Both the position numbers and the translations under genes were made by a program. Shown piece after piece: positions 1-64,000 of a stretch of DNA of 64,000 nucleotides; the first letter of the stretch is position 1; the number at the start of each line of letters is the position of its first letter. The notes under the pieces are model-generated. The model was given only the letters and a program-made list of their open reading frames with translations. It was not told where the DNA came from and ran no database searches. The stretch comes from Desulfomonile tiedjei DSM 6799 (GTDB lineage: Bacteria > Desulfobacterota > Desulfomonilia > Desulfomonilales > Desulfomonilaceae): NCBI RefSeq assembly GCF_000266945.1, contig NC_018025.1:3724001-3788000 (forward strand), in the 5' to 3' direction.

Positions 1-463
1 CTTGTGGATGCTGGATCTTGTGGCTTTCAACCAGGGTACCGCCAATCTCTACCGAACCGTTGCGCAGTTTCTGAGAATGTTCTATGCGGGCCTTGAGGTC
101 CTCGAACCGGAGAGGCCACGTCCCATCGATATAATTCGAGCTGAACACTCGCTGGAGACCTTCCATTGCTCTCGGAGATCCGTCCACTTCAATGTGACAG
201 CTCGGTGTGAACAGAGGAGCGAAAAAGGGAAAACCCAGAACATGATCCCAGTGGATGTGCGTTATCAGAAGGTGTATACAGGTGTTCTCACTGCGTTTTA
301 GAAGATGGTCGCCCAAACGTCGAATGCCTGTGCCTGCATCAATGACGATGATACAATCCGATGCCAGATTCAGTTCGAGACAGGTGGTGTTTCCACCGTA
401 CACAACGGTTTCCGGGCCTGGAGAAGCTATCGATCCTCTCGTCCCCCAAAACGTAATTTTCAT
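1..463 (-). CDS. MBL-fold metal-dependent hydrolase (3' end outside window)
   Basis: This partial gene begins at the ATG at 463-461 and runs off the left edge, leaving 154 codons. The N-terminus reads MKITFWGTRGSIASPGPETV followed by YGGNTTCLEL, the signature start of the PhnP/RNase Z-like branch of the metallo-beta-lactamase fold. A little further on, THIHWDH supplies the HxHxDH zinc or iron ligand motif of the catalytic site. Family members are cytoplasmic phosphodiesterases or hydrolases; some deltaproteobacterial relatives are fused to response regulators or cyclic-nucleotide domains, and the missing C-terminus could carry one. The substrate cannot be told from this piece. It is divergent from the BioF-type gene at 690, with about 225 bp between them. 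Confidence 0.88.
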   Translation of the reverse strand, partial: MKITFWGTRGSIASPGPETVVYGGNTTCLELNLASDCIIVIDAGTGIRRLGDHLLKRSENTCIHLLITHIHWDHVLGFPFFAPLFTPSCHIEVDGSPRAMEGLQRVFSSNYIDGTWPLRFEDLKARIEHSQKLRNGSVEIGGTLVESHKIQHPQ

Positions 464-689
464 GATATGCTCGTATTGCTCTTTTCAGTCTCATTCTGAT
501 TACGAAACGAGCCACGGCGTCCCACTTCCTGGGGTCGTCCGGCTCTTCGACAGAAGACATTAGAATCTGATAGCATTTGGAGCGGAAACAGTCACCAAAA
601 ATCGTTTACAGAGTACAAGGCTACGGGTTACCATGCCTTTCATATATTCTTATTCCACCATGATAAGAAGAGATTTCGGAGACAGCACA

Positions 690-1916
690 ATGGTCAGCTT
701 GCGGGCGGACAGCAGCCCATGGACTTCAGATATCAGGGATTTGAAACAAAGGAATCTGTATCGGCTCATGCCGGATGTCTCGGGCATTCCGGGCAGAATT
801 ATTCACGTAAACGGCCGCGAGGCCCTGAATTTTTCAAGCAACAATTATTTGGGTCTGGCAGGACATCCGAAAATAATCGAAGCTACGGTCCGATCGGTTC
901 GCGAATTCGGCGCAGGTTCCACAGCTTCTCGGCTGATTGCCGGAAACACCGAAATTCATCGTGAGCTGGAACGTTTTATTGCCGAATGGAAAGGAGTGGA
1001 GGCAGCAGTCCTTTTCGGCAGTGGGTATCAGGCAAATGTGGGGGTGATTTCCTGTCTGATGGGACCGGACGATCTGATCGTAAGCGACGAACTGAATCAC
1101 GCCAGCATCATTGACGGATGCCGCCTGGCAAAGAGCCGGGTGATTGTGTACCCCCATTTTGACTTGAATTCCATTGAGGATGCTCTTCGATTACCCGGAT
1201 TCAGGCGAAAGCTTGTAGTAACGGAGTCGGTATTTTCCATGGACGGAGATCGAGCACCTCTGCGAGAGATCGATTCCCTGTGCAGGAAATGGGGAGCCTC
1301 ACTCATGGTTGACGAAGCCCACGCTTCGGGCGTTCTCGGGCCTTGCGGCCAAGGATTGGCTTCGGAAATGGGGGTCGTTCCGGAAATTCAGATGGGCACT
1401 CTCGGGAAAGCCGCCGGGACTGGTGGCGCGTACGTTGCCGGAAGCAGATCGCTGATCGAGCTTATCGTGAACAGGGCAAGGTCTCTGATCTACACCACCG
1501 CGGCCCCGCCCGCGACAATTGGGGCTGCTCTGGAAGCGCTCAAGATCGTGATCTCACCTGAAGGAGACAAAAGGAGAGCGCGTCTTGCCCATAATAGCGA
1601 GGTGTTCAACGGCTTGCTTTGTCAGGAGTTTTCTCTCGACACTCCGCCCTCTCACATAGTACCCGTTATGATCGGGGATTCCGGCAGAACCATGAGTATA
1701 AGCACCGCGTGCATGGATGGAGGGATCTTTGCGCACGGCATACGTTTTCCCACGGTGCCGGAAGGAACCGCACGCTTGAGATTCACTCTGATGAGCGATC
1801 ACACTGACGCTGACCTGAAGAAAGCGGTCGATATCCTGAAAACGGCTTTTGAGAATTCACGCAGCGATCCCAAATGCGCTGCATCTGCAATAGATCATGT
1901 CCAGGTTTCAACCTGA
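690..1916 (+). CDS. 8-amino-7-oxononanoate synthase / 2-amino-3-ketobutyrate CoA ligase family (BioF/Kbl)
   Basis: This is a PLP-dependent alpha-oxoamine synthase of 408 residues, the usual length for BioF and Kbl. Visible motifs are NFSSNNYLGLAGHP near the N-terminus, the substrate loop GAGSTASRLIAGN, SDELNHASIIDG, the PLP-contacting VDEAHASGVLG, and MGTLGKA, in which Lys240 should form the Schiff base. BioF condenses pimeloyl thioester with alanine in biotin synthesis; Kbl condenses acetyl-CoA with glycine. No other bio genes or tdh are nearby, so the substrate is open. I chose ATG 690 over the in-frame ATGs at 633 and 660 because GGAG sits 8 nt upstream. Its last codons overlap the start region of the following ATPase, suggesting co-transcription. 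Confidence 0.85.
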   Translation: MVSLRADSSPWTSDIRDLKQRNLYRLMPDVSGIPGRIIHVNGREALNFSSNNYLGLAGHPKIIEATVRSVREFGAGSTASRLIAGNTEIHRELERFIAEWKGVEAAVLFGSGYQANVGVISCLMGPDDLIVSDELNHASIIDGCRLAKSRVIVYPHFDLNSIEDALRLPGFRRKLVVTESVFSMDGDRAPLREIDSLCRKWGASLMVDEAHASGVLGPCGQGLASEMGVVPEIQMGTLGKAAGTGGAYVAGSRSLIELIVNRARSLIYTTAAPPATIGAALEALKIVISPEGDKRRARLAHNSEVFNGLLCQEFSLDTPPSHIVPVMIGDSGRTMSISTACMDGGIFAHGIRFPTVPEGTARLRFTLMSDHTDADLKKAVDILKTAFENSRSDPKCAASAIDHVQVST

Positions 1917-1948
1917 GATCAGAAATCATGCGCGGAACGGAAAACTCT

Positions 1949-2857
1949 ATGTTCGATTCCATAGAATCTTTGCAGCAACGTTTACTCAATGAAAAGTACA
2001 TACCCGATCGGTCCTTGGCTACAGTTCTGTATTTGGCCTGGACACTCAAGAAACCTTTGTTCCTGGAAGGAGAGCCCGGGGTCGGGAAAACCGAAACTGC
2101 CGCAGTAATGGCTCGAGTACTGGGAACAGAACTCATTCGGTTACAGTGCTATGAAGGCTTGGACGCCAATCATGCCTTGTATGAATGGAATTATCCGAGA
2201 CAGATACTCGCGATCAAGTTGGGCGAACAGTGTGGAACCGAAAAAGAATTGCTCGGTAAGACAATTTTTACTGAAGAATTCCTCATAAAACGACCGCTTC
2301 TGGAAGCCATCCTTTCAGCCAGGGACAAGGAACCGGTCCTGCTTATAGACGAGATAGATCGTTCAGATGAAGAATTCGAAGCCTTGCTCCTGGAAGTACT
2401 GTCCGATTTTCAGATATCCATCCCGGAAATCGGAACGCTCAAAGCAGTCCGCAAACCGCTCGTGATACTGACCTCAAATCGTACCAGGGATATTCATGAT
2501 GCATTGAAGCGCCGCTGTCTCTACCACTGGATAGACTATCCCACTCCCCAAAAGGAGCGAGAGATAATCAGTGCAAGAATGCCTGCGGTTAGCGAATCGC
2601 TCGCTCTTCAAGTTGCACTCTTTATGCAAAGGTTACGATCCCAGGATTTTCTCAAGAGACCGGGTGTGGCCGAAAGTCTCGATTGGGCCGCAGCACTGCT
2701 GGCTCTGGATAGGACTTCACTGGACGAGGAGACGATTCAGGAAACGCTTGGATGCATTCTCAAGTATCGTGAGGACCTGATGCGCTTCCACGAGCTTTGG
2801 AATGAAACCGGATTCCGGCAGACCATGTTAACGGACGTGCTGGAGAAACTGTGCTGA
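1949..2857 (+). CDS. MoxR-family AAA+ ATPase (CoxD-like)
   Basis: This MoxR-type AAA+ ATPase has about 302 residues. Walker A is GEPGVGKTE, Walker B is VLLIDEIDRSDEEF, and LTSNRTRDIHDALKRRCLYHW gives sensor 1 and the arginine-finger region typical of MoxR/CoxD proteins. These ATPases act with a von Willebrand A partner to mature or load metallo-enzymes (CoxDE for CO dehydrogenase) or to remodel complexes. The partner is the next gene, which begins 7 nt before this one ends, so the two are translationally coupled. In-frame ATGs also exist at 1874 and 1928; 1949 starts the conserved part (MFDSIESLQQRLL). No Cox structural genes are adjacent, so the client is unknown. Confidence 0.85.
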   Translation: MFDSIESLQQRLLNEKYIPDRSLATVLYLAWTLKKPLFLEGEPGVGKTETAAVMARVLGTELIRLQCYEGLDANHALYEWNYPRQILAIKLGEQCGTEKELLGKTIFTEEFLIKRPLLEAILSARDKEPVLLIDEIDRSDEEFEALLLEVLSDFQISIPEIGTLKAVRKPLVILTSNRTRDIHDALKRRCLYHWIDYPTPQKEREIISARMPAVSESLALQVALFMQRLRSQDFLKRPGVAESLDWAAALLALDRTSLDEETIQETLGCILKYREDLMRFHELWNETGFRQTMLTDVLEKLC

Positions 2858-4029
2858 GCGATCATGAAACATCAGACGCCCATTTTTCCCACATTCCCAG
2901 GGATTCTCTTGCCGGCGCTGTCATACTCTTCAGTCGTGTGCTGAAAAAAAACGGTCTTTCAATTTCGATTCCCGCAGTAATGGACGCGCTTCAGGGAATC
3001 ATCCATGTGGGAATAGAAAATCGCGACGATTTCAAAGCGACGTTGAGAACAGTGTTCACGACGAGAGTCGATGAATGGGCTCTCTTCGAGCGCTTGTTTG
3101 CGCAATTCTGGACAGAGGAAGTTTCGGACGAAACGGGCGATGATGGGCATCCCGAAGCCGAAACGGATCCGTATCAGCAGTCTTCTGAAGTAGAAGTTTT
3201 TCCAGCAGAAGCAGTGGATTCCGATCTTCGGGAGCGTGAAGCTCGGAATGCAAAACCTTACGTCATCTACTCTCCGGTGGAAATTCTGAAACAGCAGGAT
3301 TTCAAAGATGTGTCTGAAGATTTCGATCCCCGCATGGCACAGCTCATCAGAGAAATCCTCGCTCCGCTGCTCAGACGTGCGTCCCGCCGGAGCCGTCCGG
3401 TGCGAGCATCCACCGCTCTCGACTTCAGACGGATGTTCCGGCGTAATCTGAAGTACGGCGGGGAATTGTACGAACTTCCGGGCATTGCACCGAGACAAAA
3501 GATCCGGCGTATTGTTTTTCTCTGTGATGTGAGCGGCTCCATGAATCCGTACCAGAGGTTCATCCTGGGATTCATAAAGGAACTGCAGAACCTGCCTACA
3601 AAGGTGGAAAGCTTTGTTTTCGCCACGGAGTTGCACAGAATTACTCCTTATTTGAAACGATTACCGTTTGGCAGGGCTCTTCATCAAATATCGGAAAGTG
3701 TTCGAGACTGGTCGGGTGGAACTCGGATCGGCCAATGTCTGCACAAGTTTAATCGCGAATGGGGGTCGCTCCTGGGAGCTTCCACGGTCCTGCTCATACA
3801 TTCCGACGGTTGGGATAGAGGGGATACGAGAATCCTGGAGCAGGAGATTTCCAGGATCCATCGCCGGGCGTATAGAGTGATCTGGATCAATCCGCTGTTA
3901 GGCAGCGCTTCTTATGAACCTACGTGTAGAGGAATGCGTGTGGCGCTTCCCCACATCGACTATTTTCTGTCCGGCCACAATCTCTTGAGCCTGGAACGGA
4001 TTTCCGGAACGCTTCGGGGATTTTTTTAG
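2851..4029 (+). CDS. von Willebrand factor A domain protein, CoxE-like
   Basis: This 392-residue protein is the probable partner of the preceding MoxR ATPase. The N-terminal half is an alpha-helical region with an acidic stretch. The C-terminal half is a vWA domain with the MIDAS sequence DVSGSM, the downstream conserved WSGGTRIG threonine region and HSDGWDRGD. CoxE-type proteins use the metal-dependent adhesion site to bind a client while the AAA+ ring hydrolyses ATP. The GTG start lies inside the last codons of the ATPase gene (gtgctga), which indicates coupled translation. Client and pathway cannot be inferred from the neighbours. Confidence 0.85.
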   Translation: MLSDHETSDAHFSHIPRDSLAGAVILFSRVLKKNGLSISIPAVMDALQGIIHVGIENRDDFKATLRTVFTTRVDEWALFERLFAQFWTEEVSDETGDDGHPEAETDPYQQSSEVEVFPAEAVDSDLREREARNAKPYVIYSPVEILKQQDFKDVSEDFDPRMAQLIREILAPLLRRASRRSRPVRASTALDFRRMFRRNLKYGGELYELPGIAPRQKIRRIVFLCDVSGSMNPYQRFILGFIKELQNLPTKVESFVFATELHRITPYLKRLPFGRALHQISESVRDWSGGTRIGQCLHKFNREWGSLLGASTVLLIHSDGWDRGDTRILEQEISRIHRRAYRVIWINPLLGSASYEPTCRGMRVALPHIDYFLSGHNLLSLERISGTLRGFF

Positions 4030-4194
4030 CGCGGATTATCCGGCAGTTAAACGAACAAAAGTATGCTCTCCGGTAGCTCCCATGATATGGTGAACGAAAT
4101 AGATCGCTATCGGGGGTAAGGGAATGGTCGGGAGGAACACCCGGAATGCAGCGAATCACTTGAGACCGGACAGACGCAGAAAGGAAACGTGAGC

Positions 4195-4389
4195 ATGTTT
4201 TGTGACAAATGCAAGCGCACGATCGATCCTGGAGAAGAGAGAAAGCTCAATGACGAGACGCTATGTGATGATTGTTACATAGACCGCATTTTTCCCCGGA
4301 TCAGAAAGTCGTATTATGAAAACGATCCTGCAGAGTTTATGCGAAGACTGAAGGAAACGTATTCGATACATCCGCAGCAGTATCATTAG
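4195..4389 (+). CDS. Small zinc-ribbon/LIM-like protein
   Basis: This is a 64-residue protein with CDKC near its start and CDDC about 20 residues later, together a four-cysteine zinc site. The rest is helical and charged (RRLKETYSIHPQQYH). AAGGA ends 9 nt before ATG 4195, which favours this start over GTG 4189. Such small zinc-ribbon proteins are common in deltaproteobacteria and have no assigned role. It lies between the CoxE-like gene and the ModE-like regulator; its own ribosome site suggests independent or loosely linked expression. Confidence 0.7.
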   Translation: MFCDKCKRTIDPGEERKLNDETLCDDCYIDRIFPRIRKSYYENDPAEFMRRLKETYSIHPQQYH

Positions 4390-4636
4390 TGCTGCTGTGG
4401 AATTCCGAAGAAAACCTCTTGAGGAAATTGCAGCAAAAGGAGTAACAGCGCTATAATGCAATGAGCCAAGATCCTCTGTGATATATCGTCTGAACAATAT
4501 TTTCATGGTATATAGTAATAACCATGCGGCAGGATTACGGATTGTCATCTTTCCGCATTGTGAAGCGCAAGGGGGGACGACTTTCTGTTGAAAGGCTTCG
4601 CCGATCTTCCCGACGGCACGGAAGGAGCTCTGATTC

Positions 4637-5002
4637 ATGGTTCTTCGAGTCCGGTCCAAAATCTGGATCGAAAATGACAAAGGCCAGCTTGTGATAGGTA
4701 CTGGCAGGCTAAGAATTCTGCAAACGATTCTCGAAACAGGTTCCATCAACAAGGCCGCTCAAAAGCTTAAACAACCTTTTCGCGCTGTGTGGGGTAAGAT
4801 AAAGGCTACAGAAGAACGCTGCGGTTTTAAAATAGTCGAGCGAACGAGCGAGGGGTCCAAGCTTACCAGAGAAGGCCTGGAACTCCTCTGGACCTATACA
4901 CGACTTCGAAATCGATGTGAGAAGTTTACAGATACACAGTTTTCAGATCTGTTTGGCACTTCGGCTACGACACAGGACCCCAAAGACACTGCGGAACATT
5001 AA
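4637..5002 (+). CDS. ModE-like N-terminal winged-helix regulator
   Basis: This 121-residue DNA-binding protein matches the N-terminal domain of ModE: RLRILQTILETGSINKAAQKL followed by RAVWGKIKATEERCG, a LysR-like winged helix-turn-helix. Full ModE carries a C-terminal molybdate-binding di-MOP domain, which is absent here, so metal sensing, if any, must occur otherwise. It lies 30 bp upstream of fdhD, and molybdenum- or tungsten-dependent formate dehydrogenase is encoded next door, so control of molybdoenzyme genes is a reasonable inference. DNA target and effector are not visible. Confidence 0.85.
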   Translation: MVLRVRSKIWIENDKGQLVIGTGRLRILQTILETGSINKAAQKLKQPFRAVWGKIKATEERCGFKIVERTSEGSKLTREGLELLWTYTRLRNRCEKFTDTQFSDLFGTSATTQDPKDTAEH

Positions 5003-5032
5003 GACCGTACTAATCCGACGAAGGAGCACCGG

Positions 5033-5863
5033 TTGAGCAACAGTCAGGACCACTCCGGTGAAAAGCTTACCATAGAAAGACCCGGACAAAGATACACCGA
5101 CGGAAATCTGGAGGCCAGGACTATACACCTCGCCCGCGAAGTTCCTTACACGCTCTTTGTAAACGACCGAGAAATCCTCTCGATGGCCACATTGCCAACT
5201 CATTTACGGGAACTCTTTGTTGGTTTCATGGTTTCCGAGGGAGTGCTCTTGTCTCCATCCGAGATCCTGGAATGTGCGGTAGATCACGGCAATAGACTGA
5301 TTCGTCTCGAATTGGATGTTCCGGACGAACGCCTCGAGAAGGTGGAAAAAAGGGGTATGCTCACATCAGGGTGCGCAGGCGGTTTGGTCTTTTCCGTGGA
5401 AACAGCTGCGGCTCCCCGCGCCGGAACGCGAGAGCCCCTTCAGATTTCCACCTCATGCATTCTCGACCGAATGCGTGAGCTGGACACCTTCCGCGGAATT
5501 TATAGTATTACCAGAGGAGTGCATGCTGCATCCGCGGCGACGGATAAAGAGACATTGATCATCCTCGAAGATCTGGGCCGTCACAATGCGGTGGATAAGA
5601 TAGTCGGCCACTGCTTTCTCCAGGGGATCGACCCGAAAGACAAGCTACTTCTCACCACGGGAAGGATTACTTCGGAGGTCCTGACGAAAGCGGCACGCAG
5701 CAACTTTCCCATGGTGATCTCACGATCCAGTGCAAGCGCCATGGCAGTGGCTATGGGTGAACAGTCAGGTATAGATGTGATAACGTATGTACGAGGCGGC
5801 CGATTCAACTATTTTTCTCACGGCGGGGTAAAGCTTTCCGTGGGGAGTTGTCAGAAAGACTGA
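5033..5863 (+). CDS. fdhD: Formate dehydrogenase accessory sulfurtransferase FdhD
   Basis: FdhD carries sulfur from a cysteine desulfurase to the molybdenum cofactor of formate dehydrogenase, which is needed for activity. The 276-residue protein shows the family core: LPTHLRELFVGFMVSEGVL, the cysteine loop LTSGCAGG, LEDLGRHNAVDKIVG, LLTTGRITSEVLTKAARSN, and SRSSAS near the end. E. coli FdhD has a CxxC in the loop; here only one cysteine is present (GCAGG), as in many non-enteric homologues. The start is TTG with AAGGAG about 9 nt upstream. It follows the ModE-like gene and faces the selenocysteine fdhA convergently, so client and maturation factor are adjacent. Confidence 0.93.
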   Translation: MSNSQDHSGEKLTIERPGQRYTDGNLEARTIHLAREVPYTLFVNDREILSMATLPTHLRELFVGFMVSEGVLLSPSEILECAVDHGNRLIRLELDVPDERLEKVEKRGMLTSGCAGGLVFSVETAAAPRAGTREPLQISTSCILDRMRELDTFRGIYSITRGVHAASAATDKETLIILEDLGRHNAVDKIVGHCFLQGIDPKDKLLLTTGRITSEVLTKAARSNFPMVISRSSASAMAVAMGEQSGIDVITYVRGGRFNYFSHGGVKLSVGSCQKD

Positions 5864-5941
5864 GACACGTGCGCAGGATTCCGGGGATTGCTTCGCTTTG
5901 CTCGCAATGACAATCATCGATCATATTGCTGAAATTGTAGT

Positions 5942-6109
5942 AATTGCCAAAACTGATTCAGAAAAAGAGTATTGGTAGGTGTCGGCCTCCGTGCCGGCAC
6001 ATCTTCAATATTTATAAATGATATCCCTATGATGGACCGGCAGGGACGCCGGTCCCTACCAATGTCCTGTAATTCACACGCGGGATAAGAGGACAGAATT
6101 TTTGGCACT
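5942..6109. repeat. Dispersed two-hairpin repeat, family 1 (intact copy)
   Basis: This intergenic repeat holds two strong hairpins, a GCCGGC-type stem with loop CTCCGT and then GGACCGGC / GCCGGTCC with loop AGGGAC, separated by about 35 bp of AT-rich sequence. The outer edges are loosely inverted (TTGCCAAAA ... TTTTTGGCA), so the whole unit of about 165 bp may itself be a small mobile element. Other copies lie near 19250-19650, 23600-23775 and 37300-37700. Just before it, GATTGCTTCGCTTTGCTCGC is part of a third repeat type, also seen near 35900-36000. Confidence 0.75.
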
Positions 6110-6196
6110 GGCTATAGTTCCGGTACCCTGTGTTAATCCTATGCGGACAAGGGTGGATTTGATCTATGCTATTGAAAATCTCCCCTGTACGTTAGC

Positions 6197-6221
6197 AGTC
6201 CCCCTTCAAGAAAGGAGGACT
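6197..6221. other. Inverted repeat downstream of fdhA
   Basis: The arms AGTCCCCCTT and AAGGAGGACT are separated by about 5 nt. It lies about 100 bp beyond the fdhA stop and could end that transcript, but no T-run follows in the fdhA direction, so a repeat remnant is as likely. Nothing else gene-like is visible between 6110 and 6323. Confidence 0.35.
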
Positions 6222-6323
6222 TTGCTGGCTATCTTGATTCGCCGCTGTGTCCGAAACTGCCGACCGGCCTCAAGATAGCATCCATGCCCCCGACTCCCCC
6301 CTCGAAAGGCGATCGCTTCCGAG

Positions 6324-8387
6324 TCATGCAGACTGAGTCGCCGCGTCTCCTGAATCCATCTTCTCAACCCTTACGGCACATACCTTGTATTCGGGTATCT
6401 TGCTGATCGGGTCCAGAGCAGGATTCGTGAGCACGTTCGCATTTGCCTCCATGAAATGAAAGCTCATAAACACGTTACCAGGTTTGATCAGGTCGGTTAC
6501 CATCACTCTGGTGACCACTTCGCCCCTGCGAGAAATCAGCTTGGCCATGTCGTAGCTCTGGAGACCGAGTTTCGCTGCATCGTCCGGATGCACTTCCACA
6601 TGGCCTTCAGGCATTTCTGCATGCAGAGTGGGTGAATTCCTCGTCATAGTCCCCGTGTGGTAATGAGGAAAGAACCTGCCCGTTGTAAGCTGTAGCGGGA
6701 ATTCATCATCCCGGAGTTCCTCTGACGGCCGGTACTCTATTGCGTGGAACAGCCCCTTGCCCCGGGTAAATCGCTCTGTGTGCAGAATCGGAGTTCCCGG
6801 ATGGTCGGGAGTCGGGCACGGCCACGGGATACCGCCCTTCTCCAACCTTTCGTAGCTCATTCCGCCGTAACTCGGTGCCACTTTGGCTATTTCATCGAAT
6901 ATCGCACTGGGTGAATCGTAGTTCATCGGCAATCCGAAACGTGTGGAGAGATCCTGGATAATATCCCAATCAGGCCGGGCATCGCCGAGCGGTTCGATCG
7001 CCTTACGCACTCGCAGCACGTTGCGTTCCGTATTGCTGAATGTTCCGTCCTTCTCTGCGAAGGAGACGCCGGGCAGCACAACATGCGCCAATTTCGCCGT
7101 ATCTGTAAGGAATATGTCCATTACCAGCAGGAATTCCGCTGAATGAAGCGCATGCCGCACGTGATTCACATCAGGATCGCTCCCTACAGGGTTTTCGCCC
7201 ATGATTACCAGTGCTTTCAGGGAACCGTCTTCCAGGCCGTTCATCATCTCCATGACTGTCTTGCCGACTTTGCCTGAAAGCTCCGCCTGCCATGCATCCT
7301 GGAACTTGGCTTTGACTGCCTCGTCGGTAACCGCTTGGTAAGCAGGATACACGTTTGGCAATCCGCCCATATCGCATGCACCCTGGACATTATTTTGCCC
7401 CCGCAGCGGATTGACCCCTGTGGAAGGCTTGCCGATGTGACCGGTTATCATCGCAAGATTCGCAAGGGACTTCACATTGTCCACACCATGCGTATGCTGG
7501 GTGATTCCCATCGCGTACAGAATGGAAGAACGCTTTGCTCCTGCGTACGTCTTGGCCATTGCCACGATGTCTTCAGCGGGAATACCGCATATCTCAGCGG
7601 CCCTTTCGGGAGGATAGTTTTTCACCACTTCCCGGAGCTGTTCGAATCCTTCGGTTCGCTCTTCTATGAACTGTTTGTCTTCCAGTCCTTCGGAAAGGAT
7701 CACATGCATCATGCTGTTGATAAGTGCTACGTCGGTTCCGAGATTCTGTCTCACGTGAATATCTGCGACGGACGCGAGCTGAATGCTCCTGGGGTCTGCG
7801 ATAATGAGCTTTGCACCCTTTGCTTTTGCTTTATAGACCCTGGATGCAATGAGAGGGTGCGCAACAGTGGTATTGGAACCGATCACGAACACGCAATCTG
7901 CATCTTCTATCTCAGGGATGGAATTCGTCATTGCTCCACTTCCGAAAGAGGCGGCAAGCCCTGCCACCGTGGAGCTGTGTCAGAGGCGGGCGCAATGATC
8001 TATATTGTTCGTACCGAATCCTACGCGGCAGAATTTCTGGAGCAGATAGTTTTCCTCATTCGTGCATTTGGCCGAGGTCAGGAATGCAACACTCTCTCCC
8101 CCGTGAGTATCCTTTATTTCCCGCAACCTGGCAGCGGCAAAATCCAGGGCTTCATCCCAGGATGCTTCTTCCAATTGTCCATTCTTGCGGATCATGGGTT
8201 TGGTAAGTCTTCTGGGGCTCTCCACGAACTCGTGGACATTCCACCCCTTGATACACAATTTACCTTGATTCATGGGATTGGTTTTTGACGGGAGCGTACT
8301 CGTCAGTTTCCCGTCCGTTACTTCCAGCAGCATTTCACAGCCGCATCCGCAGTAAGGACATGTTGTCCGGACGTATTTAAGATCCAT
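6324..8387 (-). CDS. fdhA: Formate dehydrogenase catalytic subunit, selenocysteine-containing
   Basis: This molybdopterin enzyme oxidises formate or reduces CO2. It reads as one 687-residue protein if the in-frame UGA at 7982-7980 is translated as selenocysteine at position 136, giving NNIDHCARLU then HSSTVAGLAASFGSGAM, exactly where FDHs carry Cys or Sec as the molybdenum ligand. Reading stays open and homologous on both sides of the UGA. The N-terminus has the single 4Fe-4S ligand set CPYCGCGCE...CIKG; there is no Tat signal and no extra ferredoxin domain, so it resembles cytoplasmic FDH-H. The C-terminal molybdopterin dinucleotide domain is present (LTTGRFFPHYHTGTMTRNSP). No electron-transfer subunit is adjacent; FdhD is encoded convergently just beyond the 3' repeats. 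Confidence 0.95.
7950..7968 (-). promoter_or_regulatory. SECIS-like stem-loop in fdhA mRNA
   Basis: Eleven nt after the UGA, GGUGGCA pairs with UGCCGCC around the loop GGGCU. The apical loop begins 18 nt after the UGA and starts with GG, which matches the bacterial SECIS geometry recognised by SelB and resembles the E. coli fdhF element. Confidence 0.85.
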
Positions 8388-8648
8388 AAGTTTCTCCTCG
8401 GGAGAAAGACGTCTTTATTCGGTCGCGTGTAGCACGAATATCCGTGGGGATTGCAGGACCGTTTCCTGAACCGGCTTTTCATTATTGATTGAATCACCGG
8501 AGAGGAGCCCTGTATCGGCGAATGTGCTTGTTGAACAAACCCGTCCGCCTTAATTCAAAATCCGTACAAATTTACCACCCCGAGCCCTTGGAATCAAGGG
8601 AACTCTAACAGGTTCATGCCCATAATCTTCAAAGAAATCACAGACCTG

Positions 8649-8670
8649 CTTATGTCATTTTTGACATAAG
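8649..8670. promoter_or_regulatory. Perfect palindrome, possible Crp/Fnr-type operator
   Basis: The arms CTTATGTCA and TGACATAAG flank TTTT, a perfect 9-bp inverted repeat. The core TGTCA-N4-TGACA has the half-site spacing of Fnr/Crp-family operators, though the bases differ from the E. coli FNR consensus. It is about 260 bp upstream of fdhA and 400 bp from brnT. The regulator is unknown. Confidence 0.4.
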
Positions 8671-9053
8671 CGTACACTCCACGCGCATTCGGATTCTCAT
8701 TGCGGATGGTTCTGATACCGATTCGCTTTTCTTTTTGTAATCTGGCAGGCTGGAGGTATCCTTCGCTCCGGACGACGCAAAGCCGTCTAATCACTCCGCT
8801 CAGAACACCTCAGCCTGCGCCATCTTATATGCATAATTGCGAAATGGTATGAGGATGCTTATGCGAAGGGTCCTGCAAATCATCTGATTTATGGTTGTTT
8901 GGAATTTCATAATCACTTAGCTTTTTCTTCCGACATCATGTGAGCGTTGATAATTTGGTCGAATACATGCGCCACGGACCGAAATCGTCAATTAATTATT
9001 AAAAAACCTTGATCATTAGGAACTTCTTTTTTATTGTATTGACAGTATATTTA

Positions 9054-9069
9054 CAGGGAATAATCCCTG
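9054..9069. promoter_or_regulatory. Inverted repeat at the brnT translation start
   Basis: CAGGGA and TCCCTG flank ATAA, directly before the GTG start at 9073. Toxin-antitoxin operons are usually autoregulated through such palindromes, so this may be the BrnA operator. A TTGACA is present at 9039 without a clear -10. Confidence 0.4.
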
Positions 9070-9072
9070 GAT

Positions 9073-9375
9073 GTGCGATATGTCCTTCAAGACGCTGTTT
9101 TCACCTGGGACGCTAACAAGGCTGAAACAAATCTTCGCGAGCACTCTGTTTCGTTTGAGGAAGCCTGCGAAGTCTTTTTTGATCCCCTGTACGAAATGAT
9201 TGAGGATGACAGTGTTGAAGGAGAACAACGTTGGGATTTCATAGGTTATTCGAAAGCCAATCGCGCTCTCTTTGTGGTTGGCGCAGAGCAGGAAGATGAT
9301 GCCTGGCGCATTATCTCAGCTCGTGAACTCGAAAAAAAAGAGAGGCTTCGCTATGAAGAAAAAGATGATACCTAG
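9073..9375 (+). CDS. brnT: BrnT-type ribonuclease toxin
   Basis: This 100-residue protein matches the BrnT family: FTWDANKAETNLREHSVSFEEACEVF, then DPLYEMIEDDSVEGEQRWDFIGYS, ALFVVGAEQ and IISARELEKKERLRYE at the end. BrnT is a RelE-like endoribonuclease that inhibits translation and is neutralised by BrnA. The GTG start sits behind a 6-bp palindrome. The 3' end overlaps the antitoxin start by 23 bp, the normal toxin-first order of this system. The RISARxxxxxE-type active-site tail is intact, so the toxin appears functional. Confidence 0.9.
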   Translation: MRYVLQDAVFTWDANKAETNLREHSVSFEEACEVFFDPLYEMIEDDSVEGEQRWDFIGYSKANRALFVVGAEQEDDAWRIISARELEKKERLRYEEKDDT

Positions 9376-9655
9376 TAAGGATCGACCGACTAGACCAATT
9401 ACAATTCGGATGCCTGTAGACGTCTTGGAGGACCTGAAGCGTGTCGCTCCAACCAAGGATTTGCCGGGTTATCAATCTCTCATCAAATTCTACATCAGAC
9501 AAGGATTGAGACTGGACCTGGAACGGCTCTGGGAATCCGAGGAAAGAACTAAGAAGCTGGAAGCTATTCTCACTGAATGTGGGCTGAAAGAAGAGCAGAT
9601 GAGTAAAATCTGGGAAGCTCTTGGTAGCGAAAATCCGCGAAAGAAAACTGCTTAG
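9353..9655 (+). CDS. brnA: BrnA/CopG-like antitoxin
   Basis: The 100-residue partner of BrnT starts inside the toxin gene (ATGAAGAAAAAG). The central segment TRPITIRMPVDVLEDLKRVAP is a ribbon-helix-helix-like DNA-binding element, and the following YQSLIKFYIRQGLRLDLE is characteristic of this antitoxin group (COG5304/CopG-like). The C-terminal half is charged and helical and would wrap the toxin. It probably represses its own operon through the palindrome at 9054. Confidence 0.82.
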   Translation: MKKKMIPSKDRPTRPITIRMPVDVLEDLKRVAPTKDLPGYQSLIKFYIRQGLRLDLERLWESEERTKKLEAILTECGLKEEQMSKIWEALGSENPRKKTA

Positions 9656-9784
9656 AAGGTTTATTGCGGAATTCCCAATGTTAATGCGGTAACGCAACCC
9701 ACTTATGAGCAAATCGTACTATAATGGAGTCTTGACTGAATCGAAAGCTCCAATTATTGAGCACGCAATAGCGGAGAGCAACCA

Positions 9785-9970
9785 ATGAAATTCCTTGTTA
9801 CCTTAGACCGGGACGAAGATGGAATGTGGATAACGGAATGTCCCTCGATTCCTGGATGTGTGAGCCAGGGAAAGACAAAGGACGAAGCCCTGGAAAATAT
9901 CAAGGAGGCTATAAGCCTATGCCTTGAGGTCCGATCGGAAATGGGTCTACCCCTGACAGTCAATCACTGA
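9785..9970 (+). CDS. HicB-family antitoxin-like protein (orphan)
   Basis: This is a 61-residue HicB-type partial RNase H fold: FLVTLDRDEDGMWITECPSIPGCVSQGKTKDEALENIKEAI. There is no C-terminal DNA-binding domain and no HicA gene beside it. The next gene, 35 bp downstream, is a DUF433 protein, also an antitoxin-type family. It may have lost its toxin or act as a solitary regulator. GGAGAG lies about 6 nt upstream of the ATG. Confidence 0.8.
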   Translation: MKFLVTLDRDEDGMWITECPSIPGCVSQGKTKDEALENIKEAISLCLEVRSEMGLPLTVNH

Positions 9971-10005
9971 ACCGATCGATAAATATCCGGCAGAGGAAAC
10001 AACTG

Positions 10006-10224
10006 ATGAGTGAAAAGGAACTGCTGGAACGCATAACCGTCAACCCGAATATCTTTGGAGGGAAGCCCATAATTCGTGGTCGTCGACTGGCGGTAGAGCA
10101 CATCTTGAGCATGCTTGCTGCGGGAGATACTATTGATACCATCCTCGAAGGCTACCCTTGGCTCGAACGCGAGGACGTTCTTGCTTGTCTCGTCTATGCC
10201 AGACCAGAAAATGCTTATCAGTGA
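10006..10224 (+). CDS. DUF433 protein (VapB-like antitoxin family)
   Basis: The 72-residue protein carries the DUF433 signature ITVNPNIFGGKPIIRGRRLAVEHILSML followed by LEGYPWLEREDVLACLVYA, a winged-helix-like fold. DUF433 genes usually sit directly upstream of a DUF5615 PIN-like toxin; none follows here, only a terminator and a convergent gene. With the HicB-like gene it forms a pair of antitoxin-type genes without recognisable toxins. Confidence 0.85.
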   Translation: MSEKELLERITVNPNIFGGKPIIRGRRLAVEHILSMLAAGDTIDTILEGYPWLEREDVLACLVYARPENAYQ

Positions 10225-10282
10225 ATCTTAGGCTTACGGGCGGGCGTCTGACGGGAACAGTAAACGACCGATGCTGCGGGTG

Positions 10283-10309
10283 GCACTGACCCGATTTTCA
10301 GGTCAGTGC
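10283..10309. terminator. Hairpin between convergent genes
   Basis: GCACTGACC and GGTCAGTGC form a perfect 9-bp stem around a 9-nt loop containing TTTT, placed between the convergent DUF433 and SH3 genes. No long T-run follows. The same GCACTGACC hairpin type recurs near 19750, so it may be a repeat serving as terminator. Confidence 0.5.
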
Positions 10310-10326
10310 TGTTGTTCAGAAGGAGA

Positions 10327-11157
10327 TTAACGCACCCGCACTCGGACACCCCCGGCATTCACACCTACTCCGCCTCGGGGTCCGACACCCACGCCGACAC
10401 CGCCGACACGGACGCCTACGCCTCCCCGGGGTCCCACTACAACCCCGACACCGGGAGATCCGTAGCGATAGCCGCCATATCTGTAAGGATGATGGCGGCG
10501 ATAATAAGGATACCCATATCCATACCGATACGAACGATAGTAAACAGGACGTGCTTCAGGATACACGTACGTCGCGGCAGGGACCGGAACAACCGTCTCT
10601 CGGACTATGGTCCTTCGAGGTGCAGGAGCAGTCGCTATTACGAAAGGCGTTTGTATCTGGTCCGCAGAGACCCAACCCTTTACCGGTCCTTCTATTTCAG
10701 CCCAGTTACTGTTGCTCCAGAACCCTGACAGCCTGAGGCGTTCTCCCATACGTGCGCATCCTGCTACGTCAAAATGCGTGCCTGGACCTGACCTCACTCT
10801 GAGGCACATCTCCGGCCTGTCCACAGATACAACTGTTGCAATCCCGCGAACCGGCTGGAGCGAGTCAATGGGGATCCAGCCTCCGTTCATGGGACTTTTC
10901 AGCATGACCCAGCCGTTTTCGAAACGGGGAAAATTGGTGACCCTCGTTCCTACTGCCAGAGTTCCGATAATGCCTGCATCAGGATTAGGGGAACTCCGAA
11001 CGATGAGACCGCCTCTGCTGTCGCCCGCAACAACCGTCCCGGTGATGGGGCCGACGATCTCTTCCGGAAAAGCAGAAGCCGAACTCACACCTGACCAGAT
11101 GCCGGTTATACAGACCATAGCGGCTAACAGTGCAAGTCGCGGATATATGGATTTCAT
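10327..11157 (-). CDS. Secreted SH3-domain protein with Tyr-rich and Val/Gly repeat tail
   Basis: This is a 276-residue exported protein. Residues 1-29 are a signal peptide (LALLAAMVCITGIW, cleavage near ASAF). Two bacterial SH3 (SH3b) domains follow, around residues 45-105 (LIVRSSPNPDAGIIGTL, WVMLKSP) and 110-170 (CLRVRSGPGTHFDVAGC, WAEIEGPVKGWV). The tail has a Tyr/Arg/His-rich stretch around 205-230 and then alternating Val-Gly repeats ending VRVRVR. SH3b domains commonly bind peptidoglycan, so a cell-wall or surface role is likely. The tail is low-complexity and may be a structural or adhesive segment. It stands alone and is convergent with the DUF433 gene. Confidence 0.75.
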   Translation of the reverse strand: MKSIYPRLALLAAMVCITGIWSGVSSASAFPEEIVGPITGTVVAGDSRGGLIVRSSPNPDAGIIGTLAVGTRVTNFPRFENGWVMLKSPMNGGWIPIDSLQPVRGIATVVSVDRPEMCLRVRSGPGTHFDVAGCARMGERLRLSGFWSNSNWAEIEGPVKGWVSADQIQTPFVIATAPAPRRTIVRETVVPVPAATYVYPEARPVYYRSYRYGYGYPYYRRHHPYRYGGYRYGSPGVGVVVGPRGGVGVRVGGVGVGVGPRGGVGVNAGGVRVRVR

Positions 11158-11815
11158 CTTGTGCCTCCAAGTTCATACAAACTCATATGGTACTGGGACG
11201 GACTGAACCACGTGCGGATGTTGGATAATAATATCGGAAAAGAGCCATCTTTCTGACACCTTTTTTCGCATTCGAAGATGCTCTCGCGACCGGAATGAAA
11301 AATCACGGGAATACGACGTGTGGTGAAAGAATGTACTCTGGTGTCCGGCCGATGCCCTAAATTAATTCAAAAAATGGCTTTCTTTTGATAGAATGCCTTT
11401 GACCGAGTTTAGTTTTCCAAGGACCAGATATCGAAAGTCTTTATTGGATCGACCTGTTTCGCAAATCTCCTGACAAAAATTTGGTTTCTGGGGAGACTCG
11501 TGAGACAGTTAGTGCTACAGAAAAAGAATACACTGCTCAGTATACAGTGGGTTTTCGGAATTCTGGGATCTTGTCATTTATATAGTTGACACAGATCCCG
11601 TTGCCGCATAGGGCACGGGGGACAGAAGGTACACTGCGTTGAACTGAGTCAACGAGTTGACTCTTCCAAAGCACCTCATATCACATCTGTTTTTGACAAG
11701 AGGATGATTGCCGAATCATGCGATTTCAGAAATCATGTGGAGTTACTCTGCTCTGCTCGTTCATTCCGGTTTTCAGATCCGACTTCTATAAACCACAGTG
11801 TTTGGGAGCTGATTT
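11158..11815. other. Intergenic region upstream of MASE3 kinase
   Basis: No coding sequence is supported in this 658-bp divergent region. It must contain the promoters of the SH3 protein (leftward) and the kinase operon (rightward). At 11646-11663, GAGTCAAC and GTTGACTC flank GA, an 8-bp palindrome that could be an operator about 150 bp before the kinase start. Confidence 0.45.
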
Positions 11816-14800
11816 TTGAATCACCGGAAGTCTACAATCTCAAAGGAGAAGGCCGACTTTATGGCAATTCTGATTGGTAATCGTGAAGTACACCGGAGTG
11901 TGGTTCTCATCGTTGCTACGTTTCTGGTCCTGTATTTGACAAGCACATATGATTATCTACTTTTCCATAGTCTGGCAGAGATCTTCAGCATCTTAATCGG
12001 CTGCGGCATTTTTCTGATCGCATATAATGTTCGGCAATTCTTGAGGAATAATTATTTCCTCTTCATTGGTGTAGCTTATTTCTTTGTAGCTGGTTTGGAT
12101 CTGGTCCATATGTTTGCCTATAAGGGTATGGGGATCTTCTCGAGTCATGATGCCAACTTACCCACTCAGCTATGGATCGCTGCTCGTTACCTGCAGAGCA
12201 TTTCGCTTCTCGTTGCTCCGCTATTTATTGGACGAAAGCCTGGAGTCTTTGTCCTTATAGCGATCTTTTCGGCAATATTCTCGTTTCTGCTTCTATCGAT
12301 CTTTTATCTAAGGATTTTTCCCGCATGCTATGTAGAAGGCAGCGGGCTGACTACGTTCAAGATAGTCAGCGAATATACCATCTGTCTGATTCTCTCAGGT
12401 GCGTTAATCTTTGTCCTTGCACGCAAGGAAGAGTTTGACGCTCAGGTTCTTCGGCTGATTATCGGGTCCATCGTTGTCACCATCTTCTCCGAATTGAGCT
12501 TCACGCTGTATATCAGTGTCTACGGGTTTGCCAATTTTCTGGGGCATTTTCTCAAAATCGTCGCTTTCTATCTCCTGTATAGGGCACTCATCGAGATAGG
12601 TCTCAGGATGCCCTATAGACTGCTGTTCAGGGAGTTGGCGAGTGAGAAGGAAGCTTTACGGAAGTCAGAGGCAGAGTACCGAAATCTGGTGGACAATCTC
12701 AATGATATAATCTTCAAAATCGATGCCGAGGGGAAACTCACATACGTCAGCAAGCCGGTAACCTCTGTATTGGGATACGAACCTCAGGAATTGGTAAATC
12801 GATATTTCGCGTCCTTCATTCATCCTGAGGACGCGACCCGGTTCTCCGAAGGCATTCAGCATTGCCTTGAAGAAAGAATCTATCAAAACGAATTCCGGAT
12901 TTGTACCAAGCAGGGCGAGTACCGTCGGGTCACAACTTCCAGCAGGGCAACTATGGAACACGGCAAGGCCGTGGGCGTCCAAGGAATTGTCACAGATATC
13001 ACCGACATAACCGAGCGAAAACGGGCTGAAGAAGAACTCAAGCAAAGCGAAGCTCGTTTGGTAAGGTCCCAGGCAATAGCACATCTTGGAAGCTGGGAGC
13101 TCGATCTTGTCAATGACATTCTCACCTGGTCCGATGAAGTCTACAGGATTTTCGGCTTACAGCCGCAGGAATTCAAAGCAACGTATGGCGCCTTTCTCGA
13201 GGCTGTACATCCGGACGACCGTGCCGCGGTCGATGAAGCCTATTCGAGTTCATTGCGCGAGGAGCGAGACACGTACGAGATCGTGCACAGAGTGATCAGA
13301 AGATCGAACAGTGAAGTTCGTACCGTTCACGAAAGATGCGATCACATTCGGGACAAATCAGGCCGGATCGTTCGTTCGATAGGAATGGTGCACGATATAA
13401 CCGAGCGTAAGAAAGCTGAGGACAAGCTCCGTGAAAGCGAAGAACGCAATCGTTTTCTCGCCGGTGTTGTGGAGTCTGCATTGCAGCCTTTTGCGGTGGG
13501 TCATGTGGACGGCACCATTAGCACTTTTAATAAGGCGTACTGCGATCTGGTCGGCTATACGGAAGCAGAGCTGCGGCATATGGACTGGTTTCAGAATCTC
13601 ACACCGCCGGAATACCGTGACTTCGAATCAGCAAAGCTTGCTGAACTCAGGGCCACTAAAACGCCAGTGCGGTACGAAAAGGAGTACATCCGCAAAGATG
13701 GAACCCGAGTTCCCGTCGAATTGCTCGTACACCTCACCACGAATAGCAAGGGAGAGCCTGTATTTTATTCCTTCATAACCGATCTTACCGATCACAAGAG
13801 AGTCGAAGCCGCAATACGAGCGCTGAATCAGGAGCTTGAACAAAGAGTCCTAGAGCGCACAGCGGAATTGGCGGATTCGAATGAAAAGCTCAAGGCCGAG
13901 GTGGAAGAAAGAAGGCAGGCGGAACAGAAATTTCGTTCGATTTTCGAGAACAGCCTTGATGGTCTGTTGTTCCTCTCTCCTTCGGATGGGAGTATATTAT
14001 TGGCCAATTCTGCAGCATGCGCCCTGTTCGGATACTCGGAACCCGACCTGCTCAAGCTTAGCCGAGATAGTATTTTTGCTCCGGAATTGGATGGTTTCGA
14101 GCGAGAAAAGCAGTCCAGGAGTTTCCGAGGAGAGTTGAACTGTATGCGCAGAGACGGCACTACATTTCCGGCAGAAATATCCTCTGCCATCTTTCACGAT
14201 GCTGCCGGAGAAGAGCGATCGTGTGTCGTTATACGAGATATTACCCAACGAAAAAAGTCTGAAGAAGCGCTTCTCAAGTGGGGCCAGGTGTTCGAGCATG
14301 CACAATGGGGCATCGTGGTGAGCAGTGACGACAAGAAATCTCTGGCCTTTATGAATCCGGAATTTGCCAAGATGCACGGTTACACTCTGGAGGAATTGAC
14401 AGGCCGTCCCATTCTGGATGTATTCGCTCCCGACGAACGGTCAGGCCTTGCCGATCACATCGCTATTGCGAATGAAAAAGGCCATCATATCTGGGAATCC
14501 AAACATATTCGGAAGAACGGGACCGTCTTCCCGGTCCTTATCGATGCAACGGCAGTAAAAGACGAAACCGGCGAAGTCCTGTATCGCGTCGTCAACGTCC
14601 AGGACATAACAGAGCGTAAGCATGCAGAAAATATGCTTAGACGCACACTTGACGACCTAAGCAGGTCGAACGCAGATCTTCAGCAATTTGCGTACGTAGC
14701 ATCTCACGATTTACAGGAGCCCCTTCGTAATGTGGCCACATGTCTGCAGATGTTGGAGAAGAAATATAAGCACCAATTAGGTGAAGATGCAGACCGGTAC

Positions 14801-15367
14801 ATCCGTTTTGCCGTGGATGGCGCAGTTCGCATGAAAGCGCTCATTCAAGACCTCTTGACGTATTCCCGTGTTGCCACTGGCGAAAAAATTTCAGAGCACA
14901 TAGAGTGTGGACAAATATTAGATCAAACACTGGAAAATCTGCGATCAACCATCATCGAGACAAGCGCGGAGATAACTCACGATCCGCTCCCGACAATTGC
15001 TGCAGATCCCACGCAATTGTTGCAGGTTTTTCAGAATCTTATCGCAAACGCCATGAAATTTCGCGGTGGGAAACGGCCCCACATTCATGTTTCGGCAGAG
15101 AGAAATGCTCACGGATGGGTTTTTTCCATTCGAGACAACGGTATTGGCATCGCCTCTCGTCACGTGGACAGAATCTTCGTAATTTTTCAGCGGCTGAACA
15201 AGAGATCCGAATATGACGGCACGGGAATGGGACTTGCCATTGTAAAGAAGATTATAGAACGACACGGCGGTAAAGTCTGGGTGGAGTCTGAGGTTGGTGA
15301 AGGATCGACCTTTTACTTTACGATACCCCATAGCACAAGAGCAGAACGCGCCCAAAAGTTTAGATAG
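11816..15367 (+). CDS. Membrane PAS sensor histidine kinase with MASE3-type N-terminus
   Basis: This is a large hybrid-free sensor kinase of 1183 residues. Residues about 25-265 form seven or so hydrophobic segments with the HMFAYKGMGIF motif of the MASE3 membrane sensor. Five PAS/PAC units follow between about 285 and 940, several ending in DITERKxAE linkers, with a coiled coil near 665-700. The HisKA segment FAYVASHDLQEPLRNV places the phospho-accepting histidine at about 964. The ATPase domain has the N box (NLIANAMKF), DNGIGIA and GTGMGLAIVKKI. The start is TTG; ATG 11861 is an alternative. It leads a cluster with a second kinase 26 bp downstream and a response regulator. Confidence 0.88.
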   Translation: MNHRKSTISKEKADFMAILIGNREVHRSVVLIVATFLVLYLTSTYDYLLFHSLAEIFSILIGCGIFLIAYNVRQFLRNNYFLFIGVAYFFVAGLDLVHMFAYKGMGIFSSHDANLPTQLWIAARYLQSISLLVAPLFIGRKPGVFVLIAIFSAIFSFLLLSIFYLRIFPACYVEGSGLTTFKIVSEYTICLILSGALIFVLARKEEFDAQVLRLIIGSIVVTIFSELSFTLYISVYGFANFLGHFLKIVAFYLLYRALIEIGLRMPYRLLFRELASEKEALRKSEAEYRNLVDNLNDIIFKIDAEGKLTYVSKPVTSVLGYEPQELVNRYFASFIHPEDATRFSEGIQHCLEERIYQNEFRICTKQGEYRRVTTSSRATMEHGKAVGVQGIVTDITDITERKRAEEELKQSEARLVRSQAIAHLGSWELDLVNDILTWSDEVYRIFGLQPQEFKATYGAFLEAVHPDDRAAVDEAYSSSLREERDTYEIVHRVIRRSNSEVRTVHERCDHIRDKSGRIVRSIGMVHDITERKKAEDKLRESEERNRFLAGVVESALQPFAVGHVDGTISTFNKAYCDLVGYTEAELRHMDWFQNLTPPEYRDFESAKLAELRATKTPVRYEKEYIRKDGTRVPVELLVHLTTNSKGEPVFYSFITDLTDHKRVEAAIRALNQELEQRVLERTAELADSNEKLKAEVEERRQAEQKFRSIFENSLDGLLFLSPSDGSILLANSAACALFGYSEPDLLKLSRDSIFAPELDGFEREKQSRSFRGELNCMRRDGTTFPAEISSAIFHDAAGEERSCVVIRDITQRKKSEEALLKWGQVFEHAQWGIVVSSDDKKSLAFMNPEFAKMHGYTLEELTGRPILDVFAPDERSGLADHIAIANEKGHHIWESKHIRKNGTVFPVLIDATAVKDETGEVLYRVVNVQDITERKHAENMLRRTLDDLSRSNADLQQFAYVASHDLQEPLRNVATCLQMLEKKYKHQLGEDADRYIRFAVDGAVRMKALIQDLLTYSRVATGEKISEHIECGQILDQTLENLRSTIIETSAEITHDPLPTIAADPTQLLQVFQNLIANAMKFRGGKRPHIHVSAERNAHGWVFSIRDNGIGIASRHVDRIFVIFQRLNKRSEYDGTGMGLAIVKKIIERHGGKVWVESEVGEGSTFYFTIPHSTRAERAQKFR

Positions 15368-15392
15368 AAAGCTGTCGGGAACCTAATACATA

Positions 15393-17354
15393 ATGACTGA
15401 TTCTGACATACGGAAGAAAGCTGAGAAAAGAGTAGCCTCGAAGAACCAGGATGTCACTATCCGGCCGTTCTCTGAGAGGCGTCTTGAAGAGCTCATCCAT
15501 GACTTACAAACCCATCAGATCGAGCTGGAGATGCAAAACGAAGAATTACGGAGAGCACAGCTCGAACTGATAGAGATACAGGAAAATTACGATCTTCTCT
15601 ACAATTCTGCGCCCGTGGGTTATTTCACGCTGGATACCAAAGGGATGATTATCCAAGTGAACACCACCGCATCCAAGATGCTCGGTAAGATGCACCTGGA
15701 AAAAATACCTTTTTTCATATTTGTCATTCCAGAGGATCGAGGAAAATTCCGGGATTACTTCAGTCAACTCCTGAAGACAGGCCTCAAAGAGGCCTGCGAC
15801 ATGAGACTCAAAGGAATGGGCGGAGAGTTGTCGGTCTGGCTTGACGGCATAGCAATTAAAGATTCCAAGGGGAAAATAGCTCGTGTACAGCTCATTGTTT
15901 CCAACAGAACAGCAATCAAATTGGCCGAAAAATCGGCTCGCAGCTTTCAGATCAAATATAGGGCCCTGTACGAAGACTCCGCAGACGGAATTCTCTTATT
16001 CGATAATGCAGGAATTATTCTCGACTGCAACAAGGCAAGCCTGGATCTGTTCGGGTACCCGTTGGAAGAAATCAGAGGGAGACGGTTGGCAGACCTGGTA
16101 CATCCCGAAGACCGAAAGCAAGTATCGCAGGAACTCCTGGGTCTCCTCAGAGGGCACCTGTCCCGGCTTAATTGCCGCATGCGTAAAAGGGACGGAACCT
16201 ACAGAGCAGTGGAGGTTACAGGAAGGCATATAGAAGAGAACCTGAACCAGACCCTGTATCGAGACATTACCGAACGCCTGTTGGCGGATGAGAGGTTGCG
16301 GAAAAATGAAGAGCTGTATCGGCAGATGTTCCATGGCAGTCAGGCCGCCAAGTTGCTTATCGATCCTGAAAGTAGCGACATAATAGACGCGAATGAGGCT
16401 GCCGTGAAATTTTACGGGTACGAACTCGATCGTCTGAAGAAAATGAAAATATCCGATATCAATGAGTTGTCGCCTTCGGAAATAACTGCAGAAATGGAAA
16501 AGGCACGATCTGAGACGCAGAATTTCTTCCGGTTTAAGCACAGACTGGCTTCCGGAGAAATTCGCGATGTGGAGGTGTACTCGAGTACCTTGGAGGTTCG
16601 GGGTCGCTCGTTGTTGGCTTCGATTATTCACGATGTCACGGACCGGCTCAGGGCCGAAACAAATTTGATGCGCTCAAACCAGGATCTCGAGCAATTTGCA
16701 TATGTAACTTCACACGATCTTCAAGAGCCATTGCGAACGATAACAACTGCTCTACAAATGTTCGAGAGAAAGCACAAAGGCCAGTTTGACCAGATTTCCG
16801 ACGAGTTGATCCAGTTTGCCGTCGATGCTGCAAGAAAGATGAAAGCTCTCATTCAGGATCTGTTGGCATATTCCCGTCTCAATACTCGCGGACATCCTTT
16901 TGAGCGGGTGGATCTGAAAGAGGTCGTAAATCGGTCCACTGACAATCTGAGAAGCCTTATAGAAGAAAAAGGCACCCTGGTTACTGTGGATGAGATGCCC
17001 ACAGTATGGGGCGATCCCAGTCAACTGGTACAACTTTTTCAAAATTTGATCGGGAATGCCGTGAAATTCGGCCCCGAAGTTTCGCCCGAGGTCCATGTTT
17101 CCGTTGAATCAAACGGCAATGAATGGGTTTTCTCAATAAGAGACAATGGGGTGGGAATTCAGGAGGCCCATTTCGATCGTATTTTTGTGATTTTTCAGCA
17201 ATTGGACAAGAAAAATCCTTTTGAAGGCACAGGTATAGGATTGGCAATCGTCAAGAAAATCGTCGAACGCCATCACGGACGAATCTGGGTGGAATCTGAA
17301 ATCGGAATAGGCTCCACGTTTATTTTTACACTGCCGACTGGTACCGAATCATGA
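15393..17354 (+). CDS. Soluble PAS sensor histidine kinase
   Basis: This 653-residue cytoplasmic kinase has no membrane segments. The N-terminus has a helical region (RRLEELIHDLQTHQIELEMQNEELRRAQ) frequent before PAS domains, then three PAS units at about 65-175, 185-300 and 305-420. HisKA reads FAYVTSHDLQEPLRTI with the phosphorylated His near 441; the ATPase has NLIGNAVKF, DNGVGIQ and GTGIGLAIVKKI. It resembles the C-terminus of the upstream kinase, so the two probably arose by duplication. Its stop overlaps the response regulator start by 4 bp (ATGA), pointing to that protein as its phosphorylation target. Confidence 0.88.
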   Translation: MTDSDIRKKAEKRVASKNQDVTIRPFSERRLEELIHDLQTHQIELEMQNEELRRAQLELIEIQENYDLLYNSAPVGYFTLDTKGMIIQVNTTASKMLGKMHLEKIPFFIFVIPEDRGKFRDYFSQLLKTGLKEACDMRLKGMGGELSVWLDGIAIKDSKGKIARVQLIVSNRTAIKLAEKSARSFQIKYRALYEDSADGILLFDNAGIILDCNKASLDLFGYPLEEIRGRRLADLVHPEDRKQVSQELLGLLRGHLSRLNCRMRKRDGTYRAVEVTGRHIEENLNQTLYRDITERLLADERLRKNEELYRQMFHGSQAAKLLIDPESSDIIDANEAAVKFYGYELDRLKKMKISDINELSPSEITAEMEKARSETQNFFRFKHRLASGEIRDVEVYSSTLEVRGRSLLASIIHDVTDRLRAETNLMRSNQDLEQFAYVTSHDLQEPLRTITTALQMFERKHKGQFDQISDELIQFAVDAARKMKALIQDLLAYSRLNTRGHPFERVDLKEVVNRSTDNLRSLIEEKGTLVTVDEMPTVWGDPSQLVQLFQNLIGNAVKFGPEVSPEVHVSVESNGNEWVFSIRDNGVGIQEAHFDRIFVIFQQLDKKNPFEGTGIGLAIVKKIVERHHGRIWVESEIGIGSTFIFTLPTGTES

Positions 17355-17791
17355 TCAACACAGACAAACCCTTAAATATTCTGCTCGTCGAAGACAATCC
17401 TATGGATGTGTTGATGACGAAAGAAGCGCTGCAAAATTGGACAATAGAATATCGTCTGCACGTGGTTGAAAATGGGGAAGATGCTCTCGACTTTGTATAT
17501 GCGCGAGGAGATTACGCAGGGATGGAGCAACCTGATATGATCCTCTTGGATTTAAATCTTCCGAAGCTGAGCGGAAAAGAGATTCTGTCCCAAATGCAAC
17601 AGGATCCGGATCTTTCCAATATCCCCGTTGTCGTGGTTACTACTGCAGATGCATCAAGCGATTTTCAGATGTGTCTCAATCTTGGCGCCAAGCTTTTTAT
17701 TACGAAACCGATCGATTTTGAAGAATATGTGCAAGCAATTAGCACGATACAGGATTTGTGGCTTGCTCCAACGTCAAAGGATTCCATCTGA
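17351..17791 (+). CDS. Single-domain response regulator (Rcp1-like)
   Basis: This 146-residue receiver domain has no output domain. It has the acidic pair at ILLVEDNPMDVLM, the phospho-acceptor Asp67 in MILLDLNLPKLSG, the conserved Thr in VVVTTAD, and the Lys in FITKPIDF. Its sequence resembles Rcp1, the partner of phytochrome-type kinases, which fits the HisKA type of the two upstream kinases. The 4-bp overlap with the preceding gene shows translational coupling. Output must go through protein contacts or a phosphorelay. Confidence 0.9.
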   Translation: MINTDKPLNILLVEDNPMDVLMTKEALQNWTIEYRLHVVENGEDALDFVYARGDYAGMEQPDMILLDLNLPKLSGKEILSQMQQDPDLSNIPVVVVTTADASSDFQMCLNLGAKLFITKPIDFEEYVQAISTIQDLWLAPTSKDSI

Positions 17792-18065
17792 AGGCAAAAA
17801 ATGGATTCGTGTAAGTGCGCACCGCCATTCCATATGTTTCCTGGTAAGTTCGTACTGAGAAATCGATCGTTACTTGCGAACGAAAGGTTCTTTACTGTAT
17901 GATTTTTGTAGGGGTCGTTTCCAGGTGCACCCATCCGACAACATTATGTAGTCTGCAGATAGATGAGTAGAGAAGTATTCTCTGCAGAGTTTAAATTCAG
18001 ACGAAGTACGCCCGACACCTGAATGTATGAGGGGTTAAGGCCAGGCATGCCTCGGGAGGACGCTC

Positions 18066-19232
18066 ATGGCTCAGGATGTGGAAGAGATCATCAAGATCGA
18101 CGATTTCTTGGATTATTGGGAACCGGAGCTTGATTTCGACAAGACTCAGGCAGTCGATGAACTGAACAATGCTCTGCTTGAAGCGTCGCTGGATGGAGAC
18201 ACAGAGGTAGTGGAGTTACTTCTAGCATCAGGGGCCGAAATCCATCACGCCAACGAAACCGGTGACACTGCGGCAATTCTGGCTGCTTTTGAGGGCAACA
18301 CTTCGGTCCTGGAACGGCTCCTGGATAAAGGGGCCCGCATTGACGCCAAGAATGGGTATGCAAATACTGCACTCCTCAGGTCCGCTTACAAAGGACACCT
18401 GCCCACAGTGACTATGCTCCTTGACCGGGGAGCGGACATTTCCAGTCGCAATACCTACGGAAATACAGCCCTGATAGAGGCGGCCATCGGCGGTCACGCA
18501 GAGGTTGTAAAACATCTCCTGGACCGCGGCTCGAGAATTGATGAGAAAGATTTTCGAGGCAGTACTGCTCTCGTTGCAGCAGCAGGTTGCGGCAGTACGG
18601 AAGTCACCAGAGTGCTGCTGACCCGAGGAGCTGATGAAAACGCGCGGAACAGGTCCGGGAACAGCCCACTCACGGTAGCTGCAAGAGGCGGTTACAAGAA
18701 GATCGTCGAGCTGCTTCTGGATTCGGGTGCAGAAATAGAAGCGCGTGACAGCCGCGGCAATACGGCACTCATGGTGGCGGCGCGTTCGGGGTACCGGGAT
18801 ACTGTGGAATGTCTCATTGCTGCCGGAGCGGACGTGAACGCGAGAGACTCTTTCGGGGGGTCGCCGCTCGTTCGAGCCGCCAGTAAGGGGAATGCGGACG
18901 TGGTGCGTGTTCTCCTCAAAGCAGGAGCCAATATAAATACTGTGGACACCACCACCGGATCGACTGCGTTGATAAAAGCATGCAAGAAGGGTGATGTACC
19001 GACTGCGAGGGTCCTTCTCGAGCGCGGTGCCGATCTCGACTTACCGGATAGGCAAGGGAATACAGCCCTCATGGTGGCAGTGTACCGCGACCATTATGAA
19101 ATCGCGCGACTCCTGATTGCTCTGGGTGCAGATCCGGGACGTAAGAACAAAGCCGGGAACGCTGCAAGGTCTTTCGCTCGATCCGGCAAGATGAGAGAAA
19201 TTCTCGATCAGGCTGTGGAACGAATGTATTAA
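18066..19232 (+). CDS. Ankyrin-repeat protein
   Basis: The 388-residue protein is built almost wholly of ankyrin repeats, about ten units of 33 residues from residue 40 on, each with the G-TALxxAAxxGxxxVVxxLLxxGA pattern. There is no signal peptide or catalytic domain. Ankyrin stacks bind partner proteins; in bacteria they may act inside the cell or as effectors. GGGAGG lies 7 nt before the ATG. It follows the two-component cluster after a 274-bp gap, so a link in function is not shown. The repeats differ enough in DNA sequence that recent expansion is unlikely. Confidence 0.85.
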   Translation: MAQDVEEIIKIDDFLDYWEPELDFDKTQAVDELNNALLEASLDGDTEVVELLLASGAEIHHANETGDTAAILAAFEGNTSVLERLLDKGARIDAKNGYANTALLRSAYKGHLPTVTMLLDRGADISSRNTYGNTALIEAAIGGHAEVVKHLLDRGSRIDEKDFRGSTALVAAAGCGSTEVTRVLLTRGADENARNRSGNSPLTVAARGGYKKIVELLLDSGAEIEARDSRGNTALMVAARSGYRDTVECLIAAGADVNARDSFGGSPLVRAASKGNADVVRVLLKAGANINTVDTTTGSTALIKACKKGDVPTARVLLERGADLDLPDRQGNTALMVAVYRDHYEIARLLIALGADPGRKNKAGNAARSFARSGKMREILDQAVERMY

Positions 19233-19249
19233 TAAGAACTACGATTATG

Positions 19250-19307
19250 AGTAACTGCCAAAATTAGTGTCCGATTGAAGATAAGAGTATTGGTGCCGGG
19301 CCTCCGT
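19250..19307 (+). repeat. Family-1 repeat, 3'-truncated copy
   Basis: The left part of a family-1 repeat (GCCAAAATTAGTG ... GGTGCCGGGCCTCCGT) is cut in the loop of its first hairpin, where the TIR fragment at 19308 begins. Confidence 0.6.
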
Positions 19308-19330
19308 AGACTGTCTCAAAAGTCCGAAAG
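19308..19330 (+). mobile_element. Fragment of the loop-inserting element (left end only)
   Basis: AGACTGTCTCAAAAGTC is the left end of the element found whole at 19366, followed by a few related bases and then unrelated sequence. No right end is found before the reverse family-1 copy, so this is a deleted insertion, again placed in a hairpin loop (CTCCGT). Confidence 0.5.
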
Positions 19331-19346
19331 CGCCAATACAAGATAC

Positions 19347-19650
19347 TGGTGGGGTCCGGCGTCCCGAGGCTGTCTCAAAAGTCGAAATTTATCCCAGATC
19401 GTGGCACGAAATTTTCATCATCTTCACGGCCTGATTGTAGGGGCGTCCCTCGTGGGTGCCCGGTAGTGACCGGCCTCCGTGCCGGTCATTGCAGGAGGGC
19501 AGGCACGAGACCTGCCCCTACAAGGATGATGAATCGTGGCACGATTTTTTGTGGATTCATGATTTTGAGACACTTTCTCCCGCCGGTCTATTCTATCGAT
19601 ATTATTTATCATATTGAAGATGTGCCGGCACGGAGGCCGGCACCCACCAA
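19347..19650 (-). repeat. Family-1 repeat, reverse copy split by element A
   Basis: Joining 19347-19365 to 19582-19650 restores a family-1 repeat in reverse orientation: the ACCGGC-type hairpin, the AT-rich spacer, then GTGCCGGC / GCCGGCAC. Element A is inserted in the loop of the first hairpin. Confidence 0.7.
19366..19577 (-). mobile_element. Loop-inserting MITE-like element, copy A
   Basis: This 212-bp non-coding element has ends GAGGCTGTCTCAAAA and TTTTGAGACACTTTC. It is flanked by TCCC at 19362-19365 and 19578-19581, a 4-bp target duplication lying in the loop of the host hairpin. Internal hairpins include two ATCGTGGCACGAT-type palindromes and a GACCGGC/GCCGGTC stem. Orientation is opposite to copies B and D. 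Confidence 0.8.
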
Positions 19651-19734
19651 TGCAGCGATTCCGCGTTTCGCGGGACAATCGGCCCGATCGCGGGCACAGA
19701 CTCGCCATCGGGGGATCTGATGCCATTTTGCATT

Positions 19735-19860
19735 CAAGATACTAACTGCACTGACCTGGCTCCGCAGGTCAGTGGCACCCCTGTACCAGGCCTAGTGTCA
19801 ATCTTGGGTGCCACGGACCTGCCCTGTAGGTCCGTGTTGCCGCCTCAATGAGAACTATCT
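19735..19860. repeat. Hairpin-rich intergenic repeats
   Basis: Two stems are visible, CTGACCTG/CAGGTCAG and ACGGACCT/AGGTCCGT, of the type also used at 10283. The rest of the gap to 19979 shows only a short copy of the TCGCTCGCAATGACAAG repeat near 19905. No gene is seen. Confidence 0.5.
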
Positions 19861-19979
19861 TGACTGCAAGACCGTATTAACCCTTCTGGTCTGGAGATTG
19901 CCATCGCTCGCAATGACAAGTGTGAGGTTTGCTCGATGCTATGAAACGCAATTGAATCGAACTTGTAACGGATAAAAGG

Positions 19980-20990
19980 TCACGATATCAAGAGCTTTTC
20001 AATTGCGCATCGAGCAGCCCCGAGCATTGCGGCTTTATCGTTCAAAACCACGTACACGGGAATCCCGAGCAGAATACCGGCGAACCTTCCCTTATCCGTG
20101 AAAGATTTCATAAAGCCGCCATTTTCGAGTTGAGGCAAGAGATCCGGAAGAATGCCCCCGCCAAGGTACATGCCGCCCGTAGTCATCCCTGTGAGGGCCA
20201 GATTGCCGGCTGCCGCAGCAACAATGGAAATGAACATTTCCAGAGCTTCCCTGCACACGGGCTCTCCTTCTACCATGGCCGCCGAAGAGACGGCTCTGGG
20301 CGCTTCCATCAACTTGAAGCGTTCCGTCAGCCATTGTGGTTCTTCATGGTTTTTGGTTTCTACCAGCCACCGATATATCGTGAACAGTCCCGGCCCCGAA
20401 GCCAGTCGTTCAACGCTGACGTGATCGTGAGATCGTCTCAAATATTTCCACAGTTCAACCTGCTGTTCATTTAGCGGTGCAAAATCCACGTGACCGCCTT
20501 CGGAAGGCAATGGGATCAAAGTCCCGTTTGACGGCACCAGCAAAGAGATACCCAGGCCGGTTCCCGGCGCGACCAATCCCACAGTCCCGCCCTTTTGAGC
20601 AGGTACCAGATTGACGGGATATAATTCTTCGTCTTTCAGCAGCGGAATCGCGTATCCGGTGGCCACAAGATCATTGATCAAGGTAACTGAAGAAAAATTG
20701 AAGAATTGCTCGATTTCCTTGTCCACAACTTTCCACGGCAGGTTGGTGACTCTCGCAGTCCCTCGAATTATCGGGCCGGCTATCCCGAAACAGGCAGATG
20801 CTATGGGATAGGAATGGGTAACGAGAAAATCGGCGATCAATTCGTTGAGGCCAAGGACCCCACTATTCAGATAAGACTCCGACACAAGCACTCGGGGGCG
20901 TTCTTCACCGATTTCAAAGACTCCCAAATTGGTCTTGGTACCACCAATATCTCCCGCAAGCACAATTTCACGTTCTTCAGCCTGCTTCAT
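19980..20990 (-). CDS. glk: Glucokinase
   Basis: This 336-residue sugar kinase of the Glk family phosphorylates glucose with ATP in the cytoplasm. Motifs seen are the N-terminal phosphate-binding LAGDIGGTKTNLGVFE, FGIAGPI, TNLPWKV with the following LINDLVATGYAI (catalytic Asp in ND), APGTGLGISLL, and SEGGHVDFAP. MTTGGMYLGGGILPDLLPQL near the C-terminus is typical of bacterial glucokinases. I prefer ATG 20990 over GTG 20996 because GAGG then has workable spacing. No other sugar genes are adjacent. Confidence 0.92.
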   Translation of the reverse strand: MKQAEEREIVLAGDIGGTKTNLGVFEIGEERPRVLVSESYLNSGVLGLNELIADFLVTHSYPIASACFGIAGPIIRGTARVTNLPWKVVDKEIEQFFNFSSVTLINDLVATGYAIPLLKDEELYPVNLVPAQKGGTVGLVAPGTGLGISLLVPSNGTLIPLPSEGGHVDFAPLNEQQVELWKYLRRSHDHVSVERLASGPGLFTIYRWLVETKNHEEPQWLTERFKLMEAPRAVSSAAMVEGEPVCREALEMFISIVAAAAGNLALTGMTTGGMYLGGGILPDLLPQLENGGFMKSFTDKGRFAGILLGIPVYVVLNDKAAMLGAARCAIEKLLIS

Positions 20991-21017
20991 TGTCACCTCG
21001 ACGATTCCATGCTCGGC

Positions 21018-21644
21018 TCACGCGTGCGCAGTGATTCTATATACATATTTGACCCATTGGGAACCATAATGGTCCTGTGCGACTACCCTAAGAGGAAATC
21101 CGTGTTTCTTGGGCAATAGCACCCCGTTCACTTTGTATGCCAGAAAGACTTTCTCCTGCACTATGTCAGGCCAGTTGAATCTTTCCACTTTTTCATAATT
21201 ACCTTCAGGTCCGCGTATCGTCAGGTATTCAGTGCCGCCCTTCACTTCTGCCTGTTTCAATAATTCATTCAGAGAAAAACCAGTCCATATTCCATGATTG
21301 ACGAAAAACCCCGGGCACACCAGGAGCACTGCTTTTTCCAGGGGAGGCAGCTTGAGGACGTCCTCGAATTGAAGGCTGAGGGGTTTGCCGACATTCCCAT
21401 CCACAATGAGCTGCCAGGATTTCAGTTCGGCTTCATAGCTATCCAATCCCATGACTCCGAAATCCTCGAGTTTCGTGATCTCCAGGCTTGAAGCATCTAC
21501 TTCGGCAGGGTTCACGTTTACCAGATCTTTCCGATCGGTCCCCCTGGGAATCGGTTTTCGAGTCACCTGTGCCCACACGAAATCAACCGCACCGATTGTT
21601 ATTGCACTCAGTACTTGCAGCAGGAATCCGCGGCGTCCGAACAT
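21018..21644 (-). CDS. Molybdopterin oxidoreductase, sulfite oxidase-like domain
   Basis: This 208-residue protein consists of one sulfite oxidase-type Moco domain. GRRGFLLQVLSAITIGAVDFVWA at the start looks like a twin-arginine signal, so the protein is probably folded with cofactor and exported. LLVCPGFFVNHGIWTGFSLNELL contains the cysteine that binds molybdenum (VCxG-type loop), and KKHGFPLRVVAQDHYGSQWVKYV matches the cofactor-binding end. Relatives are YedY/MsrP and other SuoX-like oxidoreductases; the substrate is unknown. It lies 27 bp upstream of glk on the same strand. No heme partner is nearby. Confidence 0.83.
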   Translation of the reverse strand: MFGRRGFLLQVLSAITIGAVDFVWAQVTRKPIPRGTDRKDLVNVNPAEVDASSLEITKLEDFGVMGLDSYEAELKSWQLIVDGNVGKPLSLQFEDVLKLPPLEKAVLLVCPGFFVNHGIWTGFSLNELLKQAEVKGGTEYLTIRGPEGNYEKVERFNWPDIVQEKVFLAYKVNGVLLPKKHGFPLRVVAQDHYGSQWVKYVYRITAHA

Positions 21645-21854
21645 GGATTACACCAATGTGCTTTCATAGAGGGAATATTGAGAAACCTGCTATTCGCCGG
21701 TCCCGGCAAATATCTCCTTCGCTACGAACGGCACCGTCTGCTTCGCTTCGGAGACATGCCGGGACTGGATTTGCTCCCGCCGGTGGCGGGATTACTTCTT
21801 AGAACGCACAGCGGCATTACACCTCTTGTTGTGAGTCCCAGCACCATCACATTT

Positions 21855-23372
21855 TCATCTTCTGGACCACCTTAGCCACACGGTGAACAGCTTCTTGAGC
21901 AATGGCGTCAGGCGCGTTCTGTTGTACGCGTCTCCAACCTGTTTTATGGCCTCTGCATGGGTCGGATAGGGATGAATCACCGAGGACAGTGTCTTCAGAC
22001 CAACACCCGCAACCATTGCAGTTGTGATTTCGCTGATCATGTCTCCAGCCCGGGAACCCACGATGGTTGCGCCAAGAATTTTATCCGAGCCTTTCTTCAC
22101 GTGAACCTTTACGAATCCCTCATGGTCACCGTCCAACAGGGCTCTGTCCACGTCACCGAAGGAGCGAAGGAACGTTTCCACGGGAATCCCTTTTTCAGCG
22201 GCATCTCGTTCGTACATTCCCACATGTGCGATTTCCGGATCTGTGTACGTACACCAGGGAACCGTCAGAGCGCTCAATTTCCTGAAACCTGCAAACAGGG
22301 CGTTTTGAATGACTATTCTTGCCGCAGCGTCTGCCATATGCGTGAATTTGTATTTCATGCACACATCGCCCGCTGCATAGATTCTCGGATTTGACGTAGT
22401 CAGCCGGTCGTCTACGATGACTCCGGATTTGTCGTACCGAACTCCTGCCGCGGAGAGATTCAAGTCCTCGACATTGGGGATCCGGCCTGCGCCAACAAGT
22501 ATTTCATCTACGGACAACGAATCCGGCCCATCTGCAGTCTCGAAGTAGATTGTCTTTTTGCCGTTTTCACCTTCGACGCGGATGAGTCTTGCATTGAGGA
22601 TCAGGCGAATGCCTTCTTTGAGGAATTGCTGCTGCACGATTTCCGCTGCATCCGGATCTTCCCTGTCCAGGATGTGAGCATTCTTGTGAAGAACAAAAAC
22701 CTCGCAGCCCAGCCGGGCAAAGGCCTGCGAAAGCTCGCATCCGATGGGACCTCCACCTATGACCGCCAGCCGGTCAGGCTTTGCTGTCAACGAGAACACG
22801 GTTTCATTCGTCAAGTAACCTGCTTCGGCGAGTCCCGGAATGCCGGGATCTGCAGGTCGCGCGCCTGCGGCGATAACTGCTTTCGAGAATCGGAGGGTTT
22901 CGCCTTCCACGTCCAGGCTGTCTGTGCCCGTGAAACGAGCACTGCCGAGAAACACATCCACACCGAGATCCCTGAATCGCCACACTGAGTCATTGCGACT
23001 GATTCTTGCACGAATGGCCCGCATTCTTTCCATTACCGTCGGAAAGTCGGCGTTCGAAGTATCAGAGACTTCTATGCCGTACGACGACGCTTCTGCAAGC
23101 GCATGAGATATCCGAGATGATGCGATGATTCCCTTTGAGGGCACACATCCGAAATTCAGACAATCGCCCCCCATGAAAAGTCTTTCTACGAGAGCGACTT
23201 TAGCCCCCAGACCTGCCGCGCCTGCCGCGGTAACGAGCCCTGCAGTTCCCGCTCCGATCACCACGAGATTGTACCGCCCTGTGGGCTCGGGGTTTACCCA
23301 CTCCCGGGGATGCACATTTTTCATGAGCTCCTGGTTGTGGTCGTCATCGGGAGTAAGATAAACACCAGGCAT
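21855..23372 (-). CDS. FAD-dependent disulfide oxidoreductase (mercuric reductase/lipoamide dehydrogenase-like)
   Basis: This is a class I pyridine nucleotide-disulfide oxidoreductase. It has the FAD site LVVIGAGTAGLVTAAGAAGLG, the redox cysteine pair in GGDCLNFGCVPSKG, the NAD(P)H site VIGGGPIGCELSQAFARLG, the second FAD segment YAAGDVC, and the dimerisation domain ending HPYPTHAEAIKQVGD. It belongs to the unassigned mercuric-reductase-like branch with the lead-in DDDHNQELMKNVHPREW; no MerA-type cysteines occur at the C-terminus, so Hg(II) reduction is unlikely. The frame stays open up to 23597 but has no ribosome site there and abuts a family-1 repeat, so I start at ATG 23372 (about 505 residues); ATG 23405 is an alternative. 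Confidence 0.85.
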   Translation of the reverse strand: MPGVYLTPDDDHNQELMKNVHPREWVNPEPTGRYNLVVIGAGTAGLVTAAGAAGLGAKVALVERLFMGGDCLNFGCVPSKGIIASSRISHALAEASSYGIEVSDTSNADFPTVMERMRAIRARISRNDSVWRFRDLGVDVFLGSARFTGTDSLDVEGETLRFSKAVIAAGARPADPGIPGLAEAGYLTNETVFSLTAKPDRLAVIGGGPIGCELSQAFARLGCEVFVLHKNAHILDREDPDAAEIVQQQFLKEGIRLILNARLIRVEGENGKKTIYFETADGPDSLSVDEILVGAGRIPNVEDLNLSAAGVRYDKSGVIVDDRLTTSNPRIYAAGDVCMKYKFTHMADAAARIVIQNALFAGFRKLSALTVPWCTYTDPEIAHVGMYERDAAEKGIPVETFLRSFGDVDRALLDGDHEGFVKVHVKKGSDKILGATIVGSRAGDMISEITTAMVAGVGLKTLSSVIHPYPTHAEAIKQVGDAYNRTRLTPLLKKLFTVWLRWSRR

Positions 23373-23599
23373 CTGGACATTCCGTTCGTTCTGTTCAATT
23401 CGCATGCGGAGAAATAGCCCTTTCTCTGAAGAGTACCACCTTCTCCATTGGACAGGCGATCCGCAAAAAAAGATTGTTCCTGCAAAGACAAATTTGGAGA
23501 CAGCATCGTTGATCTCATTACGAGCCAGACGAAGTTGTTCCTCAGGTGCGTTTGCCGGAGATTTGTCTCGTGAGGCGCGGAAACGCTCGCTCTTCATTT

Positions 23600-23775
23600 T
23601 GTAGCGAATGTAGTGTCCGGTTGAAGATTAAGGATATTGGTAGGTGCCGTGCCTCCGTGCCGGCACATATTCAATATAATCAATGACATCTATAGAATGG
23701 ACCGGCAGGGACGCCGGTCCCTACTAGTATCATGGTTTGGAGCATGGGATAAACGTCAGAATTTGTGGCAATCGC
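23600..23775 (+). repeat. Family-1 repeat, intact copy
   Basis: Same two-hairpin unit as at 5942, in the same orientation: GTGCCGTGCCTCCGTGCCGG hairpin, AT-rich spacer, then GGACCGGC / GCCGGTCC around AGGGAC. The outer flanks also match the other copies (GTGTCCGGTTGAAG; GGGATAAACGTC). Confidence 0.75.
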
Positions 23776-23864
23776 CATAACCCTTATTCGGATTGCGGGA
23801 TTTTAACGTCAGAGGACCGGAAATGAAAAGAGAAGATTTCTCCCTGCCCAACGTAACTCAACGG

Positions 23865-24182
23865 TTATTGGATCTTGTCTTTGATAAGAGAAAGCAAAAA
23901 TTGATGGGTGAGTCTCTTGTCTGGTTTTCTGTAAATTTCCCTGCGATGGCCGACTTCCACGACCAGCACGACAAGAAGATCATCTTCTACAGCGTAGATT
24001 ATACGATAATCTCCGACTCGGACACGGTAAAGGTTGTCTGAGCCAGTCAACTTGACGGCTCCTGCCGGACGAGGATTTTCTGCGAGTGAGTTAACCTGAG
24101 AAATTATCCGGTCTTGCACGTCAGCAGACAGACGTTTGAAGCTTCGCTCGGCGCGAGATACGAAGAGAATTCTATAAGCCAT
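23865..24182 (-). CDS. RelE/ParE-family toxin
   Basis: This 105-residue mRNA-interferase-type toxin reads MAYRILFVSRAERSFKRLSA, then LAENPRPAGAVKLTGSDNLYRVRVGDYRIIYAVEDDLLVVLVVEVGHRREIYRK, the RelE fold with the conserved RVRVGDYRIIY and the C-terminal HRREIY. RelE toxins cleave mRNA on the ribosome; ParE members poison gyrase. Its start overlaps the end of the antitoxin gene by 11 bp, the usual arrangement. An upstream in-frame ATG at 24203 is less likely because it lies deeper inside the antitoxin gene. Confidence 0.88.
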   Translation of the reverse strand: MAYRILFVSRAERSFKRLSADVQDRIISQVNSLAENPRPAGAVKLTGSDNLYRVRVGDYRIIYAVEDDLLVVLVVEVGHRREIYRKPDKRLTHQFLLSLIKDKIQ

Positions 24183-24441
24183 CGTCCTTGTGGTTCCGTC
24201 CAAGGTCTTTCAGGAGCTCCTCCCAAGGAATCAGTCTCTTGTCTTCGCTCGCTTCCTTTAAAGCTTCCAATGCGTCCAGCAAATCTAACTTATTTTCAAC
24301 ATCTTCCAAGAAATCCAAGTCTTCAAGGGATATTACGGCAATCTCCCGGTCGCCGACCTTCAATCGCACCCGCTCCCCTTCCTCGGCAACCCGAGATGCT
24401 ACCGAAGAGAGCGCTGAATCTTGTTCTACAATGAGTGGCAT
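24172..24441 (-). CDS. Phd/YefM-type antitoxin
   Basis: This 89-residue protein sits directly upstream of the RelE-type toxin. VRLKVGDREIAVISLEDLDFLEDVENKLDLLDALEALKEA matches the prevent-host-death/YefM pattern (R-L...G...A-V-S-EDLE-LE). The N-terminus should bind operator DNA and the acidic C-terminus the toxin. Confidence 0.82.
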   Translation of the reverse strand: MPLIVEQDSALSSVASRVAEEGERVRLKVGDREIAVISLEDLDFLEDVENKLDLLDALEALKEASEDKRLIPWEELLKDLGRNHKDDGL

Positions 24442-24537
24442 GGTGTTCTCTCCTTCGAGGGCTTAGGTTATTCTACTGCATTTTCCGCCTCGTACGGCAA
24501 GTATCCTTGTTACATAAATTATTGTCTTTCCAGACTT

Positions 24538-24568
24538 GGGGAACCTTCCTTACAGAGAAGGGTTCCCC
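24538..24568. terminator. Stem-loop after the GrdB-like gene
   Basis: GGGGAACCTTC pairs with GAAGGGTTCCCC (one bulged G) around an 8-nt loop, 30 bp past the stop of the leftward selenoprotein gene. A T-run is lacking, so termination is inferred only from the stem strength and position. Confidence 0.45.
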
Positions 24569-24596
24569 GGAAATTCATTCCAATAGCTTCTCGGCA

Positions 24597-25469
24597 TTAG
24601 CCTCGTCGGGCTGCTCTGATTTCTTCCAGGTACATCTTGATCAAAGGGCTCATTTCGGGCGGCTGCCATTTAGCGTTTTTGGGCTCTTCGGGCCATGTAA
24701 ATTCAAGGTTTCGCAATTCTCCCGGGCGGCGTGCATTTTCCAGTACAGAAAGTGTTTCAAGAAGGACCTGTTCTTGTCCCGCTTTGTCACCCACCTGGCC
24801 CAGCAGTCTGCCGTAGGGGTATTCTATTGCAGCAGTTCGAGGAACCCCCATGATTCTGTGAAATTCCGGAGTTGGTGTGAGCACTATGGTGGAAAAGCCT
24901 TTTTCTTCCAGGAACCGTGCAGCCAATCCAACGGACTGGCAACAGAAGGGTCAAGCAGGGGTGAGTATAACTGCGTCCACTCCTTCCTCGCGCATCTTCA
25001 GGCTCATAGGTTCGATGGCTTCGGTCAAAAATTCAGTGCTCTGCCATTGAAATCCGTAGAAAGAATATGCAGTCGGAGCGAGTCGCCCTATTCTTCCTTC
25101 TTTCTCTAATTCGGCCATAATACCCAGCGGCAGGATGACATTGATATCCTGCAAGATATATCCGGTATTGATATGGAGATGATTGACCGTGATGTCTTGT
25201 TCTGTAGTGTTTCGCGGCAGATATCTGAAAGATCGGTCTCCCCAGGTGGGTTCCTGTTTTTCCCGTTCCATGTCAAAAGGCGGATCGATTTTGCTGCTTA
25301 TTCCCGCGCTGGTAATAAGGGTAAGCGTAGCTTCCTTCAAAGGCTTGGAGAGCGGAGTCCACGGGATTTCTCCCTGAAATTCGTTTTCGCCGGTGAAGGT
25401 GCGAATCCACGCGGCCAGACTTGGCGGCAGGAATCGAAATCCGTCCACGACTTTTCCGGATGGTTCCAT
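24597..25469 (-). CDS. GrdB-related selenoprotein (glycine/betaine/sarcosine/D-proline reductase selenoprotein B family)
   Basis: This is a second selenocysteine gene. Two reading segments of 172 and 117 codons are joined by an in-frame UGA at 24953-24951, giving GVDAVILTPAU then PFCCQSVGLAARFLEE, a UxxC redox motif where GrdB and PrdB carry selenocysteine. The upstream part PWTPLSKPLKEATLTLITSAG and the later EYPYGRLLGQVGD are typical of the stand-alone family in deltaproteobacteria. The total is 290 residues. In clostridial reductases GrdB binds substrate and makes a Se-carboxymethyl-type intermediate; no GrdA, GrdC or GrdE is nearby, so a different reductive role is likely. It is cytoplasmic, with no signal or membrane segment. 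Confidence 0.9.
24922..24940 (-). promoter_or_regulatory. SECIS-like stem-loop in the GrdB-like mRNA
   Basis: Ten nt after the UGA, GCCAGUC pairs with GAUUGGC (one G-U) around the loop CGUUG. The loop begins 17 nt after the UGA and has G in its second position, fitting bacterial SECIS rules. Confidence 0.75.
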
Positions 25470-25719
25470 AACGTGCTCCTTCTTGACAGAGATATGGAAA
25501 GCACCTCTCTATTCGCAGGGTTGCAAAGCCGACGCTTGCGAGAGGTTCATTGAATCCGAATGTACCGGGAATAATAATGTCGACCAGCACCAGAGTAAGA
25601 AGATATCTCAGACGATCCGAGAGGAGAACAATTTTTATCCGTGGAACGGCGAGATGTCTTCTAATGTCAACTCTGACCCGAGGAGCTCGCAGGCCCTTTC
25701 GACTAGACCGCGAATTATC

Positions 25720-28104
25720 TCAGCACGTTATGGCGAGCGGGGCACTCTGTGCCAAGCTGTCCATGACCCGCTGCAGCCGGTCCGCCAGGGCACTCGACCG
25801 CAAGTTGACCCCGACCCGCAGCGCTTTCATTCCCTTGACATCAGGGAGGTCGTCCAATTCCATTTCCTCGAGATCGTCATTGAGAAAGCCGCCATATTGG
25901 AGAAATGCCACGTGGAGACGCATTTCTCGTTCTTCTTCGAGACGGGAATAGACGATAGAGATCTTCCCCGGCTGGGTCAGACGCTCGGTCCCTTCTCTGA
26001 TTGTGGCTTTGTCGATACGAGACCGGATGATTTCATGGGCTACATTGTAAGCACCATCCACATCGAAGCGTTTCTCGTCGAATCGGAATCGGATAGCGAG
26101 CGGATTGTGATTGACAAGGATGAGGTGTGTAGTCTCCAGAGGAACCTTCAGCGATCCGTTGAGCTGTTCCGTATGCCACGCAAGGCCACAGGCTACCATA
26201 AGTTGCCAGATGCGGAGGTTTCGCACGAAAAGCTCGTCGAATTCCCCGGTCTCCATCATGGAAGCTCCCATGTACACGACATAGTCGATGCCATCAGTCT
26301 GGTGCTTATCGAAATAGTGAGGGAAAATGGCCTGAGCTTCGGCCTCCTCGGCATCCAGGTATGCTGACATGCGTTCGTTGAAGAGTGAGACGCTTTCCTC
26401 GAAATCACGGCGTTTGTTGTAAACCGTGCCTTTTTCGGAATCTATCGCTGTTCGGTACGCCTCAATGGCATCCGCAACCCTCCCACCTAGCTCACGGAAC
26501 CTCTTGAAGAGAGGCTCTACCTGGCTGTGGATGAATCCGAGAATCGCTGCTTCATCTCCTGTCGTAAAAGTGTCGCTGACGCGATCGAGATGGGCAACGA
26601 TCTGAAACGCAAGCTCGTCCAGTATAGGTAACCGCCTCACCTCCGAGGCCGCGTGGACCACCGCCAGTGCAAGCGACAGATGATTCGTCATATCCTCACG
26701 TATGCCGGCATTGCGCGCGTGGGAAGAACCTCGAATATCCGAAGTGCCGTAGAGAGGATACACTTCGCGAAAAACAATGGGTTCCAACTCGGAGGCTTCG
26801 CCTTTTTGCGCGGACTCCAGGTGCTCGAGGACAGCCTTTCTGAATCGCCATTCCACGGTGGGATGCACTGCTGTGCACTTCTGTTTGATGACGCTTTCCA
26901 CGTTCTTGTGCAGCTCATCCAGGGAGCGCGCGAGGGCCATGGAAAATCGCGGCACCAATTGGTCCGCGAGCATTTCGTGAGTCGGTCGGAACGCGTCCGG
27001 GTGTTGGGCGCCGAGGGCAACGGTTCCTATCAGTTCTTCCTGATAATGCAAAGGAACCACCATGAGCGATCTGAGGCCGCCTTCGAGAAGATCCATGTCG
27101 ACAGTGGTGAGCGAAGCTTCTGCAGCCAGGTCCGGAACGCGAAGAATTCTTCCATTCTCCATGGCACGGTCAAAGACCGATCCATCGAAGACCTCCGCTT
27201 CCACGTGACGAGAGGCGGTGAAGATGCAGTTGCAGACCATATGACATCCGGTGTTGAGTAGAAGCACCCGATCCTCAAGGCACGCGGCAAGGCTCGAGGT
27301 GAGATCCGGCATGCGAAAGAGAGTACGAAGCCTCTGCTGGAGTCGCGCAAACCCTGGTTCCGAAATGAACGAGTCCTTGTCGATGAGATCTCTGTCCAAC
27401 GCGGCAAGAACCTTCTGGTCCGTCACCTCCATAGCTTTTATGGCCACGAATCCCCGAAACTCGAATTGCTCGGGAGGAAGCACCTGCCTCAGAACCTCCG
27501 GTTGGTTCAGATTGGCCAGGATAGTTTCTCGCTGTTCAGGAGTGAGGATCTCGGGAGCACCCACTCGATGAATTTCCACAAAGCGGGTGTTCAGCGTGAG
27601 TGAAAAATATCTGTCGAGACCTGTCTCCGGGTCAGGGACCACATGAATCTCAGGGATGTCTATTCCCTCTTCAATGCCGTAACAGTTCTTCAGGATGAAG
27701 AAGTAGGCTCGCAAGATTCGTTTGCGTACGTACTCGTCGGGTGCGAGACACGGATGTCCCCTGTACGATCTGTCGCCGTTAAGAAGCAATCCCTCGAAAT
27801 TGGGAGAAGCCAAAAACGGGCTCAAAGTAAAAGGGACCGCTGCGGCCATTGCTTCGGTATCCCAAAGTGCCCGCGGAAAAACAGCGTCCATAAGATAGCT
27901 GACAAGCTGGCGATGAGGCTCCAAATCCGCCAGGTTTTCGATCGGCTCCAGAAGAATAGGGATCTGCATCAGCGGCTCACGAAACCCCGCAGAGTGCGAG
28001 ACGTCCTTCCCACAACCGGCGCCAGTGCACTGCTCCCAGAAGTCGACCAACGGTTTGAGATTCAGTACGCATCGAAACGGATAGTCACGCAGAGTGGTTT
28101 CCAT
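25720..28104 (-). CDS. Large GAF-domain protein of unknown function
   Basis: This 794-residue protein has one recognisable domain, a GAF-like sensor at about 320-430 (RHVEAEVFDGSVFDRAMENG, LRSLMVVPLHYQEELIGTVALGAQ). The flanking regions are mostly helical and unlike known catalytic domains; no kinase, GGDEF or HD motif is seen. It has no signal peptide. The start ATG 28104 is preceded by AAGGAGG at good spacing, better than the upstream in-frame ATG at 28194. It probably senses a small ligand or redox state, but output and partners are unknown. It stands alone between the selenoprotein and HicAB. Confidence 0.72.
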   Translation of the reverse strand: METTLRDYPFRCVLNLKPLVDFWEQCTGAGCGKDVSHSAGFREPLMQIPILLEPIENLADLEPHRQLVSYLMDAVFPRALWDTEAMAAAVPFTLSPFLASPNFEGLLLNGDRSYRGHPCLAPDEYVRKRILRAYFFILKNCYGIEEGIDIPEIHVVPDPETGLDRYFSLTLNTRFVEIHRVGAPEILTPEQRETILANLNQPEVLRQVLPPEQFEFRGFVAIKAMEVTDQKVLAALDRDLIDKDSFISEPGFARLQQRLRTLFRMPDLTSSLAACLEDRVLLLNTGCHMVCNCIFTASRHVEAEVFDGSVFDRAMENGRILRVPDLAAEASLTTVDMDLLEGGLRSLMVVPLHYQEELIGTVALGAQHPDAFRPTHEMLADQLVPRFSMALARSLDELHKNVESVIKQKCTAVHPTVEWRFRKAVLEHLESAQKGEASELEPIVFREVYPLYGTSDIRGSSHARNAGIREDMTNHLSLALAVVHAASEVRRLPILDELAFQIVAHLDRVSDTFTTGDEAAILGFIHSQVEPLFKRFRELGGRVADAIEAYRTAIDSEKGTVYNKRRDFEESVSLFNERMSAYLDAEEAEAQAIFPHYFDKHQTDGIDYVVYMGASMMETGEFDELFVRNLRIWQLMVACGLAWHTEQLNGSLKVPLETTHLILVNHNPLAIRFRFDEKRFDVDGAYNVAHEIIRSRIDKATIREGTERLTQPGKISIVYSRLEEEREMRLHVAFLQYGGFLNDDLEEMELDDLPDVKGMKALRVGVNLRSSALADRLQRVMDSLAQSAPLAITC

Positions 28105-28149
28105 GATCGGCCTCCTTCGGGGAATAGGCGCTAACCCAGAGTGTTCTTG

Positions 28150-28345
28150 GTTGGTTGTTCCGGAGGAACAACTGCAAATAGGCCGGCGATTCATCGCCGG
28201 TTAAGAAAAAACATAATGATTTCCGAGTCCCAGAAGGACGGCTGATACACAAATTCCCGGCAATGAATTACCGGGCTATTTTCCTTAGTCCCTTTGGGAC
28301 AAAGAATTGGAACAAAGCTAGCGCACATGCCCCTTCGGGGTACTG
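28150..28345. repeat. Cluster of short palindromic repeats
   Basis: Several stems lie in a row: CCGGCGATTCATCGCCGG, CCGGCAATGAATTACCGG, GTCCCTTTGGGAC and CCCCTTCGGGG. They are unlike repeat family 1 and resemble REP clusters. They fill the gap between the GAF gene and hicA. Confidence 0.65.
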
Positions 28346-28353
28346 CGCAGAGG

Positions 28354-28539
28354 CTATTTCGCCTCCAGGCCCAGATACTTCATAATGTGCTTCGCGAGTG
28401 CTTCGTCAACTTCGGCATGTCTCGGAACGGGTTGCTTTTGTCTTGTCATTGGATTCAAGTAGATGTCGTGTCGGGAGCCGTGGCGATGCAGGACACAGCC
28501 TGCCTGGATCAGTTGCCGAACCAGCTCACTTCTCTTCAT
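28354..28539 (-). CDS. hicA: HicA-type toxin
   Basis: This 61-residue mRNA interferase has a double-stranded RNA-binding-like fold: MKRSELVRQLIQAGCVLHRHGSRHDIYLNP, with the catalytic His in HGSRHDIY, and VPRHAEVDEALAKHIMKYLG. HicA cleaves mRNA and is blocked by HicB. The ATG overlaps the stop of the upstream hicB gene (ATGA), so the two are coupled. Gene order is antitoxin first, the reverse of the classical order but common. Confidence 0.92.
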   Translation of the reverse strand: MKRSELVRQLIQAGCVLHRHGSRHDIYLNPMTRQKQPVPRHAEVDEALAKHIMKYLGLEAK

Positions 28540-28727
28540 AGCACAATTTCTTTGATCTCATAGGAATCCGGGACGTCATCCAGAGCCATGAGAAGGTAGG
28601 CATCGCGAAGATTGGCTTCCAACTCTTCCGGAGTCTCCCCTTGAGTCATGATCTCAGGATGCTCCAAGAGCTTGCCCAGCCAGAACTTGTCACCTTTCCA
28701 ATAAATCATCGTGAGCTTTCTCTTCAT
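28536..28727 (-). CDS. hicB: HicB-type antitoxin
   Basis: This 63-residue HicB-like protein (MIYWKGDKFWLGKLLEHPEIMTQGETPEELEANLRDAYLLM) has the partial RNase H fold that covers HicA. No C-terminal DNA-binding domain is present, so autoregulation by this protein alone is doubtful. The ATG at 28727 (MKRKLTMIY) fits the family better than the upstream ATG at 28772. Confidence 0.85.
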   Translation of the reverse strand: MKRKLTMIYWKGDKFWLGKLLEHPEIMTQGETPEELEANLRDAYLLMALDDVPDSYEIKEIVL

Positions 28728-29223
28728 GTCAGCACTCCCGATTTCCAGGAATCCGCGGCGGATCACGTTCACTCACACCGATCCGCAGAAAATCACCCAT
28801 TTGCACCAATAAGTCCGCCCCTTATCGACTCCGGCCCTTCCGATGACCGGGGAATCAGGGATTCCTAGTTTAGAGTACTATCCTTCGGAGCCTGAGTCAA
28901 ACTCCGGGGACATCCAGAGGTCAGTAGGAATAGAGAGGCTGCCATTTGGGCAGCGGTACTGTGAAGATCGCCATCGATGAGACCTAGTCCCCTCGATGGG
29001 CGCCAGGATCACATCGTGCTTGCCTTGGCGGCGAACGCGGGCCTATACTCCAGCGCATCGGAGGACAAGGACGGCCGTGGCGTTCCCGGCCCAGTCGATG
29101 GGCGTGCAGTTCGGGAGTAGGTTCTTGCACGGAAAAGAAGCTTCGGTCCCACATCTGATGCGAATCTGGTCATTGTGAGGTGTGAGACCTCGACTGGAGG
29201 AGCAGAATAACAAGGAGGGGCTC
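28728..29223. other. Intergenic region without supported genes
   Basis: About 495 bp upstream of hicB and the ICMT-like gene. A short open frame exists at 28996-29178 but has no family features or ribosome site. Divergent promoters should lie here; none is clear. Confidence 0.4.
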
Positions 29224-29826
29224 TTGGAGATCATCATTGTTCAGGTGCTTGGCGTCTTCACATTTCTGATAGGCTCTGTCTGGCTCGGGACCTGGATCAG
29301 GCGTGCCCCTGACAAGGACACGGCTGAAAAGGCCAGCCGTATCAGTCACTTGCTGTTCTGGAGCTGTCTGGTGCTGCCTGGCTCGATCGGTCTTCTCTAC
29401 CCGGGCCTGACTCGTTACGATTCGATTTTGGGGGTGCCGTCGCTTCCACTGCAGAGCCCGGCATTCGCCGGTGGCCTTGTGCTGCTATTGGTGGGAATCG
29501 GCTTTCTGGTCAGATCGAACCACGCGTTGATCAGGCTCGGAAGGGGGATCGCAGCATTCCTGCTTACACGGCAAGTAGTCAGCGAGCAGGTCTACCACTG
29601 GGGCAGGAATCCAATGTCTCTTGGGTATTACCTGGCTTGTATAGGGATGGGCCTGATGGCGGGCTCCACCACAGTCACTCTTGGGGCCTTGTTCCTAATA
29701 ATTCCTGTTCACATGTTTAACCTGAGATATTTTGAAGAACGTGAACTGGAGCTCCGATACGGACAACCATATCTCGAGTACAAGCGCCGCGTTCCCTTTC
29801 TTTTGCCGAAGCTCGGAAGAGGTTGA
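29224..29826 (+). CDS. Isoprenylcysteine carboxyl methyltransferase-like membrane protein
   Basis: This 200-residue integral membrane protein has about five hydrophobic segments. Its C-terminal half carries the ICMT/PEMT signature: YHWGRNPMSLGYYLACIGMG, then NLRYFEERELELRYGQPYLEYKRRVPFLLP, the SAM-binding and catalytic region of this methyltransferase superfamily. Bacterial members methylate lipids or unknown substrates; prenylated proteins are not expected. The TTG start at 29224 has AAGGAGG about 7 nt upstream, better than GTG 29182. Confidence 0.85.
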   Translation: MEIIIVQVLGVFTFLIGSVWLGTWIRRAPDKDTAEKASRISHLLFWSCLVLPGSIGLLYPGLTRYDSILGVPSLPLQSPAFAGGLVLLLVGIGFLVRSNHALIRLGRGIAAFLLTRQVVSEQVYHWGRNPMSLGYYLACIGMGLMAGSTTVTLGALFLIIPVHMFNLRYFEERELELRYGQPYLEYKRRVPFLLPKLGRG

Positions 29827-29946
29827 GGGATGTGCGCCTGACGCTCCGCTCAAGTGCAAGCAAGGCCGGGCGGATCAAAGCCAATCGCCAGAGAACTGAG
29901 CAGAGGCTGAAGCGTGGAAACGAGGACTGCAATAAAAGGCGCCCAT

Positions 29947-30444
29947 ATGAACGCAACAGCAAACATCGAAATCCGGAATGGTAAGCCATCAGATCATCAG
30001 AGCATTGTTTCCGTTATGCCCGATTGGTGGGGCGGACGGGATCTGTCGTCTTCGGTGCTGAAGATCTTCTTTATTCATTTTGCCGACACCACGTATGTGG
30101 CTGAAATAGGAGACGATCTGATCGGTTTCCTGGTGGGGTTCCTGTCGCAGTCGGATAAGGATGTGGGGTATATCCATTTTATGGGCGTTCATCCGGAGTA
30201 CCGGAGGGCAGGTGTCGGACGCCGCCTGTATCAACGGTTTTACGATGGCTGTGCAGCAAACGACAGGCCGATTGTCAAGTCGTGCACTTCACCCATAAAC
30301 AAGCTTTCCATTGCTTTCCACCTTCGCATGGGCTTCGAAATCGAGCCCGGTGACGGAATAGTTGACGGTGTTCCTGTCACGATGGACTTTCTGAGAGCCA
30401 ATGATCCCAAAGTGCTTTTCAGAAAAGAGCTAAGGAAGAAATGA
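29947..30444 (+). CDS. GNAT-family N-acetyltransferase
   Basis: This 165-residue acetyltransferase shows IRNGKPSDHQSIVSVMPDWWGG, then IGFLVGFLSQSDKDVGYIHFMGVHPEYRRAGVGRRLYQRFYDG, in which the R-x-x-G-V-G-R loop binds acetyl-CoA, and SIAFHLRMGFEIEPGDG near the end. The substrate is unknown. I start at ATG 29947; GTG 29914 is in frame. A fragment of a different GNAT gene follows 35 bp downstream. Confidence 0.88.
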   Translation: MNATANIEIRNGKPSDHQSIVSVMPDWWGGRDLSSSVLKIFFIHFADTTYVAEIGDDLIGFLVGFLSQSDKDVGYIHFMGVHPEYRRAGVGRRLYQRFYDGCAANDRPIVKSCTSPINKLSIAFHLRMGFEIEPGDGIVDGVPVTMDFLRANDPKVLFRKELRKK

Positions 30445-30479
30445 GAGCTCATCCGCAGGCCCTTCAGTAGGAGTTGAAC

Positions 30480-30557
30480 ATGATCATCCATAATGAGACA
30501 ATGTCCGATGTCGACGCAATATCTGAGGTAACCAAAGCGGCTTTCGAAAACCCGTAA
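30480..30557 (+). pseudogene. Remnant of a second GNAT acetyltransferase (N-terminus only)
   Basis: A 25-codon reading frame (MIIHNETMSDVDAISEVTKA, then AFENP and stop) matches the first beta-alpha unit of YhbS-type acetyltransferases. It has its own GTAGGAG ribosome site. The rest of the gene is missing; the 3' end of the convergent carB lies 15 bp on, so a deletion next to carB removed it. Confidence 0.6.
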
Positions 30558-30571
30558 CAACGATACCAGCA

Positions 30572-33500
30572 TCAGCTATCTTTAGAGATATTTTTCGTTC
30601 CGTGATACTCCTGGAGCGAGACGACCCGGAATGTGTCTCCTCTTCGAATTGCTCTGAGTCCCAAAGACAACGCGTTCGCTCCGGCAATGGTGGTGAAATA
30701 GGGTACATTGTGATTCAGAGCTGCGAGACGAATCCTGTACGAATCCTGCATGGATTTCTTGTCTGCAGACGTGTTTATCAGCAGGGCAATCTTATTCTGG
30801 CGGATAAGGTCGATTACGTCGACATCACGTTTTTCATGGACCTTGTCGACGCGAGTACAGGGAATTCCGGCAGCTTCCAGAGCCACTGCAGTTCCATTGG
30901 TACACACGAAGGTGAATCCGCATTCCTTCAAACGACGGGCGACAATCACCGCATTGGCCTTGTCCGCGTGAGCTACGCTGAGGAACACCATGCCGCCTGA
31001 CGGGATTGGAAAATCCGTACTGTACTGAGATTTGAGAAACGCCGGACCGAACTCCCGGTCGATTCCCATGACCTCACCCGTGGATTTCATCTCCGGTCCG
31101 AGCACGACATCCACGCCAGGGAACTTGATGAAGGGAAACACCGCTTCTTTCACGCTCACGTGATCGGGAAGAATCTCTTTCGTAAATCCCAGTTCATGGA
31201 GCTTCTTTCCAGCCATGACGCGAGCGCCGATCTTCGCAAGGGGCACTCCAATTGCCTTGGATACAAAGGGAATGGTTCTCGATGCCCTGGGATTCACTTC
31301 CAGGACGAAGATTTCTCCCTCTTTGAGCGCAAGCTGCAGGTTCATGAGTCCTTTCACCTTCAGCTCCAGAGCCAGCATGCGAGTAATGCGGCGGATCTCG
31401 TCCAGATGATACCGTCCGAGACTGTACGGCGGCAGTGAACAGGAAGAATCGCCCGAATGCACTCCCGCTTCTTCAATGTGTTCCATGATGCCGCCGATCA
31501 CCACGTTTTCGCCATCCGCCACTGCGTCCACGTCTATTTCCACCGCGCCGGTGAGATATCCATCGACAAGGATCGGGTGCTCGGGCGAAGCCTGAACGAC
31601 GTGCGTCAAATAGTCCTTGAGATCCTGTTCGTTGTGGACAATCTCCATGGCCCGTCCGCCAAGAACGTACGAGGGCCGTACCACGAGCGGATAGCCGATC
31701 CGCTCAGCCACTTCCATCACTTCCGCGTACGAATGGGCTATGTCGTTGGGCGGTTGATTCAGCCCCAGAGCTATGAGCATCTCTTTGAAGCGCTTCCGAT
31801 CCTCGGCACGGTCGATTGCATCGGGCAGCGTGCCGATAATCGGAACTCCTGCCTCCCAGAGCGATACAGCGAGTTTCAGGGGAGTCTGGCCTCCGAATTG
31901 TACGATGACTCCATCAGGTTTCTCGCGTTTTACAATTTCCACCACGTCTTCAAAGGTGAGAGGCTCGAAGTACAGTCTGTCCGAGGTATCGTAATCGGTG
32001 CTTACAGTTTCCGGGTTACAGTTGACCATAATGGTCTCGTAATTGTCCTCTTTAAGCGCAAATGCACCATGCACGCAGCAGTAATCGAATTCGATCCCCT
32101 GACCGATGCGGTTTGGACCTCCACCGAGAATGACGATCTTCTTTCGGTCTGTCGGTGCGGATTCGTCTTCGTCTTCGTACGAGGAATACAGATACGGAGT
32201 ATGTGCTTCGAATTCCGCTGCACAGGTGTCTACTCTCTTGTACACGGGGATTACCGTGTTCTTCTCTCTGAGCTCCCGAATATCCTTTTCGGTTTTTCCT
32301 GTGATCTGCGCCAGGCGAATATCCGAAAAACCGTACGCTTTGGCGTCACGCAGAGCTTCGGCAGCATCATCTGCCTCAAGCCTGCCGGACCTGGCAAGAT
32401 CGGTTTCCATTTCCACGATTTGCGCGATCTGCCCCAGGAACCAGGGGTCCACTTTGGATGCTTCGTAAATGTCTTCCAGAGAAATCCCGGCTCGAATTGC
32501 GTCTGCCAGATACCACAGCCTTTCAGGCGTCGGTATCGCCACATGCTGTAGGATCTCACCCCGTGAGAGATCGGAAGGAAGTCTGGGATCAAGCCCATAC
32601 ACATCGATCTCCAGGGATCGGATCGCTTTCTGGAGCGATTCTTTGAATGTGCGGCCGATTGCCATGACTTCACCCACTGATTTCATCTGGGTATTGAGAA
32701 CCCTGTCAGCACTGGGGAATTTCTCGAAAGTGAACCTGGGGATTTTGGTTACCACGTAGTCTATGGTGGGCTCAAAGGAAGCAGGTGTTTTGAGCGTGAT
32801 ATCATTGGCTATTTCGTCAAGAGTATATCCTACCGCGAGTTTTGCGGCAATTTTCGCAATGGGAAAACCCGTGGCTTTTGACGCCAGAGCACTGGATCGG
32901 CTCACCCGCGGGTTCATTTCAATGACCACCACGCGTCCGTTATCCGGATGCACAGCAAACTGGATATTCGATCCTCCGGTATCCACTCCGATTTCACGGA
33001 TGATCGCAATGGACTGATCGCGTAGGATCTGGTACTCCTTGTCCGTGAGTGTCTGGGCAGGTGCGATGGTTATGGAATCGCCGGTATGCACGCCCATGGG
33101 ATCGAAGTTTTCTATGGAACAGATGATCACGACGTTGTCGCCGCCGTCCCGCATGACCTCGAGTTCGAACTCTTTCCAACCGAGCACGGATTCTTCCACG
33201 AGAATCCTGTTCACAGGGGACACTTCCAATCCCCATCGGGCGAGATCGTTAAATTGCTCCTCGGAATACGCGATGCTTCCGCCTGTGCCCCCCAGAGTAA
33301 AGGACGGCCGTATAACATTGGGGAACCCGATTCGCCGGGCGACTTCCCAAGCCTGATCGATATTTTCCGCGTACCCGCTTTCGGGAAGATCCAGTCCTAT
33401 ATTGGTCATAGCGATCTTGAACAGATCACGGTCTTCCGCTTTCTTTATCGCGTCTATTCCCGCACCGATGAGTTCCACGTTATACTTCTGAAGCACTCCG

Positions 33501-33814
33501 GCGTCATGAAGCTCCACAGCCTTGTTGAGAGCCGTCTGTCCGCCGAGTGTGGGGAGCAGTGCGTCCGGTCGTTCTCGTTCGATGATCGTGGTGAGAATGT
33601 CGAGCTTGAGCGGTTCGATATAGGTGGCATCCGAGAATTCCGGATCGGTCATAATGGTTGCCGGATTCGAATTGACCAGGATGACGCGATATCCTTCTTC
33701 CTTGAGTGCCTTGAGAGCCTGGGTTCCTGAATAATCGAATTCGCAGGCTTGTCCGATGATGATCGGGCCTGATCCGATCATAAGTATGGATTTGATGTCT
33801 GTTCTTTTCGGCAT
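30572..33814 (-). CDS. carB: Carbamoyl phosphate synthase large subunit
   Basis: CarB makes carbamoyl phosphate from bicarbonate, ammonia and two ATP for arginine and pyrimidine synthesis. The protein is full length, 1080 residues, with both synthetase halves: [23 protein letters not shown] at the start and [22 protein letters not shown] at the middle, each followed by ATP-grasp domains ([21 protein letters not shown]). The C-terminal allosteric MGS domain is present ([18 protein letters not shown]). The ATG at 33814 fits the family start. carA is not adjacent; the gene is divergent from the MATE exporter. Confidence 0.97.
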
Positions 33815-33953
33815 AGTTGATGTGGTCCTGCAGGGAAATACCCGAAAATTGGTCACCGGAAACTATAGGTGGCGCAACGGAAAAATACAAGAGTATCTGC
33901 CCGGATTATGATCGGCTTCATGTCAGCATTGTCGAAAACCTTCCGGAAGGGTT

Positions 33954-35411
33954 ATGTTTAGAGTGATGCGAGAGTTCATGAGAAATTTTGGTCAAATGAA
34001 ATCCATTTCGGAAGTGAGGCATTTTCTCCTGGAATCCTGGAACATGGGATGGCCTATCATCCTGATCATGTTCTTCCAATTCCTCATTGGACTTACCGAT
34101 GTCTACGTAGCGGGTTTGCTCGGAAAAGAAATATTGGCCGCTGTGGGGTATGTGGGTCAACTCTACTGGACACTCATGATTTTGGCCAACGGCATTACTG
34201 TTGGAACGGTGTCCATGGTCTCTCAGGCCTATGGAGCGAAACATCCGGAAGGTGTGGGGAGCATTACAGCTCACTCTCTTGTTTTGGGCGTCTTCATCTC
34301 TGGTGTGCTCACTGTTCTCGCTCAATTGTTTCCGGAACAGATAACGAGATTTGCCGGAATGCCCCCGGAAATTCAAGGAATTGCCACTGCGTTCCTGCGC
34401 GTCTTCTCGCTCGTGCTTATCCCGACGTACATCATGATCATAACGAGCGGTGTTTTGAGATCTTCCGGCCGGGTGCGCGTCGCAATGCTCAACAGTTTTG
34501 TCACTGCAATGGTGAATATCGTGGCCGACCTGTCGCTGGGGTTGGGATGGGGACCGATACCGGCTCTCGGGTTCATCGGGATAGCGTGGGGCACTGCCAT
34601 TGCCACTACTATCGGCATGGTCTTGAATCTCGGATACGTGATTCGAGGAGAGAAACTCCAGATCCTGCATTCCCTGGGAAGACCTCTTCCTAGATGCATG
34701 CGGAATCTGGTGAAGCTGGGCGTGCCCACGGCACTCCAGCAGACTGCCTGGAACGCAGGAACCCTGGTTGTCTATTTTCTTGCAGGACAGCTTCAGGCAG
34801 GGGAAATAACGGCTCTTGCCGCAATGACCGCGGGCGTCCGGGTGGAGGCGGTAATCTTCCTCCCGGTATTTGCGTTTAATATGGCATCTGCAGTTCTCAC
34901 CGGCACCAGGTTGGGAGCGGGAGATGTAAGCAGTGCGCGATCCGGTGCGAAGGCGACTGCATTGCTCTGCCTGGGAATTATTCTCCTGCCGGCAGTAGCG
35001 ATTTTCTTTCTTGCGCCGTACATATCCGCTTTTCTTACAGAAGATGCTGCGGTTCGCGAAGAAATGACCCGCTATCTTCAGATCAATATGGTGGGAGTCC
35101 CTTTTCTGGCCCTGGGAATCACGCTTTCCGGTGCTCTGCAGGGAGCCGGTGACACATTCGGCACCATGAAGATCATTTTTACAGGAATGTGGATATTTCG
35201 TATTCCTCTCATTTTGGTGGTTGTCCACATTTTTCATGCCGGCGCGCTGGGCATCTGGTGGTCCATGACCGTTTCCATGGTGCTGATGTGCAGTCTTCTT
35301 GTGCATCGTTTTGTCGGAGAGAAGTGGATAACCGCGTCCAGAGACAAGCAGACGAACACCATGCTTTGGGAAGCCTGTATACCCGAAGACAGGCCCTCCG
35401 AAACCAAATAG
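33954..35411 (+). CDS. MATE-family efflux transporter
   Basis: This 485-residue membrane protein has about twelve hydrophobic helices in two similar halves. Typical MATE features are NMGWPIILIMFFQFLIGLTDVYVAG early on, the TVSMVSQAYGAKHPE segment, LGLGWGPIPALGFIGIAWGTA, and GTRLGAGDVSSARSGAK at the equivalent place in the second half. MATE proteins export drugs or metabolites by Na+ or H+ antiport. Substrate unknown. GGAAGG lies just ahead of the ATG. Intergenic repeats begin 30 bp downstream. Confidence 0.92.
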   Translation: MFRVMREFMRNFGQMKSISEVRHFLLESWNMGWPIILIMFFQFLIGLTDVYVAGLLGKEILAAVGYVGQLYWTLMILANGITVGTVSMVSQAYGAKHPEGVGSITAHSLVLGVFISGVLTVLAQLFPEQITRFAGMPPEIQGIATAFLRVFSLVLIPTYIMIITSGVLRSSGRVRVAMLNSFVTAMVNIVADLSLGLGWGPIPALGFIGIAWGTAIATTIGMVLNLGYVIRGEKLQILHSLGRPLPRCMRNLVKLGVPTALQQTAWNAGTLVVYFLAGQLQAGEITALAAMTAGVRVEAVIFLPVFAFNMASAVLTGTRLGAGDVSSARSGAKATALLCLGIILLPAVAIFFLAPYISAFLTEDAAVREEMTRYLQINMVGVPFLALGITLSGALQGAGDTFGTMKIIFTGMWIFRIPLILVVVHIFHAGALGIWWSMTVSMVLMCSLLVHRFVGEKWITASRDKQTNTMLWEACIPEDRPSETK

Positions 35412-35454
35412 GCGTTGACCAAATGTCGGTTCCTTCCTTGAATGCCCCGGAGGG

Positions 35455-35696
35455 GCAACCCAGTGGTAGCCGTGGGTGTCAGAGACTGTCTCAAAATTCT
35501 CGAATACACAACAAATCGTGCCACGATTCGCCATCTTCGTAGGGGTAGGCCTAGTGCCTACCCTTATTTGGGCGGACACGAGACCCGCCCCTACAATCAG
35601 TCCAGCAGGACGATGATAAATTCGTGCCACGATCCGGGGTAAATTTCGACTTTTGAGACAGTCTCGTCAACCCACGGAAACGATGTGTCGAAATCC
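35455..35696 (+). repeat. Hairpin repeat family 2 (CCGTGGG type) split by element B
   Basis: Removing element B restores GGTAGCCGTGGGTGTCAACC then CACGG, a hairpin with 8-bp stem CCGTGGGT / ACCCACGG and loop GTCA. The same type occurs whole at 47912 (GTAGCCATGGGTGCAACCCA) and 35750 (CCACGGGTTTCACCCGTGG), and split at 48060. Confidence 0.7.
35482..35666 (+). mobile_element. Loop-inserting MITE-like element, copy B
   Basis: This 185-bp element has perfect 15-bp inverted ends GAGACTGTCTCAAAA / TTTTGAGACAGTCTC and direct repeats GTCA at 35478-35481 and 35667-35670. The duplicated GTCA is exactly the loop of the host hairpin. It lacks about 28 bp of the internal GGCC-rich part present in copies A, C and D. 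No ORF. Confidence 0.85.
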
Positions 35697-35744
35697 TTGT
35701 TCTTGCCGACCCCGCCGGGGTCGTTTATCAGAGATTATGGACGC

Positions 35745-35780
35745 TCTGTCCCACGGGTTTCACCCGTGGCTACTGTCGGT
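35745..35780. repeat. Family-2 hairpin, intact
   Basis: CCACGGGTTTCACCCGTGG followed by CTAC. It shows the uninterrupted state of the target in which copy D is inserted at 48075. Confidence 0.7.
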
Positions 35781-35896
35781 TCGCTCCTCCGGAGCTCGAA
35801 ATTTCATTTTCCCCCGAATAACTGAACACTTACGTGAGCGGTATGAGCATTTGTTCGCAAAGAGTATCGGGATTGTCCATTCAGCAGTTCCGTTAA

Positions 35897-36010
35897 ATGT
35901 TGTCATTGCGAGGAGCGCAGCGATCCAGCGTCTCGCGGGACAATCGCCCGGGACTCAGGCGCTTAATTTCAGGCGATTGCTTCGCTCTGCTCGCAATGGC
36001 AAGCTTTAAG
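35897..36010. repeat. Repeat of the CATTGCGAGGAGCG / CGCTCTGCTCGCAATG type
   Basis: A long imperfect inverted repeat whose outer arms are CATTGCGAGGAGCGCAGCGA and the matching TTCGCTCTGCTCGCAATG. Fragments occur near 5888, 19650 and 19905. From 36011 to 36361 nothing coding is seen. Confidence 0.65.
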
Positions 36011-36361
36011 GTCGCAGTAAGCATGAGGACCCTAAGGATTCTCGTTGTTCACTCTCGAGTGGTTCTGGTGTCGATCTTTTCTGCTTACTCACCACAATTT
36101 ATAAGGATTTTCCTTCCCCGGATAGAGAATGAACAACCATCTACAAAGAAGAGGAACAAAATACTTTTTCCTGGTATCTTAAACTAGTGAAGGAATCCCC
36201 CGGAAACGTGCTTGGTACGATTCCTTCGGAAATGCTGGTAGACAGTTCGTCCGAGAGTAATCTTCAAGTATAGCGAATTGACTGTTGTTGCTGAATTGTG
36301 GGGGGATTCAATTGGGGTGCGCGTCTCCAAGAGATCGGCCGCTTTTAGGGAGGGGAATGGT

Positions 36362-37225
36362 ATGAAGCGGTGGTTCGCAATTAATGAACATTACTGTTTG
36401 GGGCTTCGTCGCAACTTATCCGGCAGAATCGCTCTCTATTTGATCATATGCCTGACCATCCTTTTGGGCGGATTCGAAGCCACCGCCCTGAACTCCAGAG
36501 GAACGGAAGAATCCAGGCTGCCGGACAGCCGGCAATTGGACCGGTTGACAAAGCTGGATTCGGACAGCCTGATTCGGATGATACGACTGGCCGGCAGAGA
36601 TCGACTCATGTTTGTGTTGAAGAATATTGACGCCGATACCCTTGCTGGAATTCTTCGCACCATGGAGCCCGAGAAATTGGCTAAGATAATTCGTGTCTTG
36701 GCCGACGAGCAATTTCTCGCACATCAATCCCAAAACCGAAGATTCTTGAATCGAGAGAACGTGCAGAGAGAAGCAATTCAGCAGACGATTTGCGAGCCTG
36801 ACAAGAAGGTCGAACCAGCGACAACTCCCGTCAATGTTCAGCCTCCTGCATCTGAGACGGAACCGTCCATCGAGATTGACCGGTCCGTTTCACTCATTAT
36901 TCATCCGTCCAACCCGATCAGGGAACTCAGCACGCGTCAACTCAAACAGCTCATCTCCGGTGACGTAACGAATTGGAGTCAACTGGGCGGACCTGATTTG
37001 CCATTGAAAATGGTTACTACTCACCCCAGACACGGTATTGGCGAGTTCATGAATCCCGGAAATCTTATCCAGGCCCCATTTGACAGTCTGGTGGTAGTTG
37101 GCGTCGCTGGAACCCGGGGAGCGCTCGGCTTGGTTCGCACGCAAAACGAACGTCAACGATCGTTCTTGAACAACCATTCTGCAGTGAAGACGCTCGGCAT
37201 CAGAACCGCAAGCGAAAAACCGTAA
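36362..37225 (+). CDS. PstS-like phosphate-binding domain protein (C-terminal lobe only)
   Basis: This 287-residue protein has an N-terminal signal or anchor (IALYLIICLTILLGGF, about residues 22-40), a long helical middle region rich in LDRLTKLDSDSLIRMI-type sequence and MEPEKLAKIIRVLADEQ, and then a C-terminal domain of about 90 residues. The last part, NPIRELSTRQLKQLISGDVT then NWSQLGGPDLPLKMVTTHP, matches the PBP-like fold of PstS phosphate-binding proteins, where LS..QL..IFSG..TNW..LGG is typical. Only part of a full PstS is present, so phosphate binding is uncertain. The middle resembles no domain I know. Family-1 and element C repeats follow. Confidence 0.6.
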   Translation: MKRWFAINEHYCLGLRRNLSGRIALYLIICLTILLGGFEATALNSRGTEESRLPDSRQLDRLTKLDSDSLIRMIRLAGRDRLMFVLKNIDADTLAGILRTMEPEKLAKIIRVLADEQFLAHQSQNRRFLNRENVQREAIQQTICEPDKKVEPATTPVNVQPPASETEPSIEIDRSVSLIIHPSNPIRELSTRQLKQLISGDVTNWSQLGGPDLPLKMVTTHPRHGIGEFMNPGNLIQAPFDSLVVVGVAGTRGALGLVRTQNERQRSFLNNHSAVKTLGIRTASEKP

Positions 37226-37299
37226 TATGTGCTGTTCGGAAGAGTGGATATGTCCTTACTCCAAGTTTTGAGGGCCGGCTGGATTTTCCGATGATAGTT

Positions 37300-37700
37300 A
37301 TAGCCATTGCCGAATTGATGCCCGATTGCGGATAGGAGTTTGGTGGGCGCCGGCCTCCGCGCCTGCACACGTTAAATAGAATGAATGATATCAATAGAAT
37401 GGACCGGCAGGGAAGCACGGAGAATATGTCTCAAAAGTCAAAATTGATCCCTGATCGTAGCACGATCTTCTCGTCATCCGCCCGGCCTGATTGTAGGGGC
37501 GCCCCTCGTGGGTGCCCGGTAGTGACCGGCCTCCGTGCCGGTCATTCGGGGAAGGGCAGGCACTAGGCCTGCCCCTACCAAGATCGTGAATCGTGGCACG
37601 ATATTCTGTCCATTCATGAATTTTGAGACAGTTTCGGGACGCCGGTCCCCACTAACATCCTGAACTGAAGCGTGGGATAAACGTCGGAATTTATAGCAAT
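37300..37700 (+). repeat. Family-1 repeat split by element C
   Basis: Joining 37300-37413 to 37640-37700 restores the family-1 unit: the GGCGCCGGCCTCCGCGCC hairpin, the AT-rich spacer, and GGACCGGC / GCCGGTCC, whose loop carries the insertion. Confidence 0.7.
37414..37635 (-). mobile_element. Loop-inserting MITE-like element, copy C
   Basis: This element of about 222 bp is flanked by GGGA at 37410-37413 and 37636-37639. The right end is TTTTGAGACAGTTTC; the left end has drifted (AGCACGGAGAATATGTCTCA). Internal hairpins match copies A and D. Orientation as copy A. Confidence 0.75.
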
Positions 37701-37926
37701 CGCTCTAACATTCACATGCAGAATATTTTCCGGATGTGTTTTCCGGATTTTCTTGAAGGCTTGTAGCACTGCTCTGCGTGAATTCTTATACTATGAAAGA
37801 TCGTGAATTGCTCCCGCCGCAAAATGTGATCTCGGCGGGTTCGGTCCGAGTGTCATGATTTGAAGGAGATCAAAAACGGAAGAATTACCTGCCAGACTCT
37901 CTGACACGGATAGCGCCGAAGAACGG

Positions 37927-39771
37927 TTGCATAAGAGGAGCCGGTTTTCCGCGGTGTTGCCGCAGGCTCATCATATTGCCGAGGCGTTCGAGGGGCTTGT
38001 GTACACTTGTTCTCCACATTCCCGCATAGAATTTATGAACTCGGAAATGGCTGAATGGATCGGCCGCAATGTAATCGGAGAAAAGATATCCGAATCAGTC
38101 CCGGAATTAACATTTACCTGCCCCGAGGAAGCAATTGAAGAAGCGAGACAAGGGAAAACGGTAAAATGGGATGCTTTGAACCCGGCGAACGATCGCTGGT
38201 ACCGCGTTGTGAATGCTCCTCATGAAAACCCGGACGGTTCGGTTTCTGTGCTGGTGATGGTGCGTGACATCACCGAACAAAAATCTACTGAAGAGAGAGT
38301 TCGGCTACTGAACAATTTTCTCGATCACGTGGTGGAATCGTTGGCTCATCCGTTTCTTATAATCGATCCTGACGACTACTCGATCGTTATGGCCAATTCT
38401 GCGGCAAAGAAGGCAGGGGCAGCATCGGGATTCTGTGCCGAAATGGGTGATGACGACTTCAACAATGATAACCTTCCCTGCCCTCTAGACGAGATTAACC
38501 GAACCGGCAAACCTGTCATCAAATCGTTTGAACGTGAACTGGCCGGAAATTCAAAATACCTGGAAATCCATGCTCACCCGTTTTTCGACAAAGACGGTAA
38601 TCTCGTCAAAATCGTGGAATATATCCTGGACCTGACCGAAAAAATCACCTTGGAACAGGCTCTTAGAGATTCGGAGACAAGAACTCGTTCGGTTGCACAA
38701 TCCTCGGTGGACGCCATAATTTCGTCCAACGATGAGGATGTAGTCATTTTCTGGAATGACGGCGCACGAAAGATGTTCGGGTACCGTGAGGAGGAGATCC
38801 TTGGTAAACCGGTTACCACGATTATTCCGGAGCGCTACAGAAAGTATCACTCCGAAGGGGTGAAGCGCTTTTTGGAAACCGGCGCAACCAGCCTCACCGG
38901 CCGCACTATGGAATTACAGGGACTCAGGAAGAATGGTCAAGAGTTCCCGCTGGAACTCTCGTTATCCACATGGAGAGCCCGCGGACGCGTTTACTTCAGC
39001 GGCATAATCAGAGATATCACAGATCGAAAAGAAGCGGAGCAAGCCCTGGCCCAGCGAACAGCCGAGGTTCAGGAGAGAAAGGAAGAGTTGGAAGCACTCA
39101 TCCAGATGGTTGCTCACGACCTGAAAAGCCCGGTCATAGCCATTGCCGGACTGGTGCGGAGTTTGAAAAAGAAGATCGACTCAAATCCGCAGGATGAAAA
39201 TGTCGGTCGCATTGCAGAACAGATTCTCACTTCAAGTCAGACCATGGAAGAATTTCTGACCGATTTGTTGGATGCCATGGCTGTGGAAAAGACGGAACCG
39301 CAATTAGAACAATTCAACCTCGAGGAAGTCATCGAAGAAGTTGTGAGCGAGCACCGGCCTTCAATCGATGAAAAGCGAATCACGGTTCAAACTGAATTCT
39401 TTGCGTCAGATTCCACGGTTACCGCTGACAAACGAAGAATAAAGCAGGTCTTCGATAATCTGGTCTCAAACGCGTGGCGTTACATGGGCGATGTGTTGGA
39501 GCCCACCATATGTATCAAAATCAGGGACGATGGTTTATTCGTGACCGCCATGGTGTGCGACAACGGTATCGGAATTCCGCAAGAATATCAGAAAAGAGTT
39601 TTCGATCAGTTCTTTCGAGTATCGAATTCATCCCAACAAAAGGGCACGGGTCTGGGATTGTCTATCGTGAAGAAAATCGTTGAAATCCATGGAGGCGCGA
39701 TTCATTGCGAATCGGAGTTGGGAAAGGGCGCTGCTTTTATCATGAAATTGCCCAGGAATCCTCTACAATAG
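37927..39771 (+). CDS. PAS-domain sensor histidine kinase
   Basis: This cytoplasmic kinase has 614 residues from TTG 37927. Three PAS-type units occur at about 15-120, 125-245 and 255-370, the last with the DGARKMFGYREEEILGKPVTTIIPERYR and DITDRKEAEQ signatures. HisKA reads QMVAHDLKSPVIAIAG with the phosphorylated His at about 397; the ATPase has NLVSNAWRYM, DNGIGIP and GTGLGLSIVKKI. The frame is open 54 codons further back to a TGA at 37861, and an ACG codon at 37876 has AAGGAG at ideal spacing, so the true start may be that ACG, a mutated ATG. No response regulator is adjacent. Confidence 0.87.
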   Translation: MHKRSRFSAVLPQAHHIAEAFEGLVYTCSPHSRIEFMNSEMAEWIGRNVIGEKISESVPELTFTCPEEAIEEARQGKTVKWDALNPANDRWYRVVNAPHENPDGSVSVLVMVRDITEQKSTEERVRLLNNFLDHVVESLAHPFLIIDPDDYSIVMANSAAKKAGAASGFCAEMGDDDFNNDNLPCPLDEINRTGKPVIKSFERELAGNSKYLEIHAHPFFDKDGNLVKIVEYILDLTEKITLEQALRDSETRTRSVAQSSVDAIISSNDEDVVIFWNDGARKMFGYREEEILGKPVTTIIPERYRKYHSEGVKRFLETGATSLTGRTMELQGLRKNGQEFPLELSLSTWRARGRVYFSGIIRDITDRKEAEQALAQRTAEVQERKEELEALIQMVAHDLKSPVIAIAGLVRSLKKKIDSNPQDENVGRIAEQILTSSQTMEEFLTDLLDAMAVEKTEPQLEQFNLEEVIEEVVSEHRPSIDEKRITVQTEFFASDSTVTADKRRIKQVFDNLVSNAWRYMGDVLEPTICIKIRDDGLFVTAMVCDNGIGIPQEYQKRVFDQFFRVSNSSQQKGTGLGLSIVKKIVEIHGGAIHCESELGKGAAFIMKLPRNPLQ

Positions 39772-39784
39772 TCAATGTTCTGAA

Positions 39785-40060
39785 CTATGGCTTCTTTTTC
39801 TTGTTTTTCTGGCCCTCGGGACCGGAGGTGTCCCACTCTCCCGATATTTCGACCGTTATACCATCCTGAGCCATCCGTGCCATATCCTGAATATTGATCA
39901 TTTGAGTATCCGCAGCGGAGATCTCCGCCGGATCGGGTCTGTTCGGGTCCAATTTTTTTTTGCATTTGGGGCAGCTTGCGCGTCCTGCCTTTAGCTGCGA
40001 TTCGGATACTATGAAGTCATTACCGCAGGAACAGTGCCATGAGATTTCACGTTTTTTCAC
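39785..40060 (-). CDS. Zinc-ribbon hypothetical protein
   Basis: This 91-residue protein has the ligand pairs CSCG (residues 10-13) and CPKC (30-33) in an N-terminal zinc ribbon, a middle with MINIQDMARMAQDGITVEI, and a lysine-rich tail. No function can be assigned. It is convergent with the PAS kinase, 13 bp from its end, and directly upstream of nothing obvious on its own strand. Confidence 0.65.
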   Translation of the reverse strand: MKKREISWHCSCGNDFIVSESQLKAGRASCPKCKKKLDPNRPDPAEISAADTQMINIQDMARMAQDGITVEISGEWDTSGPEGQKNKKKKP

Positions 40061-40081
40061 TTTTCACCTGCCATTAATTGC

Positions 40082-41503
40082 TCAGTACATCGTAGTGAAA
40101 GGGGAGACGCCGGGTCTATTGTTTGCCGCGTGGTACTCGAGAATCTTCCGTATCCAGGGGTCCCGTTCCAGTTGATCGGCTCTTAGAACATCCACAGCGG
40201 TGCGCTCCGGCCAATGCGAGTCTTCTTCTATGAGAATATCCGGCTGGAGTCCTTTTCCTTCTATATCACGACCGTCCGCAGTGTAATAGTGGGCAGTCGT
40301 GAGGCGCAAGGCCATTCCTGTCTGAATGGGAAAAACTGCCTGAACCGATGCTTTTCCGAAACTGGGTTTTCCAGCGACAATGACATTCGTGCGTCCCTGC
40401 AGTGCTCCGGTCAGAATTTCGGAAGCACTCGCAGACCCCTGATTTATCAAAATAATGATCTTTGTATCCGGAACCATTTTCTTTCCGGATGCTCGAAATT
40501 CCCTCGCGAAATCCGGGTTTCTCCCTTTTAGAGAGGTAATCATGCCATCAGGGACAAAAAGATCCGCCACCTGGATTGCTTCTTCAAAGACCCCTCCGGG
40601 ATTATCCCGAAGATCCAGGATAAGCAGTTTATCACGGGATGGCATTCGCGAGAACCGGACCAGTGCCTGATATACTTCTCCTGAAACCGATTCCTGAAAA
40701 TTGACGATTCTTAAATACGCTGCATCCTGTGAAAGTAGAGCAAAACGAACCGGACGGATTTGGATCATGCGCCGTTTCATGACCAGTTGACGAATTCGTC
40801 CAGATCTCGCTTCTTTCAATGTCACGGATATGGTCGATCCCGCCGGACCTCGTACCTTGCGAAGGACCTCCAGTAAAGGCACATTTTGAAGAGAATTCTG
40901 ATCTATTTGAAGGATGGTGTCACCTGCCCGAATTCCCGCATCGTAAGCCGGAGATCCCTCGAACGGCGAAATGACGACGTACTCGCCATTCTTGGGCGTC
41001 ACCACCATTCCTACGCCTCCGAATTTTCCGGAAGTGCCTATCTTGAGCTCTTTGAGCATGCTCAAATCCATCAAGCAGGAATTGGGGTCCAGATCCTGAA
41101 GGAACAGGTTCAAGGATCTGAGGAGAGACTGTTCGCGGTTAATTTTACAGGCCGATTCTATTTGTGCGATTGCCTTCGAGAAACATACTTCCGGTTCCGC
41201 ACCGCATTCTTGAAAAGTCTCCAAATCTTCCGTGCAATTGGGCAGCATACTGAATGTGAATTTCTCCAGTATACCATTGAAGAGATCGGCATCATGAATT
41301 TTCTGTGCATAATGCTGACGAAACAGAGCAATTGCCTCATCGAACGGCCGAATGCCTGTAACAGATCGCAATGGTCTGATGAAACCCGAATCGGAAAATT
41401 CCGTGCCGTTTGTAGCAGCGAACCCCGTGACAGCGCTCCCGTAGATGAAAAACATAAGAAACAGGAGAGGTAAGATGACTTTTCCGGAAGTCAGTATCAA
41501 CAT
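40082..41503 (-). CDS. S41 carboxy-terminal processing protease (CtpA-like)
   Basis: This periplasmic serine protease has about 473 residues. It has an N-terminal signal sequence (VILPLLFLMFFIYGSAVTGFA), a PDZ domain at about 170-260 (GVGMVVTPKNGEYVVISPFE, YDAGIRAGDTILQIDQNSL) and the catalytic peptidase domain with LDLRDNPGGVFEEAI, the nucleophile in NQGSASASEILTGAL and the general-base Lys in GKPSFGKASVQ. Ctp proteases trim periplasmic proteins or peptidoglycan hydrolases. I chose ATG 41503 because the signal starts right after it; an upstream ATG at 41569 adds 22 residues. Confidence 0.9.
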   Translation of the reverse strand: MLILTSGKVILPLLFLMFFIYGSAVTGFAATNGTEFSDSGFIRPLRSVTGIRPFDEAIALFRQHYAQKIHDADLFNGILEKFTFSMLPNCTEDLETFQECGAEPEVCFSKAIAQIESACKINREQSLLRSLNLFLQDLDPNSCLMDLSMLKELKIGTSGKFGGVGMVVTPKNGEYVVISPFEGSPAYDAGIRAGDTILQIDQNSLQNVPLLEVLRKVRGPAGSTISVTLKEARSGRIRQLVMKRRMIQIRPVRFALLSQDAAYLRIVNFQESVSGEVYQALVRFSRMPSRDKLLILDLRDNPGGVFEEAIQVADLFVPDGMITSLKGRNPDFAREFRASGKKMVPDTKIIILINQGSASASEILTGALQGRTNVIVAGKPSFGKASVQAVFPIQTGMALRLTTAHYYTADGRDIEGKGLQPDILIEEDSHWPERTAVDVLRADQLERDPWIRKILEYHAANNRPGVSPFTTMY

Positions 41504-41768
41504 TTCTGCTCGAATAAGAACGGTTTTCTTGGGCAGAAAGCAAACTCCTGCCTTCGGTGAATCATCCACTACGGAGCAAATCCTGTCAACCGTATCCGCC
41601 AGCCTGCAGAGTTAAAATTTTCCCCGAATCGGGACTAATGCAGCGGCCTTTCAGGCCCAATCCCCTACATTACTATACGCTAAGAAGACGAAAAAAGAGA
41701 TGACAATCATGCAATTCGAGGATACAATCCAGCTCATGTAGTTATTTTTTTTCTGTGGTGAGGGTATT

Positions 41769-42212
41769 ATGCGGTTCAAACAGGTCTGCCTTGCCATTTT
41801 TGTTGCGGTTCTTTGTTTTATTCCGGCTTTGTCCGGCGCAGCCTGATGTGATTTCGCCTTCTGGGCAGAAGGTCCGAGCTATTTTCAGGGTGGCACGACT
41901 CCTCCAAATCCGGGATATTCCGGTAATTGGAACAATGGTTACCAACAGCCGCAACAGCAATCGGCTCAAGATCGAGATTACGAAGTCCAGGTATTCACCG
42001 GTGAGGGTGGCTCAGTAACTCCCAGTCCTGCGAATCCGCGGCTTCGGCCGGTACATCAGCGAGACAATGCTACAGTAGCACGGCCCGTGAATCCGCGTTC
42101 TGTGAAGCCACACATCGAGGTTGGCAGCGCCGTTTCCGATTCGCGACTGGTCTATGGAGACCAGGCTTCACGCCCTATGTCTTCGAGAGTTTTAGGCCCT
42201 TACATGTGGTAG
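41769..42212 (+). CDS. Candidate secreted selenoprotein (in-frame UGA after signal peptide)
   Basis: A clear signal peptide (MRFKQVCLAIFVAVLCFIPA, then LSGAA) is followed directly by an in-frame UGA at 41844-41846 and then 121 more open codons to TAG at 42212. Read as selenocysteine, the mature protein would begin with U26-C27 (UCDFAFWAEGPSYFQGG) and continue as a Pro/Gln/Asn-rich chain ending VLGPYMW, 147 residues in all. A SECIS-like stem follows the UGA at the same distance as in the two proven families of this window. GAGGG lies about 6 nt before the ATG. If the UGA is a true stop, this is a nonsense-mutated gene, perhaps TGG to TGA. I do not recognise the family. Confidence 0.5.
41856..41873 (+). 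promoter_or_regulatory. Candidate SECIS stem-loop
   Basis: CCUUCU pairs perfectly with AGAAGG around the loop GGGC, extendable by one G-U pair. The apical loop starts 16 nt after the UGA and begins with GG, nearly the same as the fdhA loop GGGCU. Confidence 0.5.
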
Positions 42213-42345
42213 TTTTTTTGCTGGTTTCGCCTGCCTTTGAGCGGCTTCATTGAGAGGATCGCACCGTTCGATATGCCGTGTGATCTGATTGGCAATTCAA
42301 GATACACATATTTACTTTATTTTTTGGATGAACTGAGGGTGAACC

Positions 42346-42813
42346 GTGGTAGTAAAGGAGCGTAAGATAAAGAAGAGCAGTGTTGATGAGACGACTGAGA
42401 CGGATCAAGCATGGTGGTCCGATTCGAGTGACGACACTGATTGGCTGGATCACGATTCCAACCATTTTGATCCTGACATGAACGGGATGATCTCTCCCGT
42501 GATTGTCGATTCCGTAAACTTCACGTCCAGCCGTGTTGCTTCGATCAGAGAAAGCCACGCGTTGCTCAGTCAATTTTCTCAAAAAGAACTCAAAATACTC
42601 ATGAGTCTCAAGCGCAACACTTCTCCGAAAGCGTGGACGCTGAGAGAAGATCTCGTAGTCCTGACGCTTGCCATGAGCAATCGAGAAATTGCTGAAGTGT
42701 TGACGGACAGGAACAAGGAAGCAGTGAAGAAACGGCTGCAATTATTGCGATCCAAAGGTTTGTCCAAGAGACAACCCGAAGAAGAATCAGCTCCCCAGCA
42801 AAACGCACTCTAA
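42346..42813 (+). CDS. Hypothetical protein with C-terminal SANT/Myb-like helix-turn-helix
   Basis: This 155-residue protein starts at GTG with GAGGG at good spacing. The N-terminal half is acidic and Asp/Trp-rich (WWSDSSDDTDWLDHD). The C-terminal part, WTLREDLVVLTLAMSNREIA then EVLTDRNKEAVKKRLQLLRS, has the W-E-D...EIA..L..R....VKxR spacing of SANT/Myb-like DNA-binding domains, also seen in phage and regulatory proteins. A role in DNA binding is inferred only from this pattern. A bidirectional terminator follows. Confidence 0.6.
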   Translation: MVVKERKIKKSSVDETTETDQAWWSDSSDDTDWLDHDSNHFDPDMNGMISPVIVDSVNFTSSRVASIRESHALLSQFSQKELKILMSLKRNTSPKAWTLREDLVVLTLAMSNREIAEVLTDRNKEAVKKRLQLLRSKGLSKRQPEEESAPQQNAL

Positions 42814-42877
42814 AGGTTGCAGAGCCGTTTTCAACAATTCGCGCCACAACCAAATCATATCACAAAAAAAGATGTCG

Positions 42878-42908
42878 GAAGGGACCTCTAAATGAGCAGA
42901 GGTCCTTC
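42878..42908. terminator. Bidirectional terminator
   Basis: GAAGGGACCTCT pairs with AGAGGTCCTTC (one bulged G) around an 8-nt loop, between convergent genes. T-rich sequence follows rightward (TCTCTTTGCTGTTT), and an A-run lies just left (AAAAAAA), giving a U-run for the leftward transcript. Confidence 0.75.
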
Positions 42909-42933
42909 TCTTTGCTGTTTGCCCTGGGTCAGC

Positions 42934-43575
42934 TCAGGCTTCGACCAGGTTTCCTCTGGAAATTTTCAGAAGCGAATTTGTAGTTTTCTGAACAAAATCC
43001 CTGTCGTGAGAAATCACAATATAGCTGAGATTCAGGTCGTGCAGCACTTCGATTATGCGTTCGGTAGTCTCTTCATCGAGTCCGCTCGTAGGTTCATCGA
43101 GAATCAACACTTCCGGTTCCATTGCCAGAACAGTGGCTAGCGATACCAGGCGCTTCTCCCCGCCAGACAGCTTGTACGTTATTCTTTCCTCGAATCCCTC
43201 CAGTTTGAGGGTTCGCAATGTCTCACGAACAATGCGCTTCGCCTCTTCGGGCGATTTCCCCATGTTCAGAGGACCGAAAGCTACGTCTTCCAGAACCGTA
43301 GGACAGAAAAGCTGGTCGTCTGCATCCTGAAAGAGAAATCCTATGCGGCCCCGTATTTCTGCAAAATCCGATTCACTGGTCCGCTGTTTTCCGAAAATTT
43401 CCACGATCCCGGATTCAGGGAAAGCCAACCCCATAATGATGTGGCATAGCGTGGTTTTTCCGGATCCATTCGGTCCTACAAGCCCGACCCGATCGCCGGG
43501 ATTCAGCGAAAATGTTACACCATCAAGAACGTACCGAGTATCGTAGCGAAATCTTATGTCTCTCAGTCGGATCAT
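42934..43575 (-). CDS. ABC transporter ATPase, ECF/CbiO type
   Basis: This 213-residue ATP-binding subunit has Walker A GPNGSGKTT, the Q-loop FLFQDADDQLFCPTVLEDVAFGPLN (the DADDQLF sequence is typical of ECF-type CbiO/EcfA proteins), signature LSGGEKRLVSLATVLAMEP and Walker B VLILDEPTSGLD with the switch His in ISHD. Such ATPases energise uptake of cobalt, nickel, biotin or other vitamins. No membrane (T) or substrate (S) component is next to it, so the transported compound is unknown and the partners must be elsewhere. Confidence 0.88.
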   Translation of the reverse strand: MIRLRDIRFRYDTRYVLDGVTFSLNPGDRVGLVGPNGSGKTTLCHIIMGLAFPESGIVEIFGKQRTSESDFAEIRGRIGFLFQDADDQLFCPTVLEDVAFGPLNMGKSPEEAKRIVRETLRTLKLEGFEERITYKLSGGEKRLVSLATVLAMEPEVLILDEPTSGLDEETTERIIEVLHDLNLSYIVISHDRDFVQKTTNSLLKISRGNLVEA

Positions 43576-44068
43576 TATTGTGCGATCAGGAGGGTGAAAC
43601 GAACGGTGGGTGCAAAATGCAAATGAGATGCTGCGACTACGTATCTATCGAGTATATGCGCTTGTTTCATCGGCCCGTATTTAGTTCATGTTATGTTTTT
43701 TCAATAAATAGCATTCCTGATTCTCTCTGTCAACTCGCAGAAACCAAGACCTCATCGCGTGACACGGGCTTCTATCCGATACCGAAGTGGTAGGCAGAAC
43801 GCGTGCGTTCGAAGCGTCGGAATCCGGCCAAAGCGAGACCCCTCGCATCAAACTATAGGAGTGGAGCGGGTTTGTCCGGAATACTTGGAGCATATCATGC
43901 AACTCGTTAAGAGACTGTCCAAGATGGGTGACAAGAATCACTGTCCGCGAAGCCATTCCTGCAATGGAACTCTTGCGACATGCAAAAGAGTAGACTTTGT
44001 ATTGTGTTTCCTTGACTTTCCCTGAGTCGATCATTGATACTTGCCTCAATTCGCAGGAAAGAGAACAC
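43576..44068. other. Intergenic region upstream of the nucleoside phosphorylase
   Basis: No supported gene in this 493-bp divergent region. TTGACT at 44012 and GATACT at 44036 (18-bp spacer) could be the promoter of the purine operon. Short frames here have no family features. Confidence 0.4.
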
Positions 44069-44914
44069 ATGGAAGACCTCTATCAATGGATCCAGGAAGC
44101 TGCCGCTTTCCTGAAGAGGACAGTCGATTTCAAGCCCGATGCAGGAATTATCCTCGGAACCGGACTTGGTGGCGTTGCCGAGCGTCTGGAAATTGCCGAG
44201 CGTATCCCGTACAGCCGGATTCCACATTTTCTGGAATCCACTGTTGAAGGACATTCGGGGCACCTGGTTTTCGGAAAGCTGGCGAATCGTCCCGTTGTTG
44301 TCATGCAGGGACGTTTCCATTCGTACGAAGGCTACTCGATGCACCAGATAACACTCCCGGTCAGGCTCATGCACGCATTGGGTGCCCGGTACCTGTTCGT
44401 CAACAGTGCAGCGGGAGGACTGAATCCTCAATTCGTCCCGGGCGACATTATGATCGTGACGGATCACCTCAATTTGATGGGGCAGAATCCCTTACGAGGT
44501 ATGGTGGATCCGAGACTGGGAGACCGTTTTCCTGAAATGAGCTGTGCATACGATCGTGAGATGATCCGGATTGCCTTGAATGCTGCACTCGACCTGAAGA
44601 TGCACCTGCAGGCAGGCGTGTACGCTGCGGTTCAGGGGCCTTGTCTGGAGACCCCCGCAGAAACCCGGATGCTGCGTATCCTCGGAGCTGATGCAGTAGG
44701 AATGAGCACCGTTCCGGAAGTCATCGTTGCTGTCCAGTGTCGCATGAGAACCATGGTCTTGGCTGCCATAACCAACGTCAATCTTCCTGATTGCATGAAA
44801 CCCGTGTCCGTGCAGGAAGTCATAGCCAACGCCTCGATCGCGGAACCGAAAATTTCTCTGCTGATACAGGAGACGCTCCTGCGTCTCACTTTTGACGAAA
44901 CGATTGAGGTATGA
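44069..44914 (+). CDS. Purine nucleoside phosphorylase
   Basis: This enzyme splits purine nucleosides with phosphate into free base and ribose-1-phosphate. It has 281 residues, the length of trimeric class I PNP. Motifs are GIILGTGLGGVAERL (phosphate loop), VMQGRFHSYEGYSMHQITLPVRLM, VNSAAGGLNPQFVPGDIMIVTDHLN, GVYAAVQGPCLETPAETRML and GADAVGMSTVPEVIVA (base and ribose contacts). The E in LETPAE and the later AITNVN fit inosine/guanosine-type enzymes. AGGAAAGAG precedes the ATG. The stop overlaps the next gene by 4 bp, giving a purine or methylthioadenosine salvage operon. Confidence 0.92.
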   Translation: MEDLYQWIQEAAAFLKRTVDFKPDAGIILGTGLGGVAERLEIAERIPYSRIPHFLESTVEGHSGHLVFGKLANRPVVVMQGRFHSYEGYSMHQITLPVRLMHALGARYLFVNSAAGGLNPQFVPGDIMIVTDHLNLMGQNPLRGMVDPRLGDRFPEMSCAYDREMIRIALNAALDLKMHLQAGVYAAVQGPCLETPAETRMLRILGADAVGMSTVPEVIVAVQCRMRTMVLAAITNVNLPDCMKPVSVQEVIANASIAEPKISLLIQETLLRLTFDETIEV

Positions 44915-46254
44915 GCATGACGGGTTCCGTCCAAGAAATTGCGCTCGTGAACGGTCTCATTCTTGCCGATCCGCGATCCTGCAAGGTCGTGCCTCACGGG
45001 AAGACTATCATCAAGGGCAATCGAATTGCCGAGGTGAATTCATCATACCTGGGGGATGAAATCTCTGGCGAGGTATTGGACTGCACGGACTGCATCATTC
45101 TTCCGGGCCTCGTAAATGCCCATACGCACGCGGCCATGAGTCTCCTGCGAGGATTGGCCGACGATTTGCCTTTGAACACCTGGCTGAACGATTACATTTT
45201 TCCTTCCGAAGGGCAGTATGTCGCGCCTGATTTCGTGTATCTCGGAACGAGCCTGAGCGCTGTGGAAATGGCTCTGGCCGGAATTACCACCTTTGCCGAC
45301 GGCTATTTCTTCATGGAAAGAGCTGCCGAAGCAGCGGCTGCAGTCGGCCTGAGAGCGATCGTTGCCCAGGGGATTCTCGATGTCCCGGTTCCCGACAATC
45401 AACGCCCCGAAGCATGGCCTGACCGTGTACGGGCATTCTTCTCCGGTTTTCCTTCAAACGATCTGGTGACTCCAGCGCTCTTTTGCCATTCCCCTTACCT
45501 GTGCAGCCCTGAAACCCTTGTGCGGGCCAAGCGCATGGCCGAGGATCATAATTGTCTTCTTTTTTCGCATATTGCGGAAACACGCTCTGAAGTGGAGCAG
45601 ATCGGGTTTCGTTATAATCGAACGCCTCTGGACCACGTTCACGCTTTGGGAATACTGGACCCGAATTTTGTTGCCGTACATTGCGTTCATCTCTCCGAGA
45701 AAGAGGTGGAATTGGCAGCGGAATCAAAAACCGGCGTCGTGCACTGTCCTGAAAGCAATATGAAGCTCGCATCCGGCGCTTGTCCTGCCTGGGATCTCGT
45801 CCGTCACGGCGCAAAGATGGCCATCGGCACGGACGGTCCTGCGAGTAACAACAATCTCGACCTGTTTGAAGAAATGAGGTCTGCATCATTCTTGTCGAAA
45901 CTGTTGACCGGAAATCCCGAGGCTCTGGATGCAGCAACCGCTCTGCGGATGGCAACAATTGGAGGAGCAGAAGCCCTGGGACTCGACGATAGAATAGGCT
46001 CCCTGGAACCGGGCAAATTTGCCGATATCATCGTGATCGATCTGAATAGACCGCATCTCATGCCCGTATTCGACCCGGTTTCGCATCTGGTGTATTCGGC
46101 AAAAGGATCGGATGTGAGGGATGTTCTGGTCAATGGAAAGTTCGTGGTGAGAAACGGCACTATCATGACAGTAGACACGAGCGAGCTTTACGCTCGTGTT
46201 CGCGATCTCTCTAACAAAATCGCCGCTGCTCTCGATGCCCCCGGAAGGCGGTAA
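44911..46254 (+). CDS. mtaD: 5'-methylthioadenosine/S-adenosylhomocysteine deaminase
   Basis: This amidohydrolase of 447 residues has the zinc ligands NAHTHAAMSLLRGLADDLPL, then SHIAETRSEVEQ, HCVHLSEKEV and GTDGPASNNNLDLFEEMR (catalytic Asp). The pattern is that of MtaD/SsnA-type aminohydrolases; MtaD deaminates MTA and SAH to the inosyl forms. The 4-bp overlap with the PNP gene suggests a pathway in which the inosyl products are then split, recycling the by-products of SAM-dependent methyl transfer. This fits an organism with heavy methyl metabolism. Related substrates such as guanine or chlorohydrolase targets are less likely. Confidence 0.87.
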   Translation: MSMTGSVQEIALVNGLILADPRSCKVVPHGKTIIKGNRIAEVNSSYLGDEISGEVLDCTDCIILPGLVNAHTHAAMSLLRGLADDLPLNTWLNDYIFPSEGQYVAPDFVYLGTSLSAVEMALAGITTFADGYFFMERAAEAAAAVGLRAIVAQGILDVPVPDNQRPEAWPDRVRAFFSGFPSNDLVTPALFCHSPYLCSPETLVRAKRMAEDHNCLLFSHIAETRSEVEQIGFRYNRTPLDHVHALGILDPNFVAVHCVHLSEKEVELAAESKTGVVHCPESNMKLASGACPAWDLVRHGAKMAIGTDGPASNNNLDLFEEMRSASFLSKLLTGNPEALDAATALRMATIGGAEALGLDDRIGSLEPGKFADIIVIDLNRPHLMPVFDPVSHLVYSAKGSDVRDVLVNGKFVVRNGTIMTVDTSELYARVRDLSNKIAAALDAPGRR

Positions 46255-46285
46255 GATCGGGGAATTGTGGAAGTTGGAACAACGT

Positions 46286-47326
46286 ATGACGGAAAAAATA
46301 ACGTACAAGGATGCGGGAGTAGACATCGAGCTTGCTGACAGGGTTATCGGTTCTTTGTCCGAGCGGATCAAATCCACGTTTCGGCCTGAAGTCATCGGGA
46401 AGATGGGCGGATTTGCCGCGATGTTTCGACCTGAGTGGTCGCGATATCAGGACCCGGTACTGGTGTCTGCAACCGATGGTGTAGGAACAAAATTAAAACT
46501 TGCGTTTCTCACGGGGATTCACGATTCAGTCGGTATCGATCTCGTGGCCATGAATGTGAACGATCTGCTCGTTATTGGAGCAGAGCCGCTCTTTTTTCTC
46601 GATTATTTCGCTACTGGAGCACTCCGGGAAGAGACGATCACCGCTGTGGTTTCAGGCATTGTGGAAGGCTGCAAACAAGCAGGGTGCTCTCTTATCGGAG
46701 GGGAAACTGCGGAAATGCCCGATTTCTACGCACCTGGAGAGTACGATCTGGCGGGATTCTGTGTGGGCATTGTGGATCGTGCCCGTGCAATCGATGGAAC
46801 GGGGATTCAAGCGGGAGATACAATTCTGGGCGTGGCATCATCGGGCCTTCACAGTAACGGATACAGCCTGGTGCGACGCGTGTTGCTCGAGCACAAGAAG
46901 TATTCTTTGGACTCGGTTTTTCCGGATCTGGGAAAGCCCCTGGGAGAAGTATTGCTCACCCCTACGAGGATTTACGTGAAATCCGTATTAAAGCTATGCA
47001 GCGAAATTCCTGTCAAAGGTATGGCTCATATTACCGGAGGCGGCTTCATCGGAAACATTCCCCGTGTGCTGCCTGAATCCTGTGCGGTACGCATTCGTCG
47101 CAGGTCCTGGGAGATTCCTCCTGTATTCAGGATGATCCAAAGAGATGCATCTCTGGATGACGAAGACATGTATCTCACCTTCAACATGGGAATCGGCATG
47201 GTGATTGTCGTGAATCCCGGTGACGCGGACAAAGCAGCGGATTCACTCAAATCTATGGGAGAGCGTGTCTCTCTGATAGGAGAAGTGGTCGCTCGGACGG
47301 GAGAATCCCCGGTAATTCTGGAATAG
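46286..47326 (+). CDS. purM: Phosphoribosylformylglycinamidine cyclo-ligase
   Basis: PurM closes the imidazole ring to form AIR in purine synthesis. The 346-residue protein has the family start MTEKITYKDAGVDIELADRV, the ATP/metal segments SATDGVGTKLKLAF and GIDLVAMNVNDLLVIGAEPLFFLDYFATG, GGETAEMPDFYAPGEYDLAG, and SSGLHSNGYSLVRRVL, and ends ARTGESPVILE. The ATG at 46286 fits the family start. It follows mtaD by 31 bp and precedes the DUF523 gene directly. Confidence 0.97.
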   Translation: MTEKITYKDAGVDIELADRVIGSLSERIKSTFRPEVIGKMGGFAAMFRPEWSRYQDPVLVSATDGVGTKLKLAFLTGIHDSVGIDLVAMNVNDLLVIGAEPLFFLDYFATGALREETITAVVSGIVEGCKQAGCSLIGGETAEMPDFYAPGEYDLAGFCVGIVDRARAIDGTGIQAGDTILGVASSGLHSNGYSLVRRVLLEHKKYSLDSVFPDLGKPLGEVLLTPTRIYVKSVLKLCSEIPVKGMAHITGGGFIGNIPRVLPESCAVRIRRRSWEIPPVFRMIQRDASLDDEDMYLTFNMGIGMVIVVNPGDADKAADSLKSMGERVSLIGEVVARTGESPVILE

Positions 47327-47327
47327 G

Positions 47328-47795
47328 ATGAATAGTAGAGTTCCGAAAAGAATCGTACTTATGAGCGCATGTCTTACAGGCCTGCGAACCCGATACGACG
47401 GGAGTTCCCGTCCTCATCCTCTTCTGGATTATATCTCGAAGAATTGCATTGTCGTGCAAGTCTGTCCCGAAACGCTCGGCGGTATGGGAATCCCGAGACC
47501 TGCCAGCCGGTTTATGGGAGGAGACGGAACAGCAGTGCTTCGTGGGAATGCTCGGGTGGAAGATGCGTTCGGAAAAGACAGGACTCCCGAATTTGTGCGT
47601 GGAGCCGAAGAAACGCTTGCCATGCTCCGACTTGTCGGCCCGGAGTTGATTATCTTTAAAGAGGGAAGCCCCTCATGTGGTGTGAGAAGAATCGATCTTG
47701 CCGGAGCAAAGACCGCAGGCGTCGGAGTTGCAACCGCACTCCTGTCTACCACGGGAATTCCCATTATAACTGAAGAGGATGAGCTACCTTTCTGA
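47328..47795 (+). CDS. DUF523 family protein
   Basis: This 155-residue protein has the DUF523 hallmarks: VLMSACLTGLRTRYDGSSRP (short Cys motif near the start), VQVCPETLGGMGIPRPASR, and IFKEGSPSCGVRRI. Family members carry conserved cysteines that suggest metal or thiol chemistry and are often found near tRNA or sulfur genes; the function is unknown. It begins 2 bp after purM ends, so it is in the same transcript. Confidence 0.9.
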   Translation: MNSRVPKRIVLMSACLTGLRTRYDGSSRPHPLLDYISKNCIVVQVCPETLGGMGIPRPASRFMGGDGTAVLRGNARVEDAFGKDRTPEFVRGAEETLAMLRLVGPELIIFKEGSPSCGVRRIDLAGAKTAGVGVATALLSTTGIPIITEEDELPF

Positions 47796-47849
47796 TACGA
47801 ATTCTCAAGGGAACAGTAAGATGTTTTTCTGCAAATGGATTGATCCTTT

Positions 47850-48062
47850 AGCAGCTACTAACGCTACTGTGCTGAGACGTGCTGTCCGGAGCCCCACCGG
47901 GGCGATCCAAATGGTAGCCATGGGTGCAACCCATGGAAAGAATTATGGCAAAACTAAGTAGTCAGGACCCTGGAGGGATCCACCATCGTTCAACTTGAAC
48001 TCAGATTTACACAATGGTGGACCCTTTCAGGGGTCCAAACAGTTATAATGTGGCGCCGCTGC
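47850..48062. repeat. Family-2 hairpins and GGACCC repeat
   Basis: GCCCCACCGGGGC, GTAGCCATGGGTGCAACCCA with TGG (the empty family-2 target), and an inverted pair GGACCCTGGAGGGATCCACC / GGTGGACCCTTTCAGGGGTCC separated by about 35 bp. These fill the gap after the DUF523 gene. Confidence 0.6.
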
Positions 48063-48074
48063 CCACGGGTTTGC

Positions 48075-48287
48075 GAAACTGTCTCAAAAATCTTGAATGC
48101 ACAACACATCGTGCCACGATTCATCATCCTTGTAGGGGCAGGTCTCGTGCCTGCCCTCCCGCAATGACCGGCACGGAGGCCGGTCACTACCGGGCACCCA
48201 CAAGGGGCGCCCCTACAATCAGGCCGTGAAGATGATGAGAATTTCGTGCCACGATCTGGGACAAATTTCGACTTTTGAGACAGTCTC
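48075..48287 (+). mobile_element. Loop-inserting MITE-like element, copy D
   Basis: This 213-bp element has ends GAAACTGTCTCAAAA and TTTTGAGACAGTCTC and direct repeats TTGC at 48071-48074 and 48288-48291. TTGC is exactly the loop of the host hairpin CCACGGGT / ACCCGTGG. Inside are the AATCGTGCCACGATT palindrome and the GACCGGC / GCCGGTC stem. After the element, to 48450, no gene or promoter is clear. Confidence 0.85.
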
Positions 48288-48450
48288 TTGCACCCGTGGC
48301 TACTCATGGTTTGTCCCTTCGGGACTGCAGCATTGAGCCAAGTGGCGCCCCAAACGCAAGGGTATGAAATTAGCTGAACTAAGGACATAATTCATTCACG
48401 AAAAAGATTCCCCGGTCTTACCTTCGGCATGAGGTTTTCCGTTTCGGCTT

Positions 48451-51400
48451 ATGGAAATAAACACTTTACTCACGTACATCGGACGCAACTGCCCTGCTCT
48501 TTCCTGCTGGTTGGCTTCCCTGGAAACAGATCAATCGGATCGAGTCTGCAGGGATCTGCTCGACACTGCAAATCCGAGGATCGCCGTCGGTCGGGTGGAA
48601 GATCTTCTGGGAACGGACGGCGGTGAAACGGTCAGGACTATTCTGCGGGATGAGCGATTGCGAAGAGTCTTTCTGACCACCGTCGGAGGCTCCCGTTTTC
48701 TCTTCTCAATCCTGTGCAGGATTCCGGAATCGCTCGCTCCCCTGTTCCTTCAAGAAGGGTGTTCGATCCGCAAGACTCGTGCAATCATGGAACGGGAATT
48801 GAGGGAAACCTATGAGGGATTAGGCAACTCCAAAGAATTCGACCGTATGCTCCGGGTGTACAAGGAACGGGAATTCCTCCGTATCGGCTGCAGAGATCTG
48901 AATAATCTGGCCGAGGTGGAGGAAGTTATGGCCGAGCTCTCCGACCTCGCTGCTGCCGGCATAGAATCCGCAATACAGTTTCATTGGAAACGTCTCACGG
49001 AAAAACACGGCACACCGGAAGGTCTCGAACAGGGACTTGGTTTTGTAGCTCTGGGAATGGGCAAGATTTCAGGACGTGAGCTGAACTTCTCTTCGGACGT
49101 GGATCTCATATTTATTCGGGAACCGGAAGAAGGCAGGACACAGGGACCCGAGCCGATCCCCATCGCGAAGTTTTATGAATCCCTTGCTCAGTCTGTTTCT
49201 CGCTCTCTTTCCGATGTAACGGAGGACGGATTCGTCTTTCGCATAGATCTGCGGCTCAGGCCTGAAGGCGAAAAAGGAGAGCTTGTCCCTTCGTACACCA
49301 ATGCTCTCGATTACTATCTCGGATGGGGCCGGACCTGGGAGCGGGCTGCGCTCATGAAAGCGGCTCCTCTGGCTGGAGACCGTAAGCTCGGCAAGGATTT
49401 CCTCCAGGAATTGGAGCAATTCGTCTATCGCAAGCACCTGGATTATTCGACACTTGAAGAAATGCGAATCATGAAGCTCCGCATTGAGGCACAGCTCAAG
49501 AAGAAACCGGGAGTCAATATAAAGCTCGGCCAGGGAGGCATTCGGGAGATAGAATTTTTTGTTCAGGCACTTCAATTGATCAATGGCGGAAAACAACGGC
49601 GTGTCCGTTCAGCCAGTACACTTGAAGCTCTCGACCTGCTCCGGGAAACAGGTCTGCTGGATAAGCAGACTACAGACGCTCTTCGATCTGCGTATCGTTT
49701 TTTCCGCAAGACCGAACACAGGATTCAGATCAATCACCAGCTCCAGACGCACGAACTGCCGCGAACTCCCGAAGACCAGGAAGAACTGGCACGGCGGCTC
49801 GGGTACAAAGAAGAGCCTCTGAAGCATTTTCTTGCAGACCTTGATTATCATCGTCGTGTGGTGGAAGAGCTTTTTTCCAGCATGTTCCATCATTCTGACG
49901 AGGAGATTCTCGACAGAATCTCGCCCGAGGCGAAACGTTTGATCGAAACCATACACGATGAGTCTGTATGTAAGAATCTGCTCGAACAGCTCGGCTTCGA
50001 CGATCCTCTCTCAGCCTATGCGGTTCTCAAGAATCTTGTGATCCCGACAGACCGCAAGATTCCATCCGAGAAGGCTCGAGTACTCCTCAGCCGACTTGCT
50101 CCGCTGTTCCTCGACGAGTTGCTCACGGTTCCCGAGCCGGAAAAGGCTCTTGTTGCGCTCGACCGGTATATAGATTCCCTGTTTGCGCATTCGTCCTATT
50201 TTTCCACACTCCTCGAGAATCCTCCTACCATCCGTTTTATCGTCAAAATACTTGGGGAGAGTCGTTTCTTTACCGACTTGTTGGTCCGTCATCCCCAAGC
50301 TATCGATTCTCTTATTGCACGTGGCGCTGAGGAATTCCCCAAATCCAGGGAGACTCTTGAAAGCATCGTCACCGAGCGCCTTGCGTACAGCGAGGATCTC
50401 GAAGCGGAAATGGATGTGCTCAGGACATTCAAGAACGAAGAGATCCTGATGATTGGGGTCAAGCATCTTGCCGGTGAGATCGATTCGCCCACGGCAAGGG
50501 CGCTTGTCACGGAACTGGCTGAAGTATGCCTGTGTGCTGCCATCGATCTTGCGGTAAAAGAGATGACCAGAAAATTCGGGGAATTCGATTTTCTCGATCC
50601 GCTTCCTTTTGTGGTGCTGGGCATGGGCAAGCTTGGCGGCAGAGAGATGACCTACTTGTCGGACCTGGATGTCATCTTTATATACGAGTGCCCGGAGATG
50701 CAGATCGGACGGTTTTCCACACACGAATGGTTCACAAGGCTGGCCAATCGCATCATTTCGATCCTGAGTGTTCCTACTGCGGAAGGGACCGTTTTTTCCA
50801 TCGACACGAGGCTTCGCCCTTCAGGCAATAAAGGTCCGCTGGTTTCGTCTCTCGACTCTTTCAGGGATTACCATGAAGCTACTTCCCAGCTCTGGGAAAA
50901 GCAGGCGCTCTTGAGAGCCAGGCCGCTCTCGGGTGGACCCGATCTGGTGCAGCAGGTAAACTGTATTGTGAGAGATTGCATCACCCGAACGCGGCTTTCC
51001 TCTGACGACGTGAAAGAAATCGCCAGACTGAGAGGCCGCATGGAAACGGAATTGGCGTTGGAAGACGACTTGCATGTGGATCTCAAGACCGGGCATGGCG
51101 GACTGGTTGACGTGGAATTTCTGGTGCAGGCTCATATTCTTAAGCATGCCTATCACTTCCCGGAAATAATAAAGAATAACACTCTGGAAGGACTGTCCGC
51201 TCTGAGAGATGCAGGCATTATTGACGAGTGTGCGTTTGAGAGCCTGGATTTCGGGTACCGATGGTTGAGCAATCTTGAAGACCGTCTCAGGATAATGGAA
51301 CATAGAAGCATCGACAGAATGCCCTTGACCGGCGAAAAACTACGGGGCCTGGCGCTCCGGCTGGGATATGGCGAGGGAGGCGAGGATCGGCTCATCAGCG

Positions 51401-51483
51401 ACTACTTCACCATAACGGGGACTATTCGGAGCATTTACCGGGCATTTTTCGGCGAACCCCTTGCCCGTGCTCCACGAACGTAA
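48451..51483 (+). CDS. glnE: Bifunctional glutamine synthetase adenylyltransferase/adenylyl-removing enzyme
   Basis: GlnE adenylylates and deadenylylates glutamine synthetase according to nitrogen state, under PII control. It has 1010 residues and two nucleotidyltransferase halves: GMGKISGRELNFSSDVDLIF in the N-terminal deadenylylase half and GMGKLGGREMTYLSDLDVIF in the C-terminal adenylylase half, each with the catalytic D-x-D pair. KLGQGGIREIEFFVQALQL and KTGHGGLVDVEFLVQAHIL are the matching repeat motifs after each. No glnA or glnB is adjacent. The start ATG follows no strong ribosome site. Confidence 0.95.
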   Translation: MEINTLLTYIGRNCPALSCWLASLETDQSDRVCRDLLDTANPRIAVGRVEDLLGTDGGETVRTILRDERLRRVFLTTVGGSRFLFSILCRIPESLAPLFLQEGCSIRKTRAIMERELRETYEGLGNSKEFDRMLRVYKEREFLRIGCRDLNNLAEVEEVMAELSDLAAAGIESAIQFHWKRLTEKHGTPEGLEQGLGFVALGMGKISGRELNFSSDVDLIFIREPEEGRTQGPEPIPIAKFYESLAQSVSRSLSDVTEDGFVFRIDLRLRPEGEKGELVPSYTNALDYYLGWGRTWERAALMKAAPLAGDRKLGKDFLQELEQFVYRKHLDYSTLEEMRIMKLRIEAQLKKKPGVNIKLGQGGIREIEFFVQALQLINGGKQRRVRSASTLEALDLLRETGLLDKQTTDALRSAYRFFRKTEHRIQINHQLQTHELPRTPEDQEELARRLGYKEEPLKHFLADLDYHRRVVEELFSSMFHHSDEEILDRISPEAKRLIETIHDESVCKNLLEQLGFDDPLSAYAVLKNLVIPTDRKIPSEKARVLLSRLAPLFLDELLTVPEPEKALVALDRYIDSLFAHSSYFSTLLENPPTIRFIVKILGESRFFTDLLVRHPQAIDSLIARGAEEFPKSRETLESIVTERLAYSEDLEAEMDVLRTFKNEEILMIGVKHLAGEIDSPTARALVTELAEVCLCAAIDLAVKEMTRKFGEFDFLDPLPFVVLGMGKLGGREMTYLSDLDVIFIYECPEMQIGRFSTHEWFTRLANRIISILSVPTAEGTVFSIDTRLRPSGNKGPLVSSLDSFRDYHEATSQLWEKQALLRARPLSGGPDLVQQVNCIVRDCITRTRLSSDDVKEIARLRGRMETELALEDDLHVDLKTGHGGLVDVEFLVQAHILKHAYHFPEIIKNNTLEGLSALRDAGIIDECAFESLDFGYRWLSNLEDRLRIMEHRSIDRMPLTGEKLRGLALRLGYGEGGEDRLISDYFTITGTIRSIYRAFFGEPLARAPRT

Positions 51484-51522
51484 AGCTTCAGTTATTCGCG
51501 GGAGCAACAATGATGGGGATAT

Positions 51523-51870
51523 CTATTCTTGAGGTCCACTTCTTTGAAAGAGGAGTTCATAGGGATCCGGCTTAAGATTCGTTGCTAGTCGATCGAGAGT
51601 TTTCTTGATCTGTTCTGTAGGATCACTGCCTCGTTTCTTGAGGGTGGTGAGGACGGTTGTAAGAATACTGCACGTCTTGGCTCCGTTATCGGAAATAGAT
51701 CCGTAGCTGACTTTTCTCGCTACAACAGACGGTCTGAGATCTCTCTCGGCCAGACTGTTTTCTGTCGGAACCGTTCGGTCTCGAGCCCAGTGGTACAACC
51801 TCTCTTCATTTTCACGGAAGATACCGGAACCTTTGTGTCCCGACCGCGCCTCCCACTTGTACAATTGACG
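51523..51870 (-). pseudogene. IS66-family transposase, C-terminal remnant
   Basis: The translated C-terminus (ERLYHWARDRTVPTENSLAE then RDLRPSVVARKVSYGSISDN and LDRLATNLKPDPYELLFQRS) matches the last about 100 residues of IS66 TnpC transposases, including the conserved NxLAExxLRP region. The open frame extends to 51954, but its first 35 residues are not IS66-like. No TnpA/TnpB, DDE core or terminal repeats remain, so this is a dead fragment of an old insertion beside glnE. Confidence 0.8.
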
Positions 51871-52002
51871 AGAAAAGATACGTGTACATACTCTTAATTG
51901 AAGCAACATAGTTGATGACTGAAAGACAAAGCACATGAGCGCAGTGTTTGCCAAGGAGAAAAGTCTCTTGCATCAAAAAGATGAATGAGAAGGAGAGAAA
52001 TT

Positions 52003-52488
52003 ATGCAAAAGATTATCCCTTTTTTGTGGTTCGATGATAATGCTGAAGACGCCGTGAATTTCTATGTCTCTATTTTCAAGAATTCCAAAATCGTAAGCGT
52101 CGCTCGCTATGGTGAAGCCGGGGCAAAGGTTTCCGGGCAACCGGAGGGAACCGTAATGACTATCGTATTTCAGCTCGAAGGGCAGGAATTTATGGCATTG
52201 AATGGCGGCCCTGTATTCACTTTTTCACCGGCAATATCGCTTCTCGTAAATTGCGAGACACAAGAAGAAGTAGACGATCTCTGGGAAAAGCTCTCCCAAG
52301 GCGGAGAAATAATAGAGTGCGGCTGGCTGAAAGACAAATATGGAGTGTCATGGCAGATCGTCCCCACTGCTCTCAATGAAATGCTACAAGATAAGGACAC
52401 TGAGAAATCGGAGCGAGTTATGAGTGCAATGCTCCAGATGAAGAAGATTGATATAGACGAATTAAGGCAAGCATATGACCAAGGCTAA
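52003..52488 (+). CDS. VOC-family (PhnB/YdcJ-type) protein
   Basis: This 161-residue protein has the vicinal-oxygen-chelate fold of the PhnB-like group: [20 protein letters not shown] then [18 protein letters not shown], with [29 protein letters not shown] and [19 protein letters not shown]. These were once annotated as 3-demethylubiquinone methyltransferases, but no methyltransferase motif is present; the function is unknown. GGAGAG lies 5 nt before ATG 52003. It stands alone. Confidence 0.88.
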
Positions 52489-52693
52489 AGTCTCACACTC
52501 AATTTTCATCCGACATTGTCCATAAAGGTCTGCAGGAGCCGCTAGATCCGGAACTCAAAATTGAAAGGAGTCCGGCAATACTGGGACTCAACCAAATTTG
52601 ATCTGACGGCGGCTCCAAATAAACCGAGAGAAAAGCAACTCCACCAAATATCATCTATACGAATTACTTGAGCGTTAGACACCCGCAGTCACA

Positions 52694-53380
52694 TCAATTC
52701 GGAGGGCCCGTTTGGTCCAACTTGCGGCGCAACTTTATCATTTTCAGCGCTTCCTGGATCGCGTCTGCAGTTCCCTCCGCATAGCCGTCCGCTCCGAAGA
52801 GCGCAGCGACCTCCTTGGTCACCGGGGCTCCTCCAAGCATGACGGCAACATCCGGATTCTTCTCCTTGATCGTTTCTATCACCTTCTTCATGTTCATCAT
52901 CGTGGTTGTCATCATGGCAGAGAGGGCCACGATATCGGAATTGGTGCGCGACTGCTCCTCCGAGAATTTCTCTAAAGGCACGTCTCGCCCCAAATCATAC
53001 ACAGTGAAACCGGATACTTCGAACATCAGCTTTATTAGATTCTTTCCGATATCGTGTACATCGCCTTGTACGGTTCCGATAACGACCTGTCCTTTTATCC
53101 CGATGGAATCAGTCTTTTTGATATGAGGCTTCAGAATGTCCAATCCTGCGTACAGAGCATCAGCGCACATCAACATTTCCGGTACGAAATACTCTTGCTG
53201 GTCGTAAAGGTCACTTACAATCTCCATGCCTGCAGCGAGTCCGTTCATAATAGCGTCATACGCGTCCAGGCCTTCTTCCAGGGCTATTTCAGAGTATTCT
53301 CGGACAAGATCCTCCTCGTATTTCACGACTCCTTCGGAAAGCCTTCGCAGAATTTCCGCACGTCTTTCTTCCGAGACCAT
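52694..53380 (-). CDS. Corrinoid-binding protein of the methyltransferase type (MtbC/MtaC-like)
   Basis: This 228-residue B12-binding protein carries methyl groups between methyltransferases. The N-terminal four-helix cap (EILRRLSEGVVKYEEDLVRE, PEMLMCADALYAGLDILKP) precedes the Rossmann domain with GDVHDIGKN; His109 should be the lower axial cobalt ligand. The later MTTTMMNMKKVIE and VMLGGAPVTKEVAALFGADG complete the signature. It is the last gene of the long leftward run, 189 bp after the MtaA-like methyltransferase, its natural partner. No cobalamin riboswitch was recognised. Confidence 0.93.
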   Translation of the reverse strand: MVSEERRAEILRRLSEGVVKYEEDLVREYSEIALEEGLDAYDAIMNGLAAGMEIVSDLYDQQEYFVPEMLMCADALYAGLDILKPHIKKTDSIGIKGQVVIGTVQGDVHDIGKNLIKLMFEVSGFTVYDLGRDVPLEKFSEEQSRTNSDIVALSAMMTTTMMNMKKVIETIKEKNPDVAVMLGGAPVTKEVAALFGADGYAEGTADAIQEALKMIKLRRKLDQTGPPN

Positions 53381-53569
53381 CTGTATTCCTCCATGTTATT
53401 CGATCATCCAACGTGGTGTACTCATCGTGACTGTCTTCTTCCGATCTTCCTGACACTCGTGAGCTTTTGACCCGAGGCAAAGGACACAGTGGTCCCTGTC
53501 GGCACCCGCTCCAAGCTTGAGGTAGATTTGTATCCCTTATTTCCGGACTTGCCAGTCGATCTGAAAGAG

Positions 53570-54610
53570 TCAAGCAGTCTGCGCTTTTTCCCGACTGCCG
53601 AGGAAGTAATCGTCCCTCGCCTTCCGTAGTTGGAGAATGTTTTCGATGGGCGACTGTGGAGCTATCCCGCATCCGGGAGCCAGGAAATCAACGCCATTTT
53701 CCAATGCTGCTACCGCTTCTTTGTAGCATTCTTCAGGTGACCCCATGAACAGCGTAGAGGATGTCCCCACGTTTCCAAATACTTTGACTCCCTTTCCATG
53801 GGCAATCTCTACAGCTTTCTTCAAATCCGTCTTCTCCTCCACACTAATCCCGGCTACTCCGGTGTCGCACATCATGTGGATTATCCTATCGGTGTTTCCG
53901 CAAACGTGTAAGACTATTGGGCCGTCCACGTTCGTCACCACTTTTCTCACTGCGGGAAGCACATATTTCTCGTACGCTTTCGGGCTCAGGAGATCGGGGC
54001 TGCTCGTCGGGTCGCCGAGGCAGAAGTAATCTGCTCCGTTACTGAATGCAAATTGGGCGACTTTAGTAACTGCTTCCACAGTAACATCCAGAACCTTCCG
54101 GACTGTTTCCGGATCTTTTATTATGGCTCGCATAATAGTCGATGCTTCAAGAAGGTTGGATGCGCAGGTGAAAGGTCCCTCAGCCATACCGAAAATGGCG
54201 AGTCGGTCTCCCACCCTTTCCTTCAAAAGCCTGAACTGTTCTTTGTAAGCCGGAAACCTTCCCCGCATCAACAGGTCTTCCGGGCAGTGCAATCCGTCCA
54301 GGTTGTGCTCGAAAGGATGGACTTTGATATAATATTGTAAGTCGATGGCAGGTTCTCCCAGGCCACAACCAAACACTTCGCTCAAAGCTGTCAGATCCCA
54401 GCCCATCGCTTTCACCCATTCGAATCCTGCATACTCATGTCCTGCCAGTGACAACTCTGTCAGGGCCACTGGATCGACATCGGCCAAAGGGCGTGCGTAG
54501 CCGCATCTGCTCATAAATTCCACTACGGGATAAGCCGTGGTACACCCGACAGGGGTCACGTCAACTTCTTTACCGGTCAGGCGTCGCATAAATCTTTCTT
54601 TAAGTGTCAT
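53570..54610 (-). CDS. MtaA/CmuA-family corrinoid methyltransferase (uroporphyrinogen decarboxylase fold)
   Basis: This 346-residue cytoplasmic methyltransferase of the UROD superfamily has an N-terminal MTLKERFMRRLTGKEVDVTPVG and a TIM-barrel core with CLGDPTSSPDLLSPKAYEKYVLP, the zinc ligands in VLHVCGNT and the later FLAPGCGIAPQSPIEN. Family members move methyl groups between corrinoid protein and coenzyme M, tetrahydrofolate or a methylated substrate. The adjacent corrinoid protein gene supports this. The methyl donor is unknown; demethylation of an imported compound is the simplest idea given the ABC transporter genes just upstream in the same direction. Confidence 0.92.
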   Translation of the reverse strand: MTLKERFMRRLTGKEVDVTPVGCTTAYPVVEFMSRCGYARPLADVDPVALTELSLAGHEYAGFEWVKAMGWDLTALSEVFGCGLGEPAIDLQYYIKVHPFEHNLDGLHCPEDLLMRGRFPAYKEQFRLLKERVGDRLAIFGMAEGPFTCASNLLEASTIMRAIIKDPETVRKVLDVTVEAVTKVAQFAFSNGADYFCLGDPTSSPDLLSPKAYEKYVLPAVRKVVTNVDGPIVLHVCGNTDRIIHMMCDTGVAGISVEEKTDLKKAVEIAHGKGVKVFGNVGTSSTLFMGSPEECYKEAVAALENGVDFLAPGCGIAPQSPIENILQLRKARDDYFLGSREKAQTA

Positions 54611-54716
54611 GTGTGTTCCTCGCGGATACCTCGATGCTGATGAACACGAGCAGCTCGAATCGAATCGGCCCCGGGTTCCAACGCAAAAGATCCTGGCAAC
54701 TCGTCACCTGATGTCC

Positions 54717-55466
54717 TTACCACCACCTCACCAGATCGGTCACCTGCTTACGAATTTTCACGAATTCGCGGTCGGTAATGTCTCTCGGATAATCGAGATG
54801 ATCCACCATGACTTCCTCTTTGATCTTGGTAGGTTTCGGCGTGCACACCAGTATCCTCTCGGACAGGTACACCGCTTCTTCAAGATTGTGAGTCACGAAT
54901 ATTACGGTCTGCTTAGTCTTCTGCCACAGCCGAACAAGACTGTTTTCGATATGGAACCGGGTGCTGGTGTCCAGTTGTCCGAAAGGTTCGTCCATCAGCA
55001 GCATGTCCGGCTCGGTAACGAAAGCCCTTGCGATGGCTACACGCTGTTTCATCCCTGCGGAAATCTGGTTTGGGAAGAAATCCTTGAATTTCGTCAATCC
55101 TGTGAGGTCAAGAACGTTACCTACCCTTTCCTTGATTTCCGATTTCGGGTAACCCTTGATTTCAAGCCCGATCTTTACGTTGTCCCAAACGGTCCTCCAC
55201 GGAAGGCAGGATGGTTCCTGAAACACAAAGGAAATATTGTGCTTCTTGAAATCCACAGGTTCACCATCCATGATGACGGATCCTTTTGTTATAGGCATGA
55301 GCCTCGTCACTACATTGCAGAACGTGGTTTTGCCACAACCCGTCGGGCCGACAACACATAGGAATTCGGAATCGTAGATATCGAAGTTGATATCGTTCAA
55401 GACGACCAGATCCCCGAAGTGCTTGCAAAGATCCCTCACCTGAATTTTAACTTTCTTTGCGGCCAT
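54717..55466 (-). CDS. ABC transporter ATP-binding protein (taurine/nitrate type), ATPase 2
   Basis: This 249-residue ATPase has Walker A VVGPTGCGKTTF, Q-loop FVFQEPSCLPWRTVWDNV, Walker B MLLMDEPFGQLD and the switch His in FVTHNLEEAVYLSERI, all typical of the SsuB/TauB/NrtD group. The signature reads ISAGMKQRVAIARAF, so the first Gly of LSGG is Ala. The start at 55466 fits the family; the frame is open to 55532. It lies 20 bp downstream of the other ATPase gene. Two different ATPases beside one permease suggest a heterodimeric motor or exchangeable subunits. Confidence 0.9.
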   Translation of the reverse strand: MAAKKVKIQVRDLCKHFGDLVVLNDINFDIYDSEFLCVVGPTGCGKTTFCNVVTRLMPITKGSVIMDGEPVDFKKHNISFVFQEPSCLPWRTVWDNVKIGLEIKGYPKSEIKERVGNVLDLTGLTKFKDFFPNQISAGMKQRVAIARAFVTEPDMLLMDEPFGQLDTSTRFHIENSLVRLWQKTKQTVIFVTHNLEEAVYLSERILVCTPKPTKIKEEVMVDHLDYPRDITDREFVKIRKQVTDLVRWW

Positions 55467-55485
55467 GCCCTGTCCCTCTATTCTG

Positions 55486-56226
55486 TTATTCGACGATTTC
55501 GCATTCTCTGGTAATAGTAGCTCGGAACTCAAGGAATTCCGGGCTCGTCAGATCCCTCGGTCTCGGTAGGTCCACGGTGTACTCGCCTTTCATATGCGCC
55601 GGGAGCTTCGAAAGCACAATGATCCTGCTGGCAAGGTACACGGCCTCTTCGATGTTGTTGGTGATGAAGACCACAGTCTTCTTTTCCTGCTCCCAAATGC
55701 GCATGATTTCGATCTGCATCAGGTATCGTGTCTGAGCGTCAAGGTGACCGAAGGGTTCATCCATAATCAGGAGATCCGGATTAGTCGCATATGCTCTGGC
55801 AATGGCGACTCTCTGCTTCATTCCCCCGGAAATCTGCCATGGGTAGTAGTCTTCGAAGCCGGCCATGTCTACCAGCTTAATCACGTCTTTTGCCCTTTGA
55901 ATCGCTTTTGCGCCGTCCACTCCCCGTATCTCGAGTCCCATGGAGACGTCTTCGATCATGGTGTACCACGGGATGCACGACGGCTCCTGAAAGACATAGG
56001 ATATGTTGTGTACGTGGGGGTCGATGATCTCACCCCTGATTCTCACTTTCCCGGCTGTGGGCTTTTCAATACCGGACAGGATGTTACCCAGAGTGGTCTT
56101 TCCGCAGCCTGTCGGTCCCACGATTACCAGGAACTCGTTCTCCTCCACCGAGAAGACCAGGTTGTCCAGAACATCCATGCTCGAATATTTCTTGCTTATG
56201 TTGACATCAAGAAGTTGGCTGGCCAT
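55486..56226 (-). CDS. ABC transporter ATP-binding protein (taurine/nitrate type), ATPase 1
   Basis: This 246-residue ATPase has Walker A VVGPTGCGKTTLG, Q-loop YVFQEPSCIPWYTMIEDV, signature QISGGMKQRVAIARAYA and Walker B LLIMDEPFGHLD. The signature is canonical, in contrast to the sister ATPase. ATG 56226 (MASQLL) fits the start; the permease gene ends just before, at 56238. The two ATPases share about the same architecture and probably arose by duplication. Confidence 0.9.
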   Translation of the reverse strand: MASQLLDVNISKKYSSMDVLDNLVFSVEENEFLVIVGPTGCGKTTLGNILSGIEKPTAGKVRIRGEIIDPHVHNISYVFQEPSCIPWYTMIEDVSMGLEIRGVDGAKAIQRAKDVIKLVDMAGFEDYYPWQISGGMKQRVAIARAYATNPDLLIMDEPFGHLDAQTRYLMQIEIMRIWEQEKKTVVFITNNIEEAVYLASRIIVLSKLPAHMKGEYTVDLPRPRDLTSPEFLEFRATITRECEIVE

Positions 56227-56237
56227 TTTTTTCTCAC

Positions 56238-57029
56238 CTAGTCGATGGAGACTTCCGACCTCCATCTGAATAACCTTCGTTCTACCACGATAAAGATCTC
56301 ATTCATGAGAAACCCGATGACCCCTATCACGAGCATCCCTACGATAATCTCGGGCATTCTGATCAGCTCGGCATACTTCAGAATGAGTCGGCCGACACCT
56401 ACCATCTCGCCGCCAATCATTTCCGCTGCCACGATACACATCCACGCAATCCCCAGTCCGACTCTCATGCCTGTAGCGATATCCGGCAGCACGGAAGGAA
56501 TAACGATTTTTCGGATGATGTACCAACGCGGCGCTCCGAAAACCTTTGCCACATTGACGTGGATAGGGTTCACATGGGTCACGCTAAGGAGCGTGGTGAT
56601 AAAAATGGGAAAGAACGCTCCCAACCAGATTAAGAAGGCGTAGCGGGAAAATCCGACAAGGAGGACTATGGCCAACGGAATCCAGGCGATGGGTGGTATA
56701 AAACGTACCGGTTCCAGAATGGCACGGGTTCGGTTGTAGATCTTCGGCTTGAGTCCCAGGGCCAGTCCAAGAGGAATTCCAAGGATGCACGCGGCTGCAA
56801 AGCCAGCAAATATCCTCACAAGACTAGCCCATATGTGAGCCCCCAGACCAATCTGCTCTATGTCACCCTCAGTGATCAACCCCACAAAAGCTTTCCAGAC
56901 CGCGGAGAGAGACGGAAAAAATGGTGAATTCTGCCAATAAGAGAAGATTGACCACAGGATAGCGACTACAACAAGACTCACAAGATTGTATACTACCGTC
57001 TTGGTCTCTTCTATTGTTTTTCCATTCAT
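56238..57029 (-). CDS. ABC transporter permease (SsuC/TauC family)
   Basis: This 263-residue membrane subunit has about six hydrophobic helices and the EAA loop FGAPRWYIIRKIVIPSVLPDIATGMRVGLGIAW (residues about 165-195), typical of the taurine/sulfonate/nitrate permease family. It forms the channel of the transporter encoded with the binding protein upstream and two ATPases downstream. Spacing to both is short. Confidence 0.92.
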   Translation of the reverse strand: MNGKTIEETKTVVYNLVSLVVVAILWSIFSYWQNSPFFPSLSAVWKAFVGLITEGDIEQIGLGAHIWASLVRIFAGFAAACILGIPLGLALGLKPKIYNRTRAILEPVRFIPPIAWIPLAIVLLVGFSRYAFLIWLGAFFPIFITTLLSVTHVNPIHVNVAKVFGAPRWYIIRKIVIPSVLPDIATGMRVGLGIAWMCIVAAEMIGGEMVGVGRLILKYAELIRMPEIIVGMLVIGVIGFLMNEIFIVVERRLFRWRSEVSID

Positions 57030-57119
57030 ACGTGAATCTCCCTGAATTGGTGATCTCGGAGCCTGATGTCCACCGGTTTTGTATTGAAATGTATTCTGGG
57101 GCCATCAGACTCGAGAGCC

Positions 57120-58097
57120 CTATTTCTTGGTCAGACACTCATCCAGAATCGCAGGCTGATAAACGGCCTTGATGAAGTCGTCCATATTCTTTATGGAATC
57201 TTTTTGGATTTTACCGCTGGTAATCAGACCTTCTGCCTGCAGCTTGAGACTCTCCACATTGCAATAGGGCGGAAAGGGATGCTTTACGGTCTGGAGTGCC
57301 GTGCGAATCACTTCCTCTTTCATACCTGTCTTCTGGGCCATCATTGCCACAGATTCATCATAATGCGTTCTGAACCACTCACACGCTTCCAAATAAACCT
57401 TTAACACCTTGGCCACTGTCTCAGGATCTTTTTTGAGGATTGACCCTTTGGTGACGATGACGCAGCACTGATGATCGGGAAGAATATCCTTGGAAGTGAG
57501 AATCTGATGGCCATACCCGAGATCGACTGCTCGAGTCGGATGAGGCGCCCATGCAATGAAGCCGTCAACCTCACCTTTTTGCAGGAAGAGCGGCATATCA
57601 GAGACTTTCATATGTTTGTGACGTATCTTGATGTTCTCTTTCCTGGCCACCATGTCCACCATAGCATCCTGAATGGAACCGATACCCGGGGTGCCAACGC
57701 TCTTGTCTGCGAGATCCTTGGGAACTTTTATGCTGTCTTTAACCACAATACTGGATCCTTCAGAATTGGCGCTGGCAAGAATAACTACATCAACCCCTTG
57801 CCCTCTGGTAATCATGACAGGCACGGCTCCAAGACTGCCAAAGTCAATCTGCCCGGACGTGAAGTCTTGCATCAGGTAGGCGCCTGCGAGAAACTCTTGC
57901 CACGCCACCTTGAAGCCTGCTGCCTCCAGCATTTGCTTTTCTTTCATGATCATCACGCCGGGACTGTGTAGCTGATCGGCCACCAGGTACCCGAAACGGA
58001 TTTCCTTCGTTTGACCACTTGCCGGTCCCTGAAGCCCCAAGAGGAGGAGGAAAACCACTACGACTGGAAAGACTGACCGCATGGCTGCTCGTTTCAT
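57120..58097 (-). CDS. ABC transporter substrate-binding protein (NMT1/TauA type)
   Basis: This 325-residue periplasmic binding protein has the signal peptide MKRAAMRSVFPVVVVFLLLL with cleavage after the following GLQGPASG. The mature part starts KEIRFGYLVADQLHSPG and shows the NMT1/SsuA pattern (DFTSGQIDFGSLGAVPVMITRGQGVDVV, ADKSVGTPGIGSIQDAMVDM). The family binds sulfonates, nitrate, pyrimidine precursors and other small organics, so the ligand cannot be named. The start at 58097 is chosen for the signal peptide; the frame is open to 58157. Confidence 0.9.
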   Translation of the reverse strand: MKRAAMRSVFPVVVVFLLLLGLQGPASGQTKEIRFGYLVADQLHSPGVMIMKEKQMLEAAGFKVAWQEFLAGAYLMQDFTSGQIDFGSLGAVPVMITRGQGVDVVILASANSEGSSIVVKDSIKVPKDLADKSVGTPGIGSIQDAMVDMVARKENIKIRHKHMKVSDMPLFLQKGEVDGFIAWAPHPTRAVDLGYGHQILTSKDILPDHQCCVIVTKGSILKKDPETVAKVLKVYLEACEWFRTHYDESVAMMAQKTGMKEEVIRTALQTVKHPFPPYCNVESLKLQAEGLITSGKIQKDSIKNMDDFIKAVYQPAILDECLTKK

Positions 58098-58153
58098 AAC
58101 TCTGCTCCTTCTGAAATAAAGGGTGGAACTTCGTACCTTTGATGAGTTCAACT

Positions 58154-59098
58154 TCATGGTGTTCTAACCATTGTTGCTTCAGATGAATCGTATAGTACTT
58201 CGACGTCGGAATCGGTTACGTGAAACTCTTTTTTCAGAATAAGTTCCTTGAGATATTCCGCTAATTTCTCATCGGATTCGGTAAAGTAACGGGTGTCTTT
58301 CTCAGGCTTCATCTTGCTCAGGTACGTGCTGACGCTCGCTAGCACCGAATCATCCAGAACCGGTATCGCCAGGGCCACGGAATATGCGATTGGAGAGCTG
58401 TTGCTCATCGACTGATCATGAATGAGTAATGGCGTCATCCCAAACATCTCAGCAGACAAAGATAGCGCTTCTCTGGCGGAAGAACCGTAGGATCCACGGC
58501 CGATTACGATGCCGGGCACTTTATTCAACAGCACTTTATTGCCTCTCCGGATAGTCCGAAGATGGGCGTTCATACTTGGGCCGTCATCACCAGCATTAAC
58601 ACGTGAAGTCGGGATAAACGTGTTGTACGTGAACATCCTAGCGAACTGAAGAGTTTCCGATGCAAAAGAATTGTGATACATGTCTCCTTCTGCAGAAAGG
58701 CACTTCACCCGAATTTCTCTGTTATTCAGAATGTCTACGAGCAGCCTTGCTCCGCATGGGATTTCACTCGTGTCATCACAGACTTCGTCAGCAAAAATCA
58801 GCGTGTCCACTACGCCAAGCCGCTCGTTCGGAGCAGGGCCCGGGTGACCTGGAACGCCATTCAGCCATATCTTCTTGGCTCTCGTGAAAGTTCCCCGTCC
58901 AGCAACCGGAACCAGAAGCATGGCTGCGCTTCCTGAAATACTGCTGTGGAAAGCCATCGTAATCAGGTCCACATCAAGGGATGTCAAGTCTTCCCCTGAT
59001 TTCATTCGATTTAGGAGTTCCATTTCGGTGTAGACCTTCGCTTCTCCAGCCATGATCTTGCTGTTTATCATCGAAATACTCTGTTCAAAGGCGCACAT
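58154..59098 (-). CDS. DUF39-family protein, short form without ferredoxin domain
   Basis: This 314-residue protein aligns by eye with the N-terminal part of the larger DUF39 gene at 60503: LITMAFHSSISGSAAMLLVP versus VVTTGTRGVMSGTSAMLAIP, KIWLNGVPGHPGPAPNERLG versus QMWLNGVPCILSSNTEEV, and LLNKVPGIVIGRGS versus LLNGAPGVIVGNGT. The C-terminal 4Fe-4S domain of the longer protein is missing. DUF39 proteins work with UPF0280 and ferredoxin proteins in sulfur insertion to make homocysteine. Both copies resemble the methanogenesis-marker-16 branch (SG-SA core in place of the MCSSGA cysteine), from memory. It lies next to the HdrD-like gene; the two frames nearly abut. Confidence 0.85.
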   Translation of the reverse strand: MCAFEQSISMINSKIMAGEAKVYTEMELLNRMKSGEDLTSLDVDLITMAFHSSISGSAAMLLVPVAGRGTFTRAKKIWLNGVPGHPGPAPNERLGVVDTLIFADEVCDDTSEIPCGARLLVDILNNREIRVKCLSAEGDMYHNSFASETLQFARMFTYNTFIPTSRVNAGDDGPSMNAHLRTIRRGNKVLLNKVPGIVIGRGSYGSSAREALSLSAEMFGMTPLLIHDQSMSNSSPIAYSVALAIPVLDDSVLASVSTYLSKMKPEKDTRYFTESDEKLAEYLKELILKKEFHVTDSDVEVLYDSSEATMVRTP

Positions 59099-59117
59099 TT
59101 GAGGACTCCTCATCCGA

Positions 59118-60446
59118 CTACGACGGTTCCACAGCGCTGGCGAGATGCATGACTCTCTGCGACATGTGATTTTGCTCGATTCCATCAATGAGGTGAATCA
59201 TGCATCCCGGACATGTGGTGATGACCACATCGGCCTTTGTTCGCTTGATGGATTCGATCTTGTCCTGGCCGATCTTTCTCGAAAGATCCTGGTTTTTCAG
59301 ATTGAACGATCCTCCGAAGCCGCAGCAGCCATTGTTGTCCATCTCTACAAAACGATTTCCAAAGACTTTCTGAAGGATCGCGCGGGGTTGCTCGACGACC
59401 CTCTGATGACGGGCCAAGTGGCAGGGATCATGGTACGTGACCCGAACGTTGTCCGGCAGTAGCGATTGATAGCGAAGCGGCTTCAGGTCAGTCATTTCCA
59501 CGATAAATTCGGAGATATCCCTGACCTTGGCCGCAAATTGGGAAACCAGTGCTTTCGGGCCTCGATCTTGCACGAGACTTGCCCAGCCCTCCTTCAGAGC
59601 CGAACCGCACGTTGCACAGCCGGTGACGACGTAGTCCGCCTTCGCTTCGGATAAGACCTGCATATTGTGAAGCGCCATTTCTCTGGCAGTTTCCATGTCT
59701 CCGTTCGCATGAACCGCTGTACCGCAACATCCCTGGTTTTTTGGAAAGATCACTTCTACACCGGAACGCTGCAGTAATCGAATAAGGCTTTCTCCTACAT
59801 GCGGGAACATGAACTCGGTGGCACAACCGGAGAAATACGCAACGCGAAGGTCCTTCTTGTCACTATTGGGGTCGGGAGGGTTTATTTCCGAAATCCGTTC
59901 GCTCAAGAAACTCGCAGCAATAGAGGGAAAGTGACGAGTTCCTGCGATTCCGGTAAACAGCATCGGAATGTGACGAACCCTCCCGGATTCCGACGAAACA
60001 CCCGTTCCTGAGCTTCCCCCCTTCCTCTTGGATTCCGGAAGCATCCATTGGAATGCAGCCGCCATTCTCAGTGCCTTCTTCATGGTGTCCCTGTTCTTCA
60101 GCACGTGCCGAAAAGCCAGGGAAGAAGTCAGTGGAAGCCCGTTTTGCCTCACCAGTTCTCCTCTCACAGCCAGCATGATGAGGTCATTGCGCACACCCTG
60201 GGGGCAAGTGTTGGTACACCCCCCGCACAGGAGGCATTTCTCAAAACGATCCCTGGCGTCCGTTACGAGATCTTGCGGGTTCTCAACGAGTCCCTTGATC
60301 AGGTGATTGCGTCCGCGAGGACCATAGTTTTCATCCGCGATTTCGCTGTATACAGGGCAGTAAAACAGACAACTGCCACATCTGATACACTTCTCCACCT
60401 CATTGCGGATCGATTCGATTTCCTCTCGTGTGCCTTGACTCTTCAT
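59118..60446 (-). CDS. HdrD/GlpC-like Fe-S oxidoreductase subunit
   Basis: This 442-residue protein has two N-terminal 4Fe-4S sites (CIRCGSCLFYCPVY and CLLCGGCTNTCPQG) and two CCG domains (GCATEF with NQGCCGTAVHANGD; HDPCHLARH with NNGCCGFGGSFN). The CCG domains bind the special cluster of heterodisulfide reductase HdrD/HdrB, and GlpC/GlcF share this layout. It therefore transfers electrons to or from a disulfide or a dehydrogenase partner. The ATG at 60446 has AGGAAAAAGAG upstream. Between two DUF39 genes, it may feed electrons to thiol or persulfide chemistry; no dehydrogenase flavoprotein is adjacent. Confidence 0.9.
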   Translation of the reverse strand: MKSQGTREEIESIRNEVEKCIRCGSCLFYCPVYSEIADENYGPRGRNHLIKGLVENPQDLVTDARDRFEKCLLCGGCTNTCPQGVRNDLIMLAVRGELVRQNGLPLTSSLAFRHVLKNRDTMKKALRMAAAFQWMLPESKRKGGSSGTGVSSESGRVRHIPMLFTGIAGTRHFPSIAASFLSERISEINPPDPNSDKKDLRVAYFSGCATEFMFPHVGESLIRLLQRSGVEVIFPKNQGCCGTAVHANGDMETAREMALHNMQVLSEAKADYVVTGCATCGSALKEGWASLVQDRGPKALVSQFAAKVRDISEFIVEMTDLKPLRYQSLLPDNVRVTYHDPCHLARHQRVVEQPRAILQKVFGNRFVEMDNNGCCGFGGSFNLKNQDLSRKIGQDKIESIKRTKADVVITTCPGCMIHLIDGIEQNHMSQRVMHLASAVEPS

Positions 60447-60502
60447 CGCTCTTTTTCCTGCCCTGAGCACGTGAACCTTCGGCTTCCATCCGGAAGGCAC
60501 GG

Positions 60503-61828
60503 TCAAAGATTCCAAAATTTCAACTCAAGATCCGAGTCCGACAAAAGGAACTCTCCTTTGAGCATGAGGTCCTTGAGGTGCTCGGCTGCCTTTTCCGAGC
60601 GGTAACGGTTTGATTGTCTGAAAATGATCGGTATATCTCGTTCAAATGCATGAACTGTCCCCATGCACCCCTTCGGAATATCGCCTTTGCCTTTGAAAGC
60701 CCCGCCAAGGCAGTTGGAAGTGCAAGCGCCACAGGCCACACAGAGCGACTGATCGATACGCTTGTCTTTCCAGGAAATGGCTTTCATGGGGCAGTAGTAT
60801 TCTGCGGGACACTGAAACGAGCAGCAGATACATCGTTCCGCATCGAATTCGACTTCGAGGGGTGCGCCTTTCCAGATGTCCGCGTACGTGATACCAAAGA
60901 TGCCTATTCTGTCTCCGAGATCGGCTATTTGAAGAGGTATCGTCTCATCCAGGCAATTGGCCAGACCATCCAGTACCTCCCGATCGGTGATAGGGAAAGG
61001 AATGGCCAGACCATTGGTCACTTCTACCCCGAAGCTCGTCCTGAACCCACCCATATATTGCGGGTCCATGTCTGCCATATCTCCTGCAACACAGAGGCAT
61101 CTTTTCGCAGGACTGCTGCGGGTTCCATTGCCTACAATCACTCCCGGCGCCCCATTCAGCAGTATTTTGGTACCTGATTTCATGACTTTGCTGTAACGAT
61201 CGTTCTCTACAGGGTTGAGTTCACCGCTGCCACTTACTGTCAATCCTCTCATGAGAGGCACAGGACGGCAGGCAAAAATGGAGGTCGGATTTTCACGGTA
61301 CAACCTGTGGTTCTTGAAATTGCCAAAGGCCATATAGTTTTGAAAACAGTTTCGGAAGTTGTAGAGACGGGCAAACTTGAGTTGAGCCAGAGTGATTGAC
61401 GTGCAAATGGTGTTTCCCTCTGATGTCAAACACTCAAGATCCACCTCTTTGCCTTCCACCAGGTCTCTCAGAAGATTACCTCCTCCATAGTGTCCGTGAT
61501 GATCGCGGCTTTCGGCTGTACCGTACACCACAGCTTCCACTATGCCTGTTACCTCTTCCGTATTGGATGACAGGATGCAGGGCACTCCATTCAGCCACAT
61601 CTGCCTGGCCTTCTTAAAACTGCCATGTTCGGCTAACGGTATGGCCAGCATGGCTGATGTCCCTGACATGACACCTCTGGTGCCCGTAGTGACGACGTCC
61701 ACATCGGACACTTTGAACTTGTGCCCTCTTCTCACCTCCTTTTTGAACTCCATCGCCGTCATGACCACTGCCTGGCCACTCTTCAATTTCTCATTTATTT
61801 CGGCGACGGTCTTTCTGTCTTCTGCCAT
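60503..61828 (-). CDS. DUF39 protein with C-terminal 4Fe-4S domain (homocysteine-synthesis/methanogenesis-marker-16 type)
   Basis: This 441-residue protein has the DUF39 domain at about 1-330 (VVTTGTRGVMSGTSAMLAIP, QMWLNGVPCILS, YGGGNLLRDLVEGKEVDLEC, LLNGAPGVIVGNGT) and a ferredoxin-like region at about 345-395 with CICCSFQC...CPMKAI and CVACGACTSNCLGGA. In methanogens and sulfate reducers, DUF39, UPF0280 and a 4Fe-4S protein together convert aspartate semialdehyde and sulfide to homocysteine. The cysteine-containing MCSSGA motif of those enzymes is not present here. I infer a related but possibly different sulfur-transfer reaction. UPF0280 is encoded directly upstream. Confidence 0.88.
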   Translation of the reverse strand: MAEDRKTVAEINEKLKSGQAVVMTAMEFKKEVRRGHKFKVSDVDVVTTGTRGVMSGTSAMLAIPLAEHGSFKKARQMWLNGVPCILSSNTEEVTGIVEAVVYGTAESRDHHGHYGGGNLLRDLVEGKEVDLECLTSEGNTICTSITLAQLKFARLYNFRNCFQNYMAFGNFKNHRLYRENPTSIFACRPVPLMRGLTVSGSGELNPVENDRYSKVMKSGTKILLNGAPGVIVGNGTRSSPAKRCLCVAGDMADMDPQYMGGFRTSFGVEVTNGLAIPFPITDREVLDGLANCLDETIPLQIADLGDRIGIFGITYADIWKGAPLEVEFDAERCICCSFQCPAEYYCPMKAISWKDKRIDQSLCVACGACTSNCLGGAFKGKGDIPKGCMGTVHAFERDIPIIFRQSNRYRSEKAAEHLKDLMLKGEFLLSDSDLELKFWNL

Positions 61829-61849
61829 GTGAGACCTCCCAAGGCCCGT

Positions 61850-62587
61850 TCAATCTAGAATCTCTACCTGACCCCAAGCACCCATTTTGTCGTTTACGAG
61901 TATGACTACTCCGTTCACACCTATTTCCCGGGCCTTTTCAATCGCGCTCTCCACATCACGAGGTCCTTTCACCAGATTACCGACGGCAGTGGCAGCCGCA
62001 TCCGCTAGCGATGCCGAAGAAGCAACCACCATGACAGCATCGGCACAACCAAAACTGAGTGAATGCCCCAGGGTTCCTGAAGACGTGCAAATTCCTATAG
62101 GTTCCGGGGTTGCATCCAAGGCTATTCTCAACCCCTTGAACATCGAGCTTTCAGCCAGGAGAAGCATTTCTCTACGCTTTGAGGAGAAAAGGAAGATGTC
62201 TCCTCCGTTCTCCACTATCAGTTCATGGCTGAAGGGCATGAGATCCATTCCGACGAATTCCGAAATCGCACCTGCAACCGATGCCATCGGCCCCACGCCA
62301 CATTGCGTCGAAACTGAAATCATGGTCTTGACAATCTTCGCTGCTGTGTCATCCGGAGGAACGGGAACCAAAGACCGGGCAAAAAAAGGATGACTTACGA
62401 TGTACTCTTCAATCTGCCGCCGATAGTGCATCACCGTGGGGAAGGCTTTGCGACTCAGGTTGGTCGTACCCGAAATCAAGAGATCGGTTTGCTTGATGCG
62501 AATTCTCGCGGAGATCAACTCCTTTGAGTTGACCAGTCCTCGATACAGGTCCGCATCTATTTCTCTGGGTACAGGCATTTGATCCAT
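61850..62587 (-). CDS. UPF0280 (COG2122) family protein
   Basis: This 245-residue ApbE-related protein has MISVSTQCGVGPMASVAGAISEFVGMDLMP, then SHELIVENGGDIFLFSSKRREMLLLAESS, GICTSSGTLGHSLSFGCADAVMVVA and DAAATAVGNLVKG, the UPF0280 hallmarks. In Methanosarcina and Desulfovibrio, UPF0280 acts with DUF39 in homocysteine formation. Its place just upstream of the DUF39-ferredoxin gene repeats that pairing. The function in this operon is inferred from the partnership only. Confidence 0.92.
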   Translation of the reverse strand: MDQMPVPREIDADLYRGLVNSKELISARIRIKQTDLLISGTTNLSRKAFPTVMHYRRQIEEYIVSHPFFARSLVPVPPDDTAAKIVKTMISVSTQCGVGPMASVAGAISEFVGMDLMPFSHELIVENGGDIFLFSSKRREMLLLAESSMFKGLRIALDATPEPIGICTSSGTLGHSLSFGCADAVMVVASSASLADAAATAVGNLVKGPRDVESAIEKAREIGVNGVVILVNDKMGAWGQVEILD

Positions 62588-62590
62588 CCC

Positions 62591-63085
62591 TCACGCCGTG
62601 ATCTGGATGTCACCCATTTCACGGAGTCGTTTCTCGTTCAGGACGAAGGCTACATCTTTCGCATGGCCGAAATAGATGCATTTCATGGTGCACCGCGTTG
62701 CGCATGCAGGCATGAACCCCATTTCCAGCCGATCCACACAAGAGTCGCAACTTTTAGCTCGTCGATCGGGTTGTTGTCCGAAGGGACAGGTGATCCAAAA
62801 ATTGTACTGGCTATAATAGTCACAAGGTGTATCGCAGTGACGGCATGATAAAGGCATGCGCAGGAGCGGCTGAATACTTGGACTCTTGCCGGCGTGTACC
62901 CCGATAGCTCTGCAGGAATCGGGTTCGTGAATATCCGCGGTGTGTTCGATTCGGCATGCGATCTGGCAAGCGCCGCAGGATATGCAGCGGTCCAGGTCAA
63001 CCATGAGAACCAGTTCCGCAGGATTTCCCTTATCCAGATCGGCCACGGAGACCTTGAAGTTTTTGCTCACATAGAGGACTTTCAT
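62591..63085 (-). CDS. 4Fe-4S dicluster ferredoxin (DMSO reductase-type electron-transfer subunit)
   Basis: This 164-residue protein of the DmsB/PhsB/TtrB type has cysteine groups for several clusters: CISCGACQIACRIEH, CRHCDTPCDYYSQYNFWITC, and CDSCVDRLEMGFMPACATRC then MKCIYFG. It would pass electrons to or from the molybdopterin subunit encoded 65 bp upstream. No signal peptide is seen, so it would travel with a Tat-exported partner or stay in the cytoplasm. UPF0280 follows 4 bp downstream. Confidence 0.88.
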   Translation of the reverse strand: MKVLYVSKNFKVSVADLDKGNPAELVLMVDLDRCISCGACQIACRIEHTADIHEPDSCRAIGVHAGKSPSIQPLLRMPLSCRHCDTPCDYYSQYNFWITCPFGQQPDRRAKSCDSCVDRLEMGFMPACATRCTMKCIYFGHAKDVAFVLNEKRLREMGDIQITA

Positions 63086-63149
63086 TTCTCAACATTCCTC
63101 CGGGTTGTCTCCGCGCAAGGAATCGTTTCGAGCAACCATCGCTGCGGGT

Positions 63150-64000
63150 TCATGATACGCTCTTTCGCGGTTGAAATTGTTCGACAAACCTGACGATCAG
63201 TGCAGTAGCCGCTTCTTTTTCCGACTGAAACTTGTATGCGGTTACCCATGCAAACTTCTTTGGTGCCACCCCGGAAGATGGCAGATCAAAGAGGCTTCTG
63301 GGACTTTCATATGCAAAAAAAGGTTGATAAGGATCGATTTCCTCCGGACACCAGACAGTCCTGGGGTCAATGTCGTCACTCAACCACGCAGGGGCAGTCA
63401 AAGTGCCGTTGTCATTTTCGAGGGTGAGAGATTCGCCTTTACTGACGCCAATGAGTCTTGCCAGTTGCGGATGAATCTTGATTCCTGAGCCGTTGGCTTC
63501 GACTCCCCGATCCGTTACGAAGTGGCCGAACTCGTTGGTGCTGTCGATAAGTGTTCCTGTTATCAACATCAAAGGGTATAGGGCTTTTTGCGGTTCTGCC
63601 GATGACGATTTGTCATGAATCAGGGAGACTGCACAGTTGATTTTGCCCGAGGTTGTCGGGAAACGACTTTCTGATAGAGGATAATTCGTGCTCCTGCGGA
63701 ACAGAATGTTCTTACCTCTGATATTTCCCTGGATAAGTCGGTTGTCTTCAAAATCCAATTCCGATGGATCGATACACGGCCACAGTATTCCACCGGGTGG
63801 GTTGATTTCGGGATCCAGATCCTTGGCGGAGACTACCTGAGTCAAAGGATTGTTGAGCAGGAAGAAATGTACAGCTTTCCGAGAATCGACTTCTCCCTGT
63901 TCGTTCCGCCATGGACATGGCTTGCCGGAATCCATGGAAGTTGCCAAGTCCGTCCAGAATTGCAGATTCGATCCACACTCTCCCGGAGGTTCCACGATTT
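63150..64000 (-). CDS. Molybdopterin oxidoreductase catalytic subunit, C-terminal part (continues past window)
   Basis: The last 283 codons of a DMSO-reductase-family enzyme are visible. PPGECGSNLQFWTDLA comes from the middle domain, and LMLITGTLIDSTNEFGHFVT followed by HPQLARLIGVSKGESLTLEN is the C-terminal molybdopterin dinucleotide-binding domain. The N-terminal Fe-S and Mo-ligand regions lie beyond the right edge, so substrate class, Tat signal and Ser/Cys/Sec ligand cannot be read. It is upstream of the ferredoxin gene and probably of the whole leftward operon. Confidence 0.88.
   Translation of the reverse strand, partial: IVEPPGECGSNLQFWTDLATSMDSGKPCPWRNEQGEVDSRKAVHFFLLNNPLTQVVSAKDLDPEINPPGGILWPCIDPSELDFEDNRLIQGNIRGKNILFRRSTNYPLSESRFPTTSGKINCAVSLIHDKSSSAEPQKALYPLMLITGTLIDSTNEFGHFVTDRGVEANGSGIKIHPQLARLIGVSKGESLTLENDNGTLTAPAWLSDDIDPRTVWCPEEIDPYQPFFAYESPRSLFDLPSSGVAPKKFAWVTAYKFQSEKEAATALIVRFVEQFQPRKSVS

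Follow-up and report, generated by a model that had tools for sequence, protein, structure and literature searches.

The C-terminus of mammalian thioredoxin reductase is Gly-Cys-Sec-Gly, i.e. selenocysteine (Sec) and cysteine stand next to each other. In bacteria, selenoproteins are made from genes with an in-frame UGA codon that is read with the help of SelB, tRNA-Sec and a hairpin lying within the reading frame (bSECIS), which is modelled as a stem of 4-16 bp with a loop of 3-9 nt, a G in the first two loop positions and a distance of 16-37 nt from the UGA (PMC13188914). The 2026 catalogue that gives this model holds a single entry in which Sec and Cys are adjacent in that order, the (2Fe-2S)-binding CopZ-family selenoprotein form 1, GxUC (cd10141) (PMC13188914, Table 1). 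The authors of deep-Sep, a finder that keeps candidates only if they have a known Sec homologue or at least 2 Cys homologues, write that by now a Cys homologue seems to exist for every known selenoprotein (PMC12013277).

Here we describe a gene found in 64,000 nucleotides of the genome of Desulfomonile tiedjei DSM 6799 (positions 3,724,001 to 3,788,000 of NC_018025.1, called the window below; the genome is 6.5 Mb in two contigs). It resembles the genes of bacterial selenoproteins in its in-frame UGA, in a GG-starting apical loop within 16-37 nt downstream and in the presence of SelB and tRNA-Sec, but its product has no domain, no recognisable Trx-like fold and no UxxC/CxxU motif, and the Sec would be among the first residues of a chain that is exported and apparently disordered. 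In other words, the insertion mechanism is ordinary and the protein is unusual. Adjacent Sec and Cys residues are common to this family and the CopZ-like GxUC proteins, whereas the family described here has a signal peptide and the motif (G/A)UC(G/D) followed by FWxEGPSYF. It also has only one Cys and therefore no cluster ligands, and none of its six members has an NCBIfam or a relevant Pfam match. With thioredoxin reductase it shares a vicinal Sec/Cys pair at a flexible chain end, but the end and the order are the opposite ones, no flavoenzyme is attached and there is no homology. Nothing like the protein was found in the catalogue of 119 prokaryotic selenoprotein families (PMC13188914), which agrees with the claim of an earlier note on this DNA that the form is not among the described selenoproteins. 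A full-text search of the open-licence literature returned no paper on a Desulfomonile selenoprotein, and a prior description elsewhere is possible. Judging from the sequence comparisons below, we consider it very probable that this gene encodes a selenoprotein belonging to a new family, with the UGA recoded as Sec.

The gene in the window

The gene occupies positions 41769-42212 (+ strand) and, with UGA read as Sec, has 147 codons and a TAG stop. A Shine-Dalgarno-type GAGG (41760-41763, +) is found 5 nt upstream of the ATG, and this GAGG-N5-ATG form of the start is common to all six orthologs. The frame opens with a predicted signal peptide, MRFKQVCLAIFVAVLCFIPALSGA (41769-41840, +), recognised by eye from a basic n-region, a hydrophobic core and small residues at -3/-1. 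The in-frame TGA, codon 26, is at 41844-41846 (+) and is adjoined by a Cys codon at 41847-41849 (+), while the C-terminal motif LGPYMW (42192-42209, +) directly precedes the stop codon at 42210-42212, so that the whole protein can be written as MRFKQVCLAIFVAVLCFIPALSGAA-U-CDFAFWAEGPSYFQGG...SSRVLGPYMW-stop. There are 121 sense codons after the UGA (Cys, then 120 more). The signal peptide, the position of the UGA, the Cys in the next codon and the length of the open stretch are all as the earlier note had described them. A stretch of this length has a chance of about 2% of being open under a dinucleotide model, therefore the window sequence by itself is suggestive rather than decisive.

Conservation in six genera

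Two clear orthologs came from a search of 60 relatives in which UGA was tolerated, and two more from a three-sequence profile; the last member was missed by the first profiles and was reached through the downstream gene of a helix-turn-helix (HTH)-like protein. The search of relatives together with synteny thus yielded five orthologs of the window gene, one from each of five further genera of the family, i.e. a set of six genomes (G000, which is the window genome, G002, G006, G008, G009 and G011). Identities to the window protein are 28-41% across the alignments, and 30-41% when all six are aligned together. In each of the six the UGA is at the homologous site and is followed directly by a Cys codon, and this Cys is the only one after the UGA. 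The context of the putative Sec is SGAA-U-CDFAFWAEGPSYF in the window protein, AVAG-U-CGVGSAFWDEGPSFF in the G011 member, and AEGG-U-CGPTFWEEGPSYF, VGAG-U-CGPSFWSEGPSYF, EPGG-U-CGPAFWTEGVKYF and SGAG-U-CGIGTGSWSGGMGF in the others. The frames remain open for 121, 130, 193, 160, 182 and 130 codons after the UGA, with a joint chance of 8e-11 if the six are treated as independent; the other two frames contain 1-6 stops each over the same region, and all six proteins end in LG-x-x-x-W-stop. The six sequences are not independent since all come from one taxonomic family, but the pattern is kept across six genera and is therefore far more than chance.

These data bear on two readings in which the UGA is a true stop. 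According to the first, the UGA arose by a recent nonsense mutation and the downstream frame is a relic, i.e. the gene is a pseudogene; termination is the default reading of UGA, and the 2% figure for the window frame alone is compatible with it. However, six genera have this UGA in common despite low protein identity, their C-terminus is conserved and no frameshifts occur, and a shared relic would have decayed, so that this explanation is ruled out for practical purposes. The earlier note had named Trp, Arg or a deletion at this codon, or downstream frameshifts, as the signs of a pseudogene in homologues; none of these was found, and both the UGA and the stem downstream of it are kept in all six. 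According to the second reading, the signal-peptide frame ending at the UGA is a regulatory leader peptide for the HTH-like gene, which is indeed located 3' in every case, and the rest is untranslated. We give this almost no credence: if the stretch were untranslated, one frame would not have stayed open over 121-193 codons in six genera, with stops in each of the other two, nor would the LGxxxW-stop end have been kept. The preferred reading is thus that translation continues through the UGA.

We found no convincing Cys homologue in about 395 genomes of the phylum, either with the profile A6, in which Sec was scored as Cys, or with A1. A Cys form would have appeared at similar strength because of this scoring. 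As no such form was found, support for recoding comes from UGA/UGA conservation and not from the usual Sec/Cys pairs. The absence of a Cys homologue is unusual for selenoproteins and counts against the assignment, even though such a homologue is a usual and not an obligatory criterion. As all six members have Sec and no form with Cys turned up, the family directly tests the generalisation that all selenoproteins have Cys homologues. We regard it as possible, though somewhat short of probable, that the family exists only in the Sec form and that a vicinal Sec-Cys at the mature N-terminus of an exported disordered chain is its sole functional group. If true, such selenoproteins would form a class that has neither a folded domain nor Cys counterparts. 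Genes of this kind are cut off at the UGA by ordinary gene callers, and current selenoprotein finders would filter them out.

The hairpin downstream of the UGA

A bSECIS-type hairpin, G-CCTTCT / GGGC / AGAAGG-T, is located at 41856-41873 (+) with the loop at 41863-41866. As the earlier note had it, the stem CCTTCT/AGAAGG consists of 6 Watson-Crick pairs and the loop GGGC begins 16 nt after the UGA. An equally good stem with that spacing and loop follows 8 of the 2331 TGA triplets of the window (0.34%), and the folding energy of the hairpin alone is unexceptional for the window (z 0.13). The comparison of the six sequences is more informative: 40 of the 42 pair cells are formed and two pairs show compensatory changes, while control versions slid by 1-3 columns pair at only 43-64%. 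The loops of the orthologs are GGGC, GGGA, GGTC, GGAC, TGGGAT and GGTC; they start at 16 nt from the UGA, or at 21-22 nt in two members with a 6-nt insertion, and sit on stems of 5-8 bp, counting G-U. Stem, loop and spacing thus fall within the bSECIS model in the orthologs. The minimum free energies, -8.3 to -15.6 kcal/mol for 42-50 nt starting at the UGA, all lie below the threshold of -7.5 kcal/mol, the predicted fold not always being the exact consensus hairpin. The conserved peptide FWxEG fixes some of the stem and so accounts for a share of the hairpin conservation. As a counter-check, Phe is replaced by Ser and Glu by Gly in the G009 member, yet the pair is kept (T-A to C-G). With the UGA, the Cys, the frame and an in-register hairpin retained in six genera, recoding of the UGA is strongly supported, and the selenoprotein reading of the earlier note is supported with it.

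Selenocysteine machinery

SelB scores above the cut-off in 18 of 18 genomes of the family and tRNA-Sec above the gathering score in 16 of them, including all six genomes with the Sec gene; the tRNA-Sec of the window genome has the anticodon UCA. The Sec gene itself is restricted further. A same-genus genome (86% complete) has no detectable copy of it, and in G004 tyrS and the HTH-like gene adjoin each other with nothing in between, therefore the Sec gene can be absent while the Sec machinery remains.

A second SelB was observed beside a tRNA-Cys that has the shape of tRNA-Sec and the anticodon GCA (G000:C1:3562734-3564838, L036:3735-5875, and contig C38 of G001, L037). These are the two genomes of the window's genus, and no further member of the family has a second SelB above the cut-off; the pair matches the published selC*/SelB* tRNA-Cys system (PMC7609411). 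Such a system could in principle recode the UGA to cysteine and give a Cys-Cys head, the more so as some selC* tRNAs in other organisms carry a UCA anticodon (PMC7609411). We consider this extremely unlikely, because in both G000 and G001 the anticodon is GCA, which reads Cys codons and not UGA and so cannot account for the UGA here, and because the other five genomes with the Sec gene have no second SelB above the cut-off. Sec therefore stays the preferred amino acid at codon 26.

The mature protein and its putative function

The identity of the amino acid, the export and the cleavage site are inferred. Placing the cleavage site by the -3/-1 rule, and not with a predictor, signal peptidase I would most plausibly leave one Gly or Ala before the Sec in most members (X-Sec-Cys), and in the window protein cleavage probably falls between ...SGA and A-U-C. 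The earlier note had put Sec-Cys at the very N-terminus of the mature chain; the adjacent pair near the exposed end stands, but one Gly or Ala likely precedes it.

An alternative is a selenolipoprotein instead of a soluble exported protein, with Sec taking the place of the Cys that carries the lipid in a lipobox. An A or G precedes the Sec in all six members, and V-A-G in the G011 protein is a fair lipobox, while the other five have G, E, G, P or G at -3, where L/V/I is usual. Since the pattern [LVI][ASTVI][GAS] before the +1 residue occurs in one of six, we find a lipoprotein very unlikely and prefer the soluble exported form.

After the signal peptide P, Q, S, G, A and R are abundant in the chain, and the tail looks disordered and P/Q/S/G/A-rich. 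A single-sequence AlphaFold model, which is weak evidence, shows the signal helix (residues 3-24) and nothing folded beyond it (mean pLDDT 54.7). Searches of Pfam, NCBIfam and PDB gave no informative match and plasmids likewise nothing useful, so that neither these databases nor the model offer a fold or domain to back any function. We suggest the following course of events. Ribosomes would start at 41769 and read the UGA at codon 26 as selenocysteine by means of SelB with tRNA-Sec(UCA), guided by the hairpin and its GG-starting loop 16 nt further on. Export would follow by the general secretion route, and signal peptidase I would cut the precursor so that the mature protein begins with (Gly/Ala)-Sec-Cys. 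Next would come FW-x-EGPSYF, then a disordered linker rich in P/Q/S/G, and the C-terminus would be aromatic. The mature chain would have no selenol or thiol apart from those of the adjacent Sec and Cys, and we propose that this pair most likely forms a selenenylsulfide reversibly or binds soft metals or electrophiles outside the cytoplasm. In our opinion the protein is most likely exported and would have a Sec-Cys head, redox-active or soft-metal-binding, on a flexible tether. As a best guess, the chances of a redox role are about even, binding of a metal or an electrophile is less likely, and some other function is less likely again. Such a family would be an addition to the known selenoproteins, as its Sec-Cys pair would sit at an exposed end of a protein that has no recognisable fold and is located outside the cytoplasm of an anaerobe.

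Gene neighbourhood and distribution

The gene 3' of the Sec gene in all six genomes (42346-42813, +, in the window) encodes a protein of 155 aa whose C-terminal region is HTH-like; Pfam gave weak matches for it, none above the cut-off. Its C-terminus is highly conserved (77-87% identity over 70 aa) and its N-terminus is variable. Of the 18 family genomes 7 contain it, and the Sec gene is present in six of these 7. A faint match was also found in a single genome outside the family (G067, L120), where it has no Sec-gene-like neighbour. The order tyrS - Sec gene - HTH-like gene is found in five of the six genomes; in the window tyrS does not adjoin the Sec gene, and a divergent S41 peptidase gene (40082-41569) is located upstream.

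Two draws of 395 genomes gave nothing convincing outside the family, the best weak matches having been read in part. The weak profile matches L010, L014 and L018 were due to chance on reading, and eight translated ones of the A6 search (L086-L090, L093, L100 and L108) to chance or to unrelated proteins; a further match of that search, L109, is the exported Cys-Cys protein described below. A DNA-pattern search of contigs with a gap of 7-13, which is able to recover only a copy of the G011 type (L051), gave 40 other matches without in-frame spacing, judged by match length only.

An exported protein of 170-177 aa with Cys-Cys clusters (G001:C514:3193-3723, L109:1477-2010, and G000:C1:5189605-5190114, L119) adjoins MacB-like ABC transporter genes and in G001 is also near a gene with a TCSMHPQ motif. 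It resembles the Sec family in having a signal peptide followed by CC, a P/Q/G-rich chain and a C-terminal LW, but differs in its three Cys-Cys clusters, the conserved VTSMGxGWNVP and the gene context. The profile match between the two has a probability of only 35%, and the likeness is one of layout.

The earlier note used two other genes of the window as references. The one at 7982 (-) is FdhA as it had said (TIGR01591 above the cut-off), with the loop GGGCT 18 nt after the UGA. The other, at 24953 (-), is a PrdB/GrdB-like protein, with TIGR04483 below its equivalog cut-off. This protein (24597-25508, -) contains Sec in the context ...TPA-U-PFCCQS... and a best TIGR04483 score of 130 bits against a cut-off of 300; with a score so far below the cut-off it would be a divergent relative of D-proline reductase.
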